From assembly GCF_016839145.1 (NCBI RefSeq), contig NZ_CP069303.1:4455001-4519000 (forward strand): DNA of 64,000 bases, given 5' to 3'. The position numbers were made by a program, and so were the translations under genes. The notes beneath the pieces are model-generated. The model saw only the letters and a program-made list of their open reading frames with translations. It did not search any database and was not told the origin of the DNA. The DNA comes from Shinella sp. PSBB067 (lineage in GTDB: Bacteria > Pseudomonadota > Alphaproteobacteria > Rhizobiales > Rhizobiaceae). Below are positions 1-64,000 of the stretch, piece by piece (the stretch's first letter is position 1; each line of letters starts with the position of its first letter).

Positions 1-1
1 C

Positions 2-714
2 GGTCTGAAGGAAGTCGATGGACAATTCGCAGAACTGGCCCGACAGCGTGAGGCGTTGCAGCGAGGTCAGACCATCCTCGATAGCGGCCGCACTGCCCCG
101 CGCCCGGTAGAGCTTGCGCAGGAGGCGATGGAAGGTGCCCTGCCGCAAGGGCGTTTCATGGGACCGTCTGGCGGTACTGCTCGAATGCGTCAGGGAGCGA
201 GGGCTGAGATTGATCGCATCCTCGGCAATAACGCCAATGATGTTTCAAGGCTCAACACGCTCATCAAGTCGGACGGTGACTGGAACCGGGCGAGGCTGAC
301 AACTCTCTTTGGTCGCGCGAAGGCGGATAGGCTGTTCCGCGTCCTTGAGAACGAGCAGCTTTTTGCCACCACCCGCAACAATGCCATGGGCAACAGCTTC
401 ACCGCTGGCCGTCAGCAGGCGATTGCGGAACTCGGGGGCCACGGTGGGGATGACATTTTGCGCCAGGCCTTCGGTGCTGATGGTCTCCGCGGGACGGCGC
501 GCGCCGGAAGCCTGAAAGTGGCCGAGCATATCAAGCAAATGATCATGGGACCATACTACGAGGCGCAACGCGCTTCCCTTGCCGATGCCATTACCAGCAA
601 CCGGCGCAGCTCGTGGACGCACTTTCCCATGCCCAACGGTCGCCGGAACAGCAGAAGCTATTTGAGGCCATCACGAAAGCGATGCTCCTCGGGCCGGGTG
701 CCACGGGGCCGTGA
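2..714 (+). pseudogene. Phage structural/virion-type protein, 3' part, frameshifted
   Basis: The frame is open from the left edge of the window, so the true start lies outside. It reads a hydrophilic protein rich in Arg, Asn and Gln, with a stretch around 230-460 of the kind seen in unannotated virion or head-associated proteins of rhizobial prophages (recalled, not searched). At about 600-606 the sense changes: the original frame continues as an Arg/Ser-rich translation to 970. A single-base shift there restores a normal-looking tail (NPAQLVDALSHAQRSPEQQ, then KLFEAITKAMLLGPG) and stops at 712-714. One C seems to be missing in the run near 602. This is either a true inactivating deletion or a base-call error. 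The family is not recognised with confidence. Confidence 0.5.
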
Positions 715-951
715 GGCAGGGTCTATCCAGCAGATGAAGCCATACAGCGCCATCATGAACAGCGCGCCGCAAACAAAGCCGATTGGAAAATCGGGGCCGA
801 ACACGCTGCGGAGCGACATGAATGCTTCGCGGAACGCAAAAAGGATCAGGGCCGTAACCACGATGCAGACGATTTGGACAACCCGAAGCAGCACGAGCGT
901 TTTCCTTCTCGGAGGACGTCCGAAAATGCCAGCAATTATCGCGCCGCGCAA
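658..951 (-). CDS. Small two-helix membrane protein, unknown
   Basis: The reverse-strand frame encodes about 97 residues with two clear hydrophobic segments, VVQIVCIVVTALILFAF and FPIGFVCGALFMMALYGFI, separated by a short loop, and a basic C-terminal tail. The frame is open up to 1050, but that longer version would overlap the convincing forward gene at 973, so an internal TTG start at 951 is proposed; no good ribosome site is visible. It overlaps the last bases of the broken phage gene. The two-helix size is compatible with a phage holin-like or accessory membrane protein, which is only an inference. Confidence 0.4.
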   Translation of the reverse strand: MRGAIIAGIFGRPPRRKTLVLLRVVQIVCIVVTALILFAFREAFMSLRSVFGPDFPIGFVCGALFMMALYGFICWIDPASRPRGTRPEEHRFRDGLK

Positions 952-972
952 TTGGTCGGCTTGGAGGTGAAC

Positions 973-1320
973 ATGACGTACGCGAGGAAACCCGTGCAGA
1001 GTGCAGCCGAAATCCTGCGGTCGATGGAAAATCTCGTGATGCTTGAGCAATACGATATTGTGGATGCGCGCGAGGGCCTTCAGGAGGCCATGGATGCTTT
1101 CAACGCAGCTCCCTGCGAGACCATTGCCGATGCTCTGGCATTCATCTCAGCATCCCGCCGCCTGGGGCAATCTATCATCATCGATATCCTGCACGGCAGG
1201 CAGACCGATCAGTACAACGTTGAGGCGGCTGACAGGTACATGGAAACGGCCATCGCATTTTTCCGAGGTGAGGAGATGCGGCGCGCATATGGACACTTTG
1301 CGGGGTTCACCCGGCACTGA
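973..1320 (+). CDS. Hypothetical protein, 115 aa
   Basis: The ATG at 973 is preceded by GGAGGTGAAC, a strong ribosome site, which decides this start over an upstream one at 874. The product is a mostly helical, acidic soluble protein (ILRSMENLVMLEQYDIVDA near the N-terminus). No family is recognised. It begins the run of small rightward genes 973-2297 that sits beside the phage remnant and is probably accessory. Confidence 0.6.
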   Translation: MTYARKPVQSAAEILRSMENLVMLEQYDIVDAREGLQEAMDAFNAAPCETIADALAFISASRRLGQSIIIDILHGRQTDQYNVEAADRYMETAIAFFRGEEMRRAYGHFAGFTRH

Positions 1321-1356
1321 CCGGAACGTCTGCTAGATCAGGGACCGAAACAGAGC

Positions 1357-1797
1357 ATGACGGAAGCCAAGGAACCACCGAAGAAAAGCCGTTTCCGCAA
1401 GGGGCAATCAGGCAACCCAAAAGGGCGGCCGGCCGGCTCGCGCTCGAAAGTGCTCGTCGCTCTCGACGCACTTGGAGAGGGTGAGGCAGAAGCCATTGTG
1501 TTTGCGATGGTCAATCAGGCCAAGGGCGGTGACGTGACTGCTGCCAAGGCAATCCTTGATCGTGTGTGGCCGCCCCGCAAGGGCTCTCGCCTCCAGTTCG
1601 ACTTGCCCGAGGTCTCGACCGCCGATGATCTGCCACCGGCAATCGCATCTGTCACGCGCCAAGTCGCGGAAGGTGAGATTTCGCCCGACGAAGGCACGGC
1701 GATTGTCGCGCTGCTGGAAGCGCACCGGAAGGCCATCGAAACCAGCGAGCTTGCCGCGCGTGTTGCGGCTCTTGAAGAGAGGATGACGAAGAAATGA
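1357..1797 (+). CDS. DUF5681 domain-containing protein
   Basis: 146 residues. The N-terminus carries the DUF5681 signature: basic residues then FRKGQSGNPKGRPAGSRSK (residues 13-31). The rest is helical, ending in a short coiled coil (ELAARVAALEERM). DUF5681 proteins are common in prophages, often close to terminase genes, and in other mobile DNA; their function is not established. The stop overlaps the next ATG (ATGA at 1794-1797), so the two are translationally coupled. Confidence 0.8.
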   Translation: MTEAKEPPKKSRFRKGQSGNPKGRPAGSRSKVLVALDALGEGEAEAIVFAMVNQAKGGDVTAAKAILDRVWPPRKGSRLQFDLPEVSTADDLPPAIASVTRQVAEGEISPDEGTAIVALLEAHRKAIETSELAARVAALEERMTKK

Positions 1798-2057
1798 GCG
1801 GTATTCTGTCAACCAGGCTGACCAGGCTGGAGCGCGCCATCATCATCGGCAACCCGCTCGCTAGCCTTTCGGACGAAGAGCTTGAGGCGCGATTGAGCGA
1901 CGTAACCGCTCGGCTGGAGGCAATTCTTGGCATGGCGCTCCACCAGTGCAGCGCCGAGCTTTTAAGGGCTGCGGATGCTGGTGAACCTCTTCCCGAGGAT
2001 TGGACGCCAGGAGAGAGCCGCCATTTTGCGCGCCTCATCATGAACACGATACACTAG
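1794..2057 (+). CDS. Hypothetical protein, 87 aa
   Basis: It overlaps the DUF5681 gene by four bases (ATGA). The N-terminal half is a predicted amphipathic helix pair (TRLTRLERAIIIG, SDEELEARLSDVTARLEAIL) and the C-terminus is rich in His and Arg. No family is recognised. Its position and coupling suggest it works with the DUF5681 protein or is simply part of the same phage-derived operon. Confidence 0.6.
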   Translation: MSGILSTRLTRLERAIIIGNPLASLSDEELEARLSDVTARLEAILGMALHQCSAELLRAADAGEPLPEDWTPGESRHFARLIMNTIH

Positions 2058-2066
2058 GAGCAGGCC

Positions 2067-2297
2067 ATGGTTATCAATCTTATGGGCCGGATTGAGAAGC
2101 TCGAGGCGTCGGCCGCCTCAAGGCATGACCGTCCCCGAAAAGTTGTCCGCCTTGTCGTCAACGAAGACGAAGAGGCAGAGGCATACCGGCAAGCCGAGGA
2201 GATGGGTTTGGATACAAGTCCGGAGAGCGACGACCTCTTGATAATTCGATTGATTGCCCTCGCGCCGAAGCGCCCGCAGACTGCACACCGGCTTTGA
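2067..2297 (+). CDS. Hypothetical protein, 76 aa
   Basis: It starts nine bases after the preceding gene, with GGAGCAGGCC just upstream of the ATG. The sequence opens with a helix like that of its neighbour (MGRIEKLEASAASRHD), followed by a hydrophobic strand (KVVRLVVNEDEE) and an acidic helix. No known family. It is the last gene of the small rightward run; the 155 bases after it hold nothing recognised. Confidence 0.55.
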   Translation: MVINLMGRIEKLEASAASRHDRPRKVVRLVVNEDEEAEAYRQAEEMGLDTSPESDDLLIIRLIALAPKRPQTAHRL

Positions 2298-2452
2298 ATT
2301 TAATCAAAATTATTCAAGCTGAATACGGCTAGGTGCAGTTGCGTGGCCCGGCGGCCGTTTATTGGCTGGACGATGAGAAACGCGGCAATGAATGCGTCCC
2401 GGCGCAGCACCCCCAAAACGAACGCCGGGCGTAGGCCTGGCTGCCCAGGTGC

Positions 2453-2683
2453 TCACATAGACGTTTCCGTAAAGGGGGTGCCGGTGTGCCATGCATGAAT
2501 CTTACCACAAAGGATTCCTCGAAAAGCCTCGTCGAACAGCGGCTTCGCCTCTCCGTCGGGGAAGAACTGGTAAAACGCATCGGTTTCGTCGGTGTCCCAT
2601 GTGCCAAGGTACTCACCATCAGCGGTCACTACCGAGCCGTCACCCAGAAGATTGATGCGATATTGCAGTGTTGGCTGGGCCAT
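2453..2683 (-). CDS. Hypothetical protein, 76 aa
   Basis: The ATG at 2683 follows GAGGAAAAA, a good ribosome site, and is preferred over an upstream start at 2728. The product (MAQPTLQYRINLLGDGSV onwards) reads like a small beta-rich protein; no motif is recognised. It is transcribed away from the defence-like unit at 3133, together with the zinc-ribbon gene at 2725-2880. Confidence 0.55.
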   Translation of the reverse strand: MAQPTLQYRINLLGDGSVVTADGEYLGTWDTDETDAFYQFFPDGEAKPLFDEAFRGILCGKIHAWHTGTPFTETSM

Positions 2684-2724
2684 TTTTTCCTCTGTATCCT
2701 CGATGGAAGGTAGAGAATGGGCCG

Positions 2725-2880
2725 TCAATATAAGCCTTCATATTCGGAGCACGGCGCGCAACGGAAATTCCCGCCTTGAATAGTCCATGTGCCATGGCTC
2801 TGCGCCACTTCTCTTCCACAGTCGCAGCAGGTTGCGTTCGGTTTCCGTTTAGCTAGTTCCGTTGCACTTATTCGCTGCAT
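2725..2880 (-). CDS. Small zinc-ribbon-like protein, 51 aa
   Basis: The ATG at 2880 has TTGAGGAACGAT in front of it, a plausible ribosome site. The protein has two cysteine pairs, CCDCG (residues 22-26) and CAPC (43-46), about twenty residues apart, the spacing of a treble-clef or zinc-ribbon fold, and a helical basic N-terminus (RISATELAKRKP). No named family is recognised. The 252 bases between this gene and the next forward gene at 3133 form a divergent promoter region that is visibly richer in A+T than the core chromosome. Confidence 0.5.
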   Translation of the reverse strand: MQRISATELAKRKPNATCCDCGREVAQSHGTWTIQGGNFRCAPCSEYEGLY

Positions 2881-3132
2881 ATCGTTCCTCAATTCAAGCC
2901 AATGCAAATTGCGAAAATGCCTCGCACAATAGGTACGCGAAGGCTCGTCAAAGGCAAGGGTATACCTGAAAGCTTGCGTTGAAAGAGCGATCAAACCTGA
3001 CAGTAGGAACGCTACATAATTCAAAGCACGATATCGAGCAGCAGCGCCCGAACATGACCTTATGGCGAAAGATGAAATTTGACTCGCCTTTTGTGAAGAT
3101 TGTTGTTTTGATGCCCGCATTCTGGGGGCATT

Positions 3133-4029
3133 ATGCAAAAGACAATTCACTACCGCACCACCGAATGGTTTGGTGCGCAAGAGAACCTACTTGGCCTTAT
3201 CACGCAAACGCTAGCAGCTCGGCCAAACGTTAGCGATACAGAGTTTCAGACGTTCGGAGAGACGTGTGAGGTTCGCCATCGCGCCATGAATCAACATGAA
3301 GCGCGGCTACACGTTTCCCTACATGTTCCGGGAGCCAGGAAAGCGATCAGCCCTCGCGTTGTTGGGGTGTCTGCTGGAGATATATCGGTTGCCGCGGCCC
3401 CCCAAAACACGGAATTTACGGAGCGCGAAATTGCAATCGTTGTTAGGCCTAACGCGGTGGGGTACGTAGTCAGCGGGAGAGCAAGGACATCGACAGTCCG
3501 GAACGTTCTCGCCGGATTAATCCAACTCGGGCACGGCGAAGGAATTGGCAACCGCCTGAACCTTTCAGCGCGAGCCGACGAAGCTGCGATACGGGATTTA
3601 CTTGAGCAGGGCGTTGATCGGTTTGATTTGGGTCTTAACCTGCCACACGCTAATGCCCTCGCCGTTGTAGAAGATCAGCCACTAACCCTGGGACGCTCGA
3701 TTGGCCGCGCTGTTGCGGGGGCAATTTCCACAAGGTTTGAAGCGGACCATCACGACGCACATATCGATGAGTTGGCCAATATGAATGTAAGCATTACGAT
3801 CAACGCTCGACAGCGAGCGCCGGAGGCGGAGATCGAGACCCTAACAGTGCTTGCAACCGAAGCGGTAGAGGCCGACGAGGAGTTCACGATTCGAACGCTC
3901 AACAAAGCGAAAATATCGCGTGAACAACTGATTTTGACCGCATCCTACCGTCAACCAGGGGAGGTGGCTGTGCTAAACTATTTCATGGCTTGGAATGAGA
4001 TTTCGAACTTTCTCAACAACGTTCAATGA
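3133..4029 (+). CDS. RexA-like protein, candidate phage-exclusion sensor
   Basis: 298 residues, soluble, no signal peptide and no enzyme motif. A ribosome site (GGGGGCATT) precedes the ATG. The middle reads as beta-strand, helix, beta-strand (EIAIVVRPNAVGYVVSGRA, then a helical stretch, then a strand after GEGIGNRLNLSA). The length, strand order and its place in front of a four-helix membrane protein recall lambda RexA (279 aa). That comparison is made from memory of RexA and is structural rather than sequence-level. RexA is a DNA-binding sensor that triggers the RexB membrane channel. The stop overlaps the next start (ATGA at 4026-4029). No better family assignment is available. Confidence 0.45.
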   Translation: MQKTIHYRTTEWFGAQENLLGLITQTLAARPNVSDTEFQTFGETCEVRHRAMNQHEARLHVSLHVPGARKAISPRVVGVSAGDISVAAAPQNTEFTEREIAIVVRPNAVGYVVSGRARTSTVRNVLAGLIQLGHGEGIGNRLNLSARADEAAIRDLLEQGVDRFDLGLNLPHANALAVVEDQPLTLGRSIGRAVAGAISTRFEADHHDAHIDELANMNVSITINARQRAPEAEIETLTVLATEAVEADEEFTIRTLNKAKISREQLILTASYRQPGEVAVLNYFMAWNEISNFLNNVQ

Positions 4030-4520
4030 CGATGGAAAAGCGACCGGGAAAAAGGGAAATAGCTTGGCATAGAGTGGGGAATACCGCGGTGGCGGTGATC
4101 CTATCTGCCGCTGTGACCGTTTTTTTTGGTGACCGGTTAACGAATGGAGCAGACGTTCTCAGCTTCATCGCTACGATATTCTCTATCCTCGCCGGTGTGC
4201 TCATCGCCGTGATATCAATCTTGGGCGATCCAAGCATGCTGCTCGATCAGTCCTGGCGGCATAGCTATTTATCGGCCACAGAAACGCAGCGAAAAATCCA
4301 TCGGCAGACGGACGTTTTCATCGTCTATGTCGTGCTGTTGATCAGCCTGTTTGTGTTCATGCTCGCGGACCCGAAAGCAACGAGCTTCTGGTACATCCAG
4401 CATGCGACATTCTTCCTTACGGTGTTGGCATTCATCGCATCGTTGACGTTGCCGTACAGTCTTCGTTCGATCCAGAAAACAAGGCTGGACAAAGCTATCG
4501 AACAGATTCGAGGCAAGTAA
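4026..4520 (+). CDS. Four-helix membrane protein, RexB-like partner
   Basis: 164 residues with four hydrophobic segments, near residues 19-35, 43-67, 97-115 and 125-145, and a charged cytosolic loop of about 25 residues between the second and third. Lambda RexB has 144 residues, four segments and a similar charged central loop; RexB is thought to depolarise the inner membrane when RexA signals infection. The gene overlaps its upstream partner by four bases, so the two products are probably made in fixed ratio. The similarity is one of topology and context and is an inference. Other four-helix effector families remain possible. Confidence 0.5.
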   Translation: MTMEKRPGKREIAWHRVGNTAVAVILSAAVTVFFGDRLTNGADVLSFIATIFSILAGVLIAVISILGDPSMLLDQSWRHSYLSATETQRKIHRQTDVFIVYVVLLISLFVFMLADPKATSFWYIQHATFFLTVLAFIASLTLPYSLRSIQKTRLDKAIEQIRGK

Positions 4521-4525
4521 CCGCG

Positions 4526-5263
4526 ATGCGCACTCTATCCGCAGCCGCATCTGCGCAACCCGAATGTGCAATCTGCGGTGTATCGCCAACAGTGAAATCC
4601 CATATCATCCCCCGCGCTCTTTCATTGGATTTGAAGCGCGGCGAAAAGCATTTGGTGAGTGGCCGCCTTGGCCAGGACGGAATACGAAAACTTCAGAACG
4701 GAAGGTGGAGTTACAAGATTTTGTGCGAGATGCACGAAAAGCATCTCGGGCCGGCTGATAAGTACGGCGTCGAATTTGTTAGAAGCATTATGAGTAGAGA
4801 CGCGAAGACTGGCGATTTTACTATCCATAATTCTCAGCCGCATCTATTGAAGAAGTTCATATTGGCTTTGATCTGGCGAGCCGATGCTGCCAACAAAGCT
4901 GAGGGACTATCTTCGCGCCTCGGGCCGTATGACCAACTCATTCGCAACTGCATCTTCCTTGGCGGCGATCTAAATGCGCCAATTTACTTCCTCCGCCCAA
5001 ACCTGACGGCCGACGGCACCCCACTGCCGATTACTCTTGAGCCAACGCGCGTCCGCATGCGTGACTGCAATGGTTGGAAGCTCGGATTTGGCAATCTGGA
5101 TGTAATGGTGAAGCTCGACAAGAAGCCTTGGCCGAAGGCGTGGGAAGCGGTAGATGCAAGCCTCCAAACCTCAGTGCTTGTGCTCGACGCTGAGCCGTCG
5201 GCTATTAGGGACGCGCCTGCTTATCACCCGCTAATTCGCCAGATGAAGGTGTTTCGCGCTTAA
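4526..5263 (+). CDS. HNH-like zinc-binding protein, third gene of the unit
   Basis: 245 residues, beginning five bases after the membrane-protein gene. The N-terminus has CAICG (residues 15-19) followed by SHIIPRAL, and later ILCEMHEKHLGPADKYGVEF. This layout (CxxC, SHxxP, then a second Cys pair and a KYG motif) is that of HNH-endonuclease-like zinc domains, except that the second pair is C..H rather than CxxC. The remaining 170 residues show no motif. Whether the nuclease residues are all present cannot be judged by eye. The short spacing suggests it belongs to the same transcript as the RexAB-like pair. Confidence 0.5.
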   Translation: MRTLSAAASAQPECAICGVSPTVKSHIIPRALSLDLKRGEKHLVSGRLGQDGIRKLQNGRWSYKILCEMHEKHLGPADKYGVEFVRSIMSRDAKTGDFTIHNSQPHLLKKFILALIWRADAANKAEGLSSRLGPYDQLIRNCIFLGGDLNAPIYFLRPNLTADGTPLPITLEPTRVRMRDCNGWKLGFGNLDVMVKLDKKPWPKAWEAVDASLQTSVLVLDAEPSAIRDAPAYHPLIRQMKVFRA

Positions 5264-5358
5264 CAACGGCCTCGAGGACAGAGGCTATCTCCCCGTGATT
5301 CTCGTATTGGGGTATTTTGGCGGTGCTCGTTCTTGGCATTTCCGTGCTTTTTTGCGAG

Positions 5359-5613
5359 TTACGCGCCTCTCGGCTTCGCCAGCCGCACGCCAGCGCCGCC
5401 GTCTGTAATGTCTCCGGCTTGAAGGAATATTACTCCGGCGGCATTGAATGCCCGCTCAATAGCTTCGACAGTCCTTGCATGCGCGGCGAGTTCGCCAGGC
5501 TGCGTCTCCAGTCGTTTGAGGGAGGGGAGGGAAACTCCCGACGCCGCTGCCAGGTCCTTTTGCTCCCAACGCACAAGTGCCCGCGCCGCGCGAATTTGCT
5601 CGCTCGATATCAT
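5359..5613 (-). CDS. XRE-family helix-turn-helix regulator, 84 aa
   Basis: Residues 5-60 form a standard XRE domain (IRAARALVRWEQKDLAAASG, then SLPSLKRLE as the recognition region), followed by a short C-terminal extension. It lies divergent to the small gene at 5706, and the space between them holds three copies of an operator-like repeat, so it probably represses itself and the 5706-6415 genes, as phage repressors do. AGGGAAAAT upstream of the ATG is a weak ribosome site. Confidence 0.75.
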   Translation of the reverse strand: MISSEQIRAARALVRWEQKDLAAASGVSLPSLKRLETQPGELAAHARTVEAIERAFNAAGVIFLQAGDITDGGAGVRLAKPRGA

Positions 5614-5628
5614 TTTCCCTCCAAAAGA

Positions 5629-5678
5629 ATACCTGAGGTATTGATTTGTCCTCAGGTATCATATAATATCCTAAGTAT
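5629..5678. promoter_or_regulatory. Three operator-like repeats in the XRE divergent promoter
   Basis: The palindrome ATACCTGAGGTAT (5629-5641) is followed by an inverted partial copy CCTCAGGTAT (5650-5659) and a degenerate copy ATATCCTAAGTAT (5666-5678). Spacing is about 18-19 bases, close to two helical turns, as in cooperative phage operators. The site lies between the divergent starts at 5613 and 5706. Confidence 0.6.
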
Positions 5679-5705
5679 CGATTAAGGAAAATCAGGAATT
5701 CGACA

Positions 5706-6047
5706 ATGCCGAACGCCCCCGTTCCGGCCGCCGCCGGAGGTATGTCCAAATTCAATCGCTCGCAGATCATGAAAGCCGCCTGGGCGCAGTATCGCAGCGC
5801 CAAGGCATACGTCGCCAGCAACCCCTACCTGCGCGGCACTGTCGTCCGCTTCGGTGACTGCCTCAAGGACGAATGGAAGCGCGCGAAGGCTGAAGCTGCC
5901 AAGGCGAAGCGTGATTCCGCCGTGGTCGCTCGCATCGACGCCCTCAAGGCCGAAATCATCGTTCTCGACTGCAAGCCTTTCGGTATCCGCATCGGTGCCG
6001 AGCGTGCGGTCCTGTCTACGGAACTGGCAAAGCTGGAGGCTGCATGA
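5706..6047 (+). CDS. Hypothetical phage-island protein, 113 aa
   Basis: Helical, Lys/Ala-rich protein (SQIMKAAWAQYRSAKAYVAS near the N-terminus, WKRAKAEAAKAKRD in the middle). It is similar in style to unknown proteins found in rhizobial prophages, but no function is known. It is the first gene after the operator cluster and overlaps the next gene by four bases (ATGA at 6044-6047). Confidence 0.6.
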   Translation: MPNAPVPAAAGGMSKFNRSQIMKAAWAQYRSAKAYVASNPYLRGTVVRFGDCLKDEWKRAKAEAAKAKRDSAVVARIDALKAEIIVLDCKPFGIRIGAERAVLSTELAKLEAA

Positions 6048-6415
6048 TGTTCGAGACAAACCTTCTTCGCCTCGGCGCTGAATTCTCCGCCCTTATGGCC
6101 GACTATCGTGCCGCGCAGTCTCAGCTCTCGGCACTCCAGCATGAGGCCGACCGCACCGCGACGGAGGCTGGCTTGCTCTACGGTTCCTCGGCATGGTCCG
6201 AGCATCGTTTCGCGGTGACCGGCCGCACCGTCCACCACGTCAACGCGCTTTACGAAAAGCTGGAGGATCTGGCGCAGGCCATCGCGCCGATCCGTCCCAC
6301 CTGCTTCGCTGGCCTTCTCATCAAGGCCCGCGCCCACCATTTCGCTGGCAACCCCGCCGCCATCATCCCCGAAATCGAAGCACTGGCGCAGGCCAGCAAT
6401 CAGGAGGCCGCATAG
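6044..6415 (+). CDS. Hypothetical phage-island protein, 123 aa
   Basis: A helical protein (LGAEFSALMADYRAAQSQ, ALYEKLEDLAQAIAPIRP) with no recognised motif. It overlaps the preceding gene and ends with GGAGGCCGCATAG, whose GGAGG serves as the ribosome site for the next ATG at 6416. It is therefore the middle member of a three-gene operon under the XRE-controlled promoter. Confidence 0.6.
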   Translation: MMFETNLLRLGAEFSALMADYRAAQSQLSALQHEADRTATEAGLLYGSSAWSEHRFAVTGRTVHHVNALYEKLEDLAQAIAPIRPTCFAGLLIKARAHHFAGNPAAIIPEIEALAQASNQEAA

Positions 6416-7944
6416 ATGGAAACGACCCGCCGCAAATTCATTTCCGGCCTTTCTGGCATTGCCGCCGCATCGGTGACCGCCGGAGCCGCCGCAGCCGTAC
6501 CGCCTGAGACGCAGGAAGAGAAGTGCGCACGCCTCCTGTCGGAGCTGAGCCGTTTAACCGCGGCTTCAACGTCATCCAGCTTCGCGCGGAAGAATTCTTT
6601 TCGGTAGTTCTGCGCGTTCACGCGGGCAGCCTCAAACTCAGTATGGAGGGCTCTTTCGAGAGCCGGCGCGTCGTCGCTATAGATTATGGCGTGAGTATCG
6701 AAGATGAAGGGTACGCTCGCATCCCCTAGCTCCCGCACGCGGTCGGCGGGATCGAGGCGGCGGGTCAGGCCGACAACGTCATCTCCGAAGGAACCGACGT
6801 TTGAAATGATGTAGACGTATCCCGAACGGGTCCGCTCGGCCATAGCCTGGGCGCGCTCGAATTTTGCATGGGCCTCTGCGAGGTCCCGTTCCAGCATTTC
6901 GATCTGTGAATTGAATGCATCTAGTTTCGGCCCGATGGCGCTTTCCGCTTCGGCCTTGGCCTTATCGAGCAGGCGCTTGTAGCGAGCTTCCTCTTCTTCT
7001 GCCCGCTCCATGTCGCGGATGAGCTTTTGTTCCTCCTTCGCAGCCCGAGCCATCTCCGCCCGCTCTTCGCGTTCAGCCTTGAGTTTTTCCCGATACTCAT
7101 GCGTAAGGAACAGCTCTTGGAATTTCAGCTTCACATAGTCGAGCGTGATGCTGACATGATTGGACTCGTTGAGGCTGTTGATTTGGGTGAAGGCATTGGC
7201 GATGCGCTTTTCCATCGCGTTGACGTTATTCCACCGCGTATTCGCAATAGCAGCCTCGCACTCATTATTGAAAGCTCTGAGCGTGAGTTTGATGTTACGG
7301 TTCGTCATCACTTTGCCTTTGGCAAGGCTGCCCTCGACGTGCCATTGCGTCGGGCAAACCACCGCGGACTTGTCGGAAATCATCGCCTTTTGAGCGGCGC
7401 GCACCACCTCGATATTGCGCTTATATTCCTCGCTGTCGTTGTACTCGAAGTGTGGCTCATATACGCCCATTTCCGCGAAGGCTAATTTCTCGTCGAAAAC
7501 AGCAACCTCCTTTACGAGACGGTCAAATACGGCCTTCTTGTCGGCATAGGAGGCTCGAAGCTCGGCCAACTTCGTTTTCCAGTCTTCGATTTGGGCCTTA
7601 ATCGACCTGCATTCCGCTTCGAGATCCAGAACCGGTTTAAAACGCTCCTCCATTCCTTTGAGGCTCGCGGTCAGAGCCTGCTTTTCTGCTTCCAGCGACC
7701 GACCGAGGGCGACAGCCCTTTCCGCTGCCGTCCGGGTGTCCATGAGTTTTGCTCTCGCTGCAGATGAGGCGCTTTCGGCCATGGATTGGCTATCCATGAA
7801 TTTCGTCTCCAAGTCATGGATGGCCTGTTCGAGAGAAAGCCGCTTGCGCTTCTCACGAACGGCTTTGACGATAAAGAAAACAAGAATGAATGGCATCGCC
7901 AAAATGACGAGTGCAATCCCCAAAGCAACGTAAGGTGAAGTCAC
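6400..7944 (-). CDS. DUF4041 / T5orf172 (GIY-YIG-like) protein, altered C-terminus
   Basis: A GTG at 7944 preceded by GGGGGA is the likely start (a TTG at 7956 is the alternative). The order is one membrane helix (residues about 4-25), a long coiled coil, the DUF4041 region, another coiled coil, then a T5orf172/Mug113-type GIY-YIG-like domain (SGYVYIISNVGSFGDDV). The second half-motif of that domain, normally YKIGLT or similar, reads VVGLT here, so two to three residues including the Tyr/Lys/Ile seem deleted. Beyond EAAVKRL the last 50 or so residues are only the antisense of the Tat-signal gene. The protein may be inactive. DUF4041 proteins are common in phages and islands; their role is unknown. 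Confidence 0.65.
   Translation of the reverse strand: MTSPYVALGIALVILAMPFILVFFIVKAVREKRKRLSLEQAIHDLETKFMDSQSMAESASSAARAKLMDTRTAAERAVALGRSLEAEKQALTASLKGMEERFKPVLDLEAECRSIKAQIEDWKTKLAELRASYADKKAVFDRLVKEVAVFDEKLAFAEMGVYEPHFEYNDSEEYKRNIEVVRAAQKAMISDKSAVVCPTQWHVEGSLAKGKVMTNRNIKLTLRAFNNECEAAIANTRWNNVNAMEKRIANAFTQINSLNESNHVSITLDYVKLKFQELFLTHEYREKLKAEREERAEMARAAKEEQKLIRDMERAEEEEARYKRLLDKAKAEAESAIGPKLDAFNSQIEMLERDLAEAHAKFERAQAMAERTRSGYVYIISNVGSFGDDVVGLTRRLDPADRVRELGDASVPFIFDTHAIIYSDDAPALERALHTEFEAARVNAQNYRKEFFRAKLDDVEAAVKRLSSDRRRAHFSSCVSGGTAAAAPAVTDAAAMPERPEMNLRRVVSIYAAS
6416..6607 (+). pseudogene. Truncated Tat-signal protein
   Basis: The first 30 residues are a clear twin-arginine signal: TRRKFISGLSGIAAAS, a hydrophobic core, then AAAAVPP as the cleavage area. 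After about residue 47 (near 6556) the translation runs into the antisense strand of the DUF4041 gene and ends at 6607, so the mature protein is lost. The gene has a good ribosome site (CAGGAGG). The junction marks a deletion or insertion event that joined two unrelated genes tail to tail. Confidence 0.55.
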
Positions 7945-8070
7945 GAAATCCCCCAAGGCAATTTGCCGCAGGGTTGTATCTCTTGCTCAGGGAGTCAATC
8001 GGGTTGCATTGCCGTTTTTAGTCGTAGTCAACCTAAAAACTCGGTGGATGGTGGTGGCGGCCCAATCTTC

Positions 8071-8100
8071 AAAGGCTCCCTTTCGGGGGGGGGCTTTCTT
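8071..8100. terminator. Possible hairpin with a nine-G run
   Basis: AAAGGCTCCC (8071-8080) can pair with the G-run and CTTT that follow, with one mismatch. The run of nine G at 8085-8093 is unusual and prone to slippage or base-call error. It lies in the 251-base gap between the DUF4041 gene and the 3' end of the Fic gene, where no gene is seen. Confidence 0.3.
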
Positions 8101-8195
8101 GCGTTTGGCGCCTGCGCCACGTCCGTTTCAAATTGCCCTTCATCAGCCTACAGTTCGTTTCCACGCCAGCCGTTATCATCGTGCGGTCTGTTTAA

Positions 8196-9341
8196 TTAGA
8201 CTTTCAAGAGGTCGAGCAGGGGGTCGAAGGCATAGAGTGCCGCTCGCCGTCCTGCTGCTGGTTCGATAGTGCGGAGCAAGCCTACCTCGACTAGCCGGCG
8301 TGATAGTGCACGGGCTGAGGAAGCTGGAATGCCTGACCGTTCAACAAATCGGTCATTCCGAAAGACAGGGCTTGCGAAAACGAAATCCAAGGCTTGGTCG
8401 TGAAATTGGGAATTTAGGGCTTCCCGGAAGCGTTCCCGCATTTCACTGTGCAGAGCGAAGATACTGTCCGCTGTCTGAATGTTGACAGTGGCTTGCGCGT
8501 GCATGGCTTGAAGGAAAAATACGGTCCATCCCGTCCAGTCCCCGTCAGCAGAAACGGCTCGCATTTTTTCTATGTATTCATCCTTGTGAGCTTCGAAGTA
8601 TCCGGAGACGAAGAAGTTGGGCTGGCTGATGATCCCCAACTTCCAGAGCATTAAGGTAATGAGCATACGCCCAATTCGGCCGTTGCCATCTTCAAATGGA
8701 TGAAGAGCCTCAAATTCCACATGCGTTAGAGCCGTGCGGATGAGGGGGCGCATTTTGCTTTCGTTTATGAATTTGACCAACTCACCCATAGCAAGGGGGA
8801 GTTGTTCTGGAGCTATCGGTATGTAGTAGATCTTTCCTCGTCGGTCATCACCGATATAGTTTTGCTCAACCTTGTAGGTGCCTGGACGTTTACGGGCACC
8901 TCGTCCAACGAAAAGCAATTGCTGATGTGCTGTTCTGATTAAGTGCTCGCTCAGCGGTGCGCCTTCCGCCAACGCCTGTTGTGCGTTGCGCAGTGCACGC
9001 GAATACAGGAAGGTCTCGATATCGTCGTTCCGGGCTTCCTTGTACGGATCAGGCGCGCCAGCGTCCTCCTCTGCTTCAAGGCGATATAGTTCCTCAATGG
9101 TGGAGATTGTTCCCTCCATCCTTGATGAACTTACGGCGTCCTGGCGGCGTAGTGGTGCTAGAAATAGCTCGCTGTTCACCATACTCGCCATCTTCGCGTC
9201 ATAGCGGGCCAGTGACGCTGCCGCCTCCTCTAATGGGCCGAGCAATACTTCGTAGTCGAGAGACCCAGGAGGGAACGCCGCCGTATGGTAGTGAACGGCT
9301 TCCGATAGGTCGTAGGATTTGGTGATCATTGAGTCGGGCAT
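8196..9341 (-). CDS. Fic-family protein (AMP-transferase type) with HTH C-terminus
   Basis: 381 residues from the ATG at 9341 (ATG at 9329 also possible; neither has a clear ribosome site). The core has the full Fic motif HPFEDGNGRIGR, in which His starts the reaction and the GNGR loop binds nucleotide phosphates. An N-terminal helix carries SSSRMEGT, matching the S/TxxxE(G/N) inhibitory helix of self-inhibited Fic proteins. The C-terminus is a winged-helix-like DNA-binding region (RSGIPASSARALSRRLVEVG). Such proteins modify targets with AMP or related groups and may regulate their own gene. Several inverted repeats lie just upstream. Confidence 0.9.
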   Translation of the reverse strand: MPDSMITKSYDLSEAVHYHTAAFPPGSLDYEVLLGPLEEAAASLARYDAKMASMVNSELFLAPLRRQDAVSSSRMEGTISTIEELYRLEAEEDAGAPDPYKEARNDDIETFLYSRALRNAQQALAEGAPLSEHLIRTAHQQLLFVGRGARKRPGTYKVEQNYIGDDRRGKIYYIPIAPEQLPLAMGELVKFINESKMRPLIRTALTHVEFEALHPFEDGNGRIGRMLITLMLWKLGIISQPNFFVSGYFEAHKDEYIEKMRAVSADGDWTGWTVFFLQAMHAQATVNIQTADSIFALHSEMRERFREALNSQFHDQALDFVFASPVFRNDRFVERSGIPASSARALSRRLVEVGLLRTIEPAAGRRAALYAFDPLLDLLKV

Positions 9342-9460
9342 TCTGTTATCAAACGCGATTGATGCTAACGTAATGGCATCAATGTTAATTGGCAACAGAA
9401 TGAAGCTTGATTCTGTTGCCAACGTGGTTTGCTGATAATGCGCTGCTATCAATGGCGATT
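9339..9460 (-). promoter_or_regulatory. Inverted repeats upstream of the Fic gene
   Basis: A perfect 11-base inverted repeat, GGCAACAGAAT (9391-9401) and ATTCTGTTGCC (9410-9420), is separated by eight bases. Another, ATTGATGC and GCATCAAT (about 9358-9383), has ten bases between its arms, and ATCAAT/ATTGAT recurs at about 9448-9463. The CAGAAT half-site appears again over the start codon. They probably serve as operators for the winged-helix region of the Fic protein or another regulator. Confidence 0.5.
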
Positions 9461-9495
9461 GATGTCAAGGTGGATGCCAATCCTGACGCCAACAT

Positions 9496-9861
9496 CTAGG
9501 AGTCCGATGACTCAATGCACGATTCATATGCAAACGCCGTTTTAAGAAGTAACGGGGGAGTGAGGTGTACCTTGCGCCGAAATTCCCAACATCGTTTGGT
9601 GTAGCGTTCGATTAGGTCGTCAAAGACCTCGTAGGCTTTGCCTTCATCGAACCCTTGTCCAACGAGGCGAGCGACAATCTCATCCTCGACCCGGAACAGG
9701 GTTTCCATCTGCCCTTTCGCGGCCGATCCGGTGATGGACCAATGCAGAAGGGCGCGGGCAATATCGTCGCGTGATGGCTTGCGTTCCCGCTTTGCCTGAT
9801 CCCGTAAGGCTTGCTGGCGTTGTCGTTGAGCGGCGTTCCGTTCTTTCCTGCTAAGTTTCAC
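9496..9861 (-). CDS. Hypothetical protein, 121 aa
   Basis: A GTG at 9861 follows AGGAGGTGCCTC, a strong ribosome site that decides this start. The N-terminus is highly basic (KLSRKERNAAQRQRQQ), suggesting nucleic-acid contact, followed by a helical domain with acidic stretches. No family is recognised. Its place between the Fic gene and the toxin-antitoxin remnant suggests an accessory gene. Confidence 0.55.
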   Translation of the reverse strand: MKLSRKERNAAQRQRQQALRDQAKRERKPSRDDIARALLHWSITGSAAKGQMETLFRVEDEIVARLVGQGFDEGKAYEVFDDLIERYTKRCWEFRRKVHLTPPLLLKTAFAYESCIESSDS

Positions 9862-9950
9862 GAGGCACCTCCTGTTGGAGAGTGCCGCCGTCTCATGCAA
9901 GGAACCAGTCAGGCAGCCGAATGAATTGCCGCCCTGGCCAGTTTTGAGGC

Positions 9951-10229
9951 TCAGGGTGTTACGAGGTTGATTTCGAGCTTGGCTCCAGTGGCCTCGGCAT
10001 AACGGCGCAGGGTGGAGAGGGAAGGGGAAACGCCGCCGCCTTCCAGCCGGGCGATGGCCGATTGCGTCGTGCCGATGCGCTTTGCAAGCTCGGCCTGGGA
10101 GAGCTTCGCCTTCGTCCGGGCATGGACGAGGGTTTCGATAAGCCGGAATTCCGCGTCCGCCTTCTCGTATTCCTGCCGGAATTCCGGATTGTCCATCAGC
10201 TTCTTCTTGAGGTCTGCAATCTTCGTCAT
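9951..10229 (-). CDS. HigA-type XRE antitoxin
   Basis: 92 residues from ATG 10229. An N-terminal helical segment (ADLKKKLMDNPEFRQEYEKA) is followed by an XRE domain (SQAELAKRIG, TTQSAIARLEGG). This architecture is typical of antitoxins paired with Gp49-like HigB toxins, which neutralise the toxin and repress the operon. The gene overlaps the end of the toxin gene (10226-10229), the usual toxin-first order of higBA. The antitoxin appears intact although its toxin gene is broken. Confidence 0.8.
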   Translation of the reverse strand: MTKIADLKKKLMDNPEFRQEYEKADAEFRLIETLVHARTKAKLSQAELAKRIGTTQSAIARLEGGGVSPSLSTLRRYAEATGAKLEINLVTP

Positions 10230-10548
10230 GGCTTCACCTCTTTCATCCGCGCTCTCGCAATATCTAGGGCGGCTTTCGGGGTCTTCTGCGACTTCTTCAC
10301 GAAGACATGCAGGATGACCACTCGCCGTCCAGTGACGGTCACGTAAATGCCGCGTGCGATACCTTCGGAAGCCTTGGCGCGCAGCTCCCAAAGCTTGCCT
10401 TCGAGATGTTTGATATGCGGCTCCCGCAACTGCTCCAGGCCAACGTTCTCGACCGCTTCCATGAGGCGGATGAGCCGGGCTGAAGTCCGGGCGGCAGCGC
10501 CTCGATTTCTGAATCGACAATTTCGAGGGTTTCAACCGTCTATAGCAT
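10226..10548 (-). pseudogene. HigB-type toxin gene (Gp49-like), broken by stop codon and frameshift
   Basis: The C-terminal 78 residues are intact and carry the Gp49/RelE-like core (HIKHLEGKLWELRAKA, ARGIYVTVTGRRVVILHVF, KKSQKTP). The natural start appears to be the ATG at 10548, but codon 3 (10540-10542) is TAG where the family normally has Trp (TGG). After that the frame reads TVETLEIVDSEIEALPPGLQ, then loses one base near 10480 before ARLIRLMEAVENVG. Two independent lesions in the first third argue for a true pseudogene. The alternative ATG at 10462 would give a toxin lacking about thirty N-terminal residues. Confidence 0.65.
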
Positions 10549-10558
10549 GGATGCTATA
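10541..10558. promoter_or_regulatory. Palindrome at the toxin-antitoxin start, probable operator
   Basis: TATAGCAT (10541-10548) and ATGCTATA (10551-10558) form a perfect 8-base inverted repeat with two bases between. It overlaps the original toxin start codon, the expected position for autoregulation by a HigA-type antitoxin. Confidence 0.5.
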
Positions 10559-10700
10559 TAGCGAATATGCGATAATCATGCAATGGGCATGGCGGTAGGA
10601 GGCAGAGCGCTGATTTGCGTCCTCGGGGTGCCCCGAAGTCCGAAAGCAGAATACAGCGAAAGCCGCTGATTGATAACTTACTGTATTATCAGGGGGAATT

Positions 10701-10776
<76 letters not shown>

Positions 10777-10882
10777 ATAACGGGTCCGGCAAGGCCGGTT
10801 TCCGGGAACCGGGGCGGCATTGCCGTCCGGTGTGGCGGCTTATTACTTCCGGGTTTCGGAGATGGCAAGCCGAAAAATGAGA

Positions 10883-10912
10883 TCCGGCCGGATTTTTTTG
10901 AAACCGGCCGGA
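10883..10912 (-). terminator. Hairpin after the FYDLN-acid gene
   Basis: TCCGGCCGG (10883-10891) and CCGGCCGGA (10904-10912) form a nine-pair stem with a T/A-rich loop. On the reverse strand it follows the stop at 10924, with a T-rich stretch further on. It lies between that gene and the tRNA. Confidence 0.55.
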
Positions 10913-10923
10913 AAATCAAACCC

Positions 10924-11319
10924 TTAAGCTTCGTCTTCGTCACCCGTGACGCCGATGAGGCCGGTCATGTCGTCATCGTCGTCGTCTTCGTCCTGCTCCA
11001 GGAACGTGTCGTCGTCGTCGCCGTCGATCTCCACGTCGTCGTCGCCGAGATCCGGCAGGTCGTCGCCGCCGGATGCATCCTCGTCGGCATCCTCGAGCGA
11101 GACGAGTTCGACTTCCGTGTTCTCCGTATCGACTTCGCTGACGTCCTCGTCCTCATCCTTTTCCAGGACGGCGGCCGCGGAAGTCTCCTCGAAGAAGGAG
11201 AGCGGGTAGGACTTGCCCGTATAGGGAGAAACGATCGGGTCGCGGTTCAGGTCGTAGAACTTCTTGCCCGTTTCCGGATCGATGCGTTTGGTTCCGAGTT
11301 CCGGTTTTGCCACTGTCAA
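10924..11319 (-). CDS. TIGR02300 family (FYDLN acid) protein
   Basis: 131 residues. The N-terminal 45 residues carry the family signature KPELGTKRIDPETGKKFYDL and DPIVSPYTGKSYP. The remaining 85 are extremely acidic, with runs of Asp and Glu, and probably unstructured. The family is confined to alphaproteobacteria and has no assigned function. The Cys often found after KR in the signature is Asp here. It is divergent from aroA, with 250 bases between the two starts. Confidence 0.9.
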   Translation of the reverse strand: MTVAKPELGTKRIDPETGKKFYDLNRDPIVSPYTGKSYPLSFFEETSAAAVLEKDEDEDVSEVDTENTEVELVSLEDADEDASGGDDLPDLGDDDVEIDGDDDDTFLEQDEDDDDDDMTGLIGVTGDEDEA

Positions 11320-11485
11320 AGCCTCTAAGGTGCCGTTCGTTTCCGGCGTGGCCGGGGTTCCGGCGCGTTGAAGGGGAAAATGATTAGCCGGTCCCCTTAA
11401 TCGTCTTGCGCTATCCTGTCAAAGCCAAACTTCCGCATCGTCCGGCCCCGTCCTTTCCGGCGAATGTTTTTCGGCGGGATGATGA

Positions 11486-12936
<1,451 letters not shown>

Positions 12937-12937
<1 letters not shown>

Positions 12938-13572
12938 TGACCTTCACCATCGCCATCGACGGTCCCGCCGCCGCCGGCAAGGGCACGCTCTCCCGCCGCA
13001 TCGCGGAGGAATACGGCTTCCATCATCTCGATACGGGGCTGACCTACCGGGCAACGGCGAAGGCATTGCTGGATCGCGGCCTGCCGCTCGATGACGAGGC
13101 GGTGGCGGCCGATGTCGCGAAGCATCTCGATCTCGGCGGGCTCGACCGCTCCGTGCTGTCGGCCCATGCCATCGGCGAGGCGGCCTCGAAGATCGCGGTC
13201 ATGCCTGCGGTGCGCCGGGCGCTGGTCGAGGCGCAGCGGGGCTTTGCGGCGCGCGAGCCGGGCACGGTGCTCGACGGGCGCGATATCGGCACGGTCGTCT
13301 GCCCGGATGCGCCGGTGAAGCTCTATGTCACGGCCTCCGCCGAAGTGCGCGCCAGGCGCCGCCACGACGAGATTATCGCCGGCGGCGGGGTGGCCGATTA
13401 CGATACGATCCTCGACGATATCCGCCGCCGCGACGAGCGCGACATGGGCCGGGCGGACAGTCCGCTGAAGCCGGCTGACGATGCGCACTTGCTCGATACC
13501 TCGGAAATGAGTATAGAGGCGGCGTTTTCCGCTGCAAAGTCGTTCATCGACGCTGCGCTTAAGCACCAGTAA
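12937..13572 (+). CDS. cmk: Cytidylate kinase
   Basis: 211 residues. It phosphorylates CMP and dCMP with ATP in pyrimidine nucleotide metabolism. The P-loop is GPAAAGKGT (residues 9-17); the CMP-binding area includes [10 protein letters not shown] and [14 protein letters not shown]. Length is usual for the short type. It overlaps aroA by one base and is followed 162 bases later by rpsA; the order aroA-cmk-rpsA is common in alphaproteobacteria. Confidence 0.96.
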
Positions 13573-13734
13573 CGCCAGGAAAAGTGCGCAAGCGGTTTTC
13601 CGTCCGGTGTTGCGAAACATAAGAACAAGGCCTGTCCCCGCGCCGGATTTGCTGCCCAAGGGTAGCGGATGGAGCCTCGTTCATCACCAACGCTAACCCC
13701 CGGCGCCCGTGCCATTGGCACACCAGGAGTTTCA

Positions 13735-15441
13735 ATGTCTCAAGCAAACCCCACGCGCGAAGATTTCGCAGCCCTTCTGCAGGAATCCTTTGCCACGAAC
13801 GATCTCGCCGAAGGCTATGTCGCCAAGGGCATCGTTACCGCGATCGAAAAGGACGTCGCCATCGTCGACGTCGGCCTCAAGGTTGAAGGTCGCGTTCCGC
13901 TGAAGGAATTCGGCGCCAAGTCCAAGGACGGCACGCTGAAGGTCGGTGACGAAGTCGAAGTCTATGTCGAGCGCATCGAAAACGCGCTTGGTGAAGCCGT
14001 TCTGTCGCGCGAAAAGGCTCGCCGCGAAGAGAGCTGGGCCAAGCTCGAAGTCAAGTTCGAAGCCGGCGAGCGCGTCGAAGGCGTCATCTTCAACCAGGTC
14101 AAGGGTGGCTTCACCGTCGATCTCGACGGCGCCGTCGCCTTCCTGCCGCGTTCGCAGGTCGACATCCGTCCGATCCGCGACGTCACGCCGCTCATGCACA
14201 ACCCGCAGCCCTTCGAAATCCTCAAGATGGACAAGCGCCGCGGCAACATCGTCGTTTCGCGCCGCACGGTTCTCGAAGAGTCGCGCGCCGAGCAGCGTTC
14301 TGAAATCGTCCAGAACCTCGAAGAAGGCCAGGTTGTCGATGGCGTCGTCAAGAACATCACCGATTACGGTGCGTTCGTCGACCTCGGCGGCATCGACGGC
14401 CTGCTGCACGTCACCGACATGGCCTGGCGCCGCGTCAACCATCCGTCGGAGATCCTGTCCATCGGCCAGCAGGTCAAGGTTCAGATCATCCGCATCAACC
14501 AGGAAACCCACCGCATCTCGCTCGGCATGAAGCAGCTCGAGTCGGATCCGTGGGATGGCATCGGCACGAAGTACCCGGTCGGCAAGAAGATCTCCGGCAC
14601 CGTCACGAACATCACCGACTACGGTGCGTTCGTCGAGCTGGAGCCGGGCATCGAAGGCCTGATCCACATCTCCGAAATGTCCTGGACCAAGAAGAACGTG
14701 CACCCCGGCAAGATCCTGTCCACGAGCCAGGAAGTCGACGTCGTCGTTCTCGAAGTCGACCCGACGAAGCGCCGCATCTCGCTCGGTCTCAAGCAGACCC
14801 TCGAGAACCCGTGGCAGGCCTTCGCGCACAGCCACCCGGCTGGCACGGAAGTCGAAGGCGAAGTCAAGAACAAGACCGAATTCGGCCTGTTCATCGGCCT
14901 CGACGGCGACGTGGACGGCATGGTGCACCTCTCCGACCTCGACTGGAACCGTCCGGGCGAGCAGGTCATCGAGGAGTTCAACAAGGGCGACGTCGTCAAG
15001 GCTGTCGTTCTCGATGTGGACGTCGACAAGGAGCGCATCTCGCTCGGCATCAAGCAGCTCGGCCGCGATGCGGTCGGCGAAGCTGCCGCTTCGGGTGACC
15101 TCCGCAAGAACGCCGTCGTTTCGGCTGAAGTCATCGCGGTCAACGATGGCGGCATCGAAGTGAGGCTCGTCAACCACGAGGACATCACCGCGTTCATCCG
15201 TCGCGGCGACCTGTCGCGTGACCGTGACGAACAGCGTCCGGAGCGTTTCTCGGTCGGCCAGACCGTCGACGCCCGCGTCCTGAACTTCTCGAAGAAGGAT
15301 CGCAAGATCCAGCTTTCGATCAAGGCGCTGGAAATCGCCGAAGAGAAGGAAGCCGTCGCACAGTTCGGTTCGTCCGACTCGGGCGCTTCGCTCGGCGACA
15401 TCCTCGGCGCGGCTCTGAAGAACCGCAACAACGCCGAGTAA
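13735..15441 (+). CDS. rpsA: 30S ribosomal protein S1
   Basis: 568 residues from ATG 13735, preceded by CAGGAGTTTCA. It contains six S1 RNA-binding repeats; the third and fourth are obvious from the near-identical KNITDYGAFVDLGGIDGLLH and TNITDYGAFVELEPGIEGLI. It captures mRNA on the small subunit during initiation. Codon use is strongly biased, as expected for a highly expressed gene. A hairpin terminator follows the stop by 21 bases. Confidence 0.97.
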   Translation: MSQANPTREDFAALLQESFATNDLAEGYVAKGIVTAIEKDVAIVDVGLKVEGRVPLKEFGAKSKDGTLKVGDEVEVYVERIENALGEAVLSREKARREESWAKLEVKFEAGERVEGVIFNQVKGGFTVDLDGAVAFLPRSQVDIRPIRDVTPLMHNPQPFEILKMDKRRGNIVVSRRTVLEESRAEQRSEIVQNLEEGQVVDGVVKNITDYGAFVDLGGIDGLLHVTDMAWRRVNHPSEILSIGQQVKVQIIRINQETHRISLGMKQLESDPWDGIGTKYPVGKKISGTVTNITDYGAFVELEPGIEGLIHISEMSWTKKNVHPGKILSTSQEVDVVVLEVDPTKRRISLGLKQTLENPWQAFAHSHPAGTEVEGEVKNKTEFGLFIGLDGDVDGMVHLSDLDWNRPGEQVIEEFNKGDVVKAVVLDVDVDKERISLGIKQLGRDAVGEAAASGDLRKNAVVSAEVIAVNDGGIEVRLVNHEDITAFIRRGDLSRDRDEQRPERFSVGQTVDARVLNFSKKDRKIQLSIKALEIAEEKEAVAQFGSSDSGASLGDILGAALKNRNNAE

Positions 15442-15462
15442 GCCTCGCTTACGAAACAAAAG

Positions 15463-15494
15463 GCCCGCGGAGAGCAATCTCCGCGGGCTTTTTC
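15463..15494. terminator. Rho-independent terminator after rpsA, usable from both sides
   Basis: Stem GCCCGCGGAGA (15463-15473) and TCTCCGCGGGC (15478-15488) with loop GCAA, then a T run. On the reverse strand the stem is followed by CTTTTGTTT, so it can also end the leftward gene 15508-17013. Confidence 0.92.
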
Positions 15495-15507
15495 TTTGGG
15501 GAATCGG

Positions 15508-17013
15508 TCAGGTCCAGTAGTCGCCGAGCTTCTGGTAGAAGACGAGGCCCGGTTCCATTACGCCGACCATGTCGGCCGTCTTCTCGCGCCGGCGCGCCAT
15601 GTCGGGGCTCTCGGGCTCCTCGCCCGGCGGCTCGCCCTCGGCCTGCGCCTGTTCCTCGCCGGTCCCGTCGCCCGCATCCTCCGGGTTCTGCTCGTCCGCC
15701 TCGTCCTCATCGGCCTGGTGCGGCTCCGGCCATTCGACATTTTCCTCCGCCGGCAGGTAGGGCACGAAGGCGAGCGGCACGCCGTCGCGAAGCACCGGTG
15801 CCGCGAGCAGCCGTTCGGTCGCCGCATCGGCGAGGATCGCGGAGGGCACCGCCTCGCGGGCCGGTGGCATGGGCGCGGGCCTGTCCGGTTCCGGCGCGGC
15901 GCGCGGCTGTGCTGTCGCTTCGGGCTGTGCCTTGCCTGGCTTGGCGCCGTCTTCTGCCTGCTCGCGGACGATCTGGGCAAGTTCCTGTTCGATCTGTGCA
16001 CCCAGCGGGCGTTCGAGCAGCGCCCGCAGGAAGGTGGCTTCCTCCGGCGAGAGGCTTTCCATGAGATGCGCCACCGCCTGCATCAGCACTTCCGGGGAGA
16101 CGTCCCGCGCAATCGCCTGCATCCCGCGGGCAAGTGCCTGGCCGGCGGTGTGGGCGGTCTGCGCCCGGGCGGGCGCCGTCTCGCGCCGGGCCGTGTCCAC
16201 GTCCTCGACGCTGCCCTGGTGGCGAAGCGCCGCTGCCGCGGTGTCCACCGGCTGCCCGTCCTGCGGCTTTGCAGCGGGCAGGCGGGGCTCCGGCCGGGAT
16301 GCGCCGCCGGCGGCAATGGAGGCGCGGTTCGTGCCTGCGGGCATGGGTTCGCCGGCCTCGGCCTCGGCTGCATCGGCGGTCGCCGCGCGTGTCCTGCCGC
16401 TGCCGTCGAGATCGAAGATGCGCTTCAGCGCCGTCTGGAGCGCACGGACGTCGCCGGGCGTCTGTCCCGCTTGCGCGGTGTGCTGCGCGCCGTGACGGCC
16501 GACGGCGGCGATCTGCTGGGCATTGAGGCCGACGGGCTTTTGCTGGCGCTCCGTGCCGGCTGCCGGCAGGTCCTCGGCCGGCAGGCTCGTCGCCAGGAGG
16601 CTGGCGAGTTTCTGGGCCGCCGGCCCGTTCGGATCGCGCACGATCTCGACGAGGCTGCGCGTCGGCATGGCCGAGAGCACGGTGCCGACCAGCTTCTCGA
16701 CGCTGGGGCGAAGCTCCGGCGGCAGCCGGCTGACGATGTCGGCAAATTTACGGGCGCTTTCGCCCTCGCGGCCCGGCAGGGTTTTCAGGGCGGCAAGCAG
16801 TGTTTCGAGGAGGTCGCGGCCAGGATTCGGCTCTGCGGTACGCGGCATGTGCTTCAGCATCGTCTCGATGAGACGGAGCAGCACCTCGGCCCGCAGATTG
16901 GCGAGCGCGGCGGCAGAGAGCACCGGCCTGACGGCGGCATCGGCCGAACCGCCCGCCGGGAGGGCGGGGGAGGGCTGCGTCACGCCGGTCGTTCGTGCCA
17001 CATGCGGCAGCAT
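15508..17013 (-). CDS. Ala/Pro-rich conserved rhizobial protein, unknown
   Basis: 501 residues from ATG 17013, chosen because CAGGAGACAGGC precedes it. The first 190 residues look helical (AALANLRAEVLLRLIETMLK, ETLLAALKTLPGREGESARK); the middle is low-complexity Ala/Pro/Gln; a second helical part follows (LMESLSPEEATFLRALLERP); the C-terminus is very acidic and ends LVFYQKLGDYWT. No signal peptide or enzyme motif is seen. A motif LVEIVRDPNGPAAQKL recurs, with changes, in the protein at 19202-20440. The layout (disordered middle, compact ends) is like that of flagellar hook-length proteins, but no homology can be claimed. Confidence 0.7.
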   Translation of the reverse strand: MLPHVARTTGVTQPSPALPAGGSADAAVRPVLSAAALANLRAEVLLRLIETMLKHMPRTAEPNPGRDLLETLLAALKTLPGREGESARKFADIVSRLPPELRPSVEKLVGTVLSAMPTRSLVEIVRDPNGPAAQKLASLLATSLPAEDLPAAGTERQQKPVGLNAQQIAAVGRHGAQHTAQAGQTPGDVRALQTALKRIFDLDGSGRTRAATADAAEAEAGEPMPAGTNRASIAAGGASRPEPRLPAAKPQDGQPVDTAAAALRHQGSVEDVDTARRETAPARAQTAHTAGQALARGMQAIARDVSPEVLMQAVAHLMESLSPEEATFLRALLERPLGAQIEQELAQIVREQAEDGAKPGKAQPEATAQPRAAPEPDRPAPMPPAREAVPSAILADAATERLLAAPVLRDGVPLAFVPYLPAEENVEWPEPHQADEDEADEQNPEDAGDGTGEEQAQAEGEPPGEEPESPDMARRREKTADMVGVMEPGLVFYQKLGDYWT

Positions 17014-17390
17014 GCCTGTCTCCTGTTCGCCATTGCCGATGCCATCCGCATCGCCGGGCCTGCCAATGTTCCATCGTTCGTCGGATGGCGCATCATGCGC
17101 GACGCTGCGAGGTGATGAGCTTACGGCCCGGCTGGCCGGGCATGCATGCGTGAGGCGGCGGGTAGGGCCGCCGACGGGACCGGTCGCAAACCCCGGGACA
17201 CCCGACAGTCTTCTGCCTGTAACAAATGCCATTTTATGGTTAACGAATTGCTAATACGCGCGAAAAGGCTTCGCACATGCAGCATATCCGGCCGATCTTG
17301 CCGTCGCGACGGCCCTTGCCCCTTATGCTCGGCTCGCGTAAATCTTGCCGGCATGGTCGTTTCGGGCGGCGGATGCGGCGGAGACCCTTG
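17014..17390. promoter_or_regulatory. Divergent promoter region, 377 bases, no gene
   Basis: Lies between the leftward gene at 17013 and nadV. Most is GC-rich, but 17221-17260 is A/T-rich and holds TTAACGAATTGCTAA, a near match to a CtrA box (TTAA-N7-TTAA with one change, 17240-17254). No gene or RNA is recognised. Confidence 0.35.
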
Positions 17391-18773
17391 ATGAACCTCA
17401 CCAACCTCATCCTCAATACGGACAGCTACAAGCTGAGCCACTACCTGCAATATCCGCCGGAAACGCACGCGATTTCCTCCTATATCGAGGCGCGCGGCCA
17501 TTCCGACCGCGCGGAAGTGCTGTTCTTCGGCCTCCAGATGTTCCTCAAGGAATATCTGTCCAGGCCGGTGACGATGAAGGACATCGACGAGGCCGAGGGG
17601 ATCGTGACGGCGCATGGCCTGCCGTTCAACCGCGAAGGCTGGACGCATATCGTGCAGCGGCACGGCGGCTACCTGCCGCTCCTCATCGAGGCGCTGCCGG
17701 AAGGCACGCTGGTGCGCCGCGGCGTGCCGGTCGCCCAGGTGGTCAACACGGACCCGGCCTGCTTCTGGCTGACCTCCTATATCGAGACGGCGCTGTTGCG
17801 CGCCATCTGGTATCCGAGCACGGTCGCCTCGAATTCGCGCAAGGTGAAGCAGGTCATCCAGCCGATCCTGGAGAAGACCTGTGACGACCCGGCCGCCGTC
17901 CTGCCCTTCCGCCTGCACGATTTCGGCGCGCGCGGAACGACGAGCTTCGAGCAGGCGGGCATCGGCGGGGCGGCCCATCTCGTCAATTTCATGGGCACGG
18001 ACACCGTGACCGGCGTGCTCTACGCCCGCCGCTACTACGGCGCGGACATGGCCGGCTTCTCGATCCCGGCGTCCGAGCATTCCACGATGACCTCCTGGGG
18101 CCAGGACCGCGAGGCGGACGCGTACGGCAACATGATCGACCGGTTCGGCGGCAAGGGCCTCTATGCCGTCGTCTCCGACAGCTACGACATCAACAATGCC
18201 GTCTCTGAAATCTGGGGCAAGCAGCTCAAGGACCGCGTGCAGGCCGCCGGCGGCACGCTCGTCGTCCGGCCGGACAGCGGTGATCCCGTGGAAACGCCGG
18301 TGCAGGTGGTGCGCCAGCTCGCCTATGCCTTCGGCACCCATCTCAACGGCAAGGGATACAAGGTGCTCGACGACAGCGTGCGCGTCATCCAGGGCGACGG
18401 CATCTCGTCGGCCGACATCGGCCTCATTCTCGGCCGCCTGGAAGCCTTCGGCTTCTCGGCGGAGAACATCGCCTTCGGCATGGGCGCGGGGCTCCTGCAG
18501 CGCGTCAACCGCGATACCTATTCCTTCGCCATGAAGGCGAATGCCCGGCAGGATGCCGCCGGCGCCTGGCACGACGTCTACAAGCGCCCGGCGACGATGA
18601 ACCTCAAGGCCTCCAAGGCCGGCCGCCAGGCGGTGGTCGAAAACTATATCGGCCTCGAGGCGGCGCGCGTCGACCAGCTTGCCGGCCGGCAGAACCTGCT
18701 GCAGCCGGTCTGGCGCGACGGCAGGCTGCTCGTCGACTGGTCGTTCGACGAGGTGCGCGCCCGCGCCGCCTGA
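17391..18773 (+). CDS. nadV: Nicotinamide phosphoribosyltransferase (NAMPT/NadV type)
   Basis: 460 residues from ATG 17391 (MNLTNLILNTDSYK). It converts nicotinamide and PRPP to NMN, giving a short NAD salvage route. Family features are TDSYKLSHY at the start, SSYIEARG, LHDFGARGTTSFEQAG, the active-site region FSIPASEHSTMTSWG with the conserved His, VVRPDSGDP and QGDGIS. Length is as usual for the family. No nadM-type adenylyltransferase lies next to it, so NMN must be used by enzymes encoded elsewhere. Most rhizobia rely on nicotinamidase/NAPRT instead, making this gene mildly unusual. Confidence 0.92.
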   Translation: MNLTNLILNTDSYKLSHYLQYPPETHAISSYIEARGHSDRAEVLFFGLQMFLKEYLSRPVTMKDIDEAEGIVTAHGLPFNREGWTHIVQRHGGYLPLLIEALPEGTLVRRGVPVAQVVNTDPACFWLTSYIETALLRAIWYPSTVASNSRKVKQVIQPILEKTCDDPAAVLPFRLHDFGARGTTSFEQAGIGGAAHLVNFMGTDTVTGVLYARRYYGADMAGFSIPASEHSTMTSWGQDREADAYGNMIDRFGGKGLYAVVSDSYDINNAVSEIWGKQLKDRVQAAGGTLVVRPDSGDPVETPVQVVRQLAYAFGTHLNGKGYKVLDDSVRVIQGDGISSADIGLILGRLEAFGFSAENIAFGMGAGLLQRVNRDTYSFAMKANARQDAAGAWHDVYKRPATMNLKASKAGRQAVVENYIGLEAARVDQLAGRQNLLQPVWRDGRLLVDWSFDEVRARAA

Positions 18774-18830
18774 ACCCCTTGCGATCGGCCAACCGCCGCT
18801 CCATCTTTGCTCCATGACGGGAGACAGGAG

Positions 18831-19166
18831 ATGACGGTTCGTCCGCCGCAGGCGCTCGCTCCTTCCTTCTCGAAGGAAACGGGCCTCAATATCCTCGAAT
18901 ATGAACTGATGTCCGAGCGGGCGGATTCGCTCGGCCGGCACGGGCTGAAGGTGGAAAAGGCGCTGGCGCTGCTTGCCGAGCGCCTCGCCGCCGGCTGCGG
19001 CGAGACCGAGCGGGAAGACCTCCTCGACGACGCGGCCGACAAGGTCTGGGCCTTCTTCATCCAGCGGGAAATGTGCGGCCTGCGCAGCCAGAAGGATGCG
19101 GTCCGCCGCTACGGCATCCCGCCGGCGGTCATCGCGCGGCTCGGTATCGTGCGGCGCAAGCCGTAG
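18831..19166 (+). CDS. DUF6665 family protein
   Basis: 111 residues from ATG 18831, with GACAGGAG just upstream. The sequence is helical, with GLNILEYELMSERADSLGR near the N-terminus, the core of this rhizobial family, and ends in a basic segment (QKDAVRRYGIPPAVIARLG). Function is unknown. It follows nadV by 57 bases and may share its transcript, though the two families are not known to be linked. Confidence 0.7.
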   Translation: MTVRPPQALAPSFSKETGLNILEYELMSERADSLGRHGLKVEKALALLAERLAAGCGETEREDLLDDAADKVWAFFIQREMCGLRSQKDAVRRYGIPPAVIARLGIVRRKP

Positions 19167-19201
19167 AACAGTTCCGGCAGCCGTGCGAAACGCCCCGGTC
19201 T

Positions 19202-20440
19202 TCAGGCGAAGAGCTGGCGCGTGATGAGGTCGTAGACACCGTTGTCGTCGACGCGCAGGGCGAAGATCTCCTTCTTCGCCTCTTCCTGTTCCTGCCGTTC
19301 GCGGGCGCCGGCCGCATCGAGATTGCGCACCGCTTCGCCGCTGGTCCCGGCCGTCGCGTCGGTGCTGCCCTCGTGTGACTGGTCCGGCTTGCTTCCCGTC
19401 TTCCTTGCGACCTCCGTCGCCTCGGCGCCGGCTGCAAGCAACTGGATCGTGTCGAGCACCTCGCCGGCGGTCTTGCCGTCGGCCTTGTCCTTGACGGCGG
19501 CTTCGTGGGCGCGGCCCACGGCGTCCTGGAGCTTTTCGACATCCTCGAGCTTCCGGCCCGCTTCGAGCTTGCCGATCGTCTCCTCGCGCTCCCTGCGCGT
19601 TTCGGCGTCCTCCACGCGTGTCGGATCGCGCCGGGTCCGGTCGAGCTTCAGTTCCTCCAGCGACTTCGGGTTCGCCGCATCCTCCAGGCGGGCGAGCACC
19701 TTGCGCATTTCCGGCGTCAGCGCCTTTTCCGCATCGGCCTTGTCGGCGAGCGCGTCCTTCACGCGCTGCGCTTCCGGGCCGTAGGGGTCGCGGATCGCGG
19801 CGACGAGATCGCGTGCCTTGAGGCCGAGGTCGGAGAGGCCAGACGTCTTTTCCAGCGTCGCGACATCGGCCGGCAATTCGCCGCGCTGGCGCGTGAGCAT
19901 GGCGGAAAGGCGCTGCTGGAAATCGGCGTCCGCCTCGTCCTCGCCCTGCGTCACGCCCGTCGTCAGCGCAAGGCGGGCGACGAGGCTGGCCGCCGCGTCG
20001 TCCGAGCCGCCGCTCATCGCCTGCTTGACGGCGGAAAGCGTCGTGCCGAGCGTGAGCAGCGTGACGCCCGCGGTGCTGTCGCTTGCCGGCCGTGCCACGC
20101 TGTCGATGAGGGTGAGCTTGTCGGCGAGGCGCTGGGCGAAGGCGCGGCTGGATTCGCCATCCTGCTGGCTGACGCCGAGCATGTCGCTGAAACGGGAGAT
20201 CAGCTTGGCGAGCGTATCCCCGCCGCCGGCATTGCTGCCGAAGAAATGCTCGTTGATGCGGGTATTCGCCTTGCGCGCGGCGTCGTCCGGGCGAAGCTGC
20301 GCCTGCCCGGGCATGTCGTCCTTCTTCTGGCCGTTCGCCTTCTCCGCCTCTTCGCGGCGGCGATCCTCGATCGTCTCGACGATCGACTGCATGGCCGAGA
20401 CGGCGGCGGTGGACCGCGCGCTTTCAAGGGGTGTCAACAT
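19202..20440 (-). CDS. Conserved rhizobial helical protein, unknown
   Basis: 412 residues, almost wholly helical and charged, without a signal peptide or membrane helix. Two segments, QQDGESSRAFAQRLADKL and EDEADADFQQRLSAML, look like internal repeats, and LVAAIRDPYGPEAQRV matches the motif of the 15508-17013 protein. The C-terminus (FALRVDDNGVYDLITRQLF) is more hydrophobic. The pair may form a family of structural or secretion-linked proteins; no function can be stated. ATG 20440 is the only good start. Confidence 0.65.
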   Translation of the reverse strand: MLTPLESARSTAAVSAMQSIVETIEDRRREEAEKANGQKKDDMPGQAQLRPDDAARKANTRINEHFFGSNAGGGDTLAKLISRFSDMLGVSQQDGESSRAFAQRLADKLTLIDSVARPASDSTAGVTLLTLGTTLSAVKQAMSGGSDDAAASLVARLALTTGVTQGEDEADADFQQRLSAMLTRQRGELPADVATLEKTSGLSDLGLKARDLVAAIRDPYGPEAQRVKDALADKADAEKALTPEMRKVLARLEDAANPKSLEELKLDRTRRDPTRVEDAETRREREETIGKLEAGRKLEDVEKLQDAVGRAHEAAVKDKADGKTAGEVLDTIQLLAAGAEATEVARKTGSKPDQSHEGSTDATAGTSGEAVRNLDAAGARERQEQEEAKKEIFALRVDDNGVYDLITRQLFA

Positions 20441-20479
20441 GGCAATCTCCGGTCTTGCCGGAGAATACCGCCGGGGCCG

Positions 20480-21364
20480 TTAACCGGGCGTTAAGCCTGT
20501 GCCTGCCGGATTTGACGGTGCCTTCGGCGGCTGCGGCCGGCAGACGATCGTCACGAGCACGAAGCTGACATAGAGCAGCAGATACCACGAGCCGAGCTTG
20601 GTGAAGGGCACCATGTGCCATGTCTGCTGGCCCGGATAGAGCCAGACACCCGTCGCCGTGCCGATGTTCTCCGCGATCCAGAGGAAGATGCTGGTGAGGA
20701 AGGCGGCCACCACCAGCGGCATCCAGCGCGGCTTTTGCTCCACGGTATAATGGATGCGCACGCGCCCGAAGAGCAGCACAGTCGCCGCAAAGAGGACGAG
20801 GCGGATGTCGGGAAGGAAGTGGTGCATGTAGAAGTTGGCATAGATCGCGGCCGCCAGCAGCGCCGTCGTCCAGAACGGCGGATAGTGCGTGAAGCGCATG
20901 TCGAAGATGCGGATGGCACGCGCCATGTAGCTGCCGACGGAGGCGTACATGAAGCCGGAAAAGAGCGGCACGCCGGCGATGCGGATGACGGCCTCCTCCG
21001 GATAGGCCCAGGAGCCCATATGCACCTTGAAGATCTCCATCGCGGTGCCGACGAGGTGGTAGATCAGGATGACCTTCGCTTCCTCGAAGGTCTCCATCTT
21101 CAGCGCCAGGAACGTCACCTGGATGACGAGCGCCATCGCGAACAGCGCGTCGTAGCGATGGATCGGCCAGTCCGGCTGCCAGGCCAGCTTGGTGAGGATG
21201 ATGAGGCCGAGCATGAGCCCGCCGAAGAGGCAGGCCCAGGCCTGCTTCAGGCCGAACAGGATGAATTCCGCAAGACCGGGGGGAAGCGTTTCCAGCCGGG
21301 CGCGGATCAGCCGGCGAAGCGGCTCCAGCGTCGGTCCGGTCTGGTGTTGCCGGCCGTTCTCCAC
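20480..21364 (-). CDS. DUF817 integral membrane protein
   Basis: 294 residues with about seven to eight hydrophobic segments (LFGGLMLGLIILTKLAW, LFAMALVIQVTFLAL, LLLYVSFVLVTIV among them). The conserved stretch FKVHMGSWAYPEEAV and IAENIGTATGVWLYP are typical of the DUF817 family, whose function is unknown. It lies eight bases downstream of the RNase D-like gene and is probably cotranscribed with it. Confidence 0.85.
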   Translation of the reverse strand: MENGRQHQTGPTLEPLRRLIRARLETLPPGLAEFILFGLKQAWACLFGGLMLGLIILTKLAWQPDWPIHRYDALFAMALVIQVTFLALKMETFEEAKVILIYHLVGTAMEIFKVHMGSWAYPEEAVIRIAGVPLFSGFMYASVGSYMARAIRIFDMRFTHYPPFWTTALLAAAIYANFYMHHFLPDIRLVLFAATVLLFGRVRIHYTVEQKPRWMPLVVAAFLTSIFLWIAENIGTATGVWLYPGQQTWHMVPFTKLGSWYLLLYVSFVLVTIVCRPQPPKAPSNPAGTGLTPG

Positions 21365-21372
21365 GGGAAGGC

Positions 21373-21999
21373 TCAGCTATGGGCGAAGATGTCGGTCTCT
21401 TCCCAGCCGAGAAGGTCGAGCTTGGCGCGCGTCGGCAGGAAGGCAAAGCAGGCTTCGGCATGGTCGAGCCGGCCGTCGCGCACGAGGCGGGCCATGAGCT
21501 TGTCGCGCAGGGCGTGCAGATGCAGGACGTCCGAGGCGGCATATTCGAGCTGCGCCGGCGAGAGGGTCTCCGCCGCCCAGTCCGAGGACTGCTGCTGCTT
21601 GGAAATGTCGACCTCGAGCATTTCCTTGAGATTGTCCTTGAGGCCGTGCCGGTCGGTATAGGTCCGCGTCAGGCGCGAGGCGATCTTGGTGCAGAAGACC
21701 GGCGTGGTGGTGACGCCGAAGGTGTGGAACAGCACGGCGATGTCGAAGCGGCCGTAGTGGAAGATCTTCTGGCGGGCCGGGTCCGCCAGCATGGCGGTAA
21801 GGTTCGGCGCGTCCTTCTGGCCGGCGGCGATGCGGATCACGTCGGCGGTGCCGTCGCCCGGCGAAAGCTGCACGACGCAGAGCCGGTCGCGGCGCGGGAT
21901 CAGGCCGAGCGTCTCGGTGTCGATGGCGATCGCGCCGGTATAGCGGGCAGCGTCCGCCGCCGGGATGTCGCCTTCGTGATACCGGATTGCACTTGCCAT
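21373..21999 (-). CDS. nrnC: NrnC-type 3'-5' exoribonuclease (RNase D family)
   Basis: 208 residues (ATG 21999; ATG 22011 is four codons longer). The DEDDy nuclease residues are visible: AIDTETLGL (Asp, Glu), FHYGRFDIAVL (Asp), and SPAQLEYAASDVLHLHAL (Tyr, Asp). The length of about 208 and lack of an HRDC domain fit alphaproteobacterial NrnC, which degrades very short RNA such as pGpG, rather than the longer RNase D. Known NrnC proteins start with a similar RYHEGDIP segment (recalled). Confidence 0.88.
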   Translation of the reverse strand: MASAIRYHEGDIPAADAARYTGAIAIDTETLGLIPRRDRLCVVQLSPGDGTADVIRIAAGQKDAPNLTAMLADPARQKIFHYGRFDIAVLFHTFGVTTTPVFCTKIASRLTRTYTDRHGLKDNLKEMLEVDISKQQQSSDWAAETLSPAQLEYAASDVLHLHALRDKLMARLVRDGRLDHAEACFAFLPTRAKLDLLGWEETDIFAHS

Positions 22000-22108
22000 G
22001 AAAAACCCCATCTAAGCTGTCTGAACGTTTGCAGGCCTATAGCGCATGTTTCCGGCCTGCGGTACTTCTTTGTGGAATGCGGAAGGCCGGCCCCGGCCGG
22101 GAAAGACG

Positions 22109-22393
22109 ATGAAGACACGAGCCATCCTCGCCGTTCTGGCGATCCTGCTGTCCGCGCCTGCCGGGCAGGCGCAGGCGTTCAAGGATCTTCCCGGCGTCGT
22201 TCCTTCCGATGCCACGGAGGAATACAGCAACAGGAATGACGCGAACTGCACGCTGAGCGTGGAGGTACCGCGCAGCACCAGCTCCCGCTGGATGCCGCGC
22301 GATGTCTATGTCTGCGAGAAGAACGGCATAAAGTCGAGCAGCACGCGCCCGCCGCCGTCGAGCATACGCGCCCTGCGCGGCCTGAACTGGTAG
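22109..22393 (+). CDS. Secreted small hypothetical protein, 94 aa
   Basis: ATG 22109 begins a classical signal peptide (KTRAILAVLAILLSAPAGQA, cut near residue 22). The mature part is about 70 residues with two Cys (NDANCTLSVEVP and VYVCEKNG), which may pair in the periplasm. No family is recognised. It is convergent with the membrane protein at 22412. Confidence 0.65.
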   Translation: MKTRAILAVLAILLSAPAGQAQAFKDLPGVVPSDATEEYSNRNDANCTLSVEVPRSTSSRWMPRDVYVCEKNGIKSSSTRPPPSSIRALRGLNW

Positions 22394-22411
22394 CGGCAGG
22401 GCGCTGCCCGG

Positions 22412-22666
22412 TCAGGCCCGCTTGATGACCTTGATGAGGACGAGCAGGATCACGGCGCCGATCGTGGAATGGATGATGGCGGCGACGATGCCGGTGCCGA
22501 GGCTGACGCCGAGGGCCGGGAAGAGATAGCCGGCGATGAAGGCGCCGACGATGCCGACCACGATATTGCCGATGAGCCCGAAGCCGAAGCCCGAGACGAT
22601 GAGGCCCGCAAGCCAGCCGGCAATCGCACCGACGATGAGGAAAACCAGAATACTTTCAATGCCCAT
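22412..22666 (-). CDS. GlsB/YeaQ/YmgE family membrane protein
   Basis: 84 residues, three hydrophobic segments rich in Gly, with the family pattern ILVFLIVGAIAGWLAG, GLIGNIVVGIVGAFIAGYL and a basic C-terminus. These small inner-membrane proteins, also called transglycosylase-associated, are stress-linked, but their activity is not known. An AGGGAGCAC site precedes the ATG. Confidence 0.9.
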   Translation of the reverse strand: MGIESILVFLIVGAIAGWLAGLIVSGFGFGLIGNIVVGIVGAFIAGYLFPALGVSLGTGIVAAIIHSTIGAVILLVLIKVIKRA

Positions 22667-22766
22667 GATGTGCTCCCTATGACAGTCTCATTCTGTCGCC
22701 AGCAGAATGTGGCAGGCGGCCCGGGGAAAGCAAGAGGGCATGTGACGGTTGTCCCGCGCGATACGC

Positions 22767-22880
22767 TCAGAAAACCCGCGCCTTGACCGGCGCACGCCCC
22801 GCATCGATCCCCATGAGAAGACAGATGGCCGCAAGCGTTGCAGCGGCGATCACGGTGGCACCCAGTCCCAGAACAATCAT
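22767..22880 (-). CDS. Single-helix small membrane protein, 37 aa
   Basis: ATG 22880 follows AGGAGGAACGGGCA, a strong ribosome site. The product begins MIVLGLGATVIAAATLAAIC, one hydrophobic helix, and ends in a short basic tail (GRAPVKARVF). The strong ribosome site and clean membrane profile make it likely to be real. Function unknown. Confidence 0.5.
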   Translation of the reverse strand: MIVLGLGATVIAAATLAAICLLMGIDAGRAPVKARVF

Positions 22881-23275
22881 TGCCCGTTCCTCCTGACATC
22901 ATCGTCAGTCAGGACCGCTCTACGCGCGCGAGCTTGCCCGTGGCTTGCGCAACGTCAGGCAGTGTTAATTTCGCCGAGGCCCGAAGCAGGCTATGAATTA
23001 TTAACCTTCAGGCAAGGAATTAACCATAAACATGGCTTTACACGTCGGAATGGGAAATTCGCCGTTTCTCACCCAGGCATGACGCCGAACCGCCGTACCG
23101 GAACCGAGCCGGTATTCGATTTTCACCGAATTTGATCATGGATCGTCGGGTAGCGCCGCAGGCCGCCTTGCCGGCAGCGTGCCGGCCGTGAGCACGGTTC
23201 CGCGAGCCGTCTCCGCCATGTGAGGATTCGCTCGGCTGCCGGAGGGCGGCCGGGGCATCGTGGTTTGGGAGCATA
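22881..23275 (+). promoter_or_regulatory. Promoter region of the che operon, with conserved flagellar element
   Basis: About 395 bases without a gene. A/T-rich DNA with two TTAACC motifs lies at 22990-23030. At 23076-23097 is GGCATGA-C-GCCGAACC followed by GCCGTA, which matches the element before flaA at 21 of 22 positions. CCGG and GCCGGTATTC follow. It probably binds the activator of late flagellar and chemotaxis genes. Confidence 0.55.
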
Positions 23276-24877
23276 GTGGTGCAGGAAATGCCGGCAGAAC
23301 AGGCTCGAACGGGACAGGCGGCCAGCCTGCGCGACCGTTTGCGCTTTGCCGGCGTGGAGAGCGCCGAGGGCGAACTGCTCCGCCGCCACCGCCAGACGCT
23401 CGAGCGGCATGTCGAAACGGCGCTCCGTGACCTCTTCCAGCGTTTCCAGACCTTTCCCGATGCCGCCCGCCACTTCCAGAGCGAGCGCCAGATCGACCGC
23501 CTGCACGACCTCCAGAGCTCCCACTGGAGCGTGCTGACCGACGCCCGGTTCGACGCCCTCTATGCCGAACGCGTCAAGGTGCTCGCCGACAGCGAAAGCC
23601 AGATGGGCCTCGACCCGCGCTGGCGCATCGCCGGCCATTCGGTCGTCCTGGAGACGGTCGTCACCGGCCTCATCGAGGAATACTGGCCGAAATCCATCCT
23701 GCCCGGCGCCGGCAAGGCCCGCCGCAAGGAACTGACGGACCTCGTCTCGGCCTTCCTGCGCACCGCCATGGTCGATGCGGAGATCGGCGTCTCGCTGCGT
23801 TTCAACGAATTGCGCCATGCGCACAGCCGCGCGCTCGGCGAGCAGCGCAGGGAAGACCGCGCCGAGCTCGACCGCGTCTTCGGCGAGACCATCCGCAGCC
23901 TCGCGCAGCTCGATTTCTCCGCCCGCGTTTCCGGCGAGATGCCGGAAGCCTGGCAGGAGCTTGCCGAGACGCTGAACGGCGCGCTAAACGAAATCCAGTC
24001 GCGCCTCACCTCCGCCGCCGACCGTGCGGGCGAGAGCGACCGGCTCGTCTCGACGCTGGCCTCCGGCGCGGACACGTTGTCGGCCCGCTCCGCCGAGCAA
24101 TCCGCGCACCTCCTCGAAACGGCCAACGCGCTCGGCGCCATCGTCGAGCGCGTGCGCCATACGCTCGGTGAGACGCGCAAGGCGCAGGGCGCGGCCGCGT
24201 CGACCCGGCAGTCGGTCGCGCTCAGCGGCTCCATCGTCGGCGAAGCCATGTCGGCCATGGCGGATATCGAGGCATCGGCGGAAAAAATCGGCCAGATCAT
24301 CGGCGTCATCGACGAGATCGCCTTCCAGACCAACCTGCTCGCGCTCAATGCCGGCATCGAGGCCGCTCGCGCCGGCGACAGCGGCCGCGGCTTTGCGGTC
24401 GTTGCGCAGGAAGTGCGCGCGCTCGCCCAGCGCTCCGCCGATGCCGCACGCGAAATCAAGCAGCTCGTGACGGGCACCAAGGCGCAGGTGGAAACCGGCG
24501 TCGAGCATGTCCACCGCACCCAGGATGCGATCGGCGACATCGTGCGCCAGGTCGAGGGCATCAACGAGGCCATCACCGGCATCGTCCAGGAAAGCGCCGT
24601 CGATGCCGAGGGGCTGGATGGCGTGACGGCCGACATCGGCCGCGCCGGCCGCGCGCTGGAGGCGGACGCCGCCGATGCCGGCCGTATCGGCACGATGGGC
24701 GGGGACCTCCACACCGTGATCCTGGAACTCGGCCGCACGATCCGCGAATTCCGCGTCTCGGCGCGGCAGGAAACGCGTGCCGCCCGGCCGGCGCCGCGCA
24801 CCTTGCCCGAGCGCCCGCAGGCGCCGTCCTCTCCCCTCGACTTCCTGACGGCGCGCAGTGCGGGGCTGGGAGGCTGA
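23276..24877 (+). CDS. icpA: Soluble chemoreceptor with globin-type sensor (IcpA)
   Basis: 533 residues from GTG 23276 (GGGAG upstream; GTG 23279 also possible). No membrane helix. Residues about 14-190 resemble the protoglobin sensor domain of HemAT-type receptors, with a His in LQSSHWSVL. The C-terminal half is a methyl-accepting signalling domain whose tip reads [23 protein letters not shown], the CheA/CheW contact. No CheR-docking pentapeptide is present at the C-terminus. It heads the che operon, as in Sinorhizobium, and probably senses oxygen or redox state. Confidence 0.9.
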
Positions 24878-24994
24878 GATGGGGACGAGACGGCCCCGGC
24901 ACTGGTTCTCGACCGCGCGCAGCCGGCTTGCGGACGGAAGCCCGCCCCCCGCCACGAAGACGACTTTGGACAGACGCAGACAAGGAACACGGTA

Positions 24995-25294
24995 ATGGCG
25001 AGCAAGAAAGCCGCTCAGAAAAGTCTAAGCCTTGCCCCCGTCCTCGACCTCAACGAGGCGACGGCGCTGCACAAGCAGCTCATGGGCCTCAAGGGCAATC
25101 CGCTCGTCATCGACGCCTCGGCGGTCGAGCGGGTCGGGGCGCTCTGTGCCCAGGTCCTGATGGCGGGCGCCAAGAGCTGGGAGGAGGACAGGCAGCCCTT
25201 CACCTTCGGCAAGGTTTCCGACCCTTTCATGAAGACAATGCAACTCATCGGCGTGAACATCGATCACTTGCTGGCACAGGAGGCTAGGCAATGA
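24995..25294 (+). CDS. cheS: CheS, STAS-domain chemotaxis protein
   Basis: 99 residues, a STAS-like fold (LAPVLDLNEATALHKQLMGL, NPLVIDASAVERVGALCAQV). In Sinorhizobium meliloti the same gene between icpA and cheY1 encodes CheS, which binds CheA and speeds dephosphorylation of CheY1, the phosphate sink. It begins 117 bases after icpA and overlaps cheY1 by four bases (ATGA). Confidence 0.9.
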   Translation: MASKKAAQKSLSLAPVLDLNEATALHKQLMGLKGNPLVIDASAVERVGALCAQVLMAGAKSWEEDRQPFTFGKVSDPFMKTMQLIGVNIDHLLAQEARQ

Positions 25295-25656
25295 AGAAAA
25301 AAGTCCTGACCGTGGATGATTCCCGGACGATCCGGAACATGCTTCTGGTCACCCTCAACAATGCGGGCTTCGAGACCATCCAGGCCGAAGACGGCATCGA
25401 GGGCCTCGAAGTCCTGGAAAACGCCAATCCCGATGTCATCGTCACCGACATCAACATGCCGCGCCTCGACGGCTTCGGCTTCATCGAGGGCGTGCGCCGG
25501 AACGAAAAATACCGCGCGATCCCGATCCTCGTCCTGACCACCGAGAGCGATGCGGAAAAGAAGAACCGCGCCCGCCAGGCCGGTGCGACCGGCTGGATCG
25601 TCAAGCCCTTCGATCCGACCAAGCTGATCGATGCAATCGAGCGCGTAACCGCCTAA
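25291..25656 (+). CDS. cheY1: Response regulator CheY1 (phosphate sink)
   Basis: 121 residues, a single receiver domain. The acidic pocket is VDDS (9-12), the phospho-acceptor Asp53 lies in VTDINMPRLDG, the Thr in LVLTTES and the Lys in WIVKPFDPTK. In this operon type CheY1 drains phosphate from CheA rather than acting on the motor. It lies between cheS and cheA. Confidence 0.94.
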   Translation: MKKKVLTVDDSRTIRNMLLVTLNNAGFETIQAEDGIEGLEVLENANPDVIVTDINMPRLDGFGFIEGVRRNEKYRAIPILVLTTESDAEKKNRARQAGATGWIVKPFDPTKLIDAIERVTA

Positions 25657-25672
25657 TCCAGGATTTTCCGCG

Positions 25673-27934
25673 ATGGATATGAACGAAATCAAGGAGATAT
25701 TCTTCCAGGAATGCGAGGAGCAGCTCGCCGAACTGGAAACCGGTCTCTTGAAGCTGAATGACGGGGATCGCGACCCGGAGACGGTCAATGCCGTGTTCCG
25801 CGCCGTTCACTCGATCAAGGGCGGTGCCGGTGCATTCGGCCTCGACGATCTCGTCTCCTTCGCCCATGTGTTCGAGACGACACTGGATTGCGTTCGATCC
25901 AACAAGCTGGAGCCCGCCCCGGACGTCCTGAAGGTCATGCTGAAATCCGCCGACGTCCTGGCGGACCTCACCAACGCGGCGCGCGACGGCGGCTGCGTCG
26001 ACGAGGCGCGCAGCCGCACCCTGATCCGCGAGCTGGAAGCGCTCGCGCAGGGCCAGCCGCCGGCTGCCGCCGAAGCGCCCGCACCCAAGGCGGCCGCGCC
26101 CGTGCCCGTCGTCGAAAAGCCGGCGGTGAACGAGGAGGGCTTCCAGCCGATCCCGTTCTCCTTTGGCGATTTCGATGAAGAGCCGGCCGGCCACTACGTT
26201 CCGACCGTCCAGATCGACTTCAAGCCGAAGAAGGACCTCTACGCCAAGGGCAACGAAGCGGTCCTCCTGCTGCGCGACGTTTCCCGCCTCGGCGAAGTGA
26301 GCGTCTATTGCGACATGGACGCCCTGCCGACCCTCGACAAGATGAACCCGGAGGAAGCCTATTTCTCCTGGAAGATCTCGGTCACGACCGACAAGGGCGA
26401 GGACGGCGTGCGCTCCGCCTTCGAATTCGCCGAATGGGACTGCGACCTCGACATCCGCACGATCGAGGAAGAGGTGGCCGGCGAGGCTCCGGATGCGGAA
26501 GAGCCGCCGATGCAGGCGGTTCCGTTCGACCTTTCCCTGCTCGACGATGCCGCGCCCGCCGCAGGTGACGAAGAGCCGGCCGCCGTTGAAAGCGATGCCG
26601 ATGCTGCCGCCGCCGTCGCCGCTGCCGAAGCGGCCACGAAGATCGCGCAGGTCGCAAGCCGCGCCGCCGAGAACGCCAAGGCCGCCGCGTCGGCCGCCAG
26701 CGCCGCGCAGGCAAACCAGGCCGCCGCCGGCCAGACCATCCGCGTCGATCTCGACCGTGTCGACCGCCTGATCAACCTCGTCGGCGAACTCGTCATCAAC
26801 CAGGCGATGCTCTCGCAGAGCGTGGTGGAAAACGACAACAACGGCACGTCCTCCATCAACATGGGTCTGGAAGAGTTGCAGCAGCTCACCCGCGAGATCC
26901 AGGATTCGGTGATGGCGATCCGCGCGCAGCCGGTCAAGCCGGTCTTCCAGCGCATGGCCCGCACGGTCCGTGAAATCGCCGACGTCACCGGCAAGTCGGT
27001 CCGCCTCATCACGGAAGGCGAGAACACCGAAGTCGACAAGACCGTCATCGACAAGCTCGCCGAGCCGCTGACGCACATGATCCGCAACGCGGTCGACCAC
27101 GGCCTCGAAATGCCGGAGAAGCGCGAAGCCCTCGGCAAGAACCCGGAAGGCACGGTCCGCCTGACGGCCAAGCACCGCTCCGGCCGCATCGTCATCGAGC
27201 TCGCCGACGACGGCGCCGGCATCAACCGCGAGAAGGTGCGCCAGAAGGCCATCGACAACGACCTGATCGCGGCCGATGCGAACCTGTCGGACGAGGAGAT
27301 CGACAACCTGATCTTCCACGCCGGCTTCTCCACCGCCGACAAGGTCTCGGACCTGTCCGGCCGCGGCGTCGGCATGGACGTCGTCAAGCGCTCGATCCAG
27401 GCGCTCGGCGGGCGCATCTCGATCTCGTCGAAGCCCGGGCACGGTTCCGTCTTCACCATGAGCCTGCCCCTGACGCTCGCCGTCCTCGACGGCATGGTGG
27501 TCACGGTCGCCGGCCAGACGCTCGTCGTGCCGCTGACGGCTATCGTCGAGACGCTGCAACCGGAAGCTTCCGCCATCCATTCCTTCGGCGCCTCGCAGCG
27601 GCTCATCTCGATCCGCAACTCGTTCTGCCCGCTGGTGGATGTCGGCCGGATCCTCAACTTCCGCGCCACGCAGGCCAACCCGATCGAGGGCGTCGCGCTC
27701 CTCGTCGAATCGGAAGGCGGCGGCCAGCGCGCCCTGATGGTCGATGCCATCCAGGGCCAGCGCCAGGTCGTCATCAAGAGCCTGGAGGCCAACTACACGC
27801 ACGTTCCGGGCATCGCGGCCGCCACCATCCTCGGCGACGGGCGCGTCGCCCTCATCCTGGACGTCGATGCGGTCGTCGCCGCCTCGCGCGGCCAGTCCCT
27901 GAAACAAGACATCTCGCTTGCTGCCACCGGTTAA
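25673..27934 (+). CDS. cheA: Chemotaxis histidine kinase CheA
   Basis: 753 residues. The P1 phosphotransfer domain has His46 in RAVHSIKGGAGAFG. A long, variable P2-like section and an Ala-rich linker (about 300-355) follow. The kinase part has the N box HMIRNAVDHGLE (near 467), G1 DDGAGI (near 511) and G2 GRGVGMDVVK (near 562). The C-terminus from about 610 is the CheW-like P5 domain, which couples to receptors. Located 16 bases after cheY1. Confidence 0.97.
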   Translation: MDMNEIKEIFFQECEEQLAELETGLLKLNDGDRDPETVNAVFRAVHSIKGGAGAFGLDDLVSFAHVFETTLDCVRSNKLEPAPDVLKVMLKSADVLADLTNAARDGGCVDEARSRTLIRELEALAQGQPPAAAEAPAPKAAAPVPVVEKPAVNEEGFQPIPFSFGDFDEEPAGHYVPTVQIDFKPKKDLYAKGNEAVLLLRDVSRLGEVSVYCDMDALPTLDKMNPEEAYFSWKISVTTDKGEDGVRSAFEFAEWDCDLDIRTIEEEVAGEAPDAEEPPMQAVPFDLSLLDDAAPAAGDEEPAAVESDADAAAAVAAAEAATKIAQVASRAAENAKAAASAASAAQANQAAAGQTIRVDLDRVDRLINLVGELVINQAMLSQSVVENDNNGTSSINMGLEELQQLTREIQDSVMAIRAQPVKPVFQRMARTVREIADVTGKSVRLITEGENTEVDKTVIDKLAEPLTHMIRNAVDHGLEMPEKREALGKNPEGTVRLTAKHRSGRIVIELADDGAGINREKVRQKAIDNDLIAADANLSDEEIDNLIFHAGFSTADKVSDLSGRGVGMDVVKRSIQALGGRISISSKPGHGSVFTMSLPLTLAVLDGMVVTVAGQTLVVPLTAIVETLQPEASAIHSFGASQRLISIRNSFCPLVDVGRILNFRATQANPIEGVALLVESEGGGQRALMVDAIQGQRQVVIKSLEANYTHVPGIAAATILGDGRVALILDVDAVVAASRGQSLKQDISLAATG

Positions 27935-27937
27935 GCC

Positions 27938-28402
27938 ATGACGAATGCGGTCAAGACTCTCACCCATGGACGCGAACTGATCGCCTTCCGGATCGGCGAC
28001 CAGGAGTTCTGCGTGAACATCATGTCGGTCAGGGAAATCCGCGGATGGACCCAGGCGACGCCGATGCCGCATGCGCCCGCCTACGTGCTCGGCGTGATCA
28101 ACCTGCGCGGCGTCGTCCTGCCGATCGTCGACATGTCGCTGCGTCTCGGCATGAAGCCGGCCGAGCCGACGGTGCGCCACGTCATCATCGTCGCCCAGGT
28201 CGGGCCGAAGGTGGTGGGCCTGCTGGTCGACGCCGTTTCCGACATCCTGACCGTGACCGACGACAACATGCAGCCGACGCCCGACATCGCCAATGAATCG
28301 GAAAAGGCCTATGCGCGCGGCATCCTCGCCATCGAGCGCCGCATGATCTGCCTCATCGAGCTGGGTGCCCTGTTCCCGCATACCGAAAGCGAAGCCGCAT
28401 GA
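27938..28402 (+). CDS. cheW: Coupling protein CheW
   Basis: 154 residues, an SH3-like CheW fold (REISAF-type opening ELIAFRIGDQEFCVNIMSVREI; the conserved YVLGVINLRGVVLPIVDMSLRLG). It links receptors to CheA. The ATG follows the cheA stop by three bases and the end overlaps cheR by four (ATGA). Confidence 0.96.
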   Translation: MTNAVKTLTHGRELIAFRIGDQEFCVNIMSVREIRGWTQATPMPHAPAYVLGVINLRGVVLPIVDMSLRLGMKPAEPTVRHVIIVAQVGPKVVGLLVDAVSDILTVTDDNMQPTPDIANESEKAYARGILAIERRMICLIELGALFPHTESEAA

Positions 28403-29304
28403 CCTATTCCCCGGCCATCGATGTCAGACAGTCCCCGGACGAGTGCCTGGCGAGCGGCGAATACCCGCTGACGCGCCGGGACCTCACCGAGATCGCGGCG
28501 ATGATCTATGCGGATGCGGGCATCTACCTCAACGAGACCAAGGCCTCGCTCGTCTATTCCCGCCTGTCCAAGCATATCCGCCAGCTCGGCCTCAAGGGCT
28601 TCAGGGACTATTGCGCGCTCGTCTCCTCGCCGGCCGGCGCCGCCGCGCGCAGGGAGATGCTGTCGCACCTGACGACGAACTTCACGCGCTTCTTCCGCGA
28701 GAACCATCACTTCGACCACCTGCGCACCGATGTCCTGCCGGAGCTTCTGGCCCGCGCGCGCAACGGCGGGCGCGTGCGCATCTGGTCGGCCGCCTGTTCC
28801 GATGGGCAGGAGCCCTATTCCATCGCGCTCACCGTGCTGTCGCTGATGCCGAACGTCGCCGACCTCGACTTCCGCATCCTGGCGACCGACATCGACCCGA
28901 AGATCCTCGCGATCGCCCGCAGCGGTGCCTATGACGCGACGGCGCTGGAGACCGTCAGCCCCGCCATGCGCAAGCAGTTCTTCCGCGAGACGGAGGCCGG
29001 CGGCCGGCAGAAATGGCAGATCGACGACCGGGTGAAGCGGCTCATCACCTTCAACGAACTGAACCTGATGGCCCAGTGGCCGTTCAAGGGTCCGTTCGAC
29101 GTCATCTTCTGCCGCAACGTCGTCATCTATTTCGACGAGCCGACGCAGACGCGGATCTGGTCGCGCTTTGCCGGCATGCTGGCCGACAACGGTCATCTCT
29201 ATATCGGCCATTCCGAGCGCGTCTCGGGCGAGGCGAAGAACCAGTTCGACAATATCGGCATCACCACCTACCGCTACACCGGCAAGTACAGGAGGGGCGC
29301 ATGA
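28399..29304 (+). CDS. cheR: Chemoreceptor methyltransferase CheR
   Basis: 301 residues. An N-terminal helical domain (about 25-100) is followed by the AdoMet-binding domain with [19 protein letters not shown] and, later, [18 protein letters not shown]. It methylates receptor glutamates for adaptation. It overlaps cheW and cheB by a few bases, indicating tight coupling. Confidence 0.96.
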
Positions 29305-30359
29305 TGGCACCTGCGCGCGTCCTCGTCGTCGATGACTCGGCGACCATGCGCGGCCTGATCACGGCCGTGCTCAATGCCGATCCGGAGGTGGAGGTCGTCG
29401 GGCAGGCGGGCGACGCCATGGAAGCCCGCAACGCGATCAAGCAGCTCAACCCCGATGTCGTGACGCTCGACATCGAGATGCCGAACATGAACGGCCTCGA
29501 ATTCCTCGACAAGATCATGAAGCTCCGGCCGATGCCGGTCATCATGGTCTCGACCCTGACCCAGCGCGGTGCCGAAGCCTCGCTGATGGCGCTGGAGATC
29601 GGCGCCTTCGATTGCGTCGGCAAGCCGCAGCCGGGCGATATCCGCCCCTTCGGCGACCTCGTCGAGAAGGTGAAGGCCGCCGCCCGCTCGCAGCGCCGCC
29701 ATGTCCGCGCGGACGTGCCGGCGCCGGTGCCAGCCGCCGCCAGCGTCCATCCCGTCACAGGCTACCGGCCCGGCCGCAGGGTCATCGCCATCGGGGCGTC
29801 GACGGGCGGGGTGGAGGCGCTGATCACGGTGCTCCAGAAATTCCCGGTCAACTGCCCGCCGACGGTCATCACGCAGCACATGCCGTCGACCTTCACCAGG
29901 AGCTTCGCCGAGCGGCTGAACCGCCTGTGCGCGCCGGTGGTGGAGGAGGCGACGGACGGCGCGCGCCTGGAGATCGGCAAGATCTACCTTGCGCCCGGCG
30001 GCGAGCGTCACTTGCAGGTTTCCAGCCCGAACGCACCCTGCTGCCGGCTGGTGGAACGGGATCCGGTTAACGGCCATCGCCCCTCGGTGGATGTGCTGTT
30101 CGATTCGGTGGCGGAACTGGCCGGGCGCAACGCCGTCGGCGTCATCCTGACCGGCATGGGCCGGGACGGGGCGGCGGGTTTGCTGAAAATGCGCCATGCA
30201 GGGGCGCGGACAATCGGCCAGAACGAAAAAACCTGCATCGTATATGGAATGCCGAGAGTGGCTTTCGAGCTGGGTGCCGTCGAGCATCAGTTTCCGCTCT
30301 CCTCCATAGGGGAGGAAATCTTGAAGATCACTGCGGCCCGTAGAGAAGGGAGCGAATAA
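29301..30359 (+). CDS. cheB: Receptor methylesterase/deamidase CheB
   Basis: 352 residues from ATG 29301 (AGGAGGGGCGC upstream). Receiver domain with Asp57 in [10 protein letters not shown]; then a short linker; then the esterase domain with the catalytic triad Ser167 (GASTGG), His193 (TQHMPS) and Asp289 (GMGRDGA). When phosphorylated by CheA it removes receptor methyl groups. The stop overlaps the cheY2 start (TAATG). Confidence 0.97.
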
Positions 30360-30748
30360 TGTCTATCGCTGAAAAAATCAAAGTACTCATCGTCGACGAC
30401 CAGGTGACGAGCCGCCTGCTGCTGGGCGATGCCCTCCAGCAGCTCGGCTTCAAGCAGATCACCGCGGCCGGCGACGGCGCGCAGGGCATGGCCATCATGA
30501 CCCAGCAGCCGCACCACCTCGTCATCTCCGACTTCAACATGCCGAAGATGGACGGCATCGAGTTCCTTCAGGCGGTTCGGTCCAACCCGAACACCAAGAA
30601 GGCGGCCTTCATCATCCTGACGGCCCAGGGCGACCGCGCGCTGGTGCAGAAGGCGGCGGCGCTCGGCGCCAACAACGTGCTGGCCAAGCCCTTCACCATC
30701 GAGAAGATGCGGGCGGCCATCGAGGCCGTGTTCGGGGCATTGAAATGA
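30359..30748 (+). CDS. cheY2: Response regulator CheY2 (motor-acting)
   Basis: 129 residues, receiver domain with VDD (12-14), phospho-acceptor Asp58 in [12 protein letters not shown], Thr in IILTAQ and Lys in [10 protein letters not shown]. In Sinorhizobium CheY2-P is the form that binds the motor and slows it. It sits between cheB and cheD. Confidence 0.94.
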
Positions 30749-31302
30749 TCGCAGACGCCGGGGCGCGCCGCGTCCATGTCATTCAGGGCGAATACAAGGT
30801 CGTCAACGACCCGAATGTGGTGCTCACCACCATTCTCGGCTCGTGCGTGGCCGCCTGCATGCGCGACCCGGTCATTGGCGTCGGTGGCATGAACCACTTC
30901 CTGCTGCCGGGCTCCGCCGAGGCCATGGCTTCTGGCGGCGACGCCACGCGCTATGGCGTGCATCTGATGGAGCTTCTGATCAACGGCCTCCTGAAGCAGG
31001 GCGCGCGCCGCGACCGGCTGGAGGCGAAGATCTTCGGCGGGGCGCGGACGATCGCGCGGTTCTCCAATGTCGGGGAGCAGAACGCCCGCTTCGCGCGGCA
31101 GTTCCTGATGGACGAAGGCATCAGGATCGTCGGCGAGAGCACGGGCGGCGAGCACGGGCGCAAGCTGGAATACTGGCCGTCGACCGGCCGGGCCCGGCAA
31201 TATGCCCTGACCGGCGTCGAGACGCAGAAGACGGTTGCGCTGGAGCAGCAGCGGCCAGCCCCCGTCGTGCGGCCGGCCGAAAGCTCGATCGAATTCTTCT
31301 GA
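30745..31302 (+). CDS. cheD: Chemoreceptor glutamine deamidase CheD
   Basis: 185 residues. The active-site Cys34 is in [12 protein letters not shown] and His51 in [10 protein letters not shown], the usual CheD pair. It deamidates receptor glutamines and helps set adaptation. Overlaps cheY2 by four bases (ATGA). Confidence 0.95.
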
Positions 31303-31396
31303 GCGGGCGGTTCGCCCGGCGGAAGCGGGAATACGAAGTTCAAGTGCGTTGCCGGCCGCATTGCCGACCGACGCCGCACGGCGAAAGAGGGTAACC

Positions 31397-31786
31397 ATGC
31401 AAGCCGAGTATCTGAGTTCAGCGACTGCCATGGAGGAGACCCTTCCGGATGTCCTGATGCGGGTCGTGTCCGAACTGCACGACGTCGCCTACCTCATCGA
31501 GCGCATCGAGCCGCAGCTCGCGGCCGTGCACGCGGACGGCGCCGAGCACGCGGCCGAGCGCATGATGGTGCTGCAGGGCATCGACCTTGCCGTCCAGAAG
31601 ACGCGGGGGCTCGCCGAGTTCATCGACACGATCACCGGCAGCATTCCCGCGAGCTGGATCGTCGACGTCACGACGGCGCTCAACCTGGTGAAGCTTGCCG
31701 ACATGCAGAAGGCGCTCGGCAACGGAATGCGCCACGGCCACTCCCAGCCGATCGGCAAGGCGGCGGGCGACTTCGAGGCATTTTGA
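31397..31786 (+). CDS. cheT: CheT, CheZ-like phosphatase of the che operon
   Basis: 129 residues from ATG 31397; start chosen because the upstream 160 bases encode nothing convincing in frame. The helical protein contains IDLAVQKTR with Asp63 and Gln67, matching the DxxxQ motif of CheZ-type phosphatases. In S. meliloti the last gene of this operon, cheT, has been reported to act on signal termination and to bind CheR (recalled). Function here is inferred from position and motif. Confidence 0.8.
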   Translation: MQAEYLSSATAMEETLPDVLMRVVSELHDVAYLIERIEPQLAAVHADGAEHAAERMMVLQGIDLAVQKTRGLAEFIDTITGSIPASWIVDVTTALNLVKLADMQKALGNGMRHGHSQPIGKAAGDFEAF

Positions 31787-31815
31787 CGGTTTGCGCAATA
31801 TGATCAGCCTGTTCG

Positions 31816-31836
31816 ACGGCGCCCCCGGGGCGCCGT
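31816..31836 (+). terminator. GC-rich palindrome after the che operon
   Basis: ACGGCGCCCC (31816-31825), one base, then GGGGCGCCGT (31827-31836): a perfect ten-base palindrome 30 bases after the cheT stop. There is no clear T run, so termination is uncertain. Confidence 0.4.
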
Positions 31837-32053
31837 CCGCGTTTGTGCCGGCCGTTTTCGGTGCGTGGGCACGAAATGCTCGCGCAAGTTTCACGCTCTA
31901 GTCTCCAGGCCGGATCAGTTAGGTCCGCGTATTCCATGGGGCAGGTCGGTGCGTGCGGAAATGTACCGGCCCCGCCTCACGAGATTGAAAATGCGTCTGA
32001 TCGCGCCGGCATCGTAGGCCGGCGCCCAGGCGACTAGTCCGTGCGGGAACAGA

Positions 32054-33748
32054 ATGAATCTGTTGGAACAGTTGACGAAAGTCTACAGGAACCTGGCTTC
32101 GCTGGGGCAGGCGAAGCTCGCGATGCTGGCGGGAGCCGCCGTCGTCTCGGTCGGCCTGGTGCTCGCTGCCGGGATCCTCGTGAACAAGCCCGCTTACGAG
32201 ACGCTTTATGTCGGACTTGAAAAGGCCGACCTCAACCAGATCGGCATGGCGCTCGCCGAGGCCAATATCGACTTCAACAACGGTACGGACGGATCGAGCA
32301 TCGCGGTTCCCGTCGGCCAGACGGGCAAGGCGCGCCTCTATCTCGCCGAGCGCGGCCTGCCGAGCAGCGCGAATGCCGGCTACGAACTCTTCGACAAGGT
32401 CGGCTCCCTCGGCCTCACCTCCTTCATGCAGGAGGTGACGCGCGTGCGGGCCCTCGAAGGCGAGATCGCCCGCACCATCCAGCAGATCAACGGCATCGCC
32501 GCCGCCCGCGTGCACATCGTGATGCCGGAGCGCGGCAACTTCCGCAAGGCCGACCAGGTGCCGACGGCCTCCGTCATGATCCGCGCCAGCGCCCAGGCCG
32601 GCCGTGAATCGGCCGGCGCGATCCGCCATCTCGTCGCCGCCTCCGTTCCGGGCCTGGAAGTGGACGGCGTGACGATCCTCGATTCGGCCGGCCAGCTCCT
32701 CGCCTCCGGCGACGATCCGGAAAACGGCGCGGTCAACCGTTCGCTGACGGCGGTGCAGACCGTCCAGGGCGAAATCGAACGCAATATCGAGAAGGCGCTC
32801 GCCCCCTTCCTCGGCATGGACAATTTCCGCGCCAGCGTCACGGCCGCGCTCAATACCGATACGCAGCAGATCCAGGAGACGGTCTACGATCCGGAATCGC
32901 GCGTGGAACGCTCCACCCGGGTGACGCGGGAAAGCCAGAAATCCAGCCAGCACGCCGCCAACAAGGCGACGACCGTCGAGCAGAACATCCCGCAGGGCGG
33001 CCCCAAGGGCGACGGCAGCGGCCCGCAGTCCAACGACGAGGCGGACAAGAAGGAAGAGCAGACCAACTACGAGATCAACAGCAAGACCGTCGCCACCGTT
33101 CGCAACGGCTTTGCCGTCGAGAAGCTGTCCGTGGCGGTTGTCGTCAACCGTGCCCGCGTCGCCGCCATGGTGGGCGAGCCGGCCGACCAGGCGAAGATCG
33201 ATGCCTATATCGCCGACATGCAGAAGATCGTCTCCTCCGCCGCCGGCCTCAATGCCGACCGCGGCGACGTGGTGACGATAACGGCCATGGAATTCCTCGA
33301 TCACCAGCTCCTCGACCAGGCCGTGCCGGGACCCGGCATCATGGAAGTGCTGACGCGCAATCTCGGCGGCATCATCAATGCGCTCGCCTTCGTCGGCGTC
33401 GCCTTCCTGGTGGTATGGTTCGGCCTTCGCCCGGCGATCCGCTCGGTTACCGGCGGCGGTGCCGCGGCCGGCGCCCTGGAAAGCGATGCGGCCGGCCTCG
33501 AACTGCCGGACTTCTCGCCCGCAGCGGGCATCGGCGGCCCCGGCGCCACGCTCATGGACGGCTTCGGCGCGGACTTCGGCTTCGACAGCACGGACGACCT
33601 GCTCAATGCCAGCGACGACAGCGAGGGCACATTCAACCGCCGCGTCAAGGAAGGCCCGGAACGCCGCCTCGGCCGCATGGTCGAGATCAGCGAGGAGCGC
33701 GCCGCCAAGATCCTGCGCAAGTGGGCGGTGGAAAAGGAAGCCGCCTGA
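32054..33748 (+). CDS. fliF: Flagellar MS-ring protein FliF
   Basis: 564 residues. Membrane helices lie near residues 24-44 (AMLAGAAVVSVGLVLAAGILV) and about 440-460 (ALAFVGVAFLVVWFGLRPAI), with the large periplasmic ring-building domains between, including ERGLPSSANAGYELFD. The C-terminal tail (RMVEISEERAAKILRKW) binds FliG. It follows the che operon with a 267-base gap containing no other gene; no terminal truncation is seen. Confidence 0.96.
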   Translation: MNLLEQLTKVYRNLASLGQAKLAMLAGAAVVSVGLVLAAGILVNKPAYETLYVGLEKADLNQIGMALAEANIDFNNGTDGSSIAVPVGQTGKARLYLAERGLPSSANAGYELFDKVGSLGLTSFMQEVTRVRALEGEIARTIQQINGIAAARVHIVMPERGNFRKADQVPTASVMIRASAQAGRESAGAIRHLVAASVPGLEVDGVTILDSAGQLLASGDDPENGAVNRSLTAVQTVQGEIERNIEKALAPFLGMDNFRASVTAALNTDTQQIQETVYDPESRVERSTRVTRESQKSSQHAANKATTVEQNIPQGGPKGDGSGPQSNDEADKKEEQTNYEINSKTVATVRNGFAVEKLSVAVVVNRARVAAMVGEPADQAKIDAYIADMQKIVSSAAGLNADRGDVVTITAMEFLDHQLLDQAVPGPGIMEVLTRNLGGIINALAFVGVAFLVVWFGLRPAIRSVTGGGAAAGALESDAAGLELPDFSPAAGIGGPGATLMDGFGADFGFDSTDDLLNASDDSEGTFNRRVKEGPERRLGRMVEISEERAAKILRKWAVEKEAA

Positions 33749-33776
33749 CGGCGTCCGCCACAGGCAAGAAACAACG

Positions 33777-33810
33777 GGACGCGGCCGGCGACGGTCGCGT
33801 CCTTCGTTTT
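33777..33810 (+). terminator. Terminator after fliF
   Basis: GGACGCGGCC (33777-33786) pairs with GGTCGCGTCC (33793-33802) around the loop GGCGAC, then TTCGTTTT. It isolates fliF from visN. Confidence 0.65.
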
Positions 33811-34050
33811 GTGGCCGCTTCAAATGCGCCGTTTTTTTGACCTGGCGTGTCGCTTTTCGGCAACGCCTGACCTGCCTGTTCGCAGAAAATTTTACGCATG
33901 CGCGCCCCGGCGGATGGCGGGCGCGTTCACGGCCGCGTGATCGCCGAAAAAAGTTTACCGCTGCCAAGCAGCCGTAAACGTGGCGGCAAAAGGCAGGCCC
34001 TCCTCACGCGAACCGCGACGCGCGCATCGACCGTTTCCAATATTGTATGG

Positions 34051-34067
34051 TTAACAGAGGCTTAACC
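34051..34067 (+). promoter_or_regulatory. CtrA-type box upstream of visN
   Basis: TTAACAGAGGCTTAACC is an exact TTAA-N7-TTAACC, the binding site of the cell-cycle regulator CtrA in alphaproteobacteria. It is about 250 bases before the visN start, in a 571-base region (33749-34319) that otherwise holds only the fliF terminator and A/T-rich promoter-like DNA. Confidence 0.6.
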
Positions 34068-34319
34068 TGAAGTCGTTGTCGGCCTTCCTGCACAGCGCCG
34101 AACGCAAATCATCGCGGCCAAATCGACTCACAGATGCCGGCAAAAGTAAATCCCGAGAAGATGCCGGTGGTTTTTAGCGAAGACAGATGTACACTTTAGT
34201 TACTGATTCGCTTGGTGATTCTTGCCGATGCGGCCTGACCGGGGAGGGTTCGGACGGTTCCGAGCCCTTGGCGGGAAGGAGGCATGGATCTCCGTTCGGA
34301 ATCGGAACAGGGGGCTATC

Positions 34320-35063
34320 ATGGAAACGATCCGGTCGGAAGGCGCGGCCCGGGAATCCTATGGATTCTCAGCCGAGTCGGGTGAGCGTAAGAGTGCGCGT
34401 GAACGTTTGGTTCAACACCTCGGACGCTGTGCGGATCGCGCCAGCCTTTCCGCCGGTCTCAGGGCGCTGACCGATTATGTGAGCGCCTCCCACTTTCTTC
34501 TCGTCCGTCACGACGCCTCGCCCGAGGCCGGCCTCGAAGCCGTGGTCGGGTCGGACTGGCCGTTCGATCTGGTGCGTTGCATTGCCGCCACCATCGTCGC
34601 CAGCCAGTCGCGCATGGGCGAGCTGGACAAGTGCCTGACGCTCCTCAAGCCATGCTTCAGTCACCTTGCCGACGACGTGGCGGTGCCGGCGGGCATCAGC
34701 CGGGAATATTGCATCATCGCCTTCCATGTCGGCCGGGTGCGCATGTCGCTGCTGCTTCTCTTCCCGGAGCATTTCATCCTCTCCCAGAGCAAGCTGCGCG
34801 ATGTCGGCGTGATGACCGGCTATTTCGCGAGCGTCTGCTGCAAGGGCGCGATCCTCAGGCACGACCGGGAGATGGAACTCACGGAGCGCGAGATCGAATG
34901 CCTCTACTGGATCGCCGAAGGCAAGACGAGCGACGAGATCGCCGTCATCCTCGGCATCTCGCGCAACACGATCAACAATTACATCACCAGCGTGATGCGC
35001 AAGACCGCGACGAAGACCCGGTCGGAAGCGATCGCCTGGGCCGTTCGCAACAGCCTGGTCTGA
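34320..35063 (+). CDS. visN: LuxR-type motility master regulator VisN
   Basis: 247 residues from ATG 34320, which has GGGGG five bases upstream. The ATG at 34284 has its GGAGG only one base away and is less likely. The N-terminal ligand-binding-like domain is followed by a LuxR-type helix-turn-helix (LTEREIECLYWIAEGKTSDE, then SRNTINNYITSVMRK). VisN and VisR act together as the top-level activator of flagellar and chemotaxis genes in Sinorhizobium and Agrobacterium. Confidence 0.93.
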   Translation: METIRSEGAARESYGFSAESGERKSARERLVQHLGRCADRASLSAGLRALTDYVSASHFLLVRHDASPEAGLEAVVGSDWPFDLVRCIAATIVASQSRMGELDKCLTLLKPCFSHLADDVAVPAGISREYCIIAFHVGRVRMSLLLLFPEHFILSQSKLRDVGVMTGYFASVCCKGAILRHDREMELTEREIECLYWIAEGKTSDEIAVILGISRNTINNYITSVMRKTATKTRSEAIAWAVRNSLV

Positions 35064-35073
35064 GGAGCGCGTC

Positions 35074-35817
35074 ATGGATATCCAGCTTCCCGCCTCCGCA
35101 ACCCTGGAGACGGAAATCCGGCTCGCGCGGCCGGCCAAGGCCACGCGCGCATCTGATTTCGTTTCCCGCCTGCAGGTGATCCAGACAATCCTCGGCGCCC
35201 AGCATTTCGCGGTGCTGCGCCTCACCGGCCACGGATTGCCGTCCGCCCGAAAGCTCACCCTCTCGCTCCATAACTGGGGCCAGGACGTCGACGGCAACGC
35301 CCGCGCGCTTATCGAGGCCCACGGCGCGGCGATGCTCGCCCATCTCGAAGTCTCCATGCTGCCGCTGATCTGGGAAGGGGCGGGAGACAGCCACTTCGCC
35401 GAATCGGGCGCCGCCCCCTTCACCGAGCGCCTGCCCGCGCGGCTGGTGCCCTGGTCGGGCATGGCCTTCCCGGTTCGCCTCGGCGCGCACGGCAACGGCT
35501 ATGTCGTCTTCCTCGGCACCTTCATCGCGCCTTCCAGCGATCTCGTCGTCGACATGCACATGAAGAGCTGCCAGGTGCTGATCGACATGCTGGCGAGCGA
35601 GGAGAAGAAGCTGGCACCCTCCGAGGCGCTCAGCGAGCGCGAGATCACCTGCCTCCAGATGGCGGGCGATGGATGCATATCCGAAGCGATCGCGGAGAAG
35701 ATGGGCCTTTCCGTGCACACGGTGAACGCCTATCTCGGCACGGCGACGACCAAGCTCGATGCGGTGAACCGCATCCAGGCGATCGCGAAGGCCATCCGCC
35801 TCGGCTATATTACCTGA
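35074..35817 (+). CDS. visR: LuxR-type motility master regulator VisR
   Basis: 247 residues, ten bases after visN, with TGAGGAGCGCG before the ATG. Same architecture: sensor-like N-terminal domain and C-terminal LuxR helix-turn-helix (LSEREITCLQMAGDGCISEA, MGLSVHTVNAYLGTATTKL). Forms the VisNR heteromer, which in Sinorhizobium acts through the Rem regulator; no rem-like gene lies in this window. Confidence 0.93.
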   Translation: MDIQLPASATLETEIRLARPAKATRASDFVSRLQVIQTILGAQHFAVLRLTGHGLPSARKLTLSLHNWGQDVDGNARALIEAHGAAMLAHLEVSMLPLIWEGAGDSHFAESGAAPFTERLPARLVPWSGMAFPVRLGAHGNGYVVFLGTFIAPSSDLVVDMHMKSCQVLIDMLASEEKKLAPSEALSEREITCLQMAGDGCISEAIAEKMGLSVHTVNAYLGTATTKLDAVNRIQAIAKAIRLGYIT

Positions 35818-35888
35818 CAGGGCAGGGGCCGGCCGTCTTCCGCCGCCGGGAAAGCCCGGGGCGACGGAGCGGGTGCGTCTTCCAGCGT

Positions 35889-36332
35889 TCAATGGGCGAG
35901 ATGCGACGACGGATCGGTCTTCACGTACCGCGCTTGCGCGAGGCTCCTGCGCAGGAAGGCGGTGTTGTCGTCGGGATCGGCGGACGGATCGTTGAAGGCG
36001 ACATGGGTCACCTCCACGCCGGCCTTGTCCTTCTGCAGGAGAAGCTTCGCATAGACGGTCACGCCCTGGGGGCGCAGTTCCATGTCCAGCGTCACTTCCG
36101 GCTCGGTGTCCCAGTCGAGCCGATAATCGCCGCCGGCGCCGAAATTGACCGTGCCGGGCAGGAAATAGAGCTCGGCCGCCGAAGAGACCAGGTCGGCAAG
36201 GTTACCGTAGCACTCGAAACGCAACAACGAGACGAGGTCGGCCGCGTCGAGCAGTCTGAGCTCGGTGGCGACCGGGCAGATTGCTTCGGCAACAATCTTC
36301 TCGCGCTCGGCGGAGTAGGTGCATTTTCTCAT
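35889..36332 (-). CDS. Conserved flagellar-operon protein, 147 aa, unknown
   Basis: Last gene of the leftward motA-fliM-fliN-fliG-flhB unit, five bases after flhB. A protein of this kind occupies the same place in Sinorhizobium. It has several Cys near the N-terminus (MRKCTYSAEREKIVAEAICP) and a beta-rich middle (EPEVTLDMELRPQGVTVYAK). No motif or export signal. A flagellar role is inferred from the conserved position. Confidence 0.75.
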   Translation of the reverse strand: MRKCTYSAEREKIVAEAICPVATELRLLDAADLVSLLRFECYGNLADLVSSAAELYFLPGTVNFGAGGDYRLDWDTEPEVTLDMELRPQGVTVYAKLLLQKDKAGVEVTHVAFNDPSADPDDNTAFLRRSLAQARYVKTDPSSHLAH

Positions 36333-36337
36333 CGGAT

Positions 36338-37417
36338 CTAGTTTACCCGTCTGGTCTGGGGCGAAGCTGCGTAAACCCGGTGAATCAGCTCCGCCACGGC
36401 TTTGTAGAACACCGGCGGAATCACACTATCCACCGAGACTTGCGCAAACATTGAGCGTGCGAGCGGCGGATCTTCGAAGACGGGAATTCCGTTCTCCTCG
36501 GCGATCTCGCGAATCTTGAGCGCGATGAGGTCCTGGCCCTTGGCGACGACGACCGGCGCATCGCCCTCTTCACGCACGTAGCGAAGCGCCACGGCAAAGT
36601 GCGTCGGGTTGGCGATGACGAGGGTCGCGCGCGGCACGGCCGTCATCATGCGGCGGCGGATGCGGTCGCGCTGGATGGAGCGCATGCGGGCCTTGACGAT
36701 CGGGTCGCCCTGCGCCTGCTTCATTTCCTCCTTGACCTCCTGCTTCGTCATCATCAGCTCGGTGAACCAGTGGTGGCGTGTCCAGGCGAAGTCGATGCCG
36801 GCGATGAGGGCGGTCGCGAAGAGGACGATCAGCAGCACCTTGTTGACATCGGAGGTCATCATGTAGAGGAGCGCGGCGGGCTCGGAGAACATCGTGTCGA
36901 GCGAGGCAAAGTAGTTGCCCCGCATGGCGAGCGCCACGACCAGCGACACGAGGAGGATCTTGATCAGCGACTTGCCGAACTCCACGAGGCCCTGCTTGCC
37001 GAAGAGACGCCCCAGTCCCTTCATCGGATTGAGCCGGCCGATCTGCGGGCGCACGCGCTCCAGCACCGGGCTTGGCAGGTTCTGGAAGACCGAGGAGGCG
37101 ATGCCGAACAGCATCATCATGGCGAGGATGGGCAGCAGCAGCTTGCCCGCTTCCCAGCCGAGATGCCGGAAGATCGCGATGACGTCGGTGCCGGACTTGA
37201 GGTTCCAGGCCTCGGGCTGCTCGAAGAAGTCGCGCAGCGTCTCGTTCATGCGGGAGACCCCGTCCGGCAGGAAGAAGACGAGGAAGAGATAGATCGCCAG
37301 CGTCGAGGCGAAGATCGTGATCTCGCGCGAGAAGGGCGTGTTGCCCTTTTCCATCGCGTCGCGAATCTTCTTCTCGGTCGGGAGTTCTGTTTTGCTGTCC
37401 TTGTCGTCGTCCGACAC
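36338..37417 (-). CDS. flhB: Flagellar export apparatus protein FlhB
   Basis: 359 residues from GTG 37417, preceded by GGGAGCGCGAC; the TTG at 37435 lacks a ribosome site. Four membrane helices fill the first half. The cytosolic domain contains the NPTH self-cleavage site ([14 protein letters not shown]), which switches export from rod/hook to filament proteins. The basic loop [13 protein letters not shown] precedes it. Confidence 0.96.
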
Positions 37418-37474
37418 GTCGCGCTCCCAGGGCAAATCCGGCGAAAGGCCAAGCGGCTTTGCCGTTTGCCAACG

Positions 37475-37510
37475 AAAACGGCCCGAACCCCCGTCAGGAG
37501 ATTCGGGCCG
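37475..37510 (-). terminator. Rho-independent terminator between fliG and flhB
   Basis: On the reverse strand, CGGCCCGAA and TTCGGGCCG (37502-37510 and 37479-37487) form a nine-pair stem around a 14-base loop, followed at once by TTTTC. It lies inside what would otherwise be one operon, in the 133-base gap between fliG and flhB. Confidence 0.7.
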
Positions 37511-37550
37511 CTGATACGCTCGGCTTGCGGCCTTGTCGTGTCAAGCCGGA

Positions 37551-38591
37551 TCAGGCCGCCTGCTGCTCCCCGGCCGTCTCCTTCAACTGGATTTGCCCGG
37601 CGGCGGCAAGGCGGATGGCTTCCTGCGTGATCGAGCGGCGGGCGATGGCCACCTCGCGCGGATTGACGCCCTGGTCGCCGGCGGCAAGGTCCGACTCGAT
37701 CATGCGGCGCTGGCGCGCGCCGATGGCGGACAGGACCGCCTCGCGCAGTTCCATCGAGGCGCCGCGCAGCGCGGCGGTGATGATGTCGCCCGCGACGTCG
37801 TTGAACAGCGACACCCGGCTTCTCTGCGGCATGAGGAGCACGTCCTCGAAGAGGAAGATCTTCGGGCGCACCTTCTTGACCGATTCGGTCGAGACCGTTT
37901 CGAGCGAGGCGAGCATCTCGTCGACCTGCGATTTGTCCAGCTCGTTCATGAGGTCGGCGACCTTGTTCGTGCCGATCGAGTTGCGCTCGGCATCCAGCGC
38001 GTTGATCATCTCGATGACGCGCGCCTCGACGATCGCCGTCGCCTTGGGGCTCGCATCCTTCAGGTTGACGGTGCGGTTGATGATGTCCGGCCGGTTGGCC
38101 TCGGGAATTTCGAGCAGCACCTTCGCGCCGAAGGACGACGGCATCATCGACAGGATATAGGCGATGGTCTGCGGATGCTCGTTGAGCAGGAAGCCTGCCA
38201 CGAAGACCGGGTCGGCATCCTGCAGGCGGTCCCAGATCGTGTTCTCGTAGGCCTGGAAGGCGGCGCGGCGGCCGAGCAGGCCGTCCACCTCGTCCGGCGT
38301 CAGGCCTTCCTCGAGGATGCCTTCCATCATCTTGGCATTGTCCATCAGGCCCGCGCCTTCGGTGAACAGGTCCTCGAACTCGTTGACGAGGTCGATCAGT
38401 TCATGGGGCGGGATGGCGCGCAGGTTCTGCGCGGCGGCGATGATCTGCTGCAATTCGCTCTGGGTGAAATATTTCAGCAGCTTGCCGGCGACGCCCTTGC
38501 CCATGGCCAGAAGGACGGCTGCTGCCTTCTCGACCTGCGACAGCGGTGTTCCGACCGCCGTGGACGTCCCGAAATTTTCGAAATCCATCAT
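37551..38591 (-). CDS. fliG: Flagellar motor switch protein FliG
   Basis: 346 residues with the usual three domains. The middle has EHPQTIAYILSMM (the EHPQ motif), and the C-terminal torque helix shows the charged pattern RSRVSLFNDV and GARQRRMIESDLA. FliG sits on the FliF ring and contacts MotA. The gene lies 31 bases after fliN. Confidence 0.96.
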   Translation of the reverse strand: MMDFENFGTSTAVGTPLSQVEKAAAVLLAMGKGVAGKLLKYFTQSELQQIIAAAQNLRAIPPHELIDLVNEFEDLFTEGAGLMDNAKMMEGILEEGLTPDEVDGLLGRRAAFQAYENTIWDRLQDADPVFVAGFLLNEHPQTIAYILSMMPSSFGAKVLLEIPEANRPDIINRTVNLKDASPKATAIVEARVIEMINALDAERNSIGTNKVADLMNELDKSQVDEMLASLETVSTESVKKVRPKIFLFEDVLLMPQRSRVSLFNDVAGDIITAALRGASMELREAVLSAIGARQRRMIESDLAAGDQGVNPREVAIARRSITQEAIRLAAAGQIQLKETAGEQQAA

Positions 38592-38622
38592 GGATTTATC
38601 TCCCTGAACCCTCGACCGGGTA

Positions 38623-39198
38623 TCAGATCTTGCGTGTACTCTTTACTTCGATGAGCTTGACCCCGAAGCGGGTGTCGTCGTTTTCCAGAACGGTGATCTC
38701 GCCGCGGCCGATCACCCGGCCGTTGACCATGACCTCGACCGGCTCGCCGATGCGGCGGTCGAGCGCGATGGTGGCGCCCTCGCTGAGGTTCATGAGGCTG
38801 GAGACCTGCATCTGCGACGAGCCCAGAACGATCTGCAGATCGATCGGGATGTCCATGATGAGGTCCATGTTGGACTGCATGGCGCTGCCCGGGCGCGGCG
38901 CTTCGCGCGGTTCGGCGGAAAAATCGCCGCCGGCGCCGAAGTCGGATCCGGCAAAGCCGGTATTCGCGCCGAAATCCGTCGCCGCCGCGCCGCCGCCGAA
39001 GTCCGAACCGCCGAAATCGCCGCCGAACGCGGCGAGCGGATCGTCCGCCCCCCGTGCCGGAAAATCGGTGTCGATCCCGCCGGAGGCATCCTTCTGAAGA
39101 ACGCCGCGCAGGTCGTCGATCGCCTGTTCCAGCTCCTGGTCGCCGGCATTGATGGAAGACATGATGTCGTCAGCGATGGGTGTTTTCTTCGGTGCCAT
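38623..39198 (-). CDS. fliN: Flagellar motor switch protein FliN
   Basis: 191 residues. The C-terminal 90 residues are the SpoA fold of the switch C-ring ([38 protein letters not shown]). The N-terminal extension has a low-complexity stretch of repeated Asp-Phe-Gly units ([21 protein letters not shown]) at about 57-93, probably disordered. Longer than enteric FliN (137 aa), as usual in rhizobia. Confidence 0.94.
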
Positions 39199-39261
39199 AA
39201 GCCCACTATTCCATTCGAAACTTGCCTGAGGCGTGCCGCTTCACAGGCTTCACGCGCAAAA

Positions 39262-40206
39262 CTATCCGATGATGTGCTGGAGAAGATCGTCCTCCGAGCC
39301 GTAGGTATCCTTGACGCGGACCGTGTAGCGGGCACCCGACCGGCCGAATTCGCAGACATAGAGGTTGCGGCCGTTCGCATTCACCTCCACGCGCACGTCG
39401 CCCGCCTCGTTGAACGGGATGATGTCGCCGGCCTGCAGCCTGCTGATCGTGTCGAGGGTCTGCGCTTCGAGGTGGATGCGCGCCTCCAGCGTCACCTTGG
39501 AGCGGCGAACCTGCTCGCCGAGCTGCTCGCTCCATTCCGCACGCGTCTTCGGCGCATTGGCCGGCGTCGGCGCGGTGACCGTCGACTTCAGCAGCACCTC
39601 CTGCGGCACGACGACATGGAAGGTCGAGAGCACCGGCCCGATGCCGACGGCCATGTTGACCATGGCGACGAAGGTGTCGTCCGAACCGTCCTCGGCGGCC
39701 TTGCGGGTTTCCGCATTGTGCGCCGGGCCGAGGAAGGGCTCGAAGCCGTTCGCGCCGCGCACGGCGGTTTTCAGGACGCCCGAAATGCGGTCGAACATCA
39801 TGGCCGCGAGGTCGAGCTCGATCTTGGAGAGCGGCCGCGGCTCGGGATCCTCGATGGAGTTGCTGACGGCGCCGAGCATGTTCTCGACGAGGGTGATGAT
39901 CAGCGGGCTGTCGCAGATCAGCGTGAAGTGCTCGCACCAGTCGCGCAGCGAGGCATCGCAGAAGGCCATGGCGCCGCCGAGGCCGTTCGTCACCTCGCCG
40001 TACTTTCCCGTCGCAAAGCCGGCATAGGACACGGCGACCTCGAAGCCGAGTTCGCTTTCCAGCATGTCGGGCAGGAAATCGGCGAAGACCTCGCCGAGGC
40101 TGGCGCAGAGCCGGGAGATGGTCGCCTGGTCGCCGAGCTTGCCGGTGAGCCGGGCGAGGACGGTCGGGTCCATGGTCGGAAGATGTGTCACGGTTGCTGC
40201 GCTCAT
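39262..40206 (-). CDS. fliM: Flagellar motor switch protein FliM
   Basis: 314 residues: a CheC-like middle domain and a C-terminal SpoA domain (TISRLQAGDIIPFNEAGDVR). The N-terminal CheY-binding motif of enteric FliM (LSQxEID) is not evident at the start (MSAATVTHLPTMDPTVLARL). Start and length agree with rhizobial FliM. Three bases separate it from the motA stop. Confidence 0.93.
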   Translation of the reverse strand: MSAATVTHLPTMDPTVLARLTGKLGDQATISRLCASLGEVFADFLPDMLESELGFEVAVSYAGFATGKYGEVTNGLGGAMAFCDASLRDWCEHFTLICDSPLIITLVENMLGAVSNSIEDPEPRPLSKIELDLAAMMFDRISGVLKTAVRGANGFEPFLGPAHNAETRKAAEDGSDDTFVAMVNMAVGIGPVLSTFHVVVPQEVLLKSTVTAPTPANAPKTRAEWSEQLGEQVRRSKVTLEARIHLEAQTLDTISRLQAGDIIPFNEAGDVRVEVNANGRNLYVCEFGRSGARYTVRVKDTYGSEDDLLQHIIG

Positions 40207-40209
40207 GGG

Positions 40210-41088
40210 TCAGGCCGCCTTCGAATCGCCGCCGCCGCCGGGATTCATCATCTCCTGCTCAACCGCGTCGATCGACGGGCGCTCGTAGGAGGAGATGGTC
40301 TTGCGGCCGTATTCCAGCGCCACCTGCGGCACGGATCCGTTCATGTAGGCGAGCAGCGTCTGCTTGACGATGACGTAGAGCCGGTTCTGCTTCTCGCGCA
40401 CGACCTTGATGTTCGCGGTGATCGGCGCGACGACCGAATAGGACAGGAAGATGCCGAGCATGGTGCCGACGAGCGCCGAGCCGATGAGCCCGCCGAGGAC
40501 TTCCGGCGATTCGTTGATCTTGCTCATGGCCTTGATGACCCCGAGGACGGCCGCGATGATGCCGATGGCCGGGAAGGCGTCGCCCATCGTGGTCATCGCC
40601 TGGTAGGGCTTCATCTTGTCGCGCGTGATGGTCTGGATCTCCTCGTCCATCAGCGCCTCGATCTCGTGGGAGCGGGCATTGCCAATGATGATGAGGCGGA
40701 CATAGTCGCAGATGAAGGCGGTGAGTTCCTTGTTCTTCAGGACGGTCGGCGCGGACTGGAAGATCGGCGATTCCTCGGGATTGTCGATATGGGCTTCGAT
40801 CTCGTTGCGCGACTTGGTGCGCAGGTCCCGCATCAGGCTGTAGAGCACGCCGAGCGTATCGAGATAGTCGCGCTCCTTCGGCACCTTGTGCTTGAAGGCC
40901 TCGCCCAGCGCCTTGCCCGTCTCCTTGATCACCTTCATCGTGTTCGCCACGATGAAGCCGCCGACACCGGCGCCGCCGATGATCATGAGTTCGAACGGCT
41001 GGTTCAGCACCTCGACGTGCCCGCCCATGGCCATGAAGCCGCCCAAGACGCAGCCGATGGTGACGATGAGACCGATAATGATGTTCAT
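40210..41088 (-). CDS. motA: Flagellar motor stator protein MotA
   Basis: 292 residues with four membrane helices; [20 protein letters not shown] begins the first, and [20 protein letters not shown] contains the conserved region near the ion channel. It pairs with MotB (61512) to form the proton-driven stator. It heads the leftward operon; its promoter lies in the 170-base gap shared with the gene at 41259, which has a possible copy of the flagellar element (GGAACCG...CCCGGAA on the reverse strand). Confidence 0.96.
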
Positions 41089-41258
41089 GAGCGCAGGTGT
41101 CCCGACACAATTCTGACCGTTCCGGGATACGGTTCCAGCCTTGCGTGAAGCTGTACCTCACGGCGGGTTAACGGATCAGGTTCGCGCAAGCAAAACCCGT
41201 GAAGATCGTGGTTCAAAACGGACATCCATGTCGTCCCGAACCCGATCGGCAGCCCATC

Positions 41259-42038
41259 GTGACCACCACCTATACGAGCTACAAGCTGATTTCCGCCGAC
41301 CTCTCGACGTCGCTGAAGCGCGTCTCGGAGCAGCCGGACGTCAAGCGCGAGACGGAATACTATCTTTCGAAGATCGGCGGCATAAAGTCGGTCGACGCGT
41401 TCTTCGCCGACGACAGGCTCTATAACTACGTGATGAAGGCGCATGGCCTGGAGGACATGGCCTATGCCAAGGCCTTCATGCGCAAGGTGCTGACCGAGGG
41501 CATCGACGACAAGGACGCCTTCGCCAACAAGCTCTCCGACAGCCGCTACAAGGAACTGGCGGAATCGCTGAACTTCGCCCGCCACGGCGAGCTCGCCACC
41601 ACCTTCGACCGCGCCCAGAAGGGCGTCGTGGACAAATATGCGCGCGAGACCCTCGAAGTCAGCGCCGGCGAGGACAATACGGGCGTGCGGCTGGCGCTCT
41701 ATTTCGAGCGCATGGCCTCCTCGATCACCTCGGGCTATTCCATCATCGCCGACGACGCGCTGGCGCAGGTGGTCCGCACCGCGCTGCAGCTTCCCGCCGA
41801 ATTCGCCGGCACGGACGTCGACCGCCAGGCCGCCCATTATGAAAAGGCGATCGATCTTGCCGATTTCAAGGACCCGTCCAAGGTCGGCAAGTTCCTCGAG
41901 CGCTTCACCGCGATGTGGGAACTGGAGAACCCGTCGGGCAGCTACGATCCGCTCACGGTGTTCAAGTCGTCGAGCGTGACAGGCATCTCGACCGACCTCC
42001 TCCTTTCCATCAACAACCTGAAACTCGGAGGTCGCTGA
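41259..42038 (+). CDS. DUF1217 flagellar-locus protein
   Basis: 259 residues from GTG 41259 (ATG 41199 gives a 20-residue extension that looks unlikely). The sequence TTTYTSYKLISADLSTSLKR and the helical remainder are those of DUF1217, a family found in flagellar clusters of rhizobia, with a role in rotation or assembly not firmly established. Its stop comes one base before the flgF start. Confidence 0.85.
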   Translation: MTTTYTSYKLISADLSTSLKRVSEQPDVKRETEYYLSKIGGIKSVDAFFADDRLYNYVMKAHGLEDMAYAKAFMRKVLTEGIDDKDAFANKLSDSRYKELAESLNFARHGELATTFDRAQKGVVDKYARETLEVSAGEDNTGVRLALYFERMASSITSGYSIIADDALAQVVRTALQLPAEFAGTDVDRQAAHYEKAIDLADFKDPSKVGKFLERFTAMWELENPSGSYDPLTVFKSSSVTGISTDLLLSINNLKLGGR

Positions 42039-42039
42039 G

Positions 42040-42765
42040 ATGCAGACCGGGCTCTATGTATCGCTTTCGTCCCAGATCGCGCTCGACCGCCGCATGGCCA
42101 CCCTTGCCGACAACGTCGCGAACTCGACGACGGTCGGTTTCCGCGCCACGGAGGTGAAGTTCAACCAGGTCGTCAGCGACCAGAAGAACGCCGACGTCGC
42201 CTTCGTCTCGCAGGGCGAGGAGTTCCTCTCGGCGCGCAACGGCGGCCTGACGCAGACGAACGGCCAGCTCGATTTCGCGATCCGCGGCGAAGCCTGGTTC
42301 CAGGTGGACACGCCGGCCGGTCCCGCGCTCACCCGCGACGGCCGCTTCACGCTGACGGAGGCCGGCGACCTCGTGACGCTGAACGGCTATCCGGTGCTCG
42401 ATCCCGGCGGCGGTCCGATCCAGATCGATGCGAATGCCGGCCCCATCACGCTCAGCGCCGACGGCCAGCTCAACCAGAACGGCCGGCCGGTCGCCGCGCT
42501 CGGCATTTTCGAGGCCGACCTTTCCGGCGGCTTCGCGCGCGCCGGCAACAGCGGCATCATCACCACCATCCCGCCGCAGCCGGTGACCGACCGCGTCGAT
42601 GCCGGCGTGGCGCAGGGCTATGTTGAGGAATCGAACGTCAACGCCATCGCCGAGATGACGCAGCTCATCCAGGTCACCCGCGCCTTCGAGAATATCGCCG
42701 CGCTGATGCGCAGCAGCGAGGATTCCATGAACGAGGCGGTCCGCACGCTCGGGGGCAGCAAGTAA
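42040..42765 (+). CDS. flgF: Flagellar basal-body rod protein FlgF
   Basis: 241 residues. N-terminal rod motif LADNVANSTTVGFRATEVKF and the C-terminal helix (IAEMTQLIQVTRAFENIAAL). FlgF forms part of the proximal rod. Four bases separate it from fliI. Confidence 0.95.
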   Translation: MQTGLYVSLSSQIALDRRMATLADNVANSTTVGFRATEVKFNQVVSDQKNADVAFVSQGEEFLSARNGGLTQTNGQLDFAIRGEAWFQVDTPAGPALTRDGRFTLTEAGDLVTLNGYPVLDPGGGPIQIDANAGPITLSADGQLNQNGRPVAALGIFEADLSGGFARAGNSGIITTIPPQPVTDRVDAGVAQGYVEESNVNAIAEMTQLIQVTRAFENIAALMRSSEDSMNEAVRTLGGSK

Positions 42766-42768
42766 GCG

Positions 42769-44181
42769 ATGGCGACGACGGAAGGTGCGATGGCGAAAGA
42801 GACCGGCGTTCCCGAGGGCGGGCGCATGCTGAATGCCCTGGCGGGACTGGTGCGGCGCTATTCGACGCCGGAATTCTCGGTCGCCCATGGCGGCCATGTG
42901 CAGACCATCGCGGCCGGTAACTATACCGTCGGCGGCCTGTCGCGCCATGTGCGCCTCGGCGAGTTCGTCGCGCACAAGAGCGCCACCGGCATCCATCTCG
43001 GCGAGGTCGTCCGCGTCGAGCCGGAAACGGTGGTCGTCTGCCCCATCGAGCCGGGCGAGCCGATCGGCATCCACGACACCGTCATCCGCAAGGGCGCCTT
43101 CCGCGTCGCGCCGACCGCCGCCTGGTGCGGCCGCACGATCAACGCGCTCGGCGAGCCCATCGACGGCCTCGGGCCGCTGGTGCAGGGCGACGTGCGCCGC
43201 TCCATCTCCAACACCGCTCCGCCGTCCATGACGCGCAAGCGCGTCGAGAAGGGCTTCCAGACGGGCGTGCGCGCCATCGACATCTTCGCGCCGCTCTGCC
43301 TCGGCCAGCGTCTCGGAATCTTCGCCGGCTCCGGCGTCGGCAAGTCGACGCTGCTGTCGATGCTCGCCCGCGCCGACGCCTTCGACAGGGTGGTCATCGC
43401 GCTGGTCGGCGAGCGCGGCCGCGAAGTGCGCGAATTCATCGAGGACACGCTCGGCGAAAACCTCGCCAAGTCCGTCGCGGTCGTCGCGACCAGCGACGAG
43501 AGCCCGATGCTGCGCAAGATGGCGCCGCTGACGGCCGTCACCATCGCCGAGCACTACCGCGACCAGGGCGACAACGTGCTGCTGATCATCGACAGCGTGA
43601 CGCGCTTTGCCCATGCGATCCGCGAGGTGGCGACCGCCTCCGGCGAGCCGCCCATCGCCCGCGGCTACCCGGCCTCCGTCTTCACCGAGCTGCCGCGCCT
43701 CCTGGAGCGCGCCGGGCCGGGCGCGGAGGGCACCGGCACGATCACGGCGATCATCTCGATCCTCGTCGACGGCGACAACCACAACGACCCGATCGCCGAC
43801 TCGACGCGCGGCATCCTCGACGGCCATATCGTCTTGGAACGCAGCCTGGCCGAGGAGGGGCGCTATCCGCCGATCAACCCGCTCGCCTCCATTTCGCGCC
43901 TTGCCCGCAAGGCCTGGACGCCGGACCAGGAGAAGCTGGTCTCGCGGCTGAAGGCGCTGATCCACCGCTTCGAGGAAACGCGCGACCTGCGCCTCATCGG
44001 CGGCTACCGCCCGGGCGGCGATCCCGACCTCGACATGGCGATCAAGCAGGTGCCGATCATCTACGAGGTTCTCAAACAGACGCCGGGCGAAAGGCCCGCC
44101 GGCGATGCCTTCGCCGATCTCGCGATCGCGCTGAAGAACGCGGCAGGGCAGGGCGCGGCGCCGGCCGTGCGAAGGGGATGA
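42769..44181 (+). CDS. fliI: Flagellar export ATPase FliI
   Basis: 470 residues. Walker A is GIFAGSGVGKST, Walker B VLLIIDSVTRFAH, and the F1-beta-like signature (PASVFTELPRLLERAGPG) follows. It energises export of flagellar proteins, with a FliH-type regulator (see 60865). The stop overlaps the next start (GGATGA). Confidence 0.96.
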   Translation: MATTEGAMAKETGVPEGGRMLNALAGLVRRYSTPEFSVAHGGHVQTIAAGNYTVGGLSRHVRLGEFVAHKSATGIHLGEVVRVEPETVVVCPIEPGEPIGIHDTVIRKGAFRVAPTAAWCGRTINALGEPIDGLGPLVQGDVRRSISNTAPPSMTRKRVEKGFQTGVRAIDIFAPLCLGQRLGIFAGSGVGKSTLLSMLARADAFDRVVIALVGERGREVREFIEDTLGENLAKSVAVVATSDESPMLRKMAPLTAVTIAEHYRDQGDNVLLIIDSVTRFAHAIREVATASGEPPIARGYPASVFTELPRLLERAGPGAEGTGTITAIISILVDGDNHNDPIADSTRGILDGHIVLERSLAEEGRYPPINPLASISRLARKAWTPDQEKLVSRLKALIHRFEETRDLRLIGGYRPGGDPDLDMAIKQVPIIYEVLKQTPGERPAGDAFADLAIALKNAAGQGAAPAVRRG

Positions 44182-44744
44182 CAGTGACGGATTCCGACGC
44201 AGACGAGACCATCCATCCGCTCCGGCGCAAGGAGCGCGGGCGGCGCTACAGCTTCGGCGACAAGCTTATTGTCGGCGCCGGCGTGATGCTTGCGGCCGGT
44301 GCGGCCTTCTTTCCCTGGTACGTCTTCCTCAACCCGGAAAAGTTCTCGGTGCCGACGCTCTGGCAGGGCACGACCCGCAACCTGCCGGAAATGCCGGGCA
44401 AGCAGGTGGTGAGCGTCTCGCCCGCCGCCATGGTCGACGACGACAAGGATCCTGCTCCCGCCAGCCTCGACCCGGTCGCCACGGCCACCACGTCCGGGCT
44501 CGGCGCGGAGACGTCGCTCGGCGCACCGGTGGAGACCGGCCTCGACCAGCCGCTACCCGCCGATTCCGGCTTCCGCCTGATGCATGTGGCCAACGGCCGG
44601 GCGCTGATCGAGGACGCCCGCGGCATGTATATCGTGCGCGTCGGCTCGATCCTGCCGGACAACAGCCGCCTCGCCACGCTGGAGCAGCGCGACGGCGCCT
44701 GGGTCATCGTGACCTCGAACGGCGACGTCATCAAGCGCAACTGA
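44178..44744 (+). CDS. Conserved flagellar-cluster membrane protein, 188 aa
   Basis: Overlaps fliI by four bases. A basic N-terminus (LRRKERGRRYSFGDK) precedes one membrane helix (LIVGAGVMLAAGAAFFPWYVF, about 32-52), followed by a low-complexity region and a beta-rich C-terminal domain (RLMHVANGRALIEDARGMYI). The C-terminal part looks periplasmic. A gene of this sort follows fliI in Sinorhizobium; function unknown. Confidence 0.75.
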   Translation: MTVTDSDADETIHPLRRKERGRRYSFGDKLIVGAGVMLAAGAAFFPWYVFLNPEKFSVPTLWQGTTRNLPEMPGKQVVSVSPAAMVDDDKDPAPASLDPVATATTSGLGAETSLGAPVETGLDQPLPADSGFRLMHVANGRALIEDARGMYIVRVGSILPDNSRLATLEQRDGAWVIVTSNGDVIKRN

Positions 44745-44928
44745 GGGGCGGCTTCCGCGCCGTCACGATTCGGCCGGCCTCCAGTGGCCGGCCGGCTGCG
44801 CGCTGCAACGCGCAGCCTTGTCTTTTATTTCCCCGGAAATTCAGGAGCTTGCCGGCAGGCCGCCGCCAATGCAAGTCCCACGCAAGATTGGCTCCGTAGG
44901 TTCACCGCGAACAAGGATGGAGCTTGTC

Positions 44929-45309
44929 ATGCAACCGATACAACTGTTTGAACTGGCATCGAAACAGGCCGAATGGCTGGCCGTCCGCCAGAGCGTGGTT
45001 GCAGGCAACATCGCCAATTCCAACACGCCCGGCTTCAAGGCGAAGGACGTGACCCCCTTCCAGTCGGTGCTCGAGACGACGGGCATCCGCATGGCGGCGA
45101 CGCAGCCCGGCCACTTCACCGAAACCGAAATGGCCAGCCGCGTCATCGAGACCCGGCCCACCGAGGAGATCGGCGTGCAGGAGTCGGGCAACACCGTCGG
45201 CCTTGCCGAGGAACTCATGAAAGAGGGCCAGGTCAAGCGTGAGTTCGAGTTGAATGCCGGCCTCGTAAAGGCCTTTCATCGCATGATGCTGATGACAGTC
45301 AGAAGGTAA
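44929..45309 (+). CDS. flgB: Flagellar basal-body rod protein FlgB
   Basis: 126 residues from ATG 44929 (GGAGCTTGTC before it; an ATG at 44917 adds four residues). The rod motif is VAGNIANSNTPGFKAKDV. First gene of the flgBC-fliE-flgGAI-motE-flgH-fliL-fliP operon. The 184 bases before it contain inverted GC-rich segments (GGCCGGCC twice) but no copy of the flagellin-type element. Confidence 0.94.
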   Translation: MQPIQLFELASKQAEWLAVRQSVVAGNIANSNTPGFKAKDVTPFQSVLETTGIRMAATQPGHFTETEMASRVIETRPTEEIGVQESGNTVGLAEELMKEGQVKREFELNAGLVKAFHRMMLMTVRR

Positions 45310-45312
45310 GAA

Positions 45313-45732
45313 ATGGATCCGCTCGTAGCTTCCCTGAAAGTCGCGGCCTCGGGTATCGAGGCGCAGTCCACCCGCATACGCATCGTCTCGGAAAATCTCG
45401 CCAACGCCCGCTCGACGGGTGACACGCCCGGCGCCGATCCCTTCCGCCGCAAGACCGTGACCTTCTCGGCCGAGCTCGACCGCGCGACCAACGCCTCGCT
45501 CGTCCAGGTCTCGCGCCTCGGCTTCGACGAAGGCGACTTTTCCAGCGAGTACGATCCCGGCAACCCGGCGGCCGACGAGAAGGGCTTCGTCAAGATGCCG
45601 AATGTCAACGTGCTGGTCGAAATGGCCGACATGCGGGAAGCCAATCGCTCCTACGAGGCGAACCTCCAGAGCATCAAGCAGTCGCGCGACCTGATCAGCG
45701 CGACGATCGACCTCCTGAGGGCCTCGCAATGA
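45313..45732 (+). CDS. flgC: Flagellar basal-body rod protein FlgC
   Basis: 139 residues; motif [20 protein letters not shown] and the C-terminal [15 protein letters not shown]. Proximal rod component. Starts three bases after flgB and overlaps fliE by four (ATGA). Confidence 0.95.
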
Positions 45733-46061
45733 TCGACAGCATCAAGAGCATAAACGGCCTTCTTTCCGGCAGCGCCCTGACGGGCGTCGAGACGGGAAGC
45801 GCGAATTCCGTCTCCGCCGCCGCCGCGCAGGGAACGGGCTCACAGGTGAGCTTCGCCCAGATCATGGGCGACATGGCAAGCGACATGGCCAACACGGTGA
45901 AACTCGGCGAGGCCAAGTCCTTCGAAGCCATCCAGGGCAAGGCATCGACCCGTGAAGTGGTCGACGCCGTCATGAACGCCGAGCAGACGCTGCAGACCGC
46001 CATCGCCATCCGCGACAAGGTCGTCACCGCCTATCTCGAAATAGCCAGAATGCAGATCTGA
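45729..46061 (+). CDS. fliE: Flagellar hook-basal body protein FliE
   Basis: 110 residues, C-terminal helices ([38 protein letters not shown]) join the MS ring to the rod. Overlaps flgC; nine bases separate it from flgG. Confidence 0.94.
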
Positions 46062-46070
46062 GGACCGGAC

Positions 46071-46853
46071 ATGAAAGCCCTTGCCATCGCCGCCACCGGC
46101 ATGAACGCGCAGCAGACCAACCTCGAAGTGATCGCGAACAACATCGCGAACATCAACACGACCGGCTTCAAGCGCGCCCGCGCCGAGTTCTCGGACCTGC
46201 TCTACCAGACCGAGCGCGCCGCCGGCGTGCCGAACCGCGCCAACCAGGCGGTCGTGCCGGAAGGCGCGATCATCGGCCTCGGCGTGAAGACCGCGGCCGT
46301 GCGCAACCTGCACCTCCAGGGCGGCCTCGTCTCCACGGGCAACTCCTTCGACCTCGCGCTGATCGGCCGCGGCTGGTTCCAGATCGAGGCGTCGGACGGC
46401 TCCACGCTCTATACCCGCGCGGGCGCCTTCAACACCAATGCGGAAGGCCAGCTCGTCACCCTCGACGGCTACACGGTCGTGCCCGGCATCACGGTGCCGC
46501 AGGACGCGACCGAGGTCACCGTCACCAAGTCCGGCCAGGTCTTCGCGACCGTTGCCGGCCAGCAGCAGGACCTCGGCCAGATCACGCTCGCGAACTTCGT
46601 CAACGAGGCCGGCTTGGAGCCGCTCGGCGAGAACCTCTTCCGCGAGACCGCCGCCTCGGGCGCGGCCACCGTCGGCGCGCCGGATGAAGCGGGCTTCGCC
46701 TATATCCAGCAGAACTACCTCGAAGCGTCGAACGTCGATCCCGTCAAGGAAATCACCGACCTGATCTCCGCCCAGCGTGCCTATGAAATGAACTCGAAGA
46801 TCATCCAGGCGGCGGACGAGATGGCGGCGGTGGTCAGCAAGAACCTGAGATAG
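46071..46853 (+). CDS. flgG: Flagellar distal rod protein FlgG
   Basis: 260 residues; N-terminal [20 protein letters not shown] and the C-terminal [19 protein letters not shown]. Distal rod protein. Usual length. Confidence 0.96.
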
Positions 46854-46873
46854 CAACCGGACATGCGGGGAAC

Positions 46874-47383
46874 ATGATGTTTCGCCTGATAGCAGCCCTT
46901 CGTACGGGAAAGACCCTTCCGGCCCTCCGGCGCGCGGCGCTTGCCGTGCCCGCCGTGCTGCTTGGTCTTCTCGTGGCCGACGCAGCCCTTGCCGGCGTGC
47001 GCACCGCCGTCGTGCCGAAGCGCGTCATCTATCCCGGCGAGGAACTCGATGCGGGCCAGCTCGAGGAGGTCGAGGTCACCAACCCGAACATCGTGAACGG
47101 CTATGCGGAGACCATCGGCGCCGTCAACGGGCTGGTGAGCAAGCGCACGCTGCTGCCGGGCCGGGTCATCCTCACCTCGGCGCTGCGCGAGCCTTTCGCC
47201 GTTTCCCGCGGCACCACCGTCCAGCTCGTCTTCGACGCCGGCACGCTCGTGCTGCGCGCCGCCGGCACGCCCCTGCAGGATGCCGCGGTGGGCGAGCTGA
47301 TCCGCGTGCGCAACAAGGATTCGGGCGTCATCGTCTCCGGCACGGTCATGGCGGACGGAACCGTACATGTGGTGGCGAAATGA
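46874..47383 (+). CDS. flgA: P-ring assembly chaperone FlgA
   Basis: 169 residues with a signal peptide (ALAVPAVLLGLLVADAALAG, cut near residue 41) and a SAF-type domain (VVPKRVIYPGEELDAGQLE; SRGTTVQLVFDAGTLVLRA). It assists FlgI polymerisation in the periplasm. Two adjacent ATG codons (46874, 46877) are possible starts; overlaps flgI by four bases. Confidence 0.93.
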   Translation: MMFRLIAALRTGKTLPALRRAALAVPAVLLGLLVADAALAGVRTAVVPKRVIYPGEELDAGQLEEVEVTNPNIVNGYAETIGAVNGLVSKRTLLPGRVILTSALREPFAVSRGTTVQLVFDAGTLVLRAAGTPLQDAAVGELIRVRNKDSGVIVSGTVMADGTVHVVAK

Positions 47384-48495
47384 TTCAGTCCATTCTATCG
47401 CGCGCCGCTGTCGTTCTTGCCTGCCTGATGCTGGCCGCGGGGCCTGCCCTGCCGGCCGCTCGGATCAAGGACGTCGCCTCGCTCCAGGCAGGCCGTGAGA
47501 ACCAGCTCATCGGCTACGGCCTCGTCGTCGGCCTCCAGGGCACGGGCGACAGCATGCGCTCCTCGCCCTTCACCGAGCAGTCCGTGCGCGCGATGCTGCA
47601 GAACCTCGGCATCTCGATGGTCGGCACGCAGACGCGCGCCAAGAACATCGCCGCCGTGCTCGTCACCGCCAACCTTCCGCCCTTCGCCAGCCCCGGCAGC
47701 CGCATCGACGTGACCGTCGGCTCGCTCGGCGATGCGACGTCGCTGCGCGGCGGCACGCTCGTCATGACCTCGCTTTCCGGCGCCGACGGCCAGATCTATG
47801 CGGTCGCCCAGGGCTCGATCGTCGTTACCGGCGTCAGCGCCAGCGGCGATGCGGCAAGCGTCCAGCAGGGCGTGACGACCGCCGGGCGCGTGCCGAATGG
47901 CGCCATCATCGAGCGCGAGCTGCCCTCGCGCTTCAAGGACGCCTCCGATCTCGTCCTGCAACTGCGCAACCCCGACTTCTCGACCGCGGTCGGCATGGCC
48001 GATGCGATCAACCGCTACGCGGCCGCCCAGTACGGTGCGCCGATCGCCGAATCGCGCGATTCCCAGTCCGTCTACGTCGCCAAGCCGAAGATGGCGGACC
48101 TTGCCCGCCTGATGGCCGACATCGAGAACCTCGTCGTGGAGACGGACGCGCCGGCGCGCGTCGTCATCAACGAGCGCACGGGCACGATCGTCATCGGCCA
48201 GGACGTGCGCATCTCGCCGGTCGCCGTCAGCTACGGGTCGCTGACCGTGCAGGTCAACGAGATGCCGCAGGTGGTCCAGCCGGAACCCTTCTCCAGGGGC
48301 GTGACGGCGGTTCAGCCGAGCACGGACATCCTCCTCCAGCAGGAAGGCGGCAATGTCGCCGTGCTCGACGGCTCCAGCCTGCGCTCGCTGGTCTCGGGTC
48401 TCAACAGCATCGGCGTGAAGCCGGATGGCATCATCTCCATCCTGCAGAGCATCAAGACGGCCGGTGCCCTCCAGGCGGAACTGGTGCTGCAATGA
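47380..48495 (+). CDS. flgI: Flagellar P-ring protein FlgI
   Basis: 371 residues; signal peptide (VVLACLMLAAGPALPAA) then RIKDVASLQAGRENQLIGYG, the invariant start of mature FlgI. C-terminal segment IGVKPDGIISILQSIKTAGAL. Periplasmic bushing of the motor. Overlaps motE by four bases. Confidence 0.97.
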   Translation: MIQSILSRAAVVLACLMLAAGPALPAARIKDVASLQAGRENQLIGYGLVVGLQGTGDSMRSSPFTEQSVRAMLQNLGISMVGTQTRAKNIAAVLVTANLPPFASPGSRIDVTVGSLGDATSLRGGTLVMTSLSGADGQIYAVAQGSIVVTGVSASGDAASVQQGVTTAGRVPNGAIIERELPSRFKDASDLVLQLRNPDFSTAVGMADAINRYAAAQYGAPIAESRDSQSVYVAKPKMADLARLMADIENLVVETDAPARVVINERTGTIVIGQDVRISPVAVSYGSLTVQVNEMPQVVQPEPFSRGVTAVQPSTDILLQQEGGNVAVLDGSSLRSLVSGLNSIGVKPDGIISILQSIKTAGALQAELVLQ

Positions 48496-49025
48496 TGACA
48501 GGCATGACCCCCTCCACCCTCGCGCGCAGGCTCGCCTTTCCCCTGGCCGGCTTCGTCATGATGGCCATTCCCGGCGCCTTCGCCGAGGAACGGCCCGTGA
48601 TCACGACGACCAATGCCAGCGCCGATGAGATCCGCGAATTCTGCACCAATATCGCCGATGCTGCGCGCGACCAGCGCTATCTCCTCCAGAAGCAGGAACT
48701 GGAGAAGCTGCAGAAGGATGTCGACGAGCGCATCAAGACGCTGGAAGCCCGCCGCGCCGAGTACCAGGACTGGCTGAAGCGCCGCAATGACTTCCTGAAG
48801 TCCGCCGAGGCGGGCCTCGTCGAGATCTACCGCAAGATGAAGCCGGATGCCGCCGCCGCGCAGCTTGCCGAGCTCGACCCGGAGATCGCCTCCGCCATCG
48901 TCATGAAGCTGCCGCCGCGCCAGTCGAGCACCATCCTCGGCGAGATGCCGGCCGACAAGGCCGCGGCGCTGACCCGCATCATCGCCTCGGCGACCGATCC
49001 GAACACCTCAAAGGACCCGTCATGA
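48492..49025 (+). CDS. motE: MotE, periplasmic chaperone of MotC
   Basis: 177 residues, signal peptide ending IPGAFA-EE, then a coiled coil (EKLQKDVDERIKTLEARRAE) and a MgtE-N-like helical end (AAQLAELDPEIASAIVMKLP). In Sinorhizobium MotE stabilises MotC. Located between flgI and flgH, the same place as there. Confidence 0.92.
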   Translation: MMTGMTPSTLARRLAFPLAGFVMMAIPGAFAEERPVITTTNASADEIREFCTNIADAARDQRYLLQKQELEKLQKDVDERIKTLEARRAEYQDWLKRRNDFLKSAEAGLVEIYRKMKPDAAAAQLAELDPEIASAIVMKLPPRQSSTILGEMPADKAAALTRIIASATDPNTSKDPS

Positions 49026-49732
49026 AAAAGACCGCCTTCGCACTCTCCGTCGCGCTGGCCTTGTCGGGCTGCTCCAACCAGGCGCTCAACGAGATCGGCA
49101 AAGCACCCGCGATGAGCCCGATCGGCAGCGGCCTGAACTACGCCGCGACCCCGCAGATGGCGGCCTATCCCAAGCAGCCGCGCACGGCGGTCTCCGGCTA
49201 TTCCATCTGGAGCGACCAGCAATCGGCGCTCTTCAAGGATTCGCGCGCCTTCAAGGTGGGCGACATCCTGACGGTCAATATCCGCGTCAACGACAAGGCG
49301 AGCTTCGACAACAAGACCGACCGCTCGCGCAGCAACAAGAGCGGCATCAATTTCGGCCTCAGCGGCTCGACCGCCAGCAGCAGCGTCGACGCCAAGGGCG
49401 ATCTTGGCTTCGGCTCGACCACCAGCACCAAGGGCGACGGCTCGACCGAGCGCTCGGAAAAGCTGAACCTGCTCGTCGCGGCCGTCGTCACCGGCGTCAT
49501 CGAGAACGGCAACCTGCTGATCAGCGGCTCGCAGGAGGTGCGAGTCAACCATGAACTGCGCATCCTCAACGTCGCCGGCATCGTTCGGCCGCAGGATGTC
49601 GATGCCAACAACATGATCGCCTACGAGCGCATCGCGGAAGCCCGCATCTCCTACGGCGGCCGCGGCCGCCTGACCGAAGTGCAGCAGCCGCCATGGGGCC
49701 AGCAGGCCGTCGATCTGCTCTCGCCGATCTGA
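49022..49732 (+). CDS. flgH: Flagellar L-ring lipoprotein FlgH
   Basis: 236 residues; lipobox LSGC (Cys17). The conserved DQQSALFKDSRAFKVGDILT and GNLLISGSQEVRVNHELRIL identify it. Outer-membrane ring of the motor. Overlaps motE by four bases. Confidence 0.96.
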   Translation: MKKTAFALSVALALSGCSNQALNEIGKAPAMSPIGSGLNYAATPQMAAYPKQPRTAVSGYSIWSDQQSALFKDSRAFKVGDILTVNIRVNDKASFDNKTDRSRSNKSGINFGLSGSTASSSVDAKGDLGFGSTTSTKGDGSTERSEKLNLLVAAVVTGVIENGNLLISGSQEVRVNHELRILNVAGIVRPQDVDANNMIAYERIAEARISYGGRGRLTEVQQPPWGQQAVDLLSPI

Positions 49733-49768
49733 CGATCTCGGCACAATCGCGAAACGGGAAAGAAGACC

Positions 49769-50281
49769 ATGGCGGACGAAGAGCAGGGCGAGAAGAAGAA
49801 GCCGTCGCTCGTCATCACCATCGCGGCCATCGCCGTCCTGACGCTGCTGGCCGCCGGCGGCGGCTGGTTCGTGGGCAACATGCTTGCCCCGCCGCCGGCC
49901 GAAAAGCCGGCCGAGGAGGCGAAGGCGGCGCCGGCCGGCGGCCATGGCGGCGGCGAGAGCGCCAAGGGGGAGGCCGTGCCCCATATCTCGACCGAGGCCA
50001 ACGGCGTGGTGCTGCTCGATCCCATCACCAGCAACCTCGCCTATCCCTCGGACAACCGCGTGCGCCTCGAAGTCGCGCTGATGTTCAAGGGGGCGCCCGA
50101 CGTGGCGCTGGCGGAGGAGATCCACCAGGATATCATGGCCTATATGCGCACGGTCTCGCTCCAGCAGGTGCAGGGCCCGCGCGGTTTCCAATATCTCCGG
50201 GAAGACTTGCAGGAGCGGGTTGACCTCAGGTCCGAAGGACGCGTAACGAACGTCATGTTCCGGACCTTTGTGATCGAATGA
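49769..50281 (+). CDS. fliL: Flagellar basal body-associated protein FliL
   Basis: 170 residues: membrane helix at about 12-33 (SLVITIAAIAVLTLLAAGGG), a Pro/Ala-rich linker, then the stomatin-like FliL domain (LEVALMFKGAPDVALAEEIH; DLQERVDLRSEGRVTNVMF). Works near the stators. Overlaps fliP by four bases. Confidence 0.93.
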   Translation: MADEEQGEKKKPSLVITIAAIAVLTLLAAGGGWFVGNMLAPPPAEKPAEEAKAAPAGGHGGGESAKGEAVPHISTEANGVVLLDPITSNLAYPSDNRVRLEVALMFKGAPDVALAEEIHQDIMAYMRTVSLQQVQGPRGFQYLREDLQERVDLRSEGRVTNVMFRTFVIE

Positions 50282-51024
50282 TTCGAGCCCTTCTGACCTT
50301 CGTCGCCATGATGGCGATGACCGGTGTGGCCTACGCCCAGCAGCAATTGCAATTGCCGGGCGGTCTTCTCAATGCGCCCGTCGACGGCTCGGTCGCCTCC
50401 TGGATCATCCGCACCTTCGGCCTGCTCACCGTCCTTTCGGTGGCGCCCGGCATCCTCATCATGGTGACGAGCTTTCCACGCTTCGTCATCGCCTTTTCGA
50501 TCCTGCGTTCCGGCATGGGGCTCGCCACCACGCCGTCGAACATGATCCTCGTCTCGCTCGCGCTGTTCATGACCTTCTACGTCATGGCGCCGACTTTCGA
50601 CCGTGCCTGGCAGAACGGCGTCGAGCCGCTGATCGCCAACCAGATCGACGAGACCGAGGCCGCCAAGCGCATCGCCGAACCCTTCCGCGAGTTCATGGTG
50701 GCCAATACCCGCGACAAGGACATCGAGCTCTTCATCTCGCTTGCCGAGGAACGCGGCCAGAAGGTCATGGAAGGCAATATCGCGGACCTGCGTGTCGTCA
50801 TCCCCGCCTTCATGATCTCTGAAATCCGCCGCGGCTTCGAGATCGGCTTCCTCGTCGTCCTGCCCTTCCTCGTCATCGACCTGATCGTCGCCACCATCAC
50901 CATGGCCATGGGCATGATGATGCTGCCGCCGACGTCCATCTCGCTGCCCTTCAAGATCCTGTTCTTCGTCCTCATCGACGGCTGGAACCTGCTCGTCGGC
51001 AGCCTCGTGCGCTCCTTCAACTGA
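50278..51024 (+). CDS. fliP: Flagellar export gate protein FliP
   Basis: 248 residues; cleaved signal (FVAMMAMTGVAYA-QQ) and four membrane helices. Family signature FSILRSGMGLATTPSNMILV and the C-terminal LLPPTSISLPFKILFFVLIDGWNL. Core of the export gate. Last gene of the flgB operon. Confidence 0.96.
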   Translation: MIRALLTFVAMMAMTGVAYAQQQLQLPGGLLNAPVDGSVASWIIRTFGLLTVLSVAPGILIMVTSFPRFVIAFSILRSGMGLATTPSNMILVSLALFMTFYVMAPTFDRAWQNGVEPLIANQIDETEAAKRIAEPFREFMVANTRDKDIELFISLAEERGQKVMEGNIADLRVVIPAFMISEIRRGFEIGFLVVLPFLVIDLIVATITMAMGMMMLPPTSISLPFKILFFVLIDGWNLLVGSLVRSFN

Positions 51025-51317
51025 AGCCGGTCCGGCAATATCGCTTGGGCGGTTTTCCGCCCGCGAACGCGCGTCTAACACCTTCTTAACCATAGGCATT
51101 TACCCCCGGTTCACCCTGTTTCGCGGCCGGTCGGATGCGACCTGCCGATTTAAGGAGTTGGCAAGGATTGGCTGCGAGTTTTGACCCAACACGACGGGTT
51201 TGGTGTCCCTTCACATCGCTGAAGAAACCGAGTTGGCATGAGGCCGAACCGCCGTAACCGGTAAAGTACCCAGTCCGGTATGTCCCCACCAGTATTTCGT
51301 TTAAAGGGACAACTAGA
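51025..51317 (+). promoter_or_regulatory. flaA promoter region with conserved flagellar element
   Basis: A near-CtrA box CTAA-N7-TTAACC lies at 51075-51091. The flagellar element GGCATGA-G-GCCGAACC...CCGTAACCGGT is at 51235-51262, and CCGGTATGTCCC at 51275-51286, 31 bases before the start. The same two blocks precede the other flagellins. A short hairpin (GGGCGG, TTTT, CCGCCC at about 51048-51063) follows fliP. Confidence 0.6.
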
Positions 51318-52199
51318 ATGTCGAGCATTCTCACCAACACGTCTGCAATCTCCGCCCTGCAGACCCTGCGCACCATCAACAACGACATGGAAACGACGCA
51401 GGACCGTATTTCCTCGGGCATGCGCGTCGGCGCAGCCAAGGACAACGCTGCCTACTGGTCGATCGCGACCACCATGCGCTCTGACAACGCCGCCCTTTCC
51501 GCCGTCCAGGACGCCCTCGGTCTCGGCGCCGCCAAGGTTGACACCGCCTATGCCGGCGTGACTGCGGCCATCGACGTCGTCAAGGAAATCAAGTCCAAGC
51601 TCGTCACCGCCACCGAACAGGGTGTCGACCGCGCCAAGGTCGGCGAGGAAATCAAGCAGCTTCAGGATCAGCTCCGCAGCATCGGCGCTGGCGCTGCCTT
51701 CGGCGGTGAAAACTGGATCGCCGGCGGCGCCGCAGATGCGACGATCGTCACCGGCTTCACGCGCGGCTCCGACGGCACCGTGAAGGTGACCACCGCGTCC
51801 TACGATGCGGCTGCCAACTCGCTCTTCGGCGATTACGATCCGGCCACCGGCACGGTTGCCGATGACGGCCTGCTGGCTGAAGTTCTGGCCATCACGCTCG
51901 ACGGCACCACCGACGACGCCGCCGTGGCCGGCTTCCTCGACAACGTCGAAGACAATCTGGCCAAGGCCCAGACCGTCGGTTCGACGCTCGGTTCGCTCTC
52001 CAAGCGCATCAGCCTCCAGGAAGACTTCGCCTCGAAGCTGTCCGACGCCATCGACAAGGGCGTAGGCCGCCTCGTCGACGCCGACATGAACGAGGAGTCG
52101 ACCCGCCTGAAGGCGCTGCAGACCCAGCAGCAGCTCGCCATCCAGTCGCTGTCGATCGCGAACTCCAACTCGCAGAACATCCTCTCGCTGTTCCGTTAA
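51318..52199 (+). CDS. flaA: Flagellin (first of three)
   Basis: 293 residues. N-terminal D0/D1 sequence (ILTNTSAISALQTLRTINND; KDNAAYWSIATTMRSDNAAL) and C-terminal D1/D0 sequence (RLVDADMNEESTRLKALQTQ; QSLSIANSNSQNILSLFR) are full. The middle (about 140-220) is short and variable. No Cys. By position it corresponds to flaA in Sinorhizobium; the symbol is by order only. Confidence 0.93.
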   Translation: MSSILTNTSAISALQTLRTINNDMETTQDRISSGMRVGAAKDNAAYWSIATTMRSDNAALSAVQDALGLGAAKVDTAYAGVTAAIDVVKEIKSKLVTATEQGVDRAKVGEEIKQLQDQLRSIGAGAAFGGENWIAGGAADATIVTGFTRGSDGTVKVTTASYDAAANSLFGDYDPATGTVADDGLLAEVLAITLDGTTDDAAVAGFLDNVEDNLAKAQTVGSTLGSLSKRISLQEDFASKLSDAIDKGVGRLVDADMNEESTRLKALQTQQQLAIQSLSIANSNSQNILSLFR

Positions 52200-52247
52200 T
52201 CTACGGACGGAGGAACGCGCGGAGTCTGACCCGCGACAACCTCAGGA

Positions 52248-52280
52248 AAGGCCGCTCCCGCAGACGGGGGCGGCCTTTTC
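52248..52280 (+). terminator. Terminator after flaA
   Basis: AAGGCCGC-TCCCG and CGGGG-GCGGCCTT form a long stem around CAGA, followed by TTTTC, 49 bases after the flaA stop. Confidence 0.85.
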
Positions 52281-52299
52281 GCGTTTTTTCTCCAGGCGA

Positions 52300-52454
52300 A
52301 AGAATTCCTTAACCTTATTGCGGTTTTCTTAGCCCATCGAAACGGTGGGTTAACCAAGAAAATTAACCGGTTGGCAGGCATGATGCTGACCACCGTTGCC
52401 CGGTGAGCCCGGAATGTCCCTTTCCCAGTCAGCCATTCAAGGGGCACCTATATT
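52300..52454 (+). promoter_or_regulatory. flaB promoter with conserved flagellar element
   Basis: A/T-rich DNA with three TTAACC motifs (52311-52370) is followed by GGCATGA-T-GCTGACC...CCGTTGCCCGGT (52377-52404), and by CCGGAATGTCCC (52409-52420), 34 bases before the start. The layout is as in front of flaA and the third flagellin. Confidence 0.6.
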
Positions 52455-53432
52455 ATGACGAGCATTCTGACCAATGTTGCGGCCATGTCCGCTCTCCAGA
52501 CGCTGCGTACCATCGGCAACGACATGGAAACCACGCAGGCTCATGTCTCCTCCGGCATGCGCGTCGGCGAGGCGAAGGACAATGCCGCTTACTGGTCCAT
52601 TGCCACGACCATGCGCTCCGACAACAAGGCGCTGTCGGCCGTCCAGGACGCCCTCGGCCTCGGCGCCGCAAAGGTCGACACGGCCTATGCCGGCATGAAC
52701 GCTGCCATCGACGTCGTCAAGGAAATCAAGGCCAAGATTACCGCCGCCACCGAACAGGGCGTCGACAAGGCCAAGGTCCAGGAAGAAATCAAGCAGCTCC
52801 AGCAGCAGCTCGAATCCATCGCCAGCGGCGCTTCCTTCAACGGCCAGAACTGGCTCGTCTACGACGACACGGTCGACACCGTCGCCGACAAGACGGTCGT
52901 CTCCGGCTTCGTCCGCGCCGCCGACGGCACCGTGAAGGTCAGCACCACGACCTACACGCTCGCCAACACGCCGGACGTTGCCAACGGCGACAACTCGAAC
53001 GTTCTCTTCACCAAGCTCAACGACGGCACCGACCCGACCAGCGGCGGTATCCTCGGTTCGGAAGCCGGTGCCCTGGGCGTGACCCCGGTCTCGACCACCT
53101 GGGACAGCACGACGACCGTCGTCAGCATGGACATCACGGATTACACCGACGAAGACATGGCCGACGCCCTGTCGCTTGTCGAAGCCGCCTTCCAGCAGAT
53201 GACCAAGGCCGCCTCGCAGCTCGGCTCGATCTCCATGCGCATCGGCCTGCAGGAAGACTTCGCCAACCGACTGACCGACGCCATCGACAAGGGCATCGGC
53301 CGCCTGGTCGACGCCGACATGAACGAAGAGTCCACGCGCCTCAAGGCCCTGCAGACCCAGCAGCAGCTCGGCATCCAGTCCCTGTCGATCGCCAATTCTT
53401 CGGCAGAAGGCATCCTCTCGCTCTTCCGTTGA
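52455..53432 (+). CDS. flaB: Flagellin (second of three)
   Basis: 325 residues with intact N-terminal (ILTNVAAMSALQTLRTIGND) and C-terminal (GIQSLSIANSSAEGILSLFR) polymerisation regions. The central part (about 135-225) is Thr/Ser/Asp-rich and different from the first flagellin, and offers many Ser/Thr sites for O-glycosylation. No Cys. Confidence 0.94.
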   Translation: MTSILTNVAAMSALQTLRTIGNDMETTQAHVSSGMRVGEAKDNAAYWSIATTMRSDNKALSAVQDALGLGAAKVDTAYAGMNAAIDVVKEIKAKITAATEQGVDKAKVQEEIKQLQQQLESIASGASFNGQNWLVYDDTVDTVADKTVVSGFVRAADGTVKVSTTTYTLANTPDVANGDNSNVLFTKLNDGTDPTSGGILGSEAGALGVTPVSTTWDSTTTVVSMDITDYTDEDMADALSLVEAAFQQMTKAASQLGSISMRIGLQEDFANRLTDAIDKGIGRLVDADMNEESTRLKALQTQQQLGIQSLSIANSSAEGILSLFR

Positions 53433-53458
53433 TCGGAAGCCGCAAGGAAAATTACGGC

Positions 53459-53485
53459 AAGGCCCCGGTTCTCCGGGGCCTTTTC
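53459..53485 (+). terminator. Terminator after flaB
   Basis: GGCCCCGG (53461-53468), loop TTCT, CCGGGGCC (53473-53480), then TTTTC. It separates flaB from the convergent glf gene. Confidence 0.9.
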
Positions 53486-53490
53486 GCATT

Positions 53491-54669
<1,179 letters not shown>

Positions 54670-56727
54670 CTACCGCCCGGCCGCCGCCGGCCAGAGGCGG
54701 GAATCGGGCGGAATCGGCGCGAAGTCGTCGAGGGCCGCCAGTTGCGCGCGGTAGCGTGCGCGATAGGCCGCATCGTCCTCGAATTCGATGCCTTCGGCCG
54801 CGAGCTCGGCACCGATCTCGTAGTAGATGTCGAGGTTGCGCAGGTCCGGCACGGGCGTTTCTCCCCGTTCGGCATCGCCCTGCATCTGCCAGAACAGCTC
54901 TTCGAGACGCCGGGCGAGGGCGGGCATGTCGCGCAGCGGGCAGCTCTCGCGCTGGCTTTCGAGCGCTTCGCGCACGGCCGCAAGGCTTGCCCGGTCTTCG
55001 GCGAAGGCGATGGCCTTGCGCACGTAGTCATCAGGGCCGCTGCAAACCATTTCGGGAATGCCGGCGGCGGTGACGATGCTGGCGCAAAAGCGCGAGGAGA
55101 AGCTCTTGCCCGCGATGGTGAGGACGGGCAGGCCCTGCGTGACCGCATCGGCGGCGGTGGAATGCGCGCCATAGGGGAAGGTGTCGAGGAAGAGGTCGGC
55201 AAGGCCGATCCGCGCGAGATGGTCCGGGTTCACCGCCTTTCCGGCGAAGATCAGCCGGTCCGGCGCAATACCCGCCTCCTGCGCCAGCACGCGGAGGCGC
55301 TCGTTGGCGACGTCGTCGCCGGCGAGCAGCCAGAGCACGCTGCCGGGCGTCGCCGCCAGGATCGCCATCCATCGGGCAAAGCAGGCGGCGGTGACCTTCT
55401 GCATGCCGTTGAAGCTGGCAAAGACGAAGGCGTCCTCCGGCAGGCCGGCGGCCGTGCGGCTGGGCCGGGGGCTCACCGCACGCTTGCGGTCGACCGGCTG
55501 GTTGCAGGCGATGCGCAGGACCTTTTCCGTATAATAAAGCTCGTTTTCCGGCGGCACGATCGTCCCGTCGGCGATCATGTATTGATGGTACGGGCTTCCC
55601 ATCGTGCCGGGATAGCCGCAGAAATTCACGATCACCGGCGCGGGCCGATAGGCGAAGATCTTCGTGCGGGCGTGCTTGGTGTACCCGTTGACGTCGATAA
55701 GGATGTCGATCTCGTCCGCGACGATCTGCCGGGCGGCGTCGATGTCGCTGAGGGTGGCGATGTCGCGCCAATGGTCGACGGCCTGCCTGATGCGCGCCTG
55801 CGTCTGGTCGATCGGCGCCGGATCGCCGCAATAATAGGCGAAAATCTCGACGGACGACTTGTCGTGCAGTTCCAGCACCTCGCTCAGCGCGAAGCCCACG
55901 GCATGCTGGCGCAGGTCCGACGAGACGTAGCCGATGCGCAGGCGCTCGCCGCTGCCGGTCCTCTGCCGCACCGGTTTGCGCTCCAGCGCCGCAAGGTCGG
56001 CCGGCCGGCCGATGGTCTGGCGGCAATAGCGGTGTGCCTTCGCCATCTGGAACAGCGGATCGTCCGCATGGCAGGCGATCGACATGGCGGACATGGCGTC
56101 CATGAAGTGGCGGGTCGTGAGGTGGATGGACGGTGCGATGACGGGCCACTTGCACTGGCGCATCCGAAGCGAGATCCAGTGCTGCGCCGCTTCCGTGCGC
56201 GAGGGCTGCAGCTCCATCGCCTGCCAGAGCGCCGCCTCGGCCTCCTCCAGATGGCCGGTGCCTTCGAGCACGCGGCCGATGTGCTGGAGGGCGAGCAGCC
56301 GGTTGCCGAGCCGGTCGGGCGTCACCTCGGCCGTCGCATCGGCGAAGGTGCGCCACTGCTGCACGGCCTGGCCGGTCAGCCCGCAATCCTCCAGCGTCCG
56401 CCCGAGATTGATATGCGCCTGGCCGAAGAGCGGGCTCATCCGCACAGCCGCGCGCAGGGCATGCAGCGTGCCCGTGACGTCCCCGGCCTTGGAAAGCGAG
56501 ACGGCATAATTGAAATAGGCCAGATGCAGCAGCGGATTGGCGTCGTTGAAGGCGATCCACGTCTTGTAGAGCTCGATCGCCGCCGCCGTCTGGCCCGCCC
56601 CGGAAAGCGTCTCGGCCGTCTGGAACAGGTCTGCGAGCGAGAGCTGCTGCGTGCGCGCGCGCAGCAGGAGATGGAGGAACGACGCATTGGGATCGGGCGC
56701 GGAAGAGGGGCTGACGGTCATGGTCAT
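54670..56727 (-). CDS. TPR-GT41 glycosyltransferase, FlmG-like (probable flagellin O-glycosyltransferase)
   Basis: 685 residues. N-terminal TPR-like helices (about 30-200; AETLSGAGQTAAAIELYKTW, AHINLGRTLEDCGLTGQAVQ) are followed by a GT41 (SPINDLY/OGT) domain from about 265: GYVSSDLRQHAVGFALSEVL with the catalytic-area His, CGYPGTMGSPYHQYMIAD, FASFNGMQKVT, and LFLDTFPYGAHSTAADAV for sugar-nucleotide binding. Caulobacter FlmG has this same TPR plus GT41 layout and glycosylates flagellins with pseudaminic acid. The sugar used here is unknown; the adjoining glf gene supplies UDP-galactofuranose. Confidence 0.85.
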   Translation of the reverse strand: MTMTVSPSSAPDPNASFLHLLLRARTQQLSLADLFQTAETLSGAGQTAAAIELYKTWIAFNDANPLLHLAYFNYAVSLSKAGDVTGTLHALRAAVRMSPLFGQAHINLGRTLEDCGLTGQAVQQWRTFADATAEVTPDRLGNRLLALQHIGRVLEGTGHLEEAEAALWQAMELQPSRTEAAQHWISLRMRQCKWPVIAPSIHLTTRHFMDAMSAMSIACHADDPLFQMAKAHRYCRQTIGRPADLAALERKPVRQRTGSGERLRIGYVSSDLRQHAVGFALSEVLELHDKSSVEIFAYYCGDPAPIDQTQARIRQAVDHWRDIATLSDIDAARQIVADEIDILIDVNGYTKHARTKIFAYRPAPVIVNFCGYPGTMGSPYHQYMIADGTIVPPENELYYTEKVLRIACNQPVDRKRAVSPRPSRTAAGLPEDAFVFASFNGMQKVTAACFARWMAILAATPGSVLWLLAGDDVANERLRVLAQEAGIAPDRLIFAGKAVNPDHLARIGLADLFLDTFPYGAHSTAADAVTQGLPVLTIAGKSFSSRFCASIVTAAGIPEMVCSGPDDYVRKAIAFAEDRASLAAVREALESQRESCPLRDMPALARRLEELFWQMQGDAERGETPVPDLRNLDIYYEIGAELAAEGIEFEDDAAYRARYRAQLAALDDFAPIPPDSRLWPAAAGR

Positions 56728-56876
56728 CCTGCGGCAAGGGGCCGGCTGGCCGGGCTGTTGGACGGCTCGAAACGAGCGCGTCCCTTGCTAGCAATGCAGC
56801 CTTGTCTCGGGCTGGCCGATTTCTGCGGACTGCGGGAACACGGGCAATCTATTAATTGTAAATTAAAGGTTGTGAC

Positions 56877-56984
56877 CTAACAATCCAGCCAGTCGCGGAT
56901 CTCGTGGCTGCTGGCATAGGGATCGGGTCCGTTTTCGGCGGCCCGGAAGCATGACGCCCCGATGCACAGGCTCGTGCGAGCCAT
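56877..56984 (-). CDS. Small Cys-containing protein, 35 aa
   Basis: ATG 56984 follows AAGGAGGAC, a strong ribosome site. The product (MARTSLCIGASCFRAAENGP, then a short acidic end closing WLDC) has three Cys. It lies between the GT41 gene and the repeat protein, in an otherwise empty gap. A real but unknown small gene is likely; chance cannot be excluded. Confidence 0.4.
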   Translation of the reverse strand: MARTSLCIGASCFRAAENGPDPYASSHEIRDWLDC

Positions 56985-57123
56985 GTCCTCCTTAATTTTC
57001 CTCGTCTGCAGGATTCCAGAGCGCTTTGTCCACTGGGAGCCGCTGTGGCTTGAAGCGTGAACGCTCGGGCGCCGAATTTTCGGCGGGGAAGTAAATTTGG
57101 CACAGCATTGAGGTAGCACACTC

Positions 57124-59274
57124 ATGTCGATTATTTCCGCCCTGAAACCCGATCAATTTGCACTCATCAAGACCGCTGACCTTGCAGGCCTGACGAAGGA
57201 AGACGTCAAGTCGCTCACGGCTGCGCAGATCAAGACGCTCGACAAGGACGAACTGGCCGAGCTCAACAAGGAAGGCCTTGCAGAGTTCAGCGCCGCCCAG
57301 TGGAAGGCCGTTTCGGCCGCTGCCGCATCCGGCCTCACGCCGGACCAGGTCGACGCGCTCGGCGACAAGGTCAGCCTTCTGTCCGCTGCCCAGATCAACG
57401 AAATCTACAAGGCCAGCGGTACGCTCAGCAACACGCAGGTGACCGCGCTGACGGCGACCCAGCTCAAGGCCCTCGACAAGGATGCCGTTTCGGCGATCCT
57501 GAACACGTCCGGCGCCACCTTCCAGCAGGGCGAGATCGAGGCCATCAGCACCAAGGTGATCTCCGAACTCAGCGATGCCGATCAGAAGGCCCTGCTCGTC
57601 CTCGGCGGCGCGGCTGACAATACGAAGGTGACCACCCTGACGGCCAAGCAGATCGCGGCGTTCAATCCCGTGATGGTCGGAACCCTCGAAGCCGCCGACT
57701 TCGCCGCGCTCAACACGACCCAGGTCAAGGCCTTCTCGGCCGCCCAGGTCAAGCTGATCAACATGGAGGAGTTCACCGCGAACTTCAAGGATCTCAGCGC
57801 CAAGCAGATCGCCGCGCTCGATGCCGATACCCAGATTGCAGGCCTGGCCAACGACCACCTGAAGGACCTCGACAAGACGCAGGTCGCAGCCTTCACGAAC
57901 GCGCAGGTCGCAAAGCTGGACATGACCGAATTGGGCGATCAGGTCCAGTTCTTCACGGCCAAGCAGATCGCAGCCATCGACACGACCAAGATTGCTGACG
58001 TCGATGTCACCAAGCTGAACGTGACCCAGGTCAAGGCATTCACGGCCGCGCAGTTGGTCGAGGTGGATTTCACCAAGTTCGGCAACGATGCTGACGGCAA
58101 GGACCAGCTCGCGGCCCTGACCACCAAGCAGCTCGCCGGTACCGGCATCGGCGCCAAGCTTGCGACGCTGAGCGGCACCCAGATCAAGAGCCTGACCCCG
58201 CAGCAGGTCGCTTCGCTGGGCAAGGACACGATCACCGCCCTGGCGGGTGCGGATCTCATCAAGGAGATGACCGACGGCCAGCTCAAGGCGATCAGCGTCA
58301 AGGCCATGGCCGGCCTGACTGACGCTCACATCGCCGACCTCGCGAAGGAACAGATCGCCGTTCTCACGGACAAGCAGATCGGTTCGCTGACCAAGGAACA
58401 GGCCGCCGGCCTGACCGGTGAGCTCGCCACGGCACTGACGAAGGACCAGATCGCCAAGATGAGCGCCGATGCGCTGTCCGCGATCTCGGCAGAAGACTTT
58501 GCGACCTTCGAGCCGGATGAAATCGCCGCCATCAGCACCAAGGCCCTCTCCGCTCTGGGCGCCAGCTACTTCGAAGCGCTGGCCGACACCGGCAACACCC
58601 TCGGCGACGCGCAGATCGCGGCCCTGACGGACAAGCAGGTCAAGGCCCTGAACGATACCCAGCTCAAGGCTCTTGGCGACGGTATCGCGAAGCTGTCCGA
58701 CAACAGCTTCAAGGCGCTGTCGGCCAAGCAGATCGGCGGCCTGGCAGCCGGCCAGATTCCGAAGCTGAACGTGACGCTTCTGTCGCCGGCACAGGTTGCC
58801 GGGATGACGCCCACGCAGGTCGGCGAACTCGAGGACACCCAGATCAAGGCGCTGACGGAAGGTCAGATCAAGGCCCTGACCACGGCGCAGCTCTCGAGCA
58901 TGGAAGCCGATCAGGTCAAGGCGCTGGAAGTCGGGCAGATCGCATGGCTTACCGCAAAGCAGGTCGGCGCGCTGACGTCCACCCAGACCAAGGAGTTCAG
59001 CAAGGAGCAGGCCGAGGCCCTGACGACCGCCCAGATCGGCAGCCTCTCGGCTGACGCGGTCGGTGGCTTCACGGACGAAGCTCTTGCCAACTTCACGGTC
59101 GGCGACATCACCCTGATCAGCACCAAGGCCATCTCCGGCCTGAAGGAAGAGCAGCTCGCCCAGCTGAGCGCCGATCAGATCAAGGAGTTCTCCGACAAGC
59201 AGGTCGCCGCCATGACCAACCAGGTCCTGATGAAGGTGATCGAAATGTACGCGGAGAACAACACCACCCCGTAA
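57124..59274 (+). CDS. Octapeptide-repeat protein, 716 aa, unknown
   Basis: Almost the whole protein is a chain of eight-residue units of the form L-T/S/D-x-x-Q-I/V/L-x-A, for example LTDKQVKA, LTAKQVGA, LTEGQIKA, LTTAQIGS, LSADQIKE. Roughly 75-85 units can be counted, a few of them seven or nine residues long. No Cys, no signal peptide, no membrane helix. Such regular short repeats suggest a helical solenoid or fibre. The gene has its own promoter gap and terminator, and sits between the glycosylation genes and the third flagellin, so a surface or filament-linked role is possible. It is not RTX, pentapeptide or ordinary leucine-rich repeat. The family is not recognised. Confidence 0.75.
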   Translation: MSIISALKPDQFALIKTADLAGLTKEDVKSLTAAQIKTLDKDELAELNKEGLAEFSAAQWKAVSAAAASGLTPDQVDALGDKVSLLSAAQINEIYKASGTLSNTQVTALTATQLKALDKDAVSAILNTSGATFQQGEIEAISTKVISELSDADQKALLVLGGAADNTKVTTLTAKQIAAFNPVMVGTLEAADFAALNTTQVKAFSAAQVKLINMEEFTANFKDLSAKQIAALDADTQIAGLANDHLKDLDKTQVAAFTNAQVAKLDMTELGDQVQFFTAKQIAAIDTTKIADVDVTKLNVTQVKAFTAAQLVEVDFTKFGNDADGKDQLAALTTKQLAGTGIGAKLATLSGTQIKSLTPQQVASLGKDTITALAGADLIKEMTDGQLKAISVKAMAGLTDAHIADLAKEQIAVLTDKQIGSLTKEQAAGLTGELATALTKDQIAKMSADALSAISAEDFATFEPDEIAAISTKALSALGASYFEALADTGNTLGDAQIAALTDKQVKALNDTQLKALGDGIAKLSDNSFKALSAKQIGGLAAGQIPKLNVTLLSPAQVAGMTPTQVGELEDTQIKALTEGQIKALTTAQLSSMEADQVKALEVGQIAWLTAKQVGALTSTQTKEFSKEQAEALTTAQIGSLSADAVGGFTDEALANFTVGDITLISTKAISGLKEEQLAQLSADQIKEFSDKQVAAMTNQVLMKVIEMYAENNTTP

Positions 59275-59308
59275 GGCCCTTCGGCCTGCGGAAATCTCCG
59301 GGAACAAG

Positions 59309-59336
59309 CGGCGCGACCTCGGTCGCGCCGTTTCTC
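59309..59336 (+). terminator. Terminator after the repeat-protein gene
   Basis: CGGCGCGACC (59309-59318), TC, GGTCGCGCCG (59321-59330), then TTTCTCGTT. Confidence 0.75.
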
Positions 59337-59400
59337 GTTCGTGCCGCCCGCTGCAAGTTCTGCCCATGGAAAATTCAGGATTTCTTCATCGACCTTACCG

Positions 59401-59576
59401 GTTCCTTAACGCCATTAACCTTTTGTTAACCATTACCCGTTAACCAGTCGTTAAGAACGACGGACTGGCGCCCAGGGCAAACGAGTGGCGCCGGATGCAT
59501 GAAGCCCTCGGTCGTTACCGGTTCCCGCCTCACTCCGGCATGTCCCGACAAACTCCTTCTCCAGGGCAAGTGCCAA
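59401..59576 (+). promoter_or_regulatory. Third flagellin promoter: two CtrA boxes and flagellar element
   Basis: Two exact TTAA-N7-TTAA sites lie at 59415-59429 and 59440-59454. The flagellar element (GCATGA-A-GCC...CGTTACCGGT) is at 59497-59522, and CCGGCATGTCCC at 59535-59546, 30 bases before the start. The rest of the 302-base gap after 59274 is the preceding terminator and A/T-rich DNA. Confidence 0.6.
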
Positions 59577-60554
59577 ATGACCAGCATCCTGACCAACTCC
59601 GCCGCCATGGCGGCGCTGCAAACCCTCCGTTCCATCGACAACAGCCTCGAGACGACGCAGGCGCGGGTTTCCTCCGGCCTTCGCGTCGAAACCGCCGCCG
59701 ACAACGCCGCCTACTGGTCGATCGCCACCACGATGCGCTCCGACAACCGCGCGATCTCCACCGTCGCGGATGCCCTCGGCCTCGGCGCCGCCAAGGTCGA
59801 CACGGCCTATACCTCGCTTGAGAACGTCATCGAGGTGATGAGCGAGATCAAGGCCAAGCTCGTGGCCGCCCGCGAGCCCGGCGTCGACAAGAACAAGATC
59901 AACGATGAGATCCTCGAGCTGAAGAACCAGCTCGTTTCGGCCTCCCAGTCCGCCTCCTTCTCCGGCGAGAACTGGCTCTACAATACCGGCACCGATCCCC
60001 TGGGCGTCAAATCGGTCGTCGCCTCCTTCGTCCGCAGCGCCGGCGGCAACGTGAAGGTCGCGACGCTCGACTTCAACACCGAGAACTCGGTGCTGATCGA
60101 CATCCAGGACCCCGACCGCGGCTACCTCACCAAAGCGATCGAAATCGACGACATCATGGAAAATCCCCCGGCCGGCATCGGCCCCTATGTGATGATCGAC
60201 ATGGACCTGATCGACAATCCCGATCCCGACGCGACCGGCGTCATCCAGATCAAGGGCGACACGACCTACGAAGAGCTCGACGCCATGATCAGCGTCACGG
60301 ACTACATCATCAAGGACCTGACCAACGCCGCCTCCACGCTCGGCGCCATCACCAAGCGCATCAACATGCAGGAAAGCTTCGTCGCCACGCTCGGCGACGT
60401 GATCGACAAGGGCATCGGCCGCCTCGTCGATGCGGACATGAACGAGGAATCGACCCGCCTCAAGGCGCTGCAGACCCAGCAGCAGCTCGGCATCCAGTCG
60501 CTCTCCATCGCCAATTCCAGCGCCGAGAACATCCTCCAGCTCTTCCGCCAGTAA
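59577..60554 (+). CDS. Flagellin (third of three)
   Basis: 325 residues from ATG 59577 (ATG 59499 would add an unlikely 26-residue leader). Conserved ends: ILTNSAAMAALQTLRSIDNS and IQSLSIANSSAENILQLFRQ. The middle is acidic, with several Asp/Pro pairs (DIQDPDRGYL, DLIDNPDPDATG), and unlike the other two. By position it could be flaC or flaD of the Sinorhizobium scheme; no symbol is assigned. Confidence 0.93.
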   Translation: MTSILTNSAAMAALQTLRSIDNSLETTQARVSSGLRVETAADNAAYWSIATTMRSDNRAISTVADALGLGAAKVDTAYTSLENVIEVMSEIKAKLVAAREPGVDKNKINDEILELKNQLVSASQSASFSGENWLYNTGTDPLGVKSVVASFVRSAGGNVKVATLDFNTENSVLIDIQDPDRGYLTKAIEIDDIMENPPAGIGPYVMIDMDLIDNPDPDATGVIQIKGDTTYEELDAMISVTDYIIKDLTNAASTLGAITKRINMQESFVATLGDVIDKGIGRLVDADMNEESTRLKALQTQQQLGIQSLSIANSSAENILQLFRQ

Positions 60555-60864
60555 GGGAAGGCAGATCAATCCGCCCGGCCGCTGGTCATCGGCCGAGGCG
60601 GGCGGTTGGGTCGCGCTATTTGCCCTGGCGCGGCCCAACACCCTTCATCTTCATCCTCGCACAAGTTTGAACCCCTAGGCTCGACGGCACGATCAGGAAG
60701 ATTGTGCGCCCTTTCGCCACCCGGAAGGCGCGGTGTCCGGGAGACAGGTCAGCAGTGTTGTCAGGTAAGAGTGTCATTGCGAGGAAACGTCCAAGCGGCC
60801 CGCGGCCATCCCGCCGGGCCCTGCCGGCGTTCGGCGGGTATGCTGCGGGACCGGGGGATGCGGC
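60555..60864. other. Intergenic region, 310 bases
   Basis: An imperfect GC-rich inverted repeat follows the flagellin stop (about 60572-60605), without a T run. No conserved flagellar element or CtrA box is seen. No gene of convincing length or composition is present. Confidence 0.35.
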
Positions 60865-61515
60865 ATGAGCACCCATCTTGCCCGATACCTCAAGGATTTC
60901 GGCGCGCCGCCGCGCATTCAGGCACCGGTCTTCCAGCAGTCGCGTTTCGCGCAGGAGGGCGCCGTGCCCGCCGAGCCCTTCGCCCTGCCGCCCGCCCTGC
61001 CGCCGGTCGACGTGGAGGCCGAGCGGGCGGAAGCCTACGCGGAGGGCCGGGCCGAAGCCGGCACGGAGCTTGCCGCCACGCACGAGGCCGAGATCGCGGC
61101 ACTGAACGAAGCGCACCGGGCCGAACTCGAAGCACTGAGGATCCGCTACGAGCAGGACTATGCGGCAGCGCTTGCCGAGCGGTTTTCCACGCTGGCGGAG
61201 ACGGTTTCCGATCGCGTCGCCGCGCAGGCCGCCCAGGTGCTCGCCCCCGTCATGAGCCAGGTGCTGACGAAGGGCGCGGTGGCCGATCTCGCCCGCATGA
61301 TCGCCGAGGGCCTGCAGGAGGGCGAGGGCGTCACGATCACCGTGAAGGGACCGTTGAACCTCTTCGAGCAGTTGAAGTCGCATTTCGAGGAGCCGGCCCC
61401 GGTCTTCCGCCATGTCGAGATGCAGGATGTCGATCTGACGGTGGAGTTCGGCGATACCGTCCTGGTGACGCGGATGGCGGCCTGGGCTGACACCGTGCGC
61501 AAGGTGCTTGCATGA
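60865..61515 (+). CDS. FliH/YscL-like export ATPase regulator
   Basis: 216 residues: Pro-rich N-terminus, a long Ala/Glu coiled coil (about 45-115), then a compact C-terminal domain (LTKGAVADLARMIAEGLQEG, VFRHVEMQDVDLTVEFGDTV). This is the FliH layout; FliH holds FliI. No other fliH is present in the window, although fliI is. Overlaps motB by four bases (ATGA). Confidence 0.75.
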   Translation: MSTHLARYLKDFGAPPRIQAPVFQQSRFAQEGAVPAEPFALPPALPPVDVEAERAEAYAEGRAEAGTELAATHEAEIAALNEAHRAELEALRIRYEQDYAAALAERFSTLAETVSDRVAAQAAQVLAPVMSQVLTKGAVADLARMIAEGLQEGEGVTITVKGPLNLFEQLKSHFEEPAPVFRHVEMQDVDLTVEFGDTVLVTRMAAWADTVRKVLA

Positions 61516-62765
61516 GCGAAGGCGAAAACCACCACCACGGCAAGAACGAGATCATCATCGTCAAGCGCCATGGTGACCATGACGGCGACCACCATGCCGC
61601 CGCCTGGAAGATCGCCTATGCCGACTTCATGACGGCGATGATGGCGTTCTTCCTCGTCATGTGGCTCGTCAACGCCGCGAACGAGGAGACGAAGGCCTCC
61701 GTCGCGTCCTATTTCAACCCGATCAAGCTGACCGACGACAAGCCGGCCGAAAAGTCCCTCAAGAAGCCTGCCGACAGCAGCGAAGGCGCCTCCACGCAGG
61801 ACAAGTCCAAGGAAGAAGGCCAACAGCAGGCAAGCGGCAACGGCGCGGAAAAGGGCCGGGACGAGAACACGACGGCCGGCGAGGAGATGAAATATTCCGA
61901 GGCCGATTTCTTCAGCAATCCCTATTCGGTTCTCTCCGAGATCGCGCAGGAGGTCGGCCAGCAGGCCAATGTCAGCGCCAAGGGCGAGGGCGGCGCGGCC
62001 AATTCCGGCCCCGCCACCGGCGCCAATGGCGGCGAGGCCTATCGCGACCCGTTCGACCCCGATTTCTGGACGCAGCAGGTCGAAATCTCGCAGGCGACCG
62101 ACGCCGGCAGCGAGGGCAAGCCGCAGCAAGACAAATCCGGCCGGCAGATGGCCGCGGTGGACAAGGATCGCACCGTAGAGGAAGCGCTGGCCAAGGCGGA
62201 CGCGGAGGCCGGGGCGAAGGCGGCGGAAGAGGCGAAGGCCGCGACGGACGAGGCCGTCGCCGAGGCCGCGAAGGAGCGGGAAGACCAGGCGAAGGCCGAG
62301 GAGCAGAAGAAGGCCGACGAGCTCAAGCAGCAGATCACCAGGGAGATCGGCACGCTCGGCAAGCTGGCCGAGGGCCTGTCGGTCACGCCCTCCGAGGGCG
62401 GCCTTCTCGTCAGCCTCACCGACCAGCTCGATACGCCGATGTTCAATATCGGCTCGGCCGTGCCGCGGCAGGAAATGGTGCTGGCCATGCAGAAGATCGG
62501 CAAGATCCTCGAAGGCCGGCCGGGCGCCGTCGCCATCCGCGGCCATACGGACGCGCGGCCTTTCGCCGGCGGCAAGAACGACAACTGGCGCCTGTCCATG
62601 GATCGCGCGCAGAGCGCCTATTACATGCTGGTGCGCGGCGGTCTGGAGGAGAAGCGCGTCAGCCAGGTCTCCGGCTTTGCCGACCGCCGCCTGAAGGTGC
62701 CGGACGATCCGATGGCGGATGCCAACCGCCGCATCGAAATCCTGATCCAGGCCGCAGGCGGCTGA
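61512..62765 (+). CDS. motB: Flagellar motor stator protein MotB
   Basis: 417 residues. A His-rich cytosolic start, then one membrane helix with the proton-binding Asp in AYADFMTAMMAFFLVMWLV. A very long Ala/Glu/Lys/Gln-rich linker (about 60-270) leads to an OmpA-type peptidoglycan-binding domain (MFNIGSAVPRQEMVLAMQKI; IRGHTDARPF). The linker is longer than in enteric MotB, as usual in rhizobia. Confidence 0.94.
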   Translation: MSEGENHHHGKNEIIIVKRHGDHDGDHHAAAWKIAYADFMTAMMAFFLVMWLVNAANEETKASVASYFNPIKLTDDKPAEKSLKKPADSSEGASTQDKSKEEGQQQASGNGAEKGRDENTTAGEEMKYSEADFFSNPYSVLSEIAQEVGQQANVSAKGEGGAANSGPATGANGGEAYRDPFDPDFWTQQVEISQATDAGSEGKPQQDKSGRQMAAVDKDRTVEEALAKADAEAGAKAAEEAKAATDEAVAEAAKEREDQAKAEEQKKADELKQQITREIGTLGKLAEGLSVTPSEGGLLVSLTDQLDTPMFNIGSAVPRQEMVLAMQKIGKILEGRPGAVAIRGHTDARPFAGGKNDNWRLSMDRAQSAYYMLVRGGLEEKRVSQVSGFADRRLKVPDDPMADANRRIEILIQAAGG

Positions 62766-62769
62766 CACG

Positions 62770-64000
62770 ATGGGCTTCCTCCGCCGCCTTCTCCTGACGG
62801 GTACGGTCATCGGCACGGCGCTTGCCGTCGCCGTGTCCGCGCGCGCGGAGAGCCTGGACGACCTCGCGCCCTACAAGATGATCCGCTCGCTGCAGTTCGT
62901 GCAGGATACGGTGGTGCTCGGCGACCATTCCGCGATGGAGATGCAGCGGTTCCTGCTGACGACCATCGACGAGCGCCTGCGCACGGCCGAGCCCGCCATC
63001 TTCGACGACCCGCGCAACGTCGATGCGGCGCTCGTCTATGCGATGAGCGGCGGCAATCCCGACACGCTGGAGCTCCTGATCAGGAAGGACATAGGCGGCC
63101 ATTTCGATTCCCGCCTCACCGATGCCCTGCGCAGTTATCTCGGCGGGCGGGGCAGCCAAAGCGTCAAGTCGCTGGCGGAGATCTTCCCGGAATACAAGCG
63201 ATCGCGCGTCGGCCCCTATCTGGCGCTGGTCTCGGCCAATTCGGTCATCCGCAAGGATCCGAAGCTTGCGCTCAGCTATTTCGACTGGGCCCGCCTCGTG
63301 GCGCCCGGAACCATCGTGGAGGAGGCGGCCCTGCGCCGCTCCATCTATCTGGCGGGCGAGGCCGGCTGGGTCGACAAGAGCATGACCTATGCCAACCGCT
63401 ACGCGCGGCGCTTCCTGCGCTCGCCCTATGCGAGCCAGTTCGCCGATCTCTTCGTGAAGCTCGCCGTCGACCATTTCGACGCGCTCAAGGAGGAGGACAT
63501 CCTCGAGGTCCTCTCCTTCATGGACGTGCCCCGCCAGCGCGAGGTCTATCTGCGCATGGCGCGGCTGGCGGCGATCTCGGGCAAGAACAAGCTGGCCTCG
63601 CTTGCGGCTGAACGCGCCCAGATCCTTTCGGGCGACGGCGAGAGCGTTCCGAAGGTGCTGGCCGATCTTTATTCCGGCCTCGCCTCGGTGCCTTCCAGCG
63701 ACGTCGCCTCGGCTATGGAGGCGATCGCCGCCATTCCCGACGACCAGCTATCGGCGAAGGACCGGGCGCTGAAGGCGGCGGCGCGCGCGGTGGCGGAAGA
63801 GGTTCTGCGCACGCCGAAGGCCGCAAGGGTGCCGGACGCGGTAGCGGAGGAACCGGTGCCCCAGGCAGCGGAAGACGCCTCCTATGACGGGTTGAACGAG
63901 GCGGAGAGCGCCGAACGGACGATGGATCCGCAGGCCGCGGACGGCGGGCAAACGCCGGTCGCTGCCGCGCCGCAAAAGGAAACCGAAGAGCAGCAGGACA
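62770..64000 (+). CDS. motC: MotC, periplasmic motility protein (partial)
   Basis: Starts at ATG 62770, four bases after motB, and runs off the end of the window, so the C-terminus is missing. A signal peptide (LLLTGTVIGTALAVAVSARA) is followed by a helical domain opening SLDDLAPYKMIRSLQFVQD. In Sinorhizobium MotC binds MotB in the periplasm and is stabilised by MotE (48492). The last visible part is Pro/Ala/Glu-rich. Confidence 0.93.
   Translation, partial: MGFLRRLLLTGTVIGTALAVAVSARAESLDDLAPYKMIRSLQFVQDTVVLGDHSAMEMQRFLLTTIDERLRTAEPAIFDDPRNVDAALVYAMSGGNPDTLELLIRKDIGGHFDSRLTDALRSYLGGRGSQSVKSLAEIFPEYKRSRVGPYLALVSANSVIRKDPKLALSYFDWARLVAPGTIVEEAALRRSIYLAGEAGWVDKSMTYANRYARRFLRSPYASQFADLFVKLAVDHFDALKEEDILEVLSFMDVPRQREVYLRMARLAAISGKNKLASLAAERAQILSGDGESVPKVLADLYSGLASVPSSDVASAMEAIAAIPDDQLSAKDRALKAAARAVAEEVLRTPKAARVPDAVAEEPVPQAAEDASYDGLNEAESAERTMDPQAADGGQTPVAAAPQKETEEQQD

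Follow-up and report, generated by a model that had tools for sequence, protein, structure and literature searches.

An ALTTAQ-repeat protein encoded beside a TPR-GT41 glycosyltransferase gene in the flagellin locus of Shinella sp. PSBB067

The repeat protein P0001 and its locus

The window, i.e. the whole stretch of 64,000 nucleotides of Shinella sp. PSBB067 that was analyzed, contains on its plus strand a gene (57124..59274) running from an ATG start to a TAA stop codon and encoding P0001, a protein of 716 amino acids without any cysteine. A divergent gene on the minus strand (54670..56727; PF13844, E 2e-69, plus TPR) encodes a TPR-GT41 glycosyltransferase of 685 amino acids, the usual partner of this repeat protein in relatives. 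According to the coordinates of both ORFs, the two genes are separated by an intergenic region of 396 bases (56728..57123). The GT41 gene is followed on the same strand by glf (53491..54648; PF03275, E 2.4e-75), a common third gene of the cassette, whose product is a UDP-galactopyranose mutase of 385 amino acids. From the ORF list and flagellin matches, two flagellin genes were located at 51318..52199 and 52455..53432 (both plus strand). A further one from the ORF list lies downstream of P0001 (59577..60554, plus strand) and is a neighbour not established as part of the system; its start was chosen by likeness to other flagellins, the listed ORF opening upstream at 59499. A sequence-only reading of this DNA had already noted the lack of cysteine and the position of P0001 between glycosylation genes and a flagellin gene, and both observations were confirmed. 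It had also assigned P0001 a terminator of its own. A strong hairpin of 71 bases does follow the stop codon (59275..59345, plus strand; MFE -37.9, z -3.6), but it has a weak T tail and was absent from the consensus terminator scan, making a terminator at this site plausible only. A long ORF antisense to P0001 was judged to be a high-GC artefact.

Formal repeat analysis bore out the proposed period of eight residues. Identity autocorrelation peaked at lags of 8, 16, 24 and 32 (z 10.7, 7.2, 7.9 and 5.6 against 200 shuffles), and a fitted 8-position profile delimited 70 units covering 560 of the 716 residues, with a start-to-start spacing of exactly eight in 53 of 69 cases. The profile score was 660, compared to 227 ± 22 (maximum 268) for 50 shuffles. 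While the octad array as such thus stood, the earlier figure of about 80 consecutive units proved somewhat high and the array is interrupted by breaks. The unit consensus reads L-[T/S]-x-x-Q-[I/V/L]-[A/K]-A. A tandem-repeat check of the gene revealed no tandem array at the DNA level, suggesting that the repeat array is old.

The view that no short-repeat family fits P0001 had to be abandoned. The protein matches the Pfam family PF20080 (ALTTAQ repeat, ALTTAQ_rpt) in 21 separate stretches (E 6.3e-53), scores 176.6 bits against a gathering cut-off of 26.4 and shows the tandem octads with the L-T/S-x-x-Q-I/V core. Judged by these sequence traits, it belongs to a repeat family that has already been described. 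Among the seven Pfam repeat families listed for P0001, PF20080 was the only one above its cut-off; LRR_EndoS reached 14 bits (cut-off 27.9) and TAL_effector 11.3 bits (cut-off 28). Compared to other members, P0001 is shorter than most of those examined, more charged and poorer in serine and threonine, i.e. it is a short, divergent ALTTAQ protein. The longest ALTTAQ open frames extend up to 6436 residues, and in some plasmid records members of the family are annotated as heme utilization or adhesion proteins.

An AlphaFold model of P0001 (mb12657d14056; pLDDT 87.3), predicted from a three-sequence alignment, comprises approximately one short helix per unit, in agreement with the regular solenoid suggested previously. 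In this prediction, DSSP assigned 76 helices of at least four residues to the 716 residues; most span four to six residues and about eight are longer. The predicted one-helix-per-unit alpha-solenoid resembles armadillo, importin-alpha and mesothelin in that helices are stacked in a solenoid. A further counterpart may be HeliScrew4 (PDB 9zem, 120 amino acids), which matched residues 353-466 of P0001 in a phmmer search (E 2.2e-13) and consists of octads of the same kind. The likeness was drawn from the molecule name and the sequence match, and a one-helix alpha-solenoid with one short helix per octad is also what the P0001 model predicts. Entry 9zem was absent among the 50 Foldseek matches listed for the model, and no publication on HeliScrew4 was found in a literature search.

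Linkage of ALTTAQ and GT41 genes

For the genomic context of the family, ORF picking followed a custom GC-frame rule, and proteins dense in the repeat motif were called as ALTTAQ. Among 61 genomes, 24 gave ALTTAQ matches. All of these 24 genomes, compared to none of the other 37, possess a homologue of the GT41 gene (E <= 4.8e-194), weaker GT41 matches alone being present in seven of the 37. The two genes are adjacent in 22 of the 24 genomes; counted as neighbours were also G023, in which two small ORFs separate them, and G034, in which there is a fragment at a contig edge. G002 and G020 have kept the GT41 gene and lack an adjacent ALTTAQ gene.

A scan of the named genomes with the GT41 alignment yielded 255 confirmed GT41 stretches, the best 80 of which were analyzed. 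Within flanks of up to 10 kb a side, 74 of these 80 loci contain ALTTAQ; the exceptions are L104, L109, L111, L113, L133 and L172, with L109 and L133 being shorter than 6 kb. No picked ORF intervenes in 72 of the 74 loci. The nearest ALTTAQ gene lies upstream of GT41 in 68 of the 74, half of them co-directional and half divergent, so that the layout seen at P0001 recurs in 34 of the 74. The glf gene was found in 67 of the best 80 loci, and two further gene clusters in 37 and 15 of them; a single scanned member of each cluster matched PF12248 and an NAD-dependent epimerase family, respectively. P0001 is not isolated in being encoded with a TPR-GT41 gene, as would be expected of a GT41-glycosylated exoprotein, and the conserved partner of ALTTAQ genes is the adjacent TPR-GT41 gene rather than flagellin. 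The cluster found in 37 loci is represented by a gene of about 420 residues downstream of GT41 (L132:12139-13401 and kin), which may encode an additional cassette enzyme. Two tandem ALTTAQ genes adjoin GT41 in L043 (G013; 514 and 806 residues) and in L044 (G016; 516 and 943 residues).

Outside the near relatives, PF20080 was detected in six of 385 genomes of the class and in 21 of 398 genomes of the phylum, the Shinella genome included in each. Apart from it, 24 of the 25 positive genomes were examined (G608 was left out), and 11 of the 24 have a GT41 gene in the fetched ALTTAQ stretch (G263, G235, G331, G758, G470, G475, G479, G505, G532, G560 and G775), whereas 0.40 would be expected by random placement, a calculation that used halved Pfam match counts as gene numbers, and rounded genome sizes. 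For the genomes with two loci (G263, G235, G758, G475 and G532) the GT41-bearing locus was used in this count, and for G479 two adjoining stretches; counted by locus, the proportion is 11 of 28. L210 and L246, which have no ALTTAQ ORF according to the motif-density rule, were counted as misses. TPR-only proteins can also match the GT41 profile, and G529 was rejected as a case of this kind; G508 was rejected because its GT41 lies outside the stretch, though on the same contig. Seventeen of the 28 loci have no GT41 gene, some of them on short contigs, while the contig is not short for G100, G795 and one locus of the pair fetched for each of G263, G235 and G758. A genome search at E <= 1e-10 revealed no GT41 gene in G795, G613 and G201. 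Eight of 56 plasmid records, chosen mainly outside Rhizobiaceae, contain GT41 in six cases and type I secretion system (T1SS) genes in four; the TPR proteins on four Cereibacter and Pseudomonas plasmids and the Rhodovastum glycosyltransferase were confirmed as GT41, and no GT41 was present near ALTTAQ on the Thioclava plasmid record. One G263 locus (L206:1-14408) has a GT41 gene sandwiched by two large ALTTAQ ORFs.

The distant loci devoid of GT41, and the solitary GT41 genes of G002 and G020, would suit the assumption that ALTTAQ genes reside near GT41 without functional coupling, as old neighbours or as part of a mobile cassette. The fast evolution of P0001 would suit it as well: among 20 same-genus relatives, full-length orthologues occur only in G008 and G019, where the gene order is unchanged and the protein is 52% identical to P0001, compared to 77% for GT41. 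Nevertheless, the linkage recurs across Alpha- and Gammaproteobacteria in differing gene order and strand, and the strict co-occurrence among the 61 genomes is hard to reconcile with a mere passenger. Moreover, comparison of the two close orthologues (G008 and G019) gave a dN/dS of 0.15, and comparison of P0001 with one of them gave 0.46 (0.07 and 0.19 for the corresponding GT41 comparisons), values by which the reading frame of P0001 is under selection. A passenger role is therefore considered very unlikely.

The flagellin neighbourhood

The position within the flagellin locus raises the possibility that P0001 coats or decorates the filament and leaves the cell by flagellar or type I export. 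The ALTTAQ-GT41 pair has this position in the Shinella genome studied here (G000) as well as in G008 and G019, and flagellar genes also lie near ALTTAQ genes in Pseudorhizobium flavum, Rhodovastum and G263. On a GT41 tree (quick search without bootstrap; 86 rows, namely the window, the 80 loci and five additional ones) the flagellin position requires three changes, the groups concerned being the main Shinella group with Pseudorhizobium, Shinella fusca, and Ectorhizobium. By contrast, the flanks of 67 of the best 80 GT41 loci are free of flagellar genes, and 62 of the 80 combine ALTTAQ with the absence of flagellar genes. The pair is located away from the flagellin locus in G016 and G023, and 13 of the 61 genomes have flagellin matches and no ALTTAQ match. 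A linkage to flagellar genes that is conserved among relatives, as expected of a filament protein or a flagellar export substrate, was thus not observed: only 13 of the 80 loci contain such genes, and there is no positive evidence for the flagellar export route that had been proposed. Nor can the flagellin neighbourhood be regarded as the conserved context of P0001, as its homologues keep GT41 instead. Besides, a GT41 that modifies flagellin would on its own account for this neighbourhood. Association of P0001 with the flagellum is accordingly rated as quite improbable, if somewhat less so than the passenger role.

Given the three changes on the GT41 tree, it is possible that the cassette became tied to flagellin secondarily. 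If the flagellin-locus positions are separate arrivals, the GT41 enzyme may, like FlmG of Caulobacter (PMC7591256; see below), serve flagellin too, and the flagellin neighbourhood would then be a property of the enzyme and not of the repeat protein.

Some loci deserve mention in this context. On a plasmid of Rhodovastum atsumiense (L217) the ALTTAQ-GT41 pair is situated a few kb from annotated fliR, flhA, fliQ and fliE genes. In G263, a 3226-residue ALTTAQ ORF (L205:4991-14671) lies near genes that resemble fliQ, fliR and flhB in sequence. G005, a genome of the same genus without ALTTAQ, carries a different GT41 gene (L096; 36% identical) in its flagellin locus, between fliP and the first flagellin gene.

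Candidate export, glycosylation and biological role

Genes for type I secretion accompany ALTTAQ and GT41 in G235, G331, Cereibacter sphaeroides and two Pseudomonas plasmids, and likewise in G470, G475, G479, G505, G560 and G775; in G508 they accompany ALTTAQ. Some of the scanned loci went into the GT41, T1SS, HlyD and TolC profiles, for which reason L206, L207, L209, L212-L215 and L217 match them by construction, and the independent T1SS cases are G470, G475, G479, G505, G508, G560, G775, L158 and L179. Within Rhizobiaceae, ABC-HlyD pairs were present in only two of 113 stretches (L158 and L179; the window is included and some stretches overlap). A profile search revealed no T1SS genes in the window, and the Shinella genome has three PrtD-type exporters above the NCBI cut-off, none of them near either of its two ALTTAQ genes. 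A C-terminal [IVL][IVLA]xx[YF] tail terminates 79 of 89 Rhizobiaceae proteins, compared to 33 of 7073 internal windows. Of an initial 100 proteins, 11 had been excluded (seven of non-Rhizobiaceae origin, four masked), and ORFs with a broken frame were retained. In some members the tail is present even after a low-complexity linker. As far as sequence can tell, it is consistent with an export signal at the C-terminus. Members from outside the Rhizobiaceae end differently and lack this pattern, and P0001 itself keeps VIxxYAExN, while it lacks the usual hydrophobic end and its final residues are not those typically found. The type I export proposed earlier thus gained support from the T1SS genes of relatives, from which we infer it for P0001.

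The same data bear on the main rival explanation, according to which the ALTTAQ protein is not a substrate but a scaffold, regulator or binding partner of the cytosolic GT41, e.g. one that adjusts the glycosylation of flagellin, and does not leave the cell. Tight linkage to GT41 would be expected of a partner no less than of a substrate, exporter genes are rare in the Rhizobiaceae stretches scanned, and no signal peptide was seen in P0001 by eye. The composition of P0001 points in the same direction. Serine and threonine make up 16% of its residues, a value at or below which only two of 100 members lie, P0001 counted, and its charged fraction of 21% is the highest of the 100 (median 10%), which renders dense O-glycosylation of P0001 less likely. 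On the other hand, T1SS genes adjoin ALTTAQ in several separate lineages, frames of thousands of residues would be unusual for a regulator, and the C-terminal tail is preserved even behind a linker. An intracellular partner is therefore regarded as unlikely, though less so than the alternatives considered above. A high serine and threonine content is no evidence for glycosylation of the family either, since it was also found at ALTTAQ loci without GT41.

Two known systems provide precedents. According to PMC7591256, FlmG of Caulobacter crescentus is a glycosyltransferase of the cytosol that uses its N-terminal TPRs to bind the acceptor prior to export. It is thus a precedent for the TPR-GT41 enzyme, but its acceptor is flagellin and its donor pseudaminic acid, whereas here the solenoid is the candidate acceptor and glf is linked. 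HMW1C of Haemophilus, a GT41-family enzyme, glycosylates the large exoprotein HMW1 in the cytosol before export; as described in PMC3983070, it has an AAD fold replacing the TPRs and forms N-links, and HMW1 is exported via Sec and two-partner secretion. The ALTTAQ systems differ from it in the TPR-GT41 enzyme, the octad alpha-solenoid and the type I genes of relatives. HMW1-HMW1C is the nearest counterpart to the presumed working of the ALTTAQ systems, even though export and linkage type differ.

On this basis, we consider that there is an even chance that the ALTTAQ solenoid is glycosylated in the cytosol by the linked GT41, exported by a type I system and displayed as a surface or extracellular glycoprotein. 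Much of the family would work with a cytosolic TPR-GT41 O-glycosyltransferase encoded alongside, the sugar donor being made by Glf and sometimes by a GalE-like epimerase. The solenoid would be modified on serine and threonine residues in the cytosol and would then leave through an ABC/HlyD/TolC system without a signal peptide, probably to act as an adhesin or matrix protein, for example. In Shinella, where the cassette lies within the flagellin locus and GT41 may glycosylate flagellin too, the exporter could be an unlinked PrtD-type system. For P0001 itself, glycosylation and export are presumed, and its case is weaker than that of the family because of its low serine and threonine content, its high charge, its divergent orientation to GT41 and its altered tail end. 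A bolder version appears doubtful, but is still conceivable: the TPR-GT41 enzyme might read the octad solenoid and place sugars at regular turns, giving a type I-exported rod with a periodic glycan ladder, and the Shinella enzyme might serve both rod and flagellin, so that motility and surface coat would be linked through a single glycosyltransferase in a widespread, hitherto unreported system.

No paper on a linkage of ALTTAQ, GT41 and type I genes was found in a search of a limited collection of papers. For an uncharacterised repeat family, the data lead to a testable hypothesis in which the enzyme is a cytosolic glycosyltransferase and its substrate a periodic solenoid, often together with an exporter. 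If correct, a further kind of GT41 acceptor would exist besides flagellin and HMW1-type adhesins, in Rhizobiaceae and beyond, and the regularity of an octad acceptor would make it a clean scaffold on which to study site choice by TPR glycosyltransferases.

Further observations concern individual loci. Directly upstream of GT41 and ALTTAQ in Rhizobium cremeum (L179:5950-9076) lie a type I ABC gene and an HlyD gene. In both L269 (G479) and L270 (G505), the GT41 profile matches three ORFs, each roughly 800-1300 residues long, in the vicinity of ALTTAQ and a type I system. The second ALTTAQ protein of the Shinella genome (G000:C1, about 80500-87000; L039:6312-13121) comprises approximately 2269 residues and has a Ser/Thr/Gly-rich linker followed by the family tail at its end; neither a GT41 nor a flagellar gene is labelled beside it.
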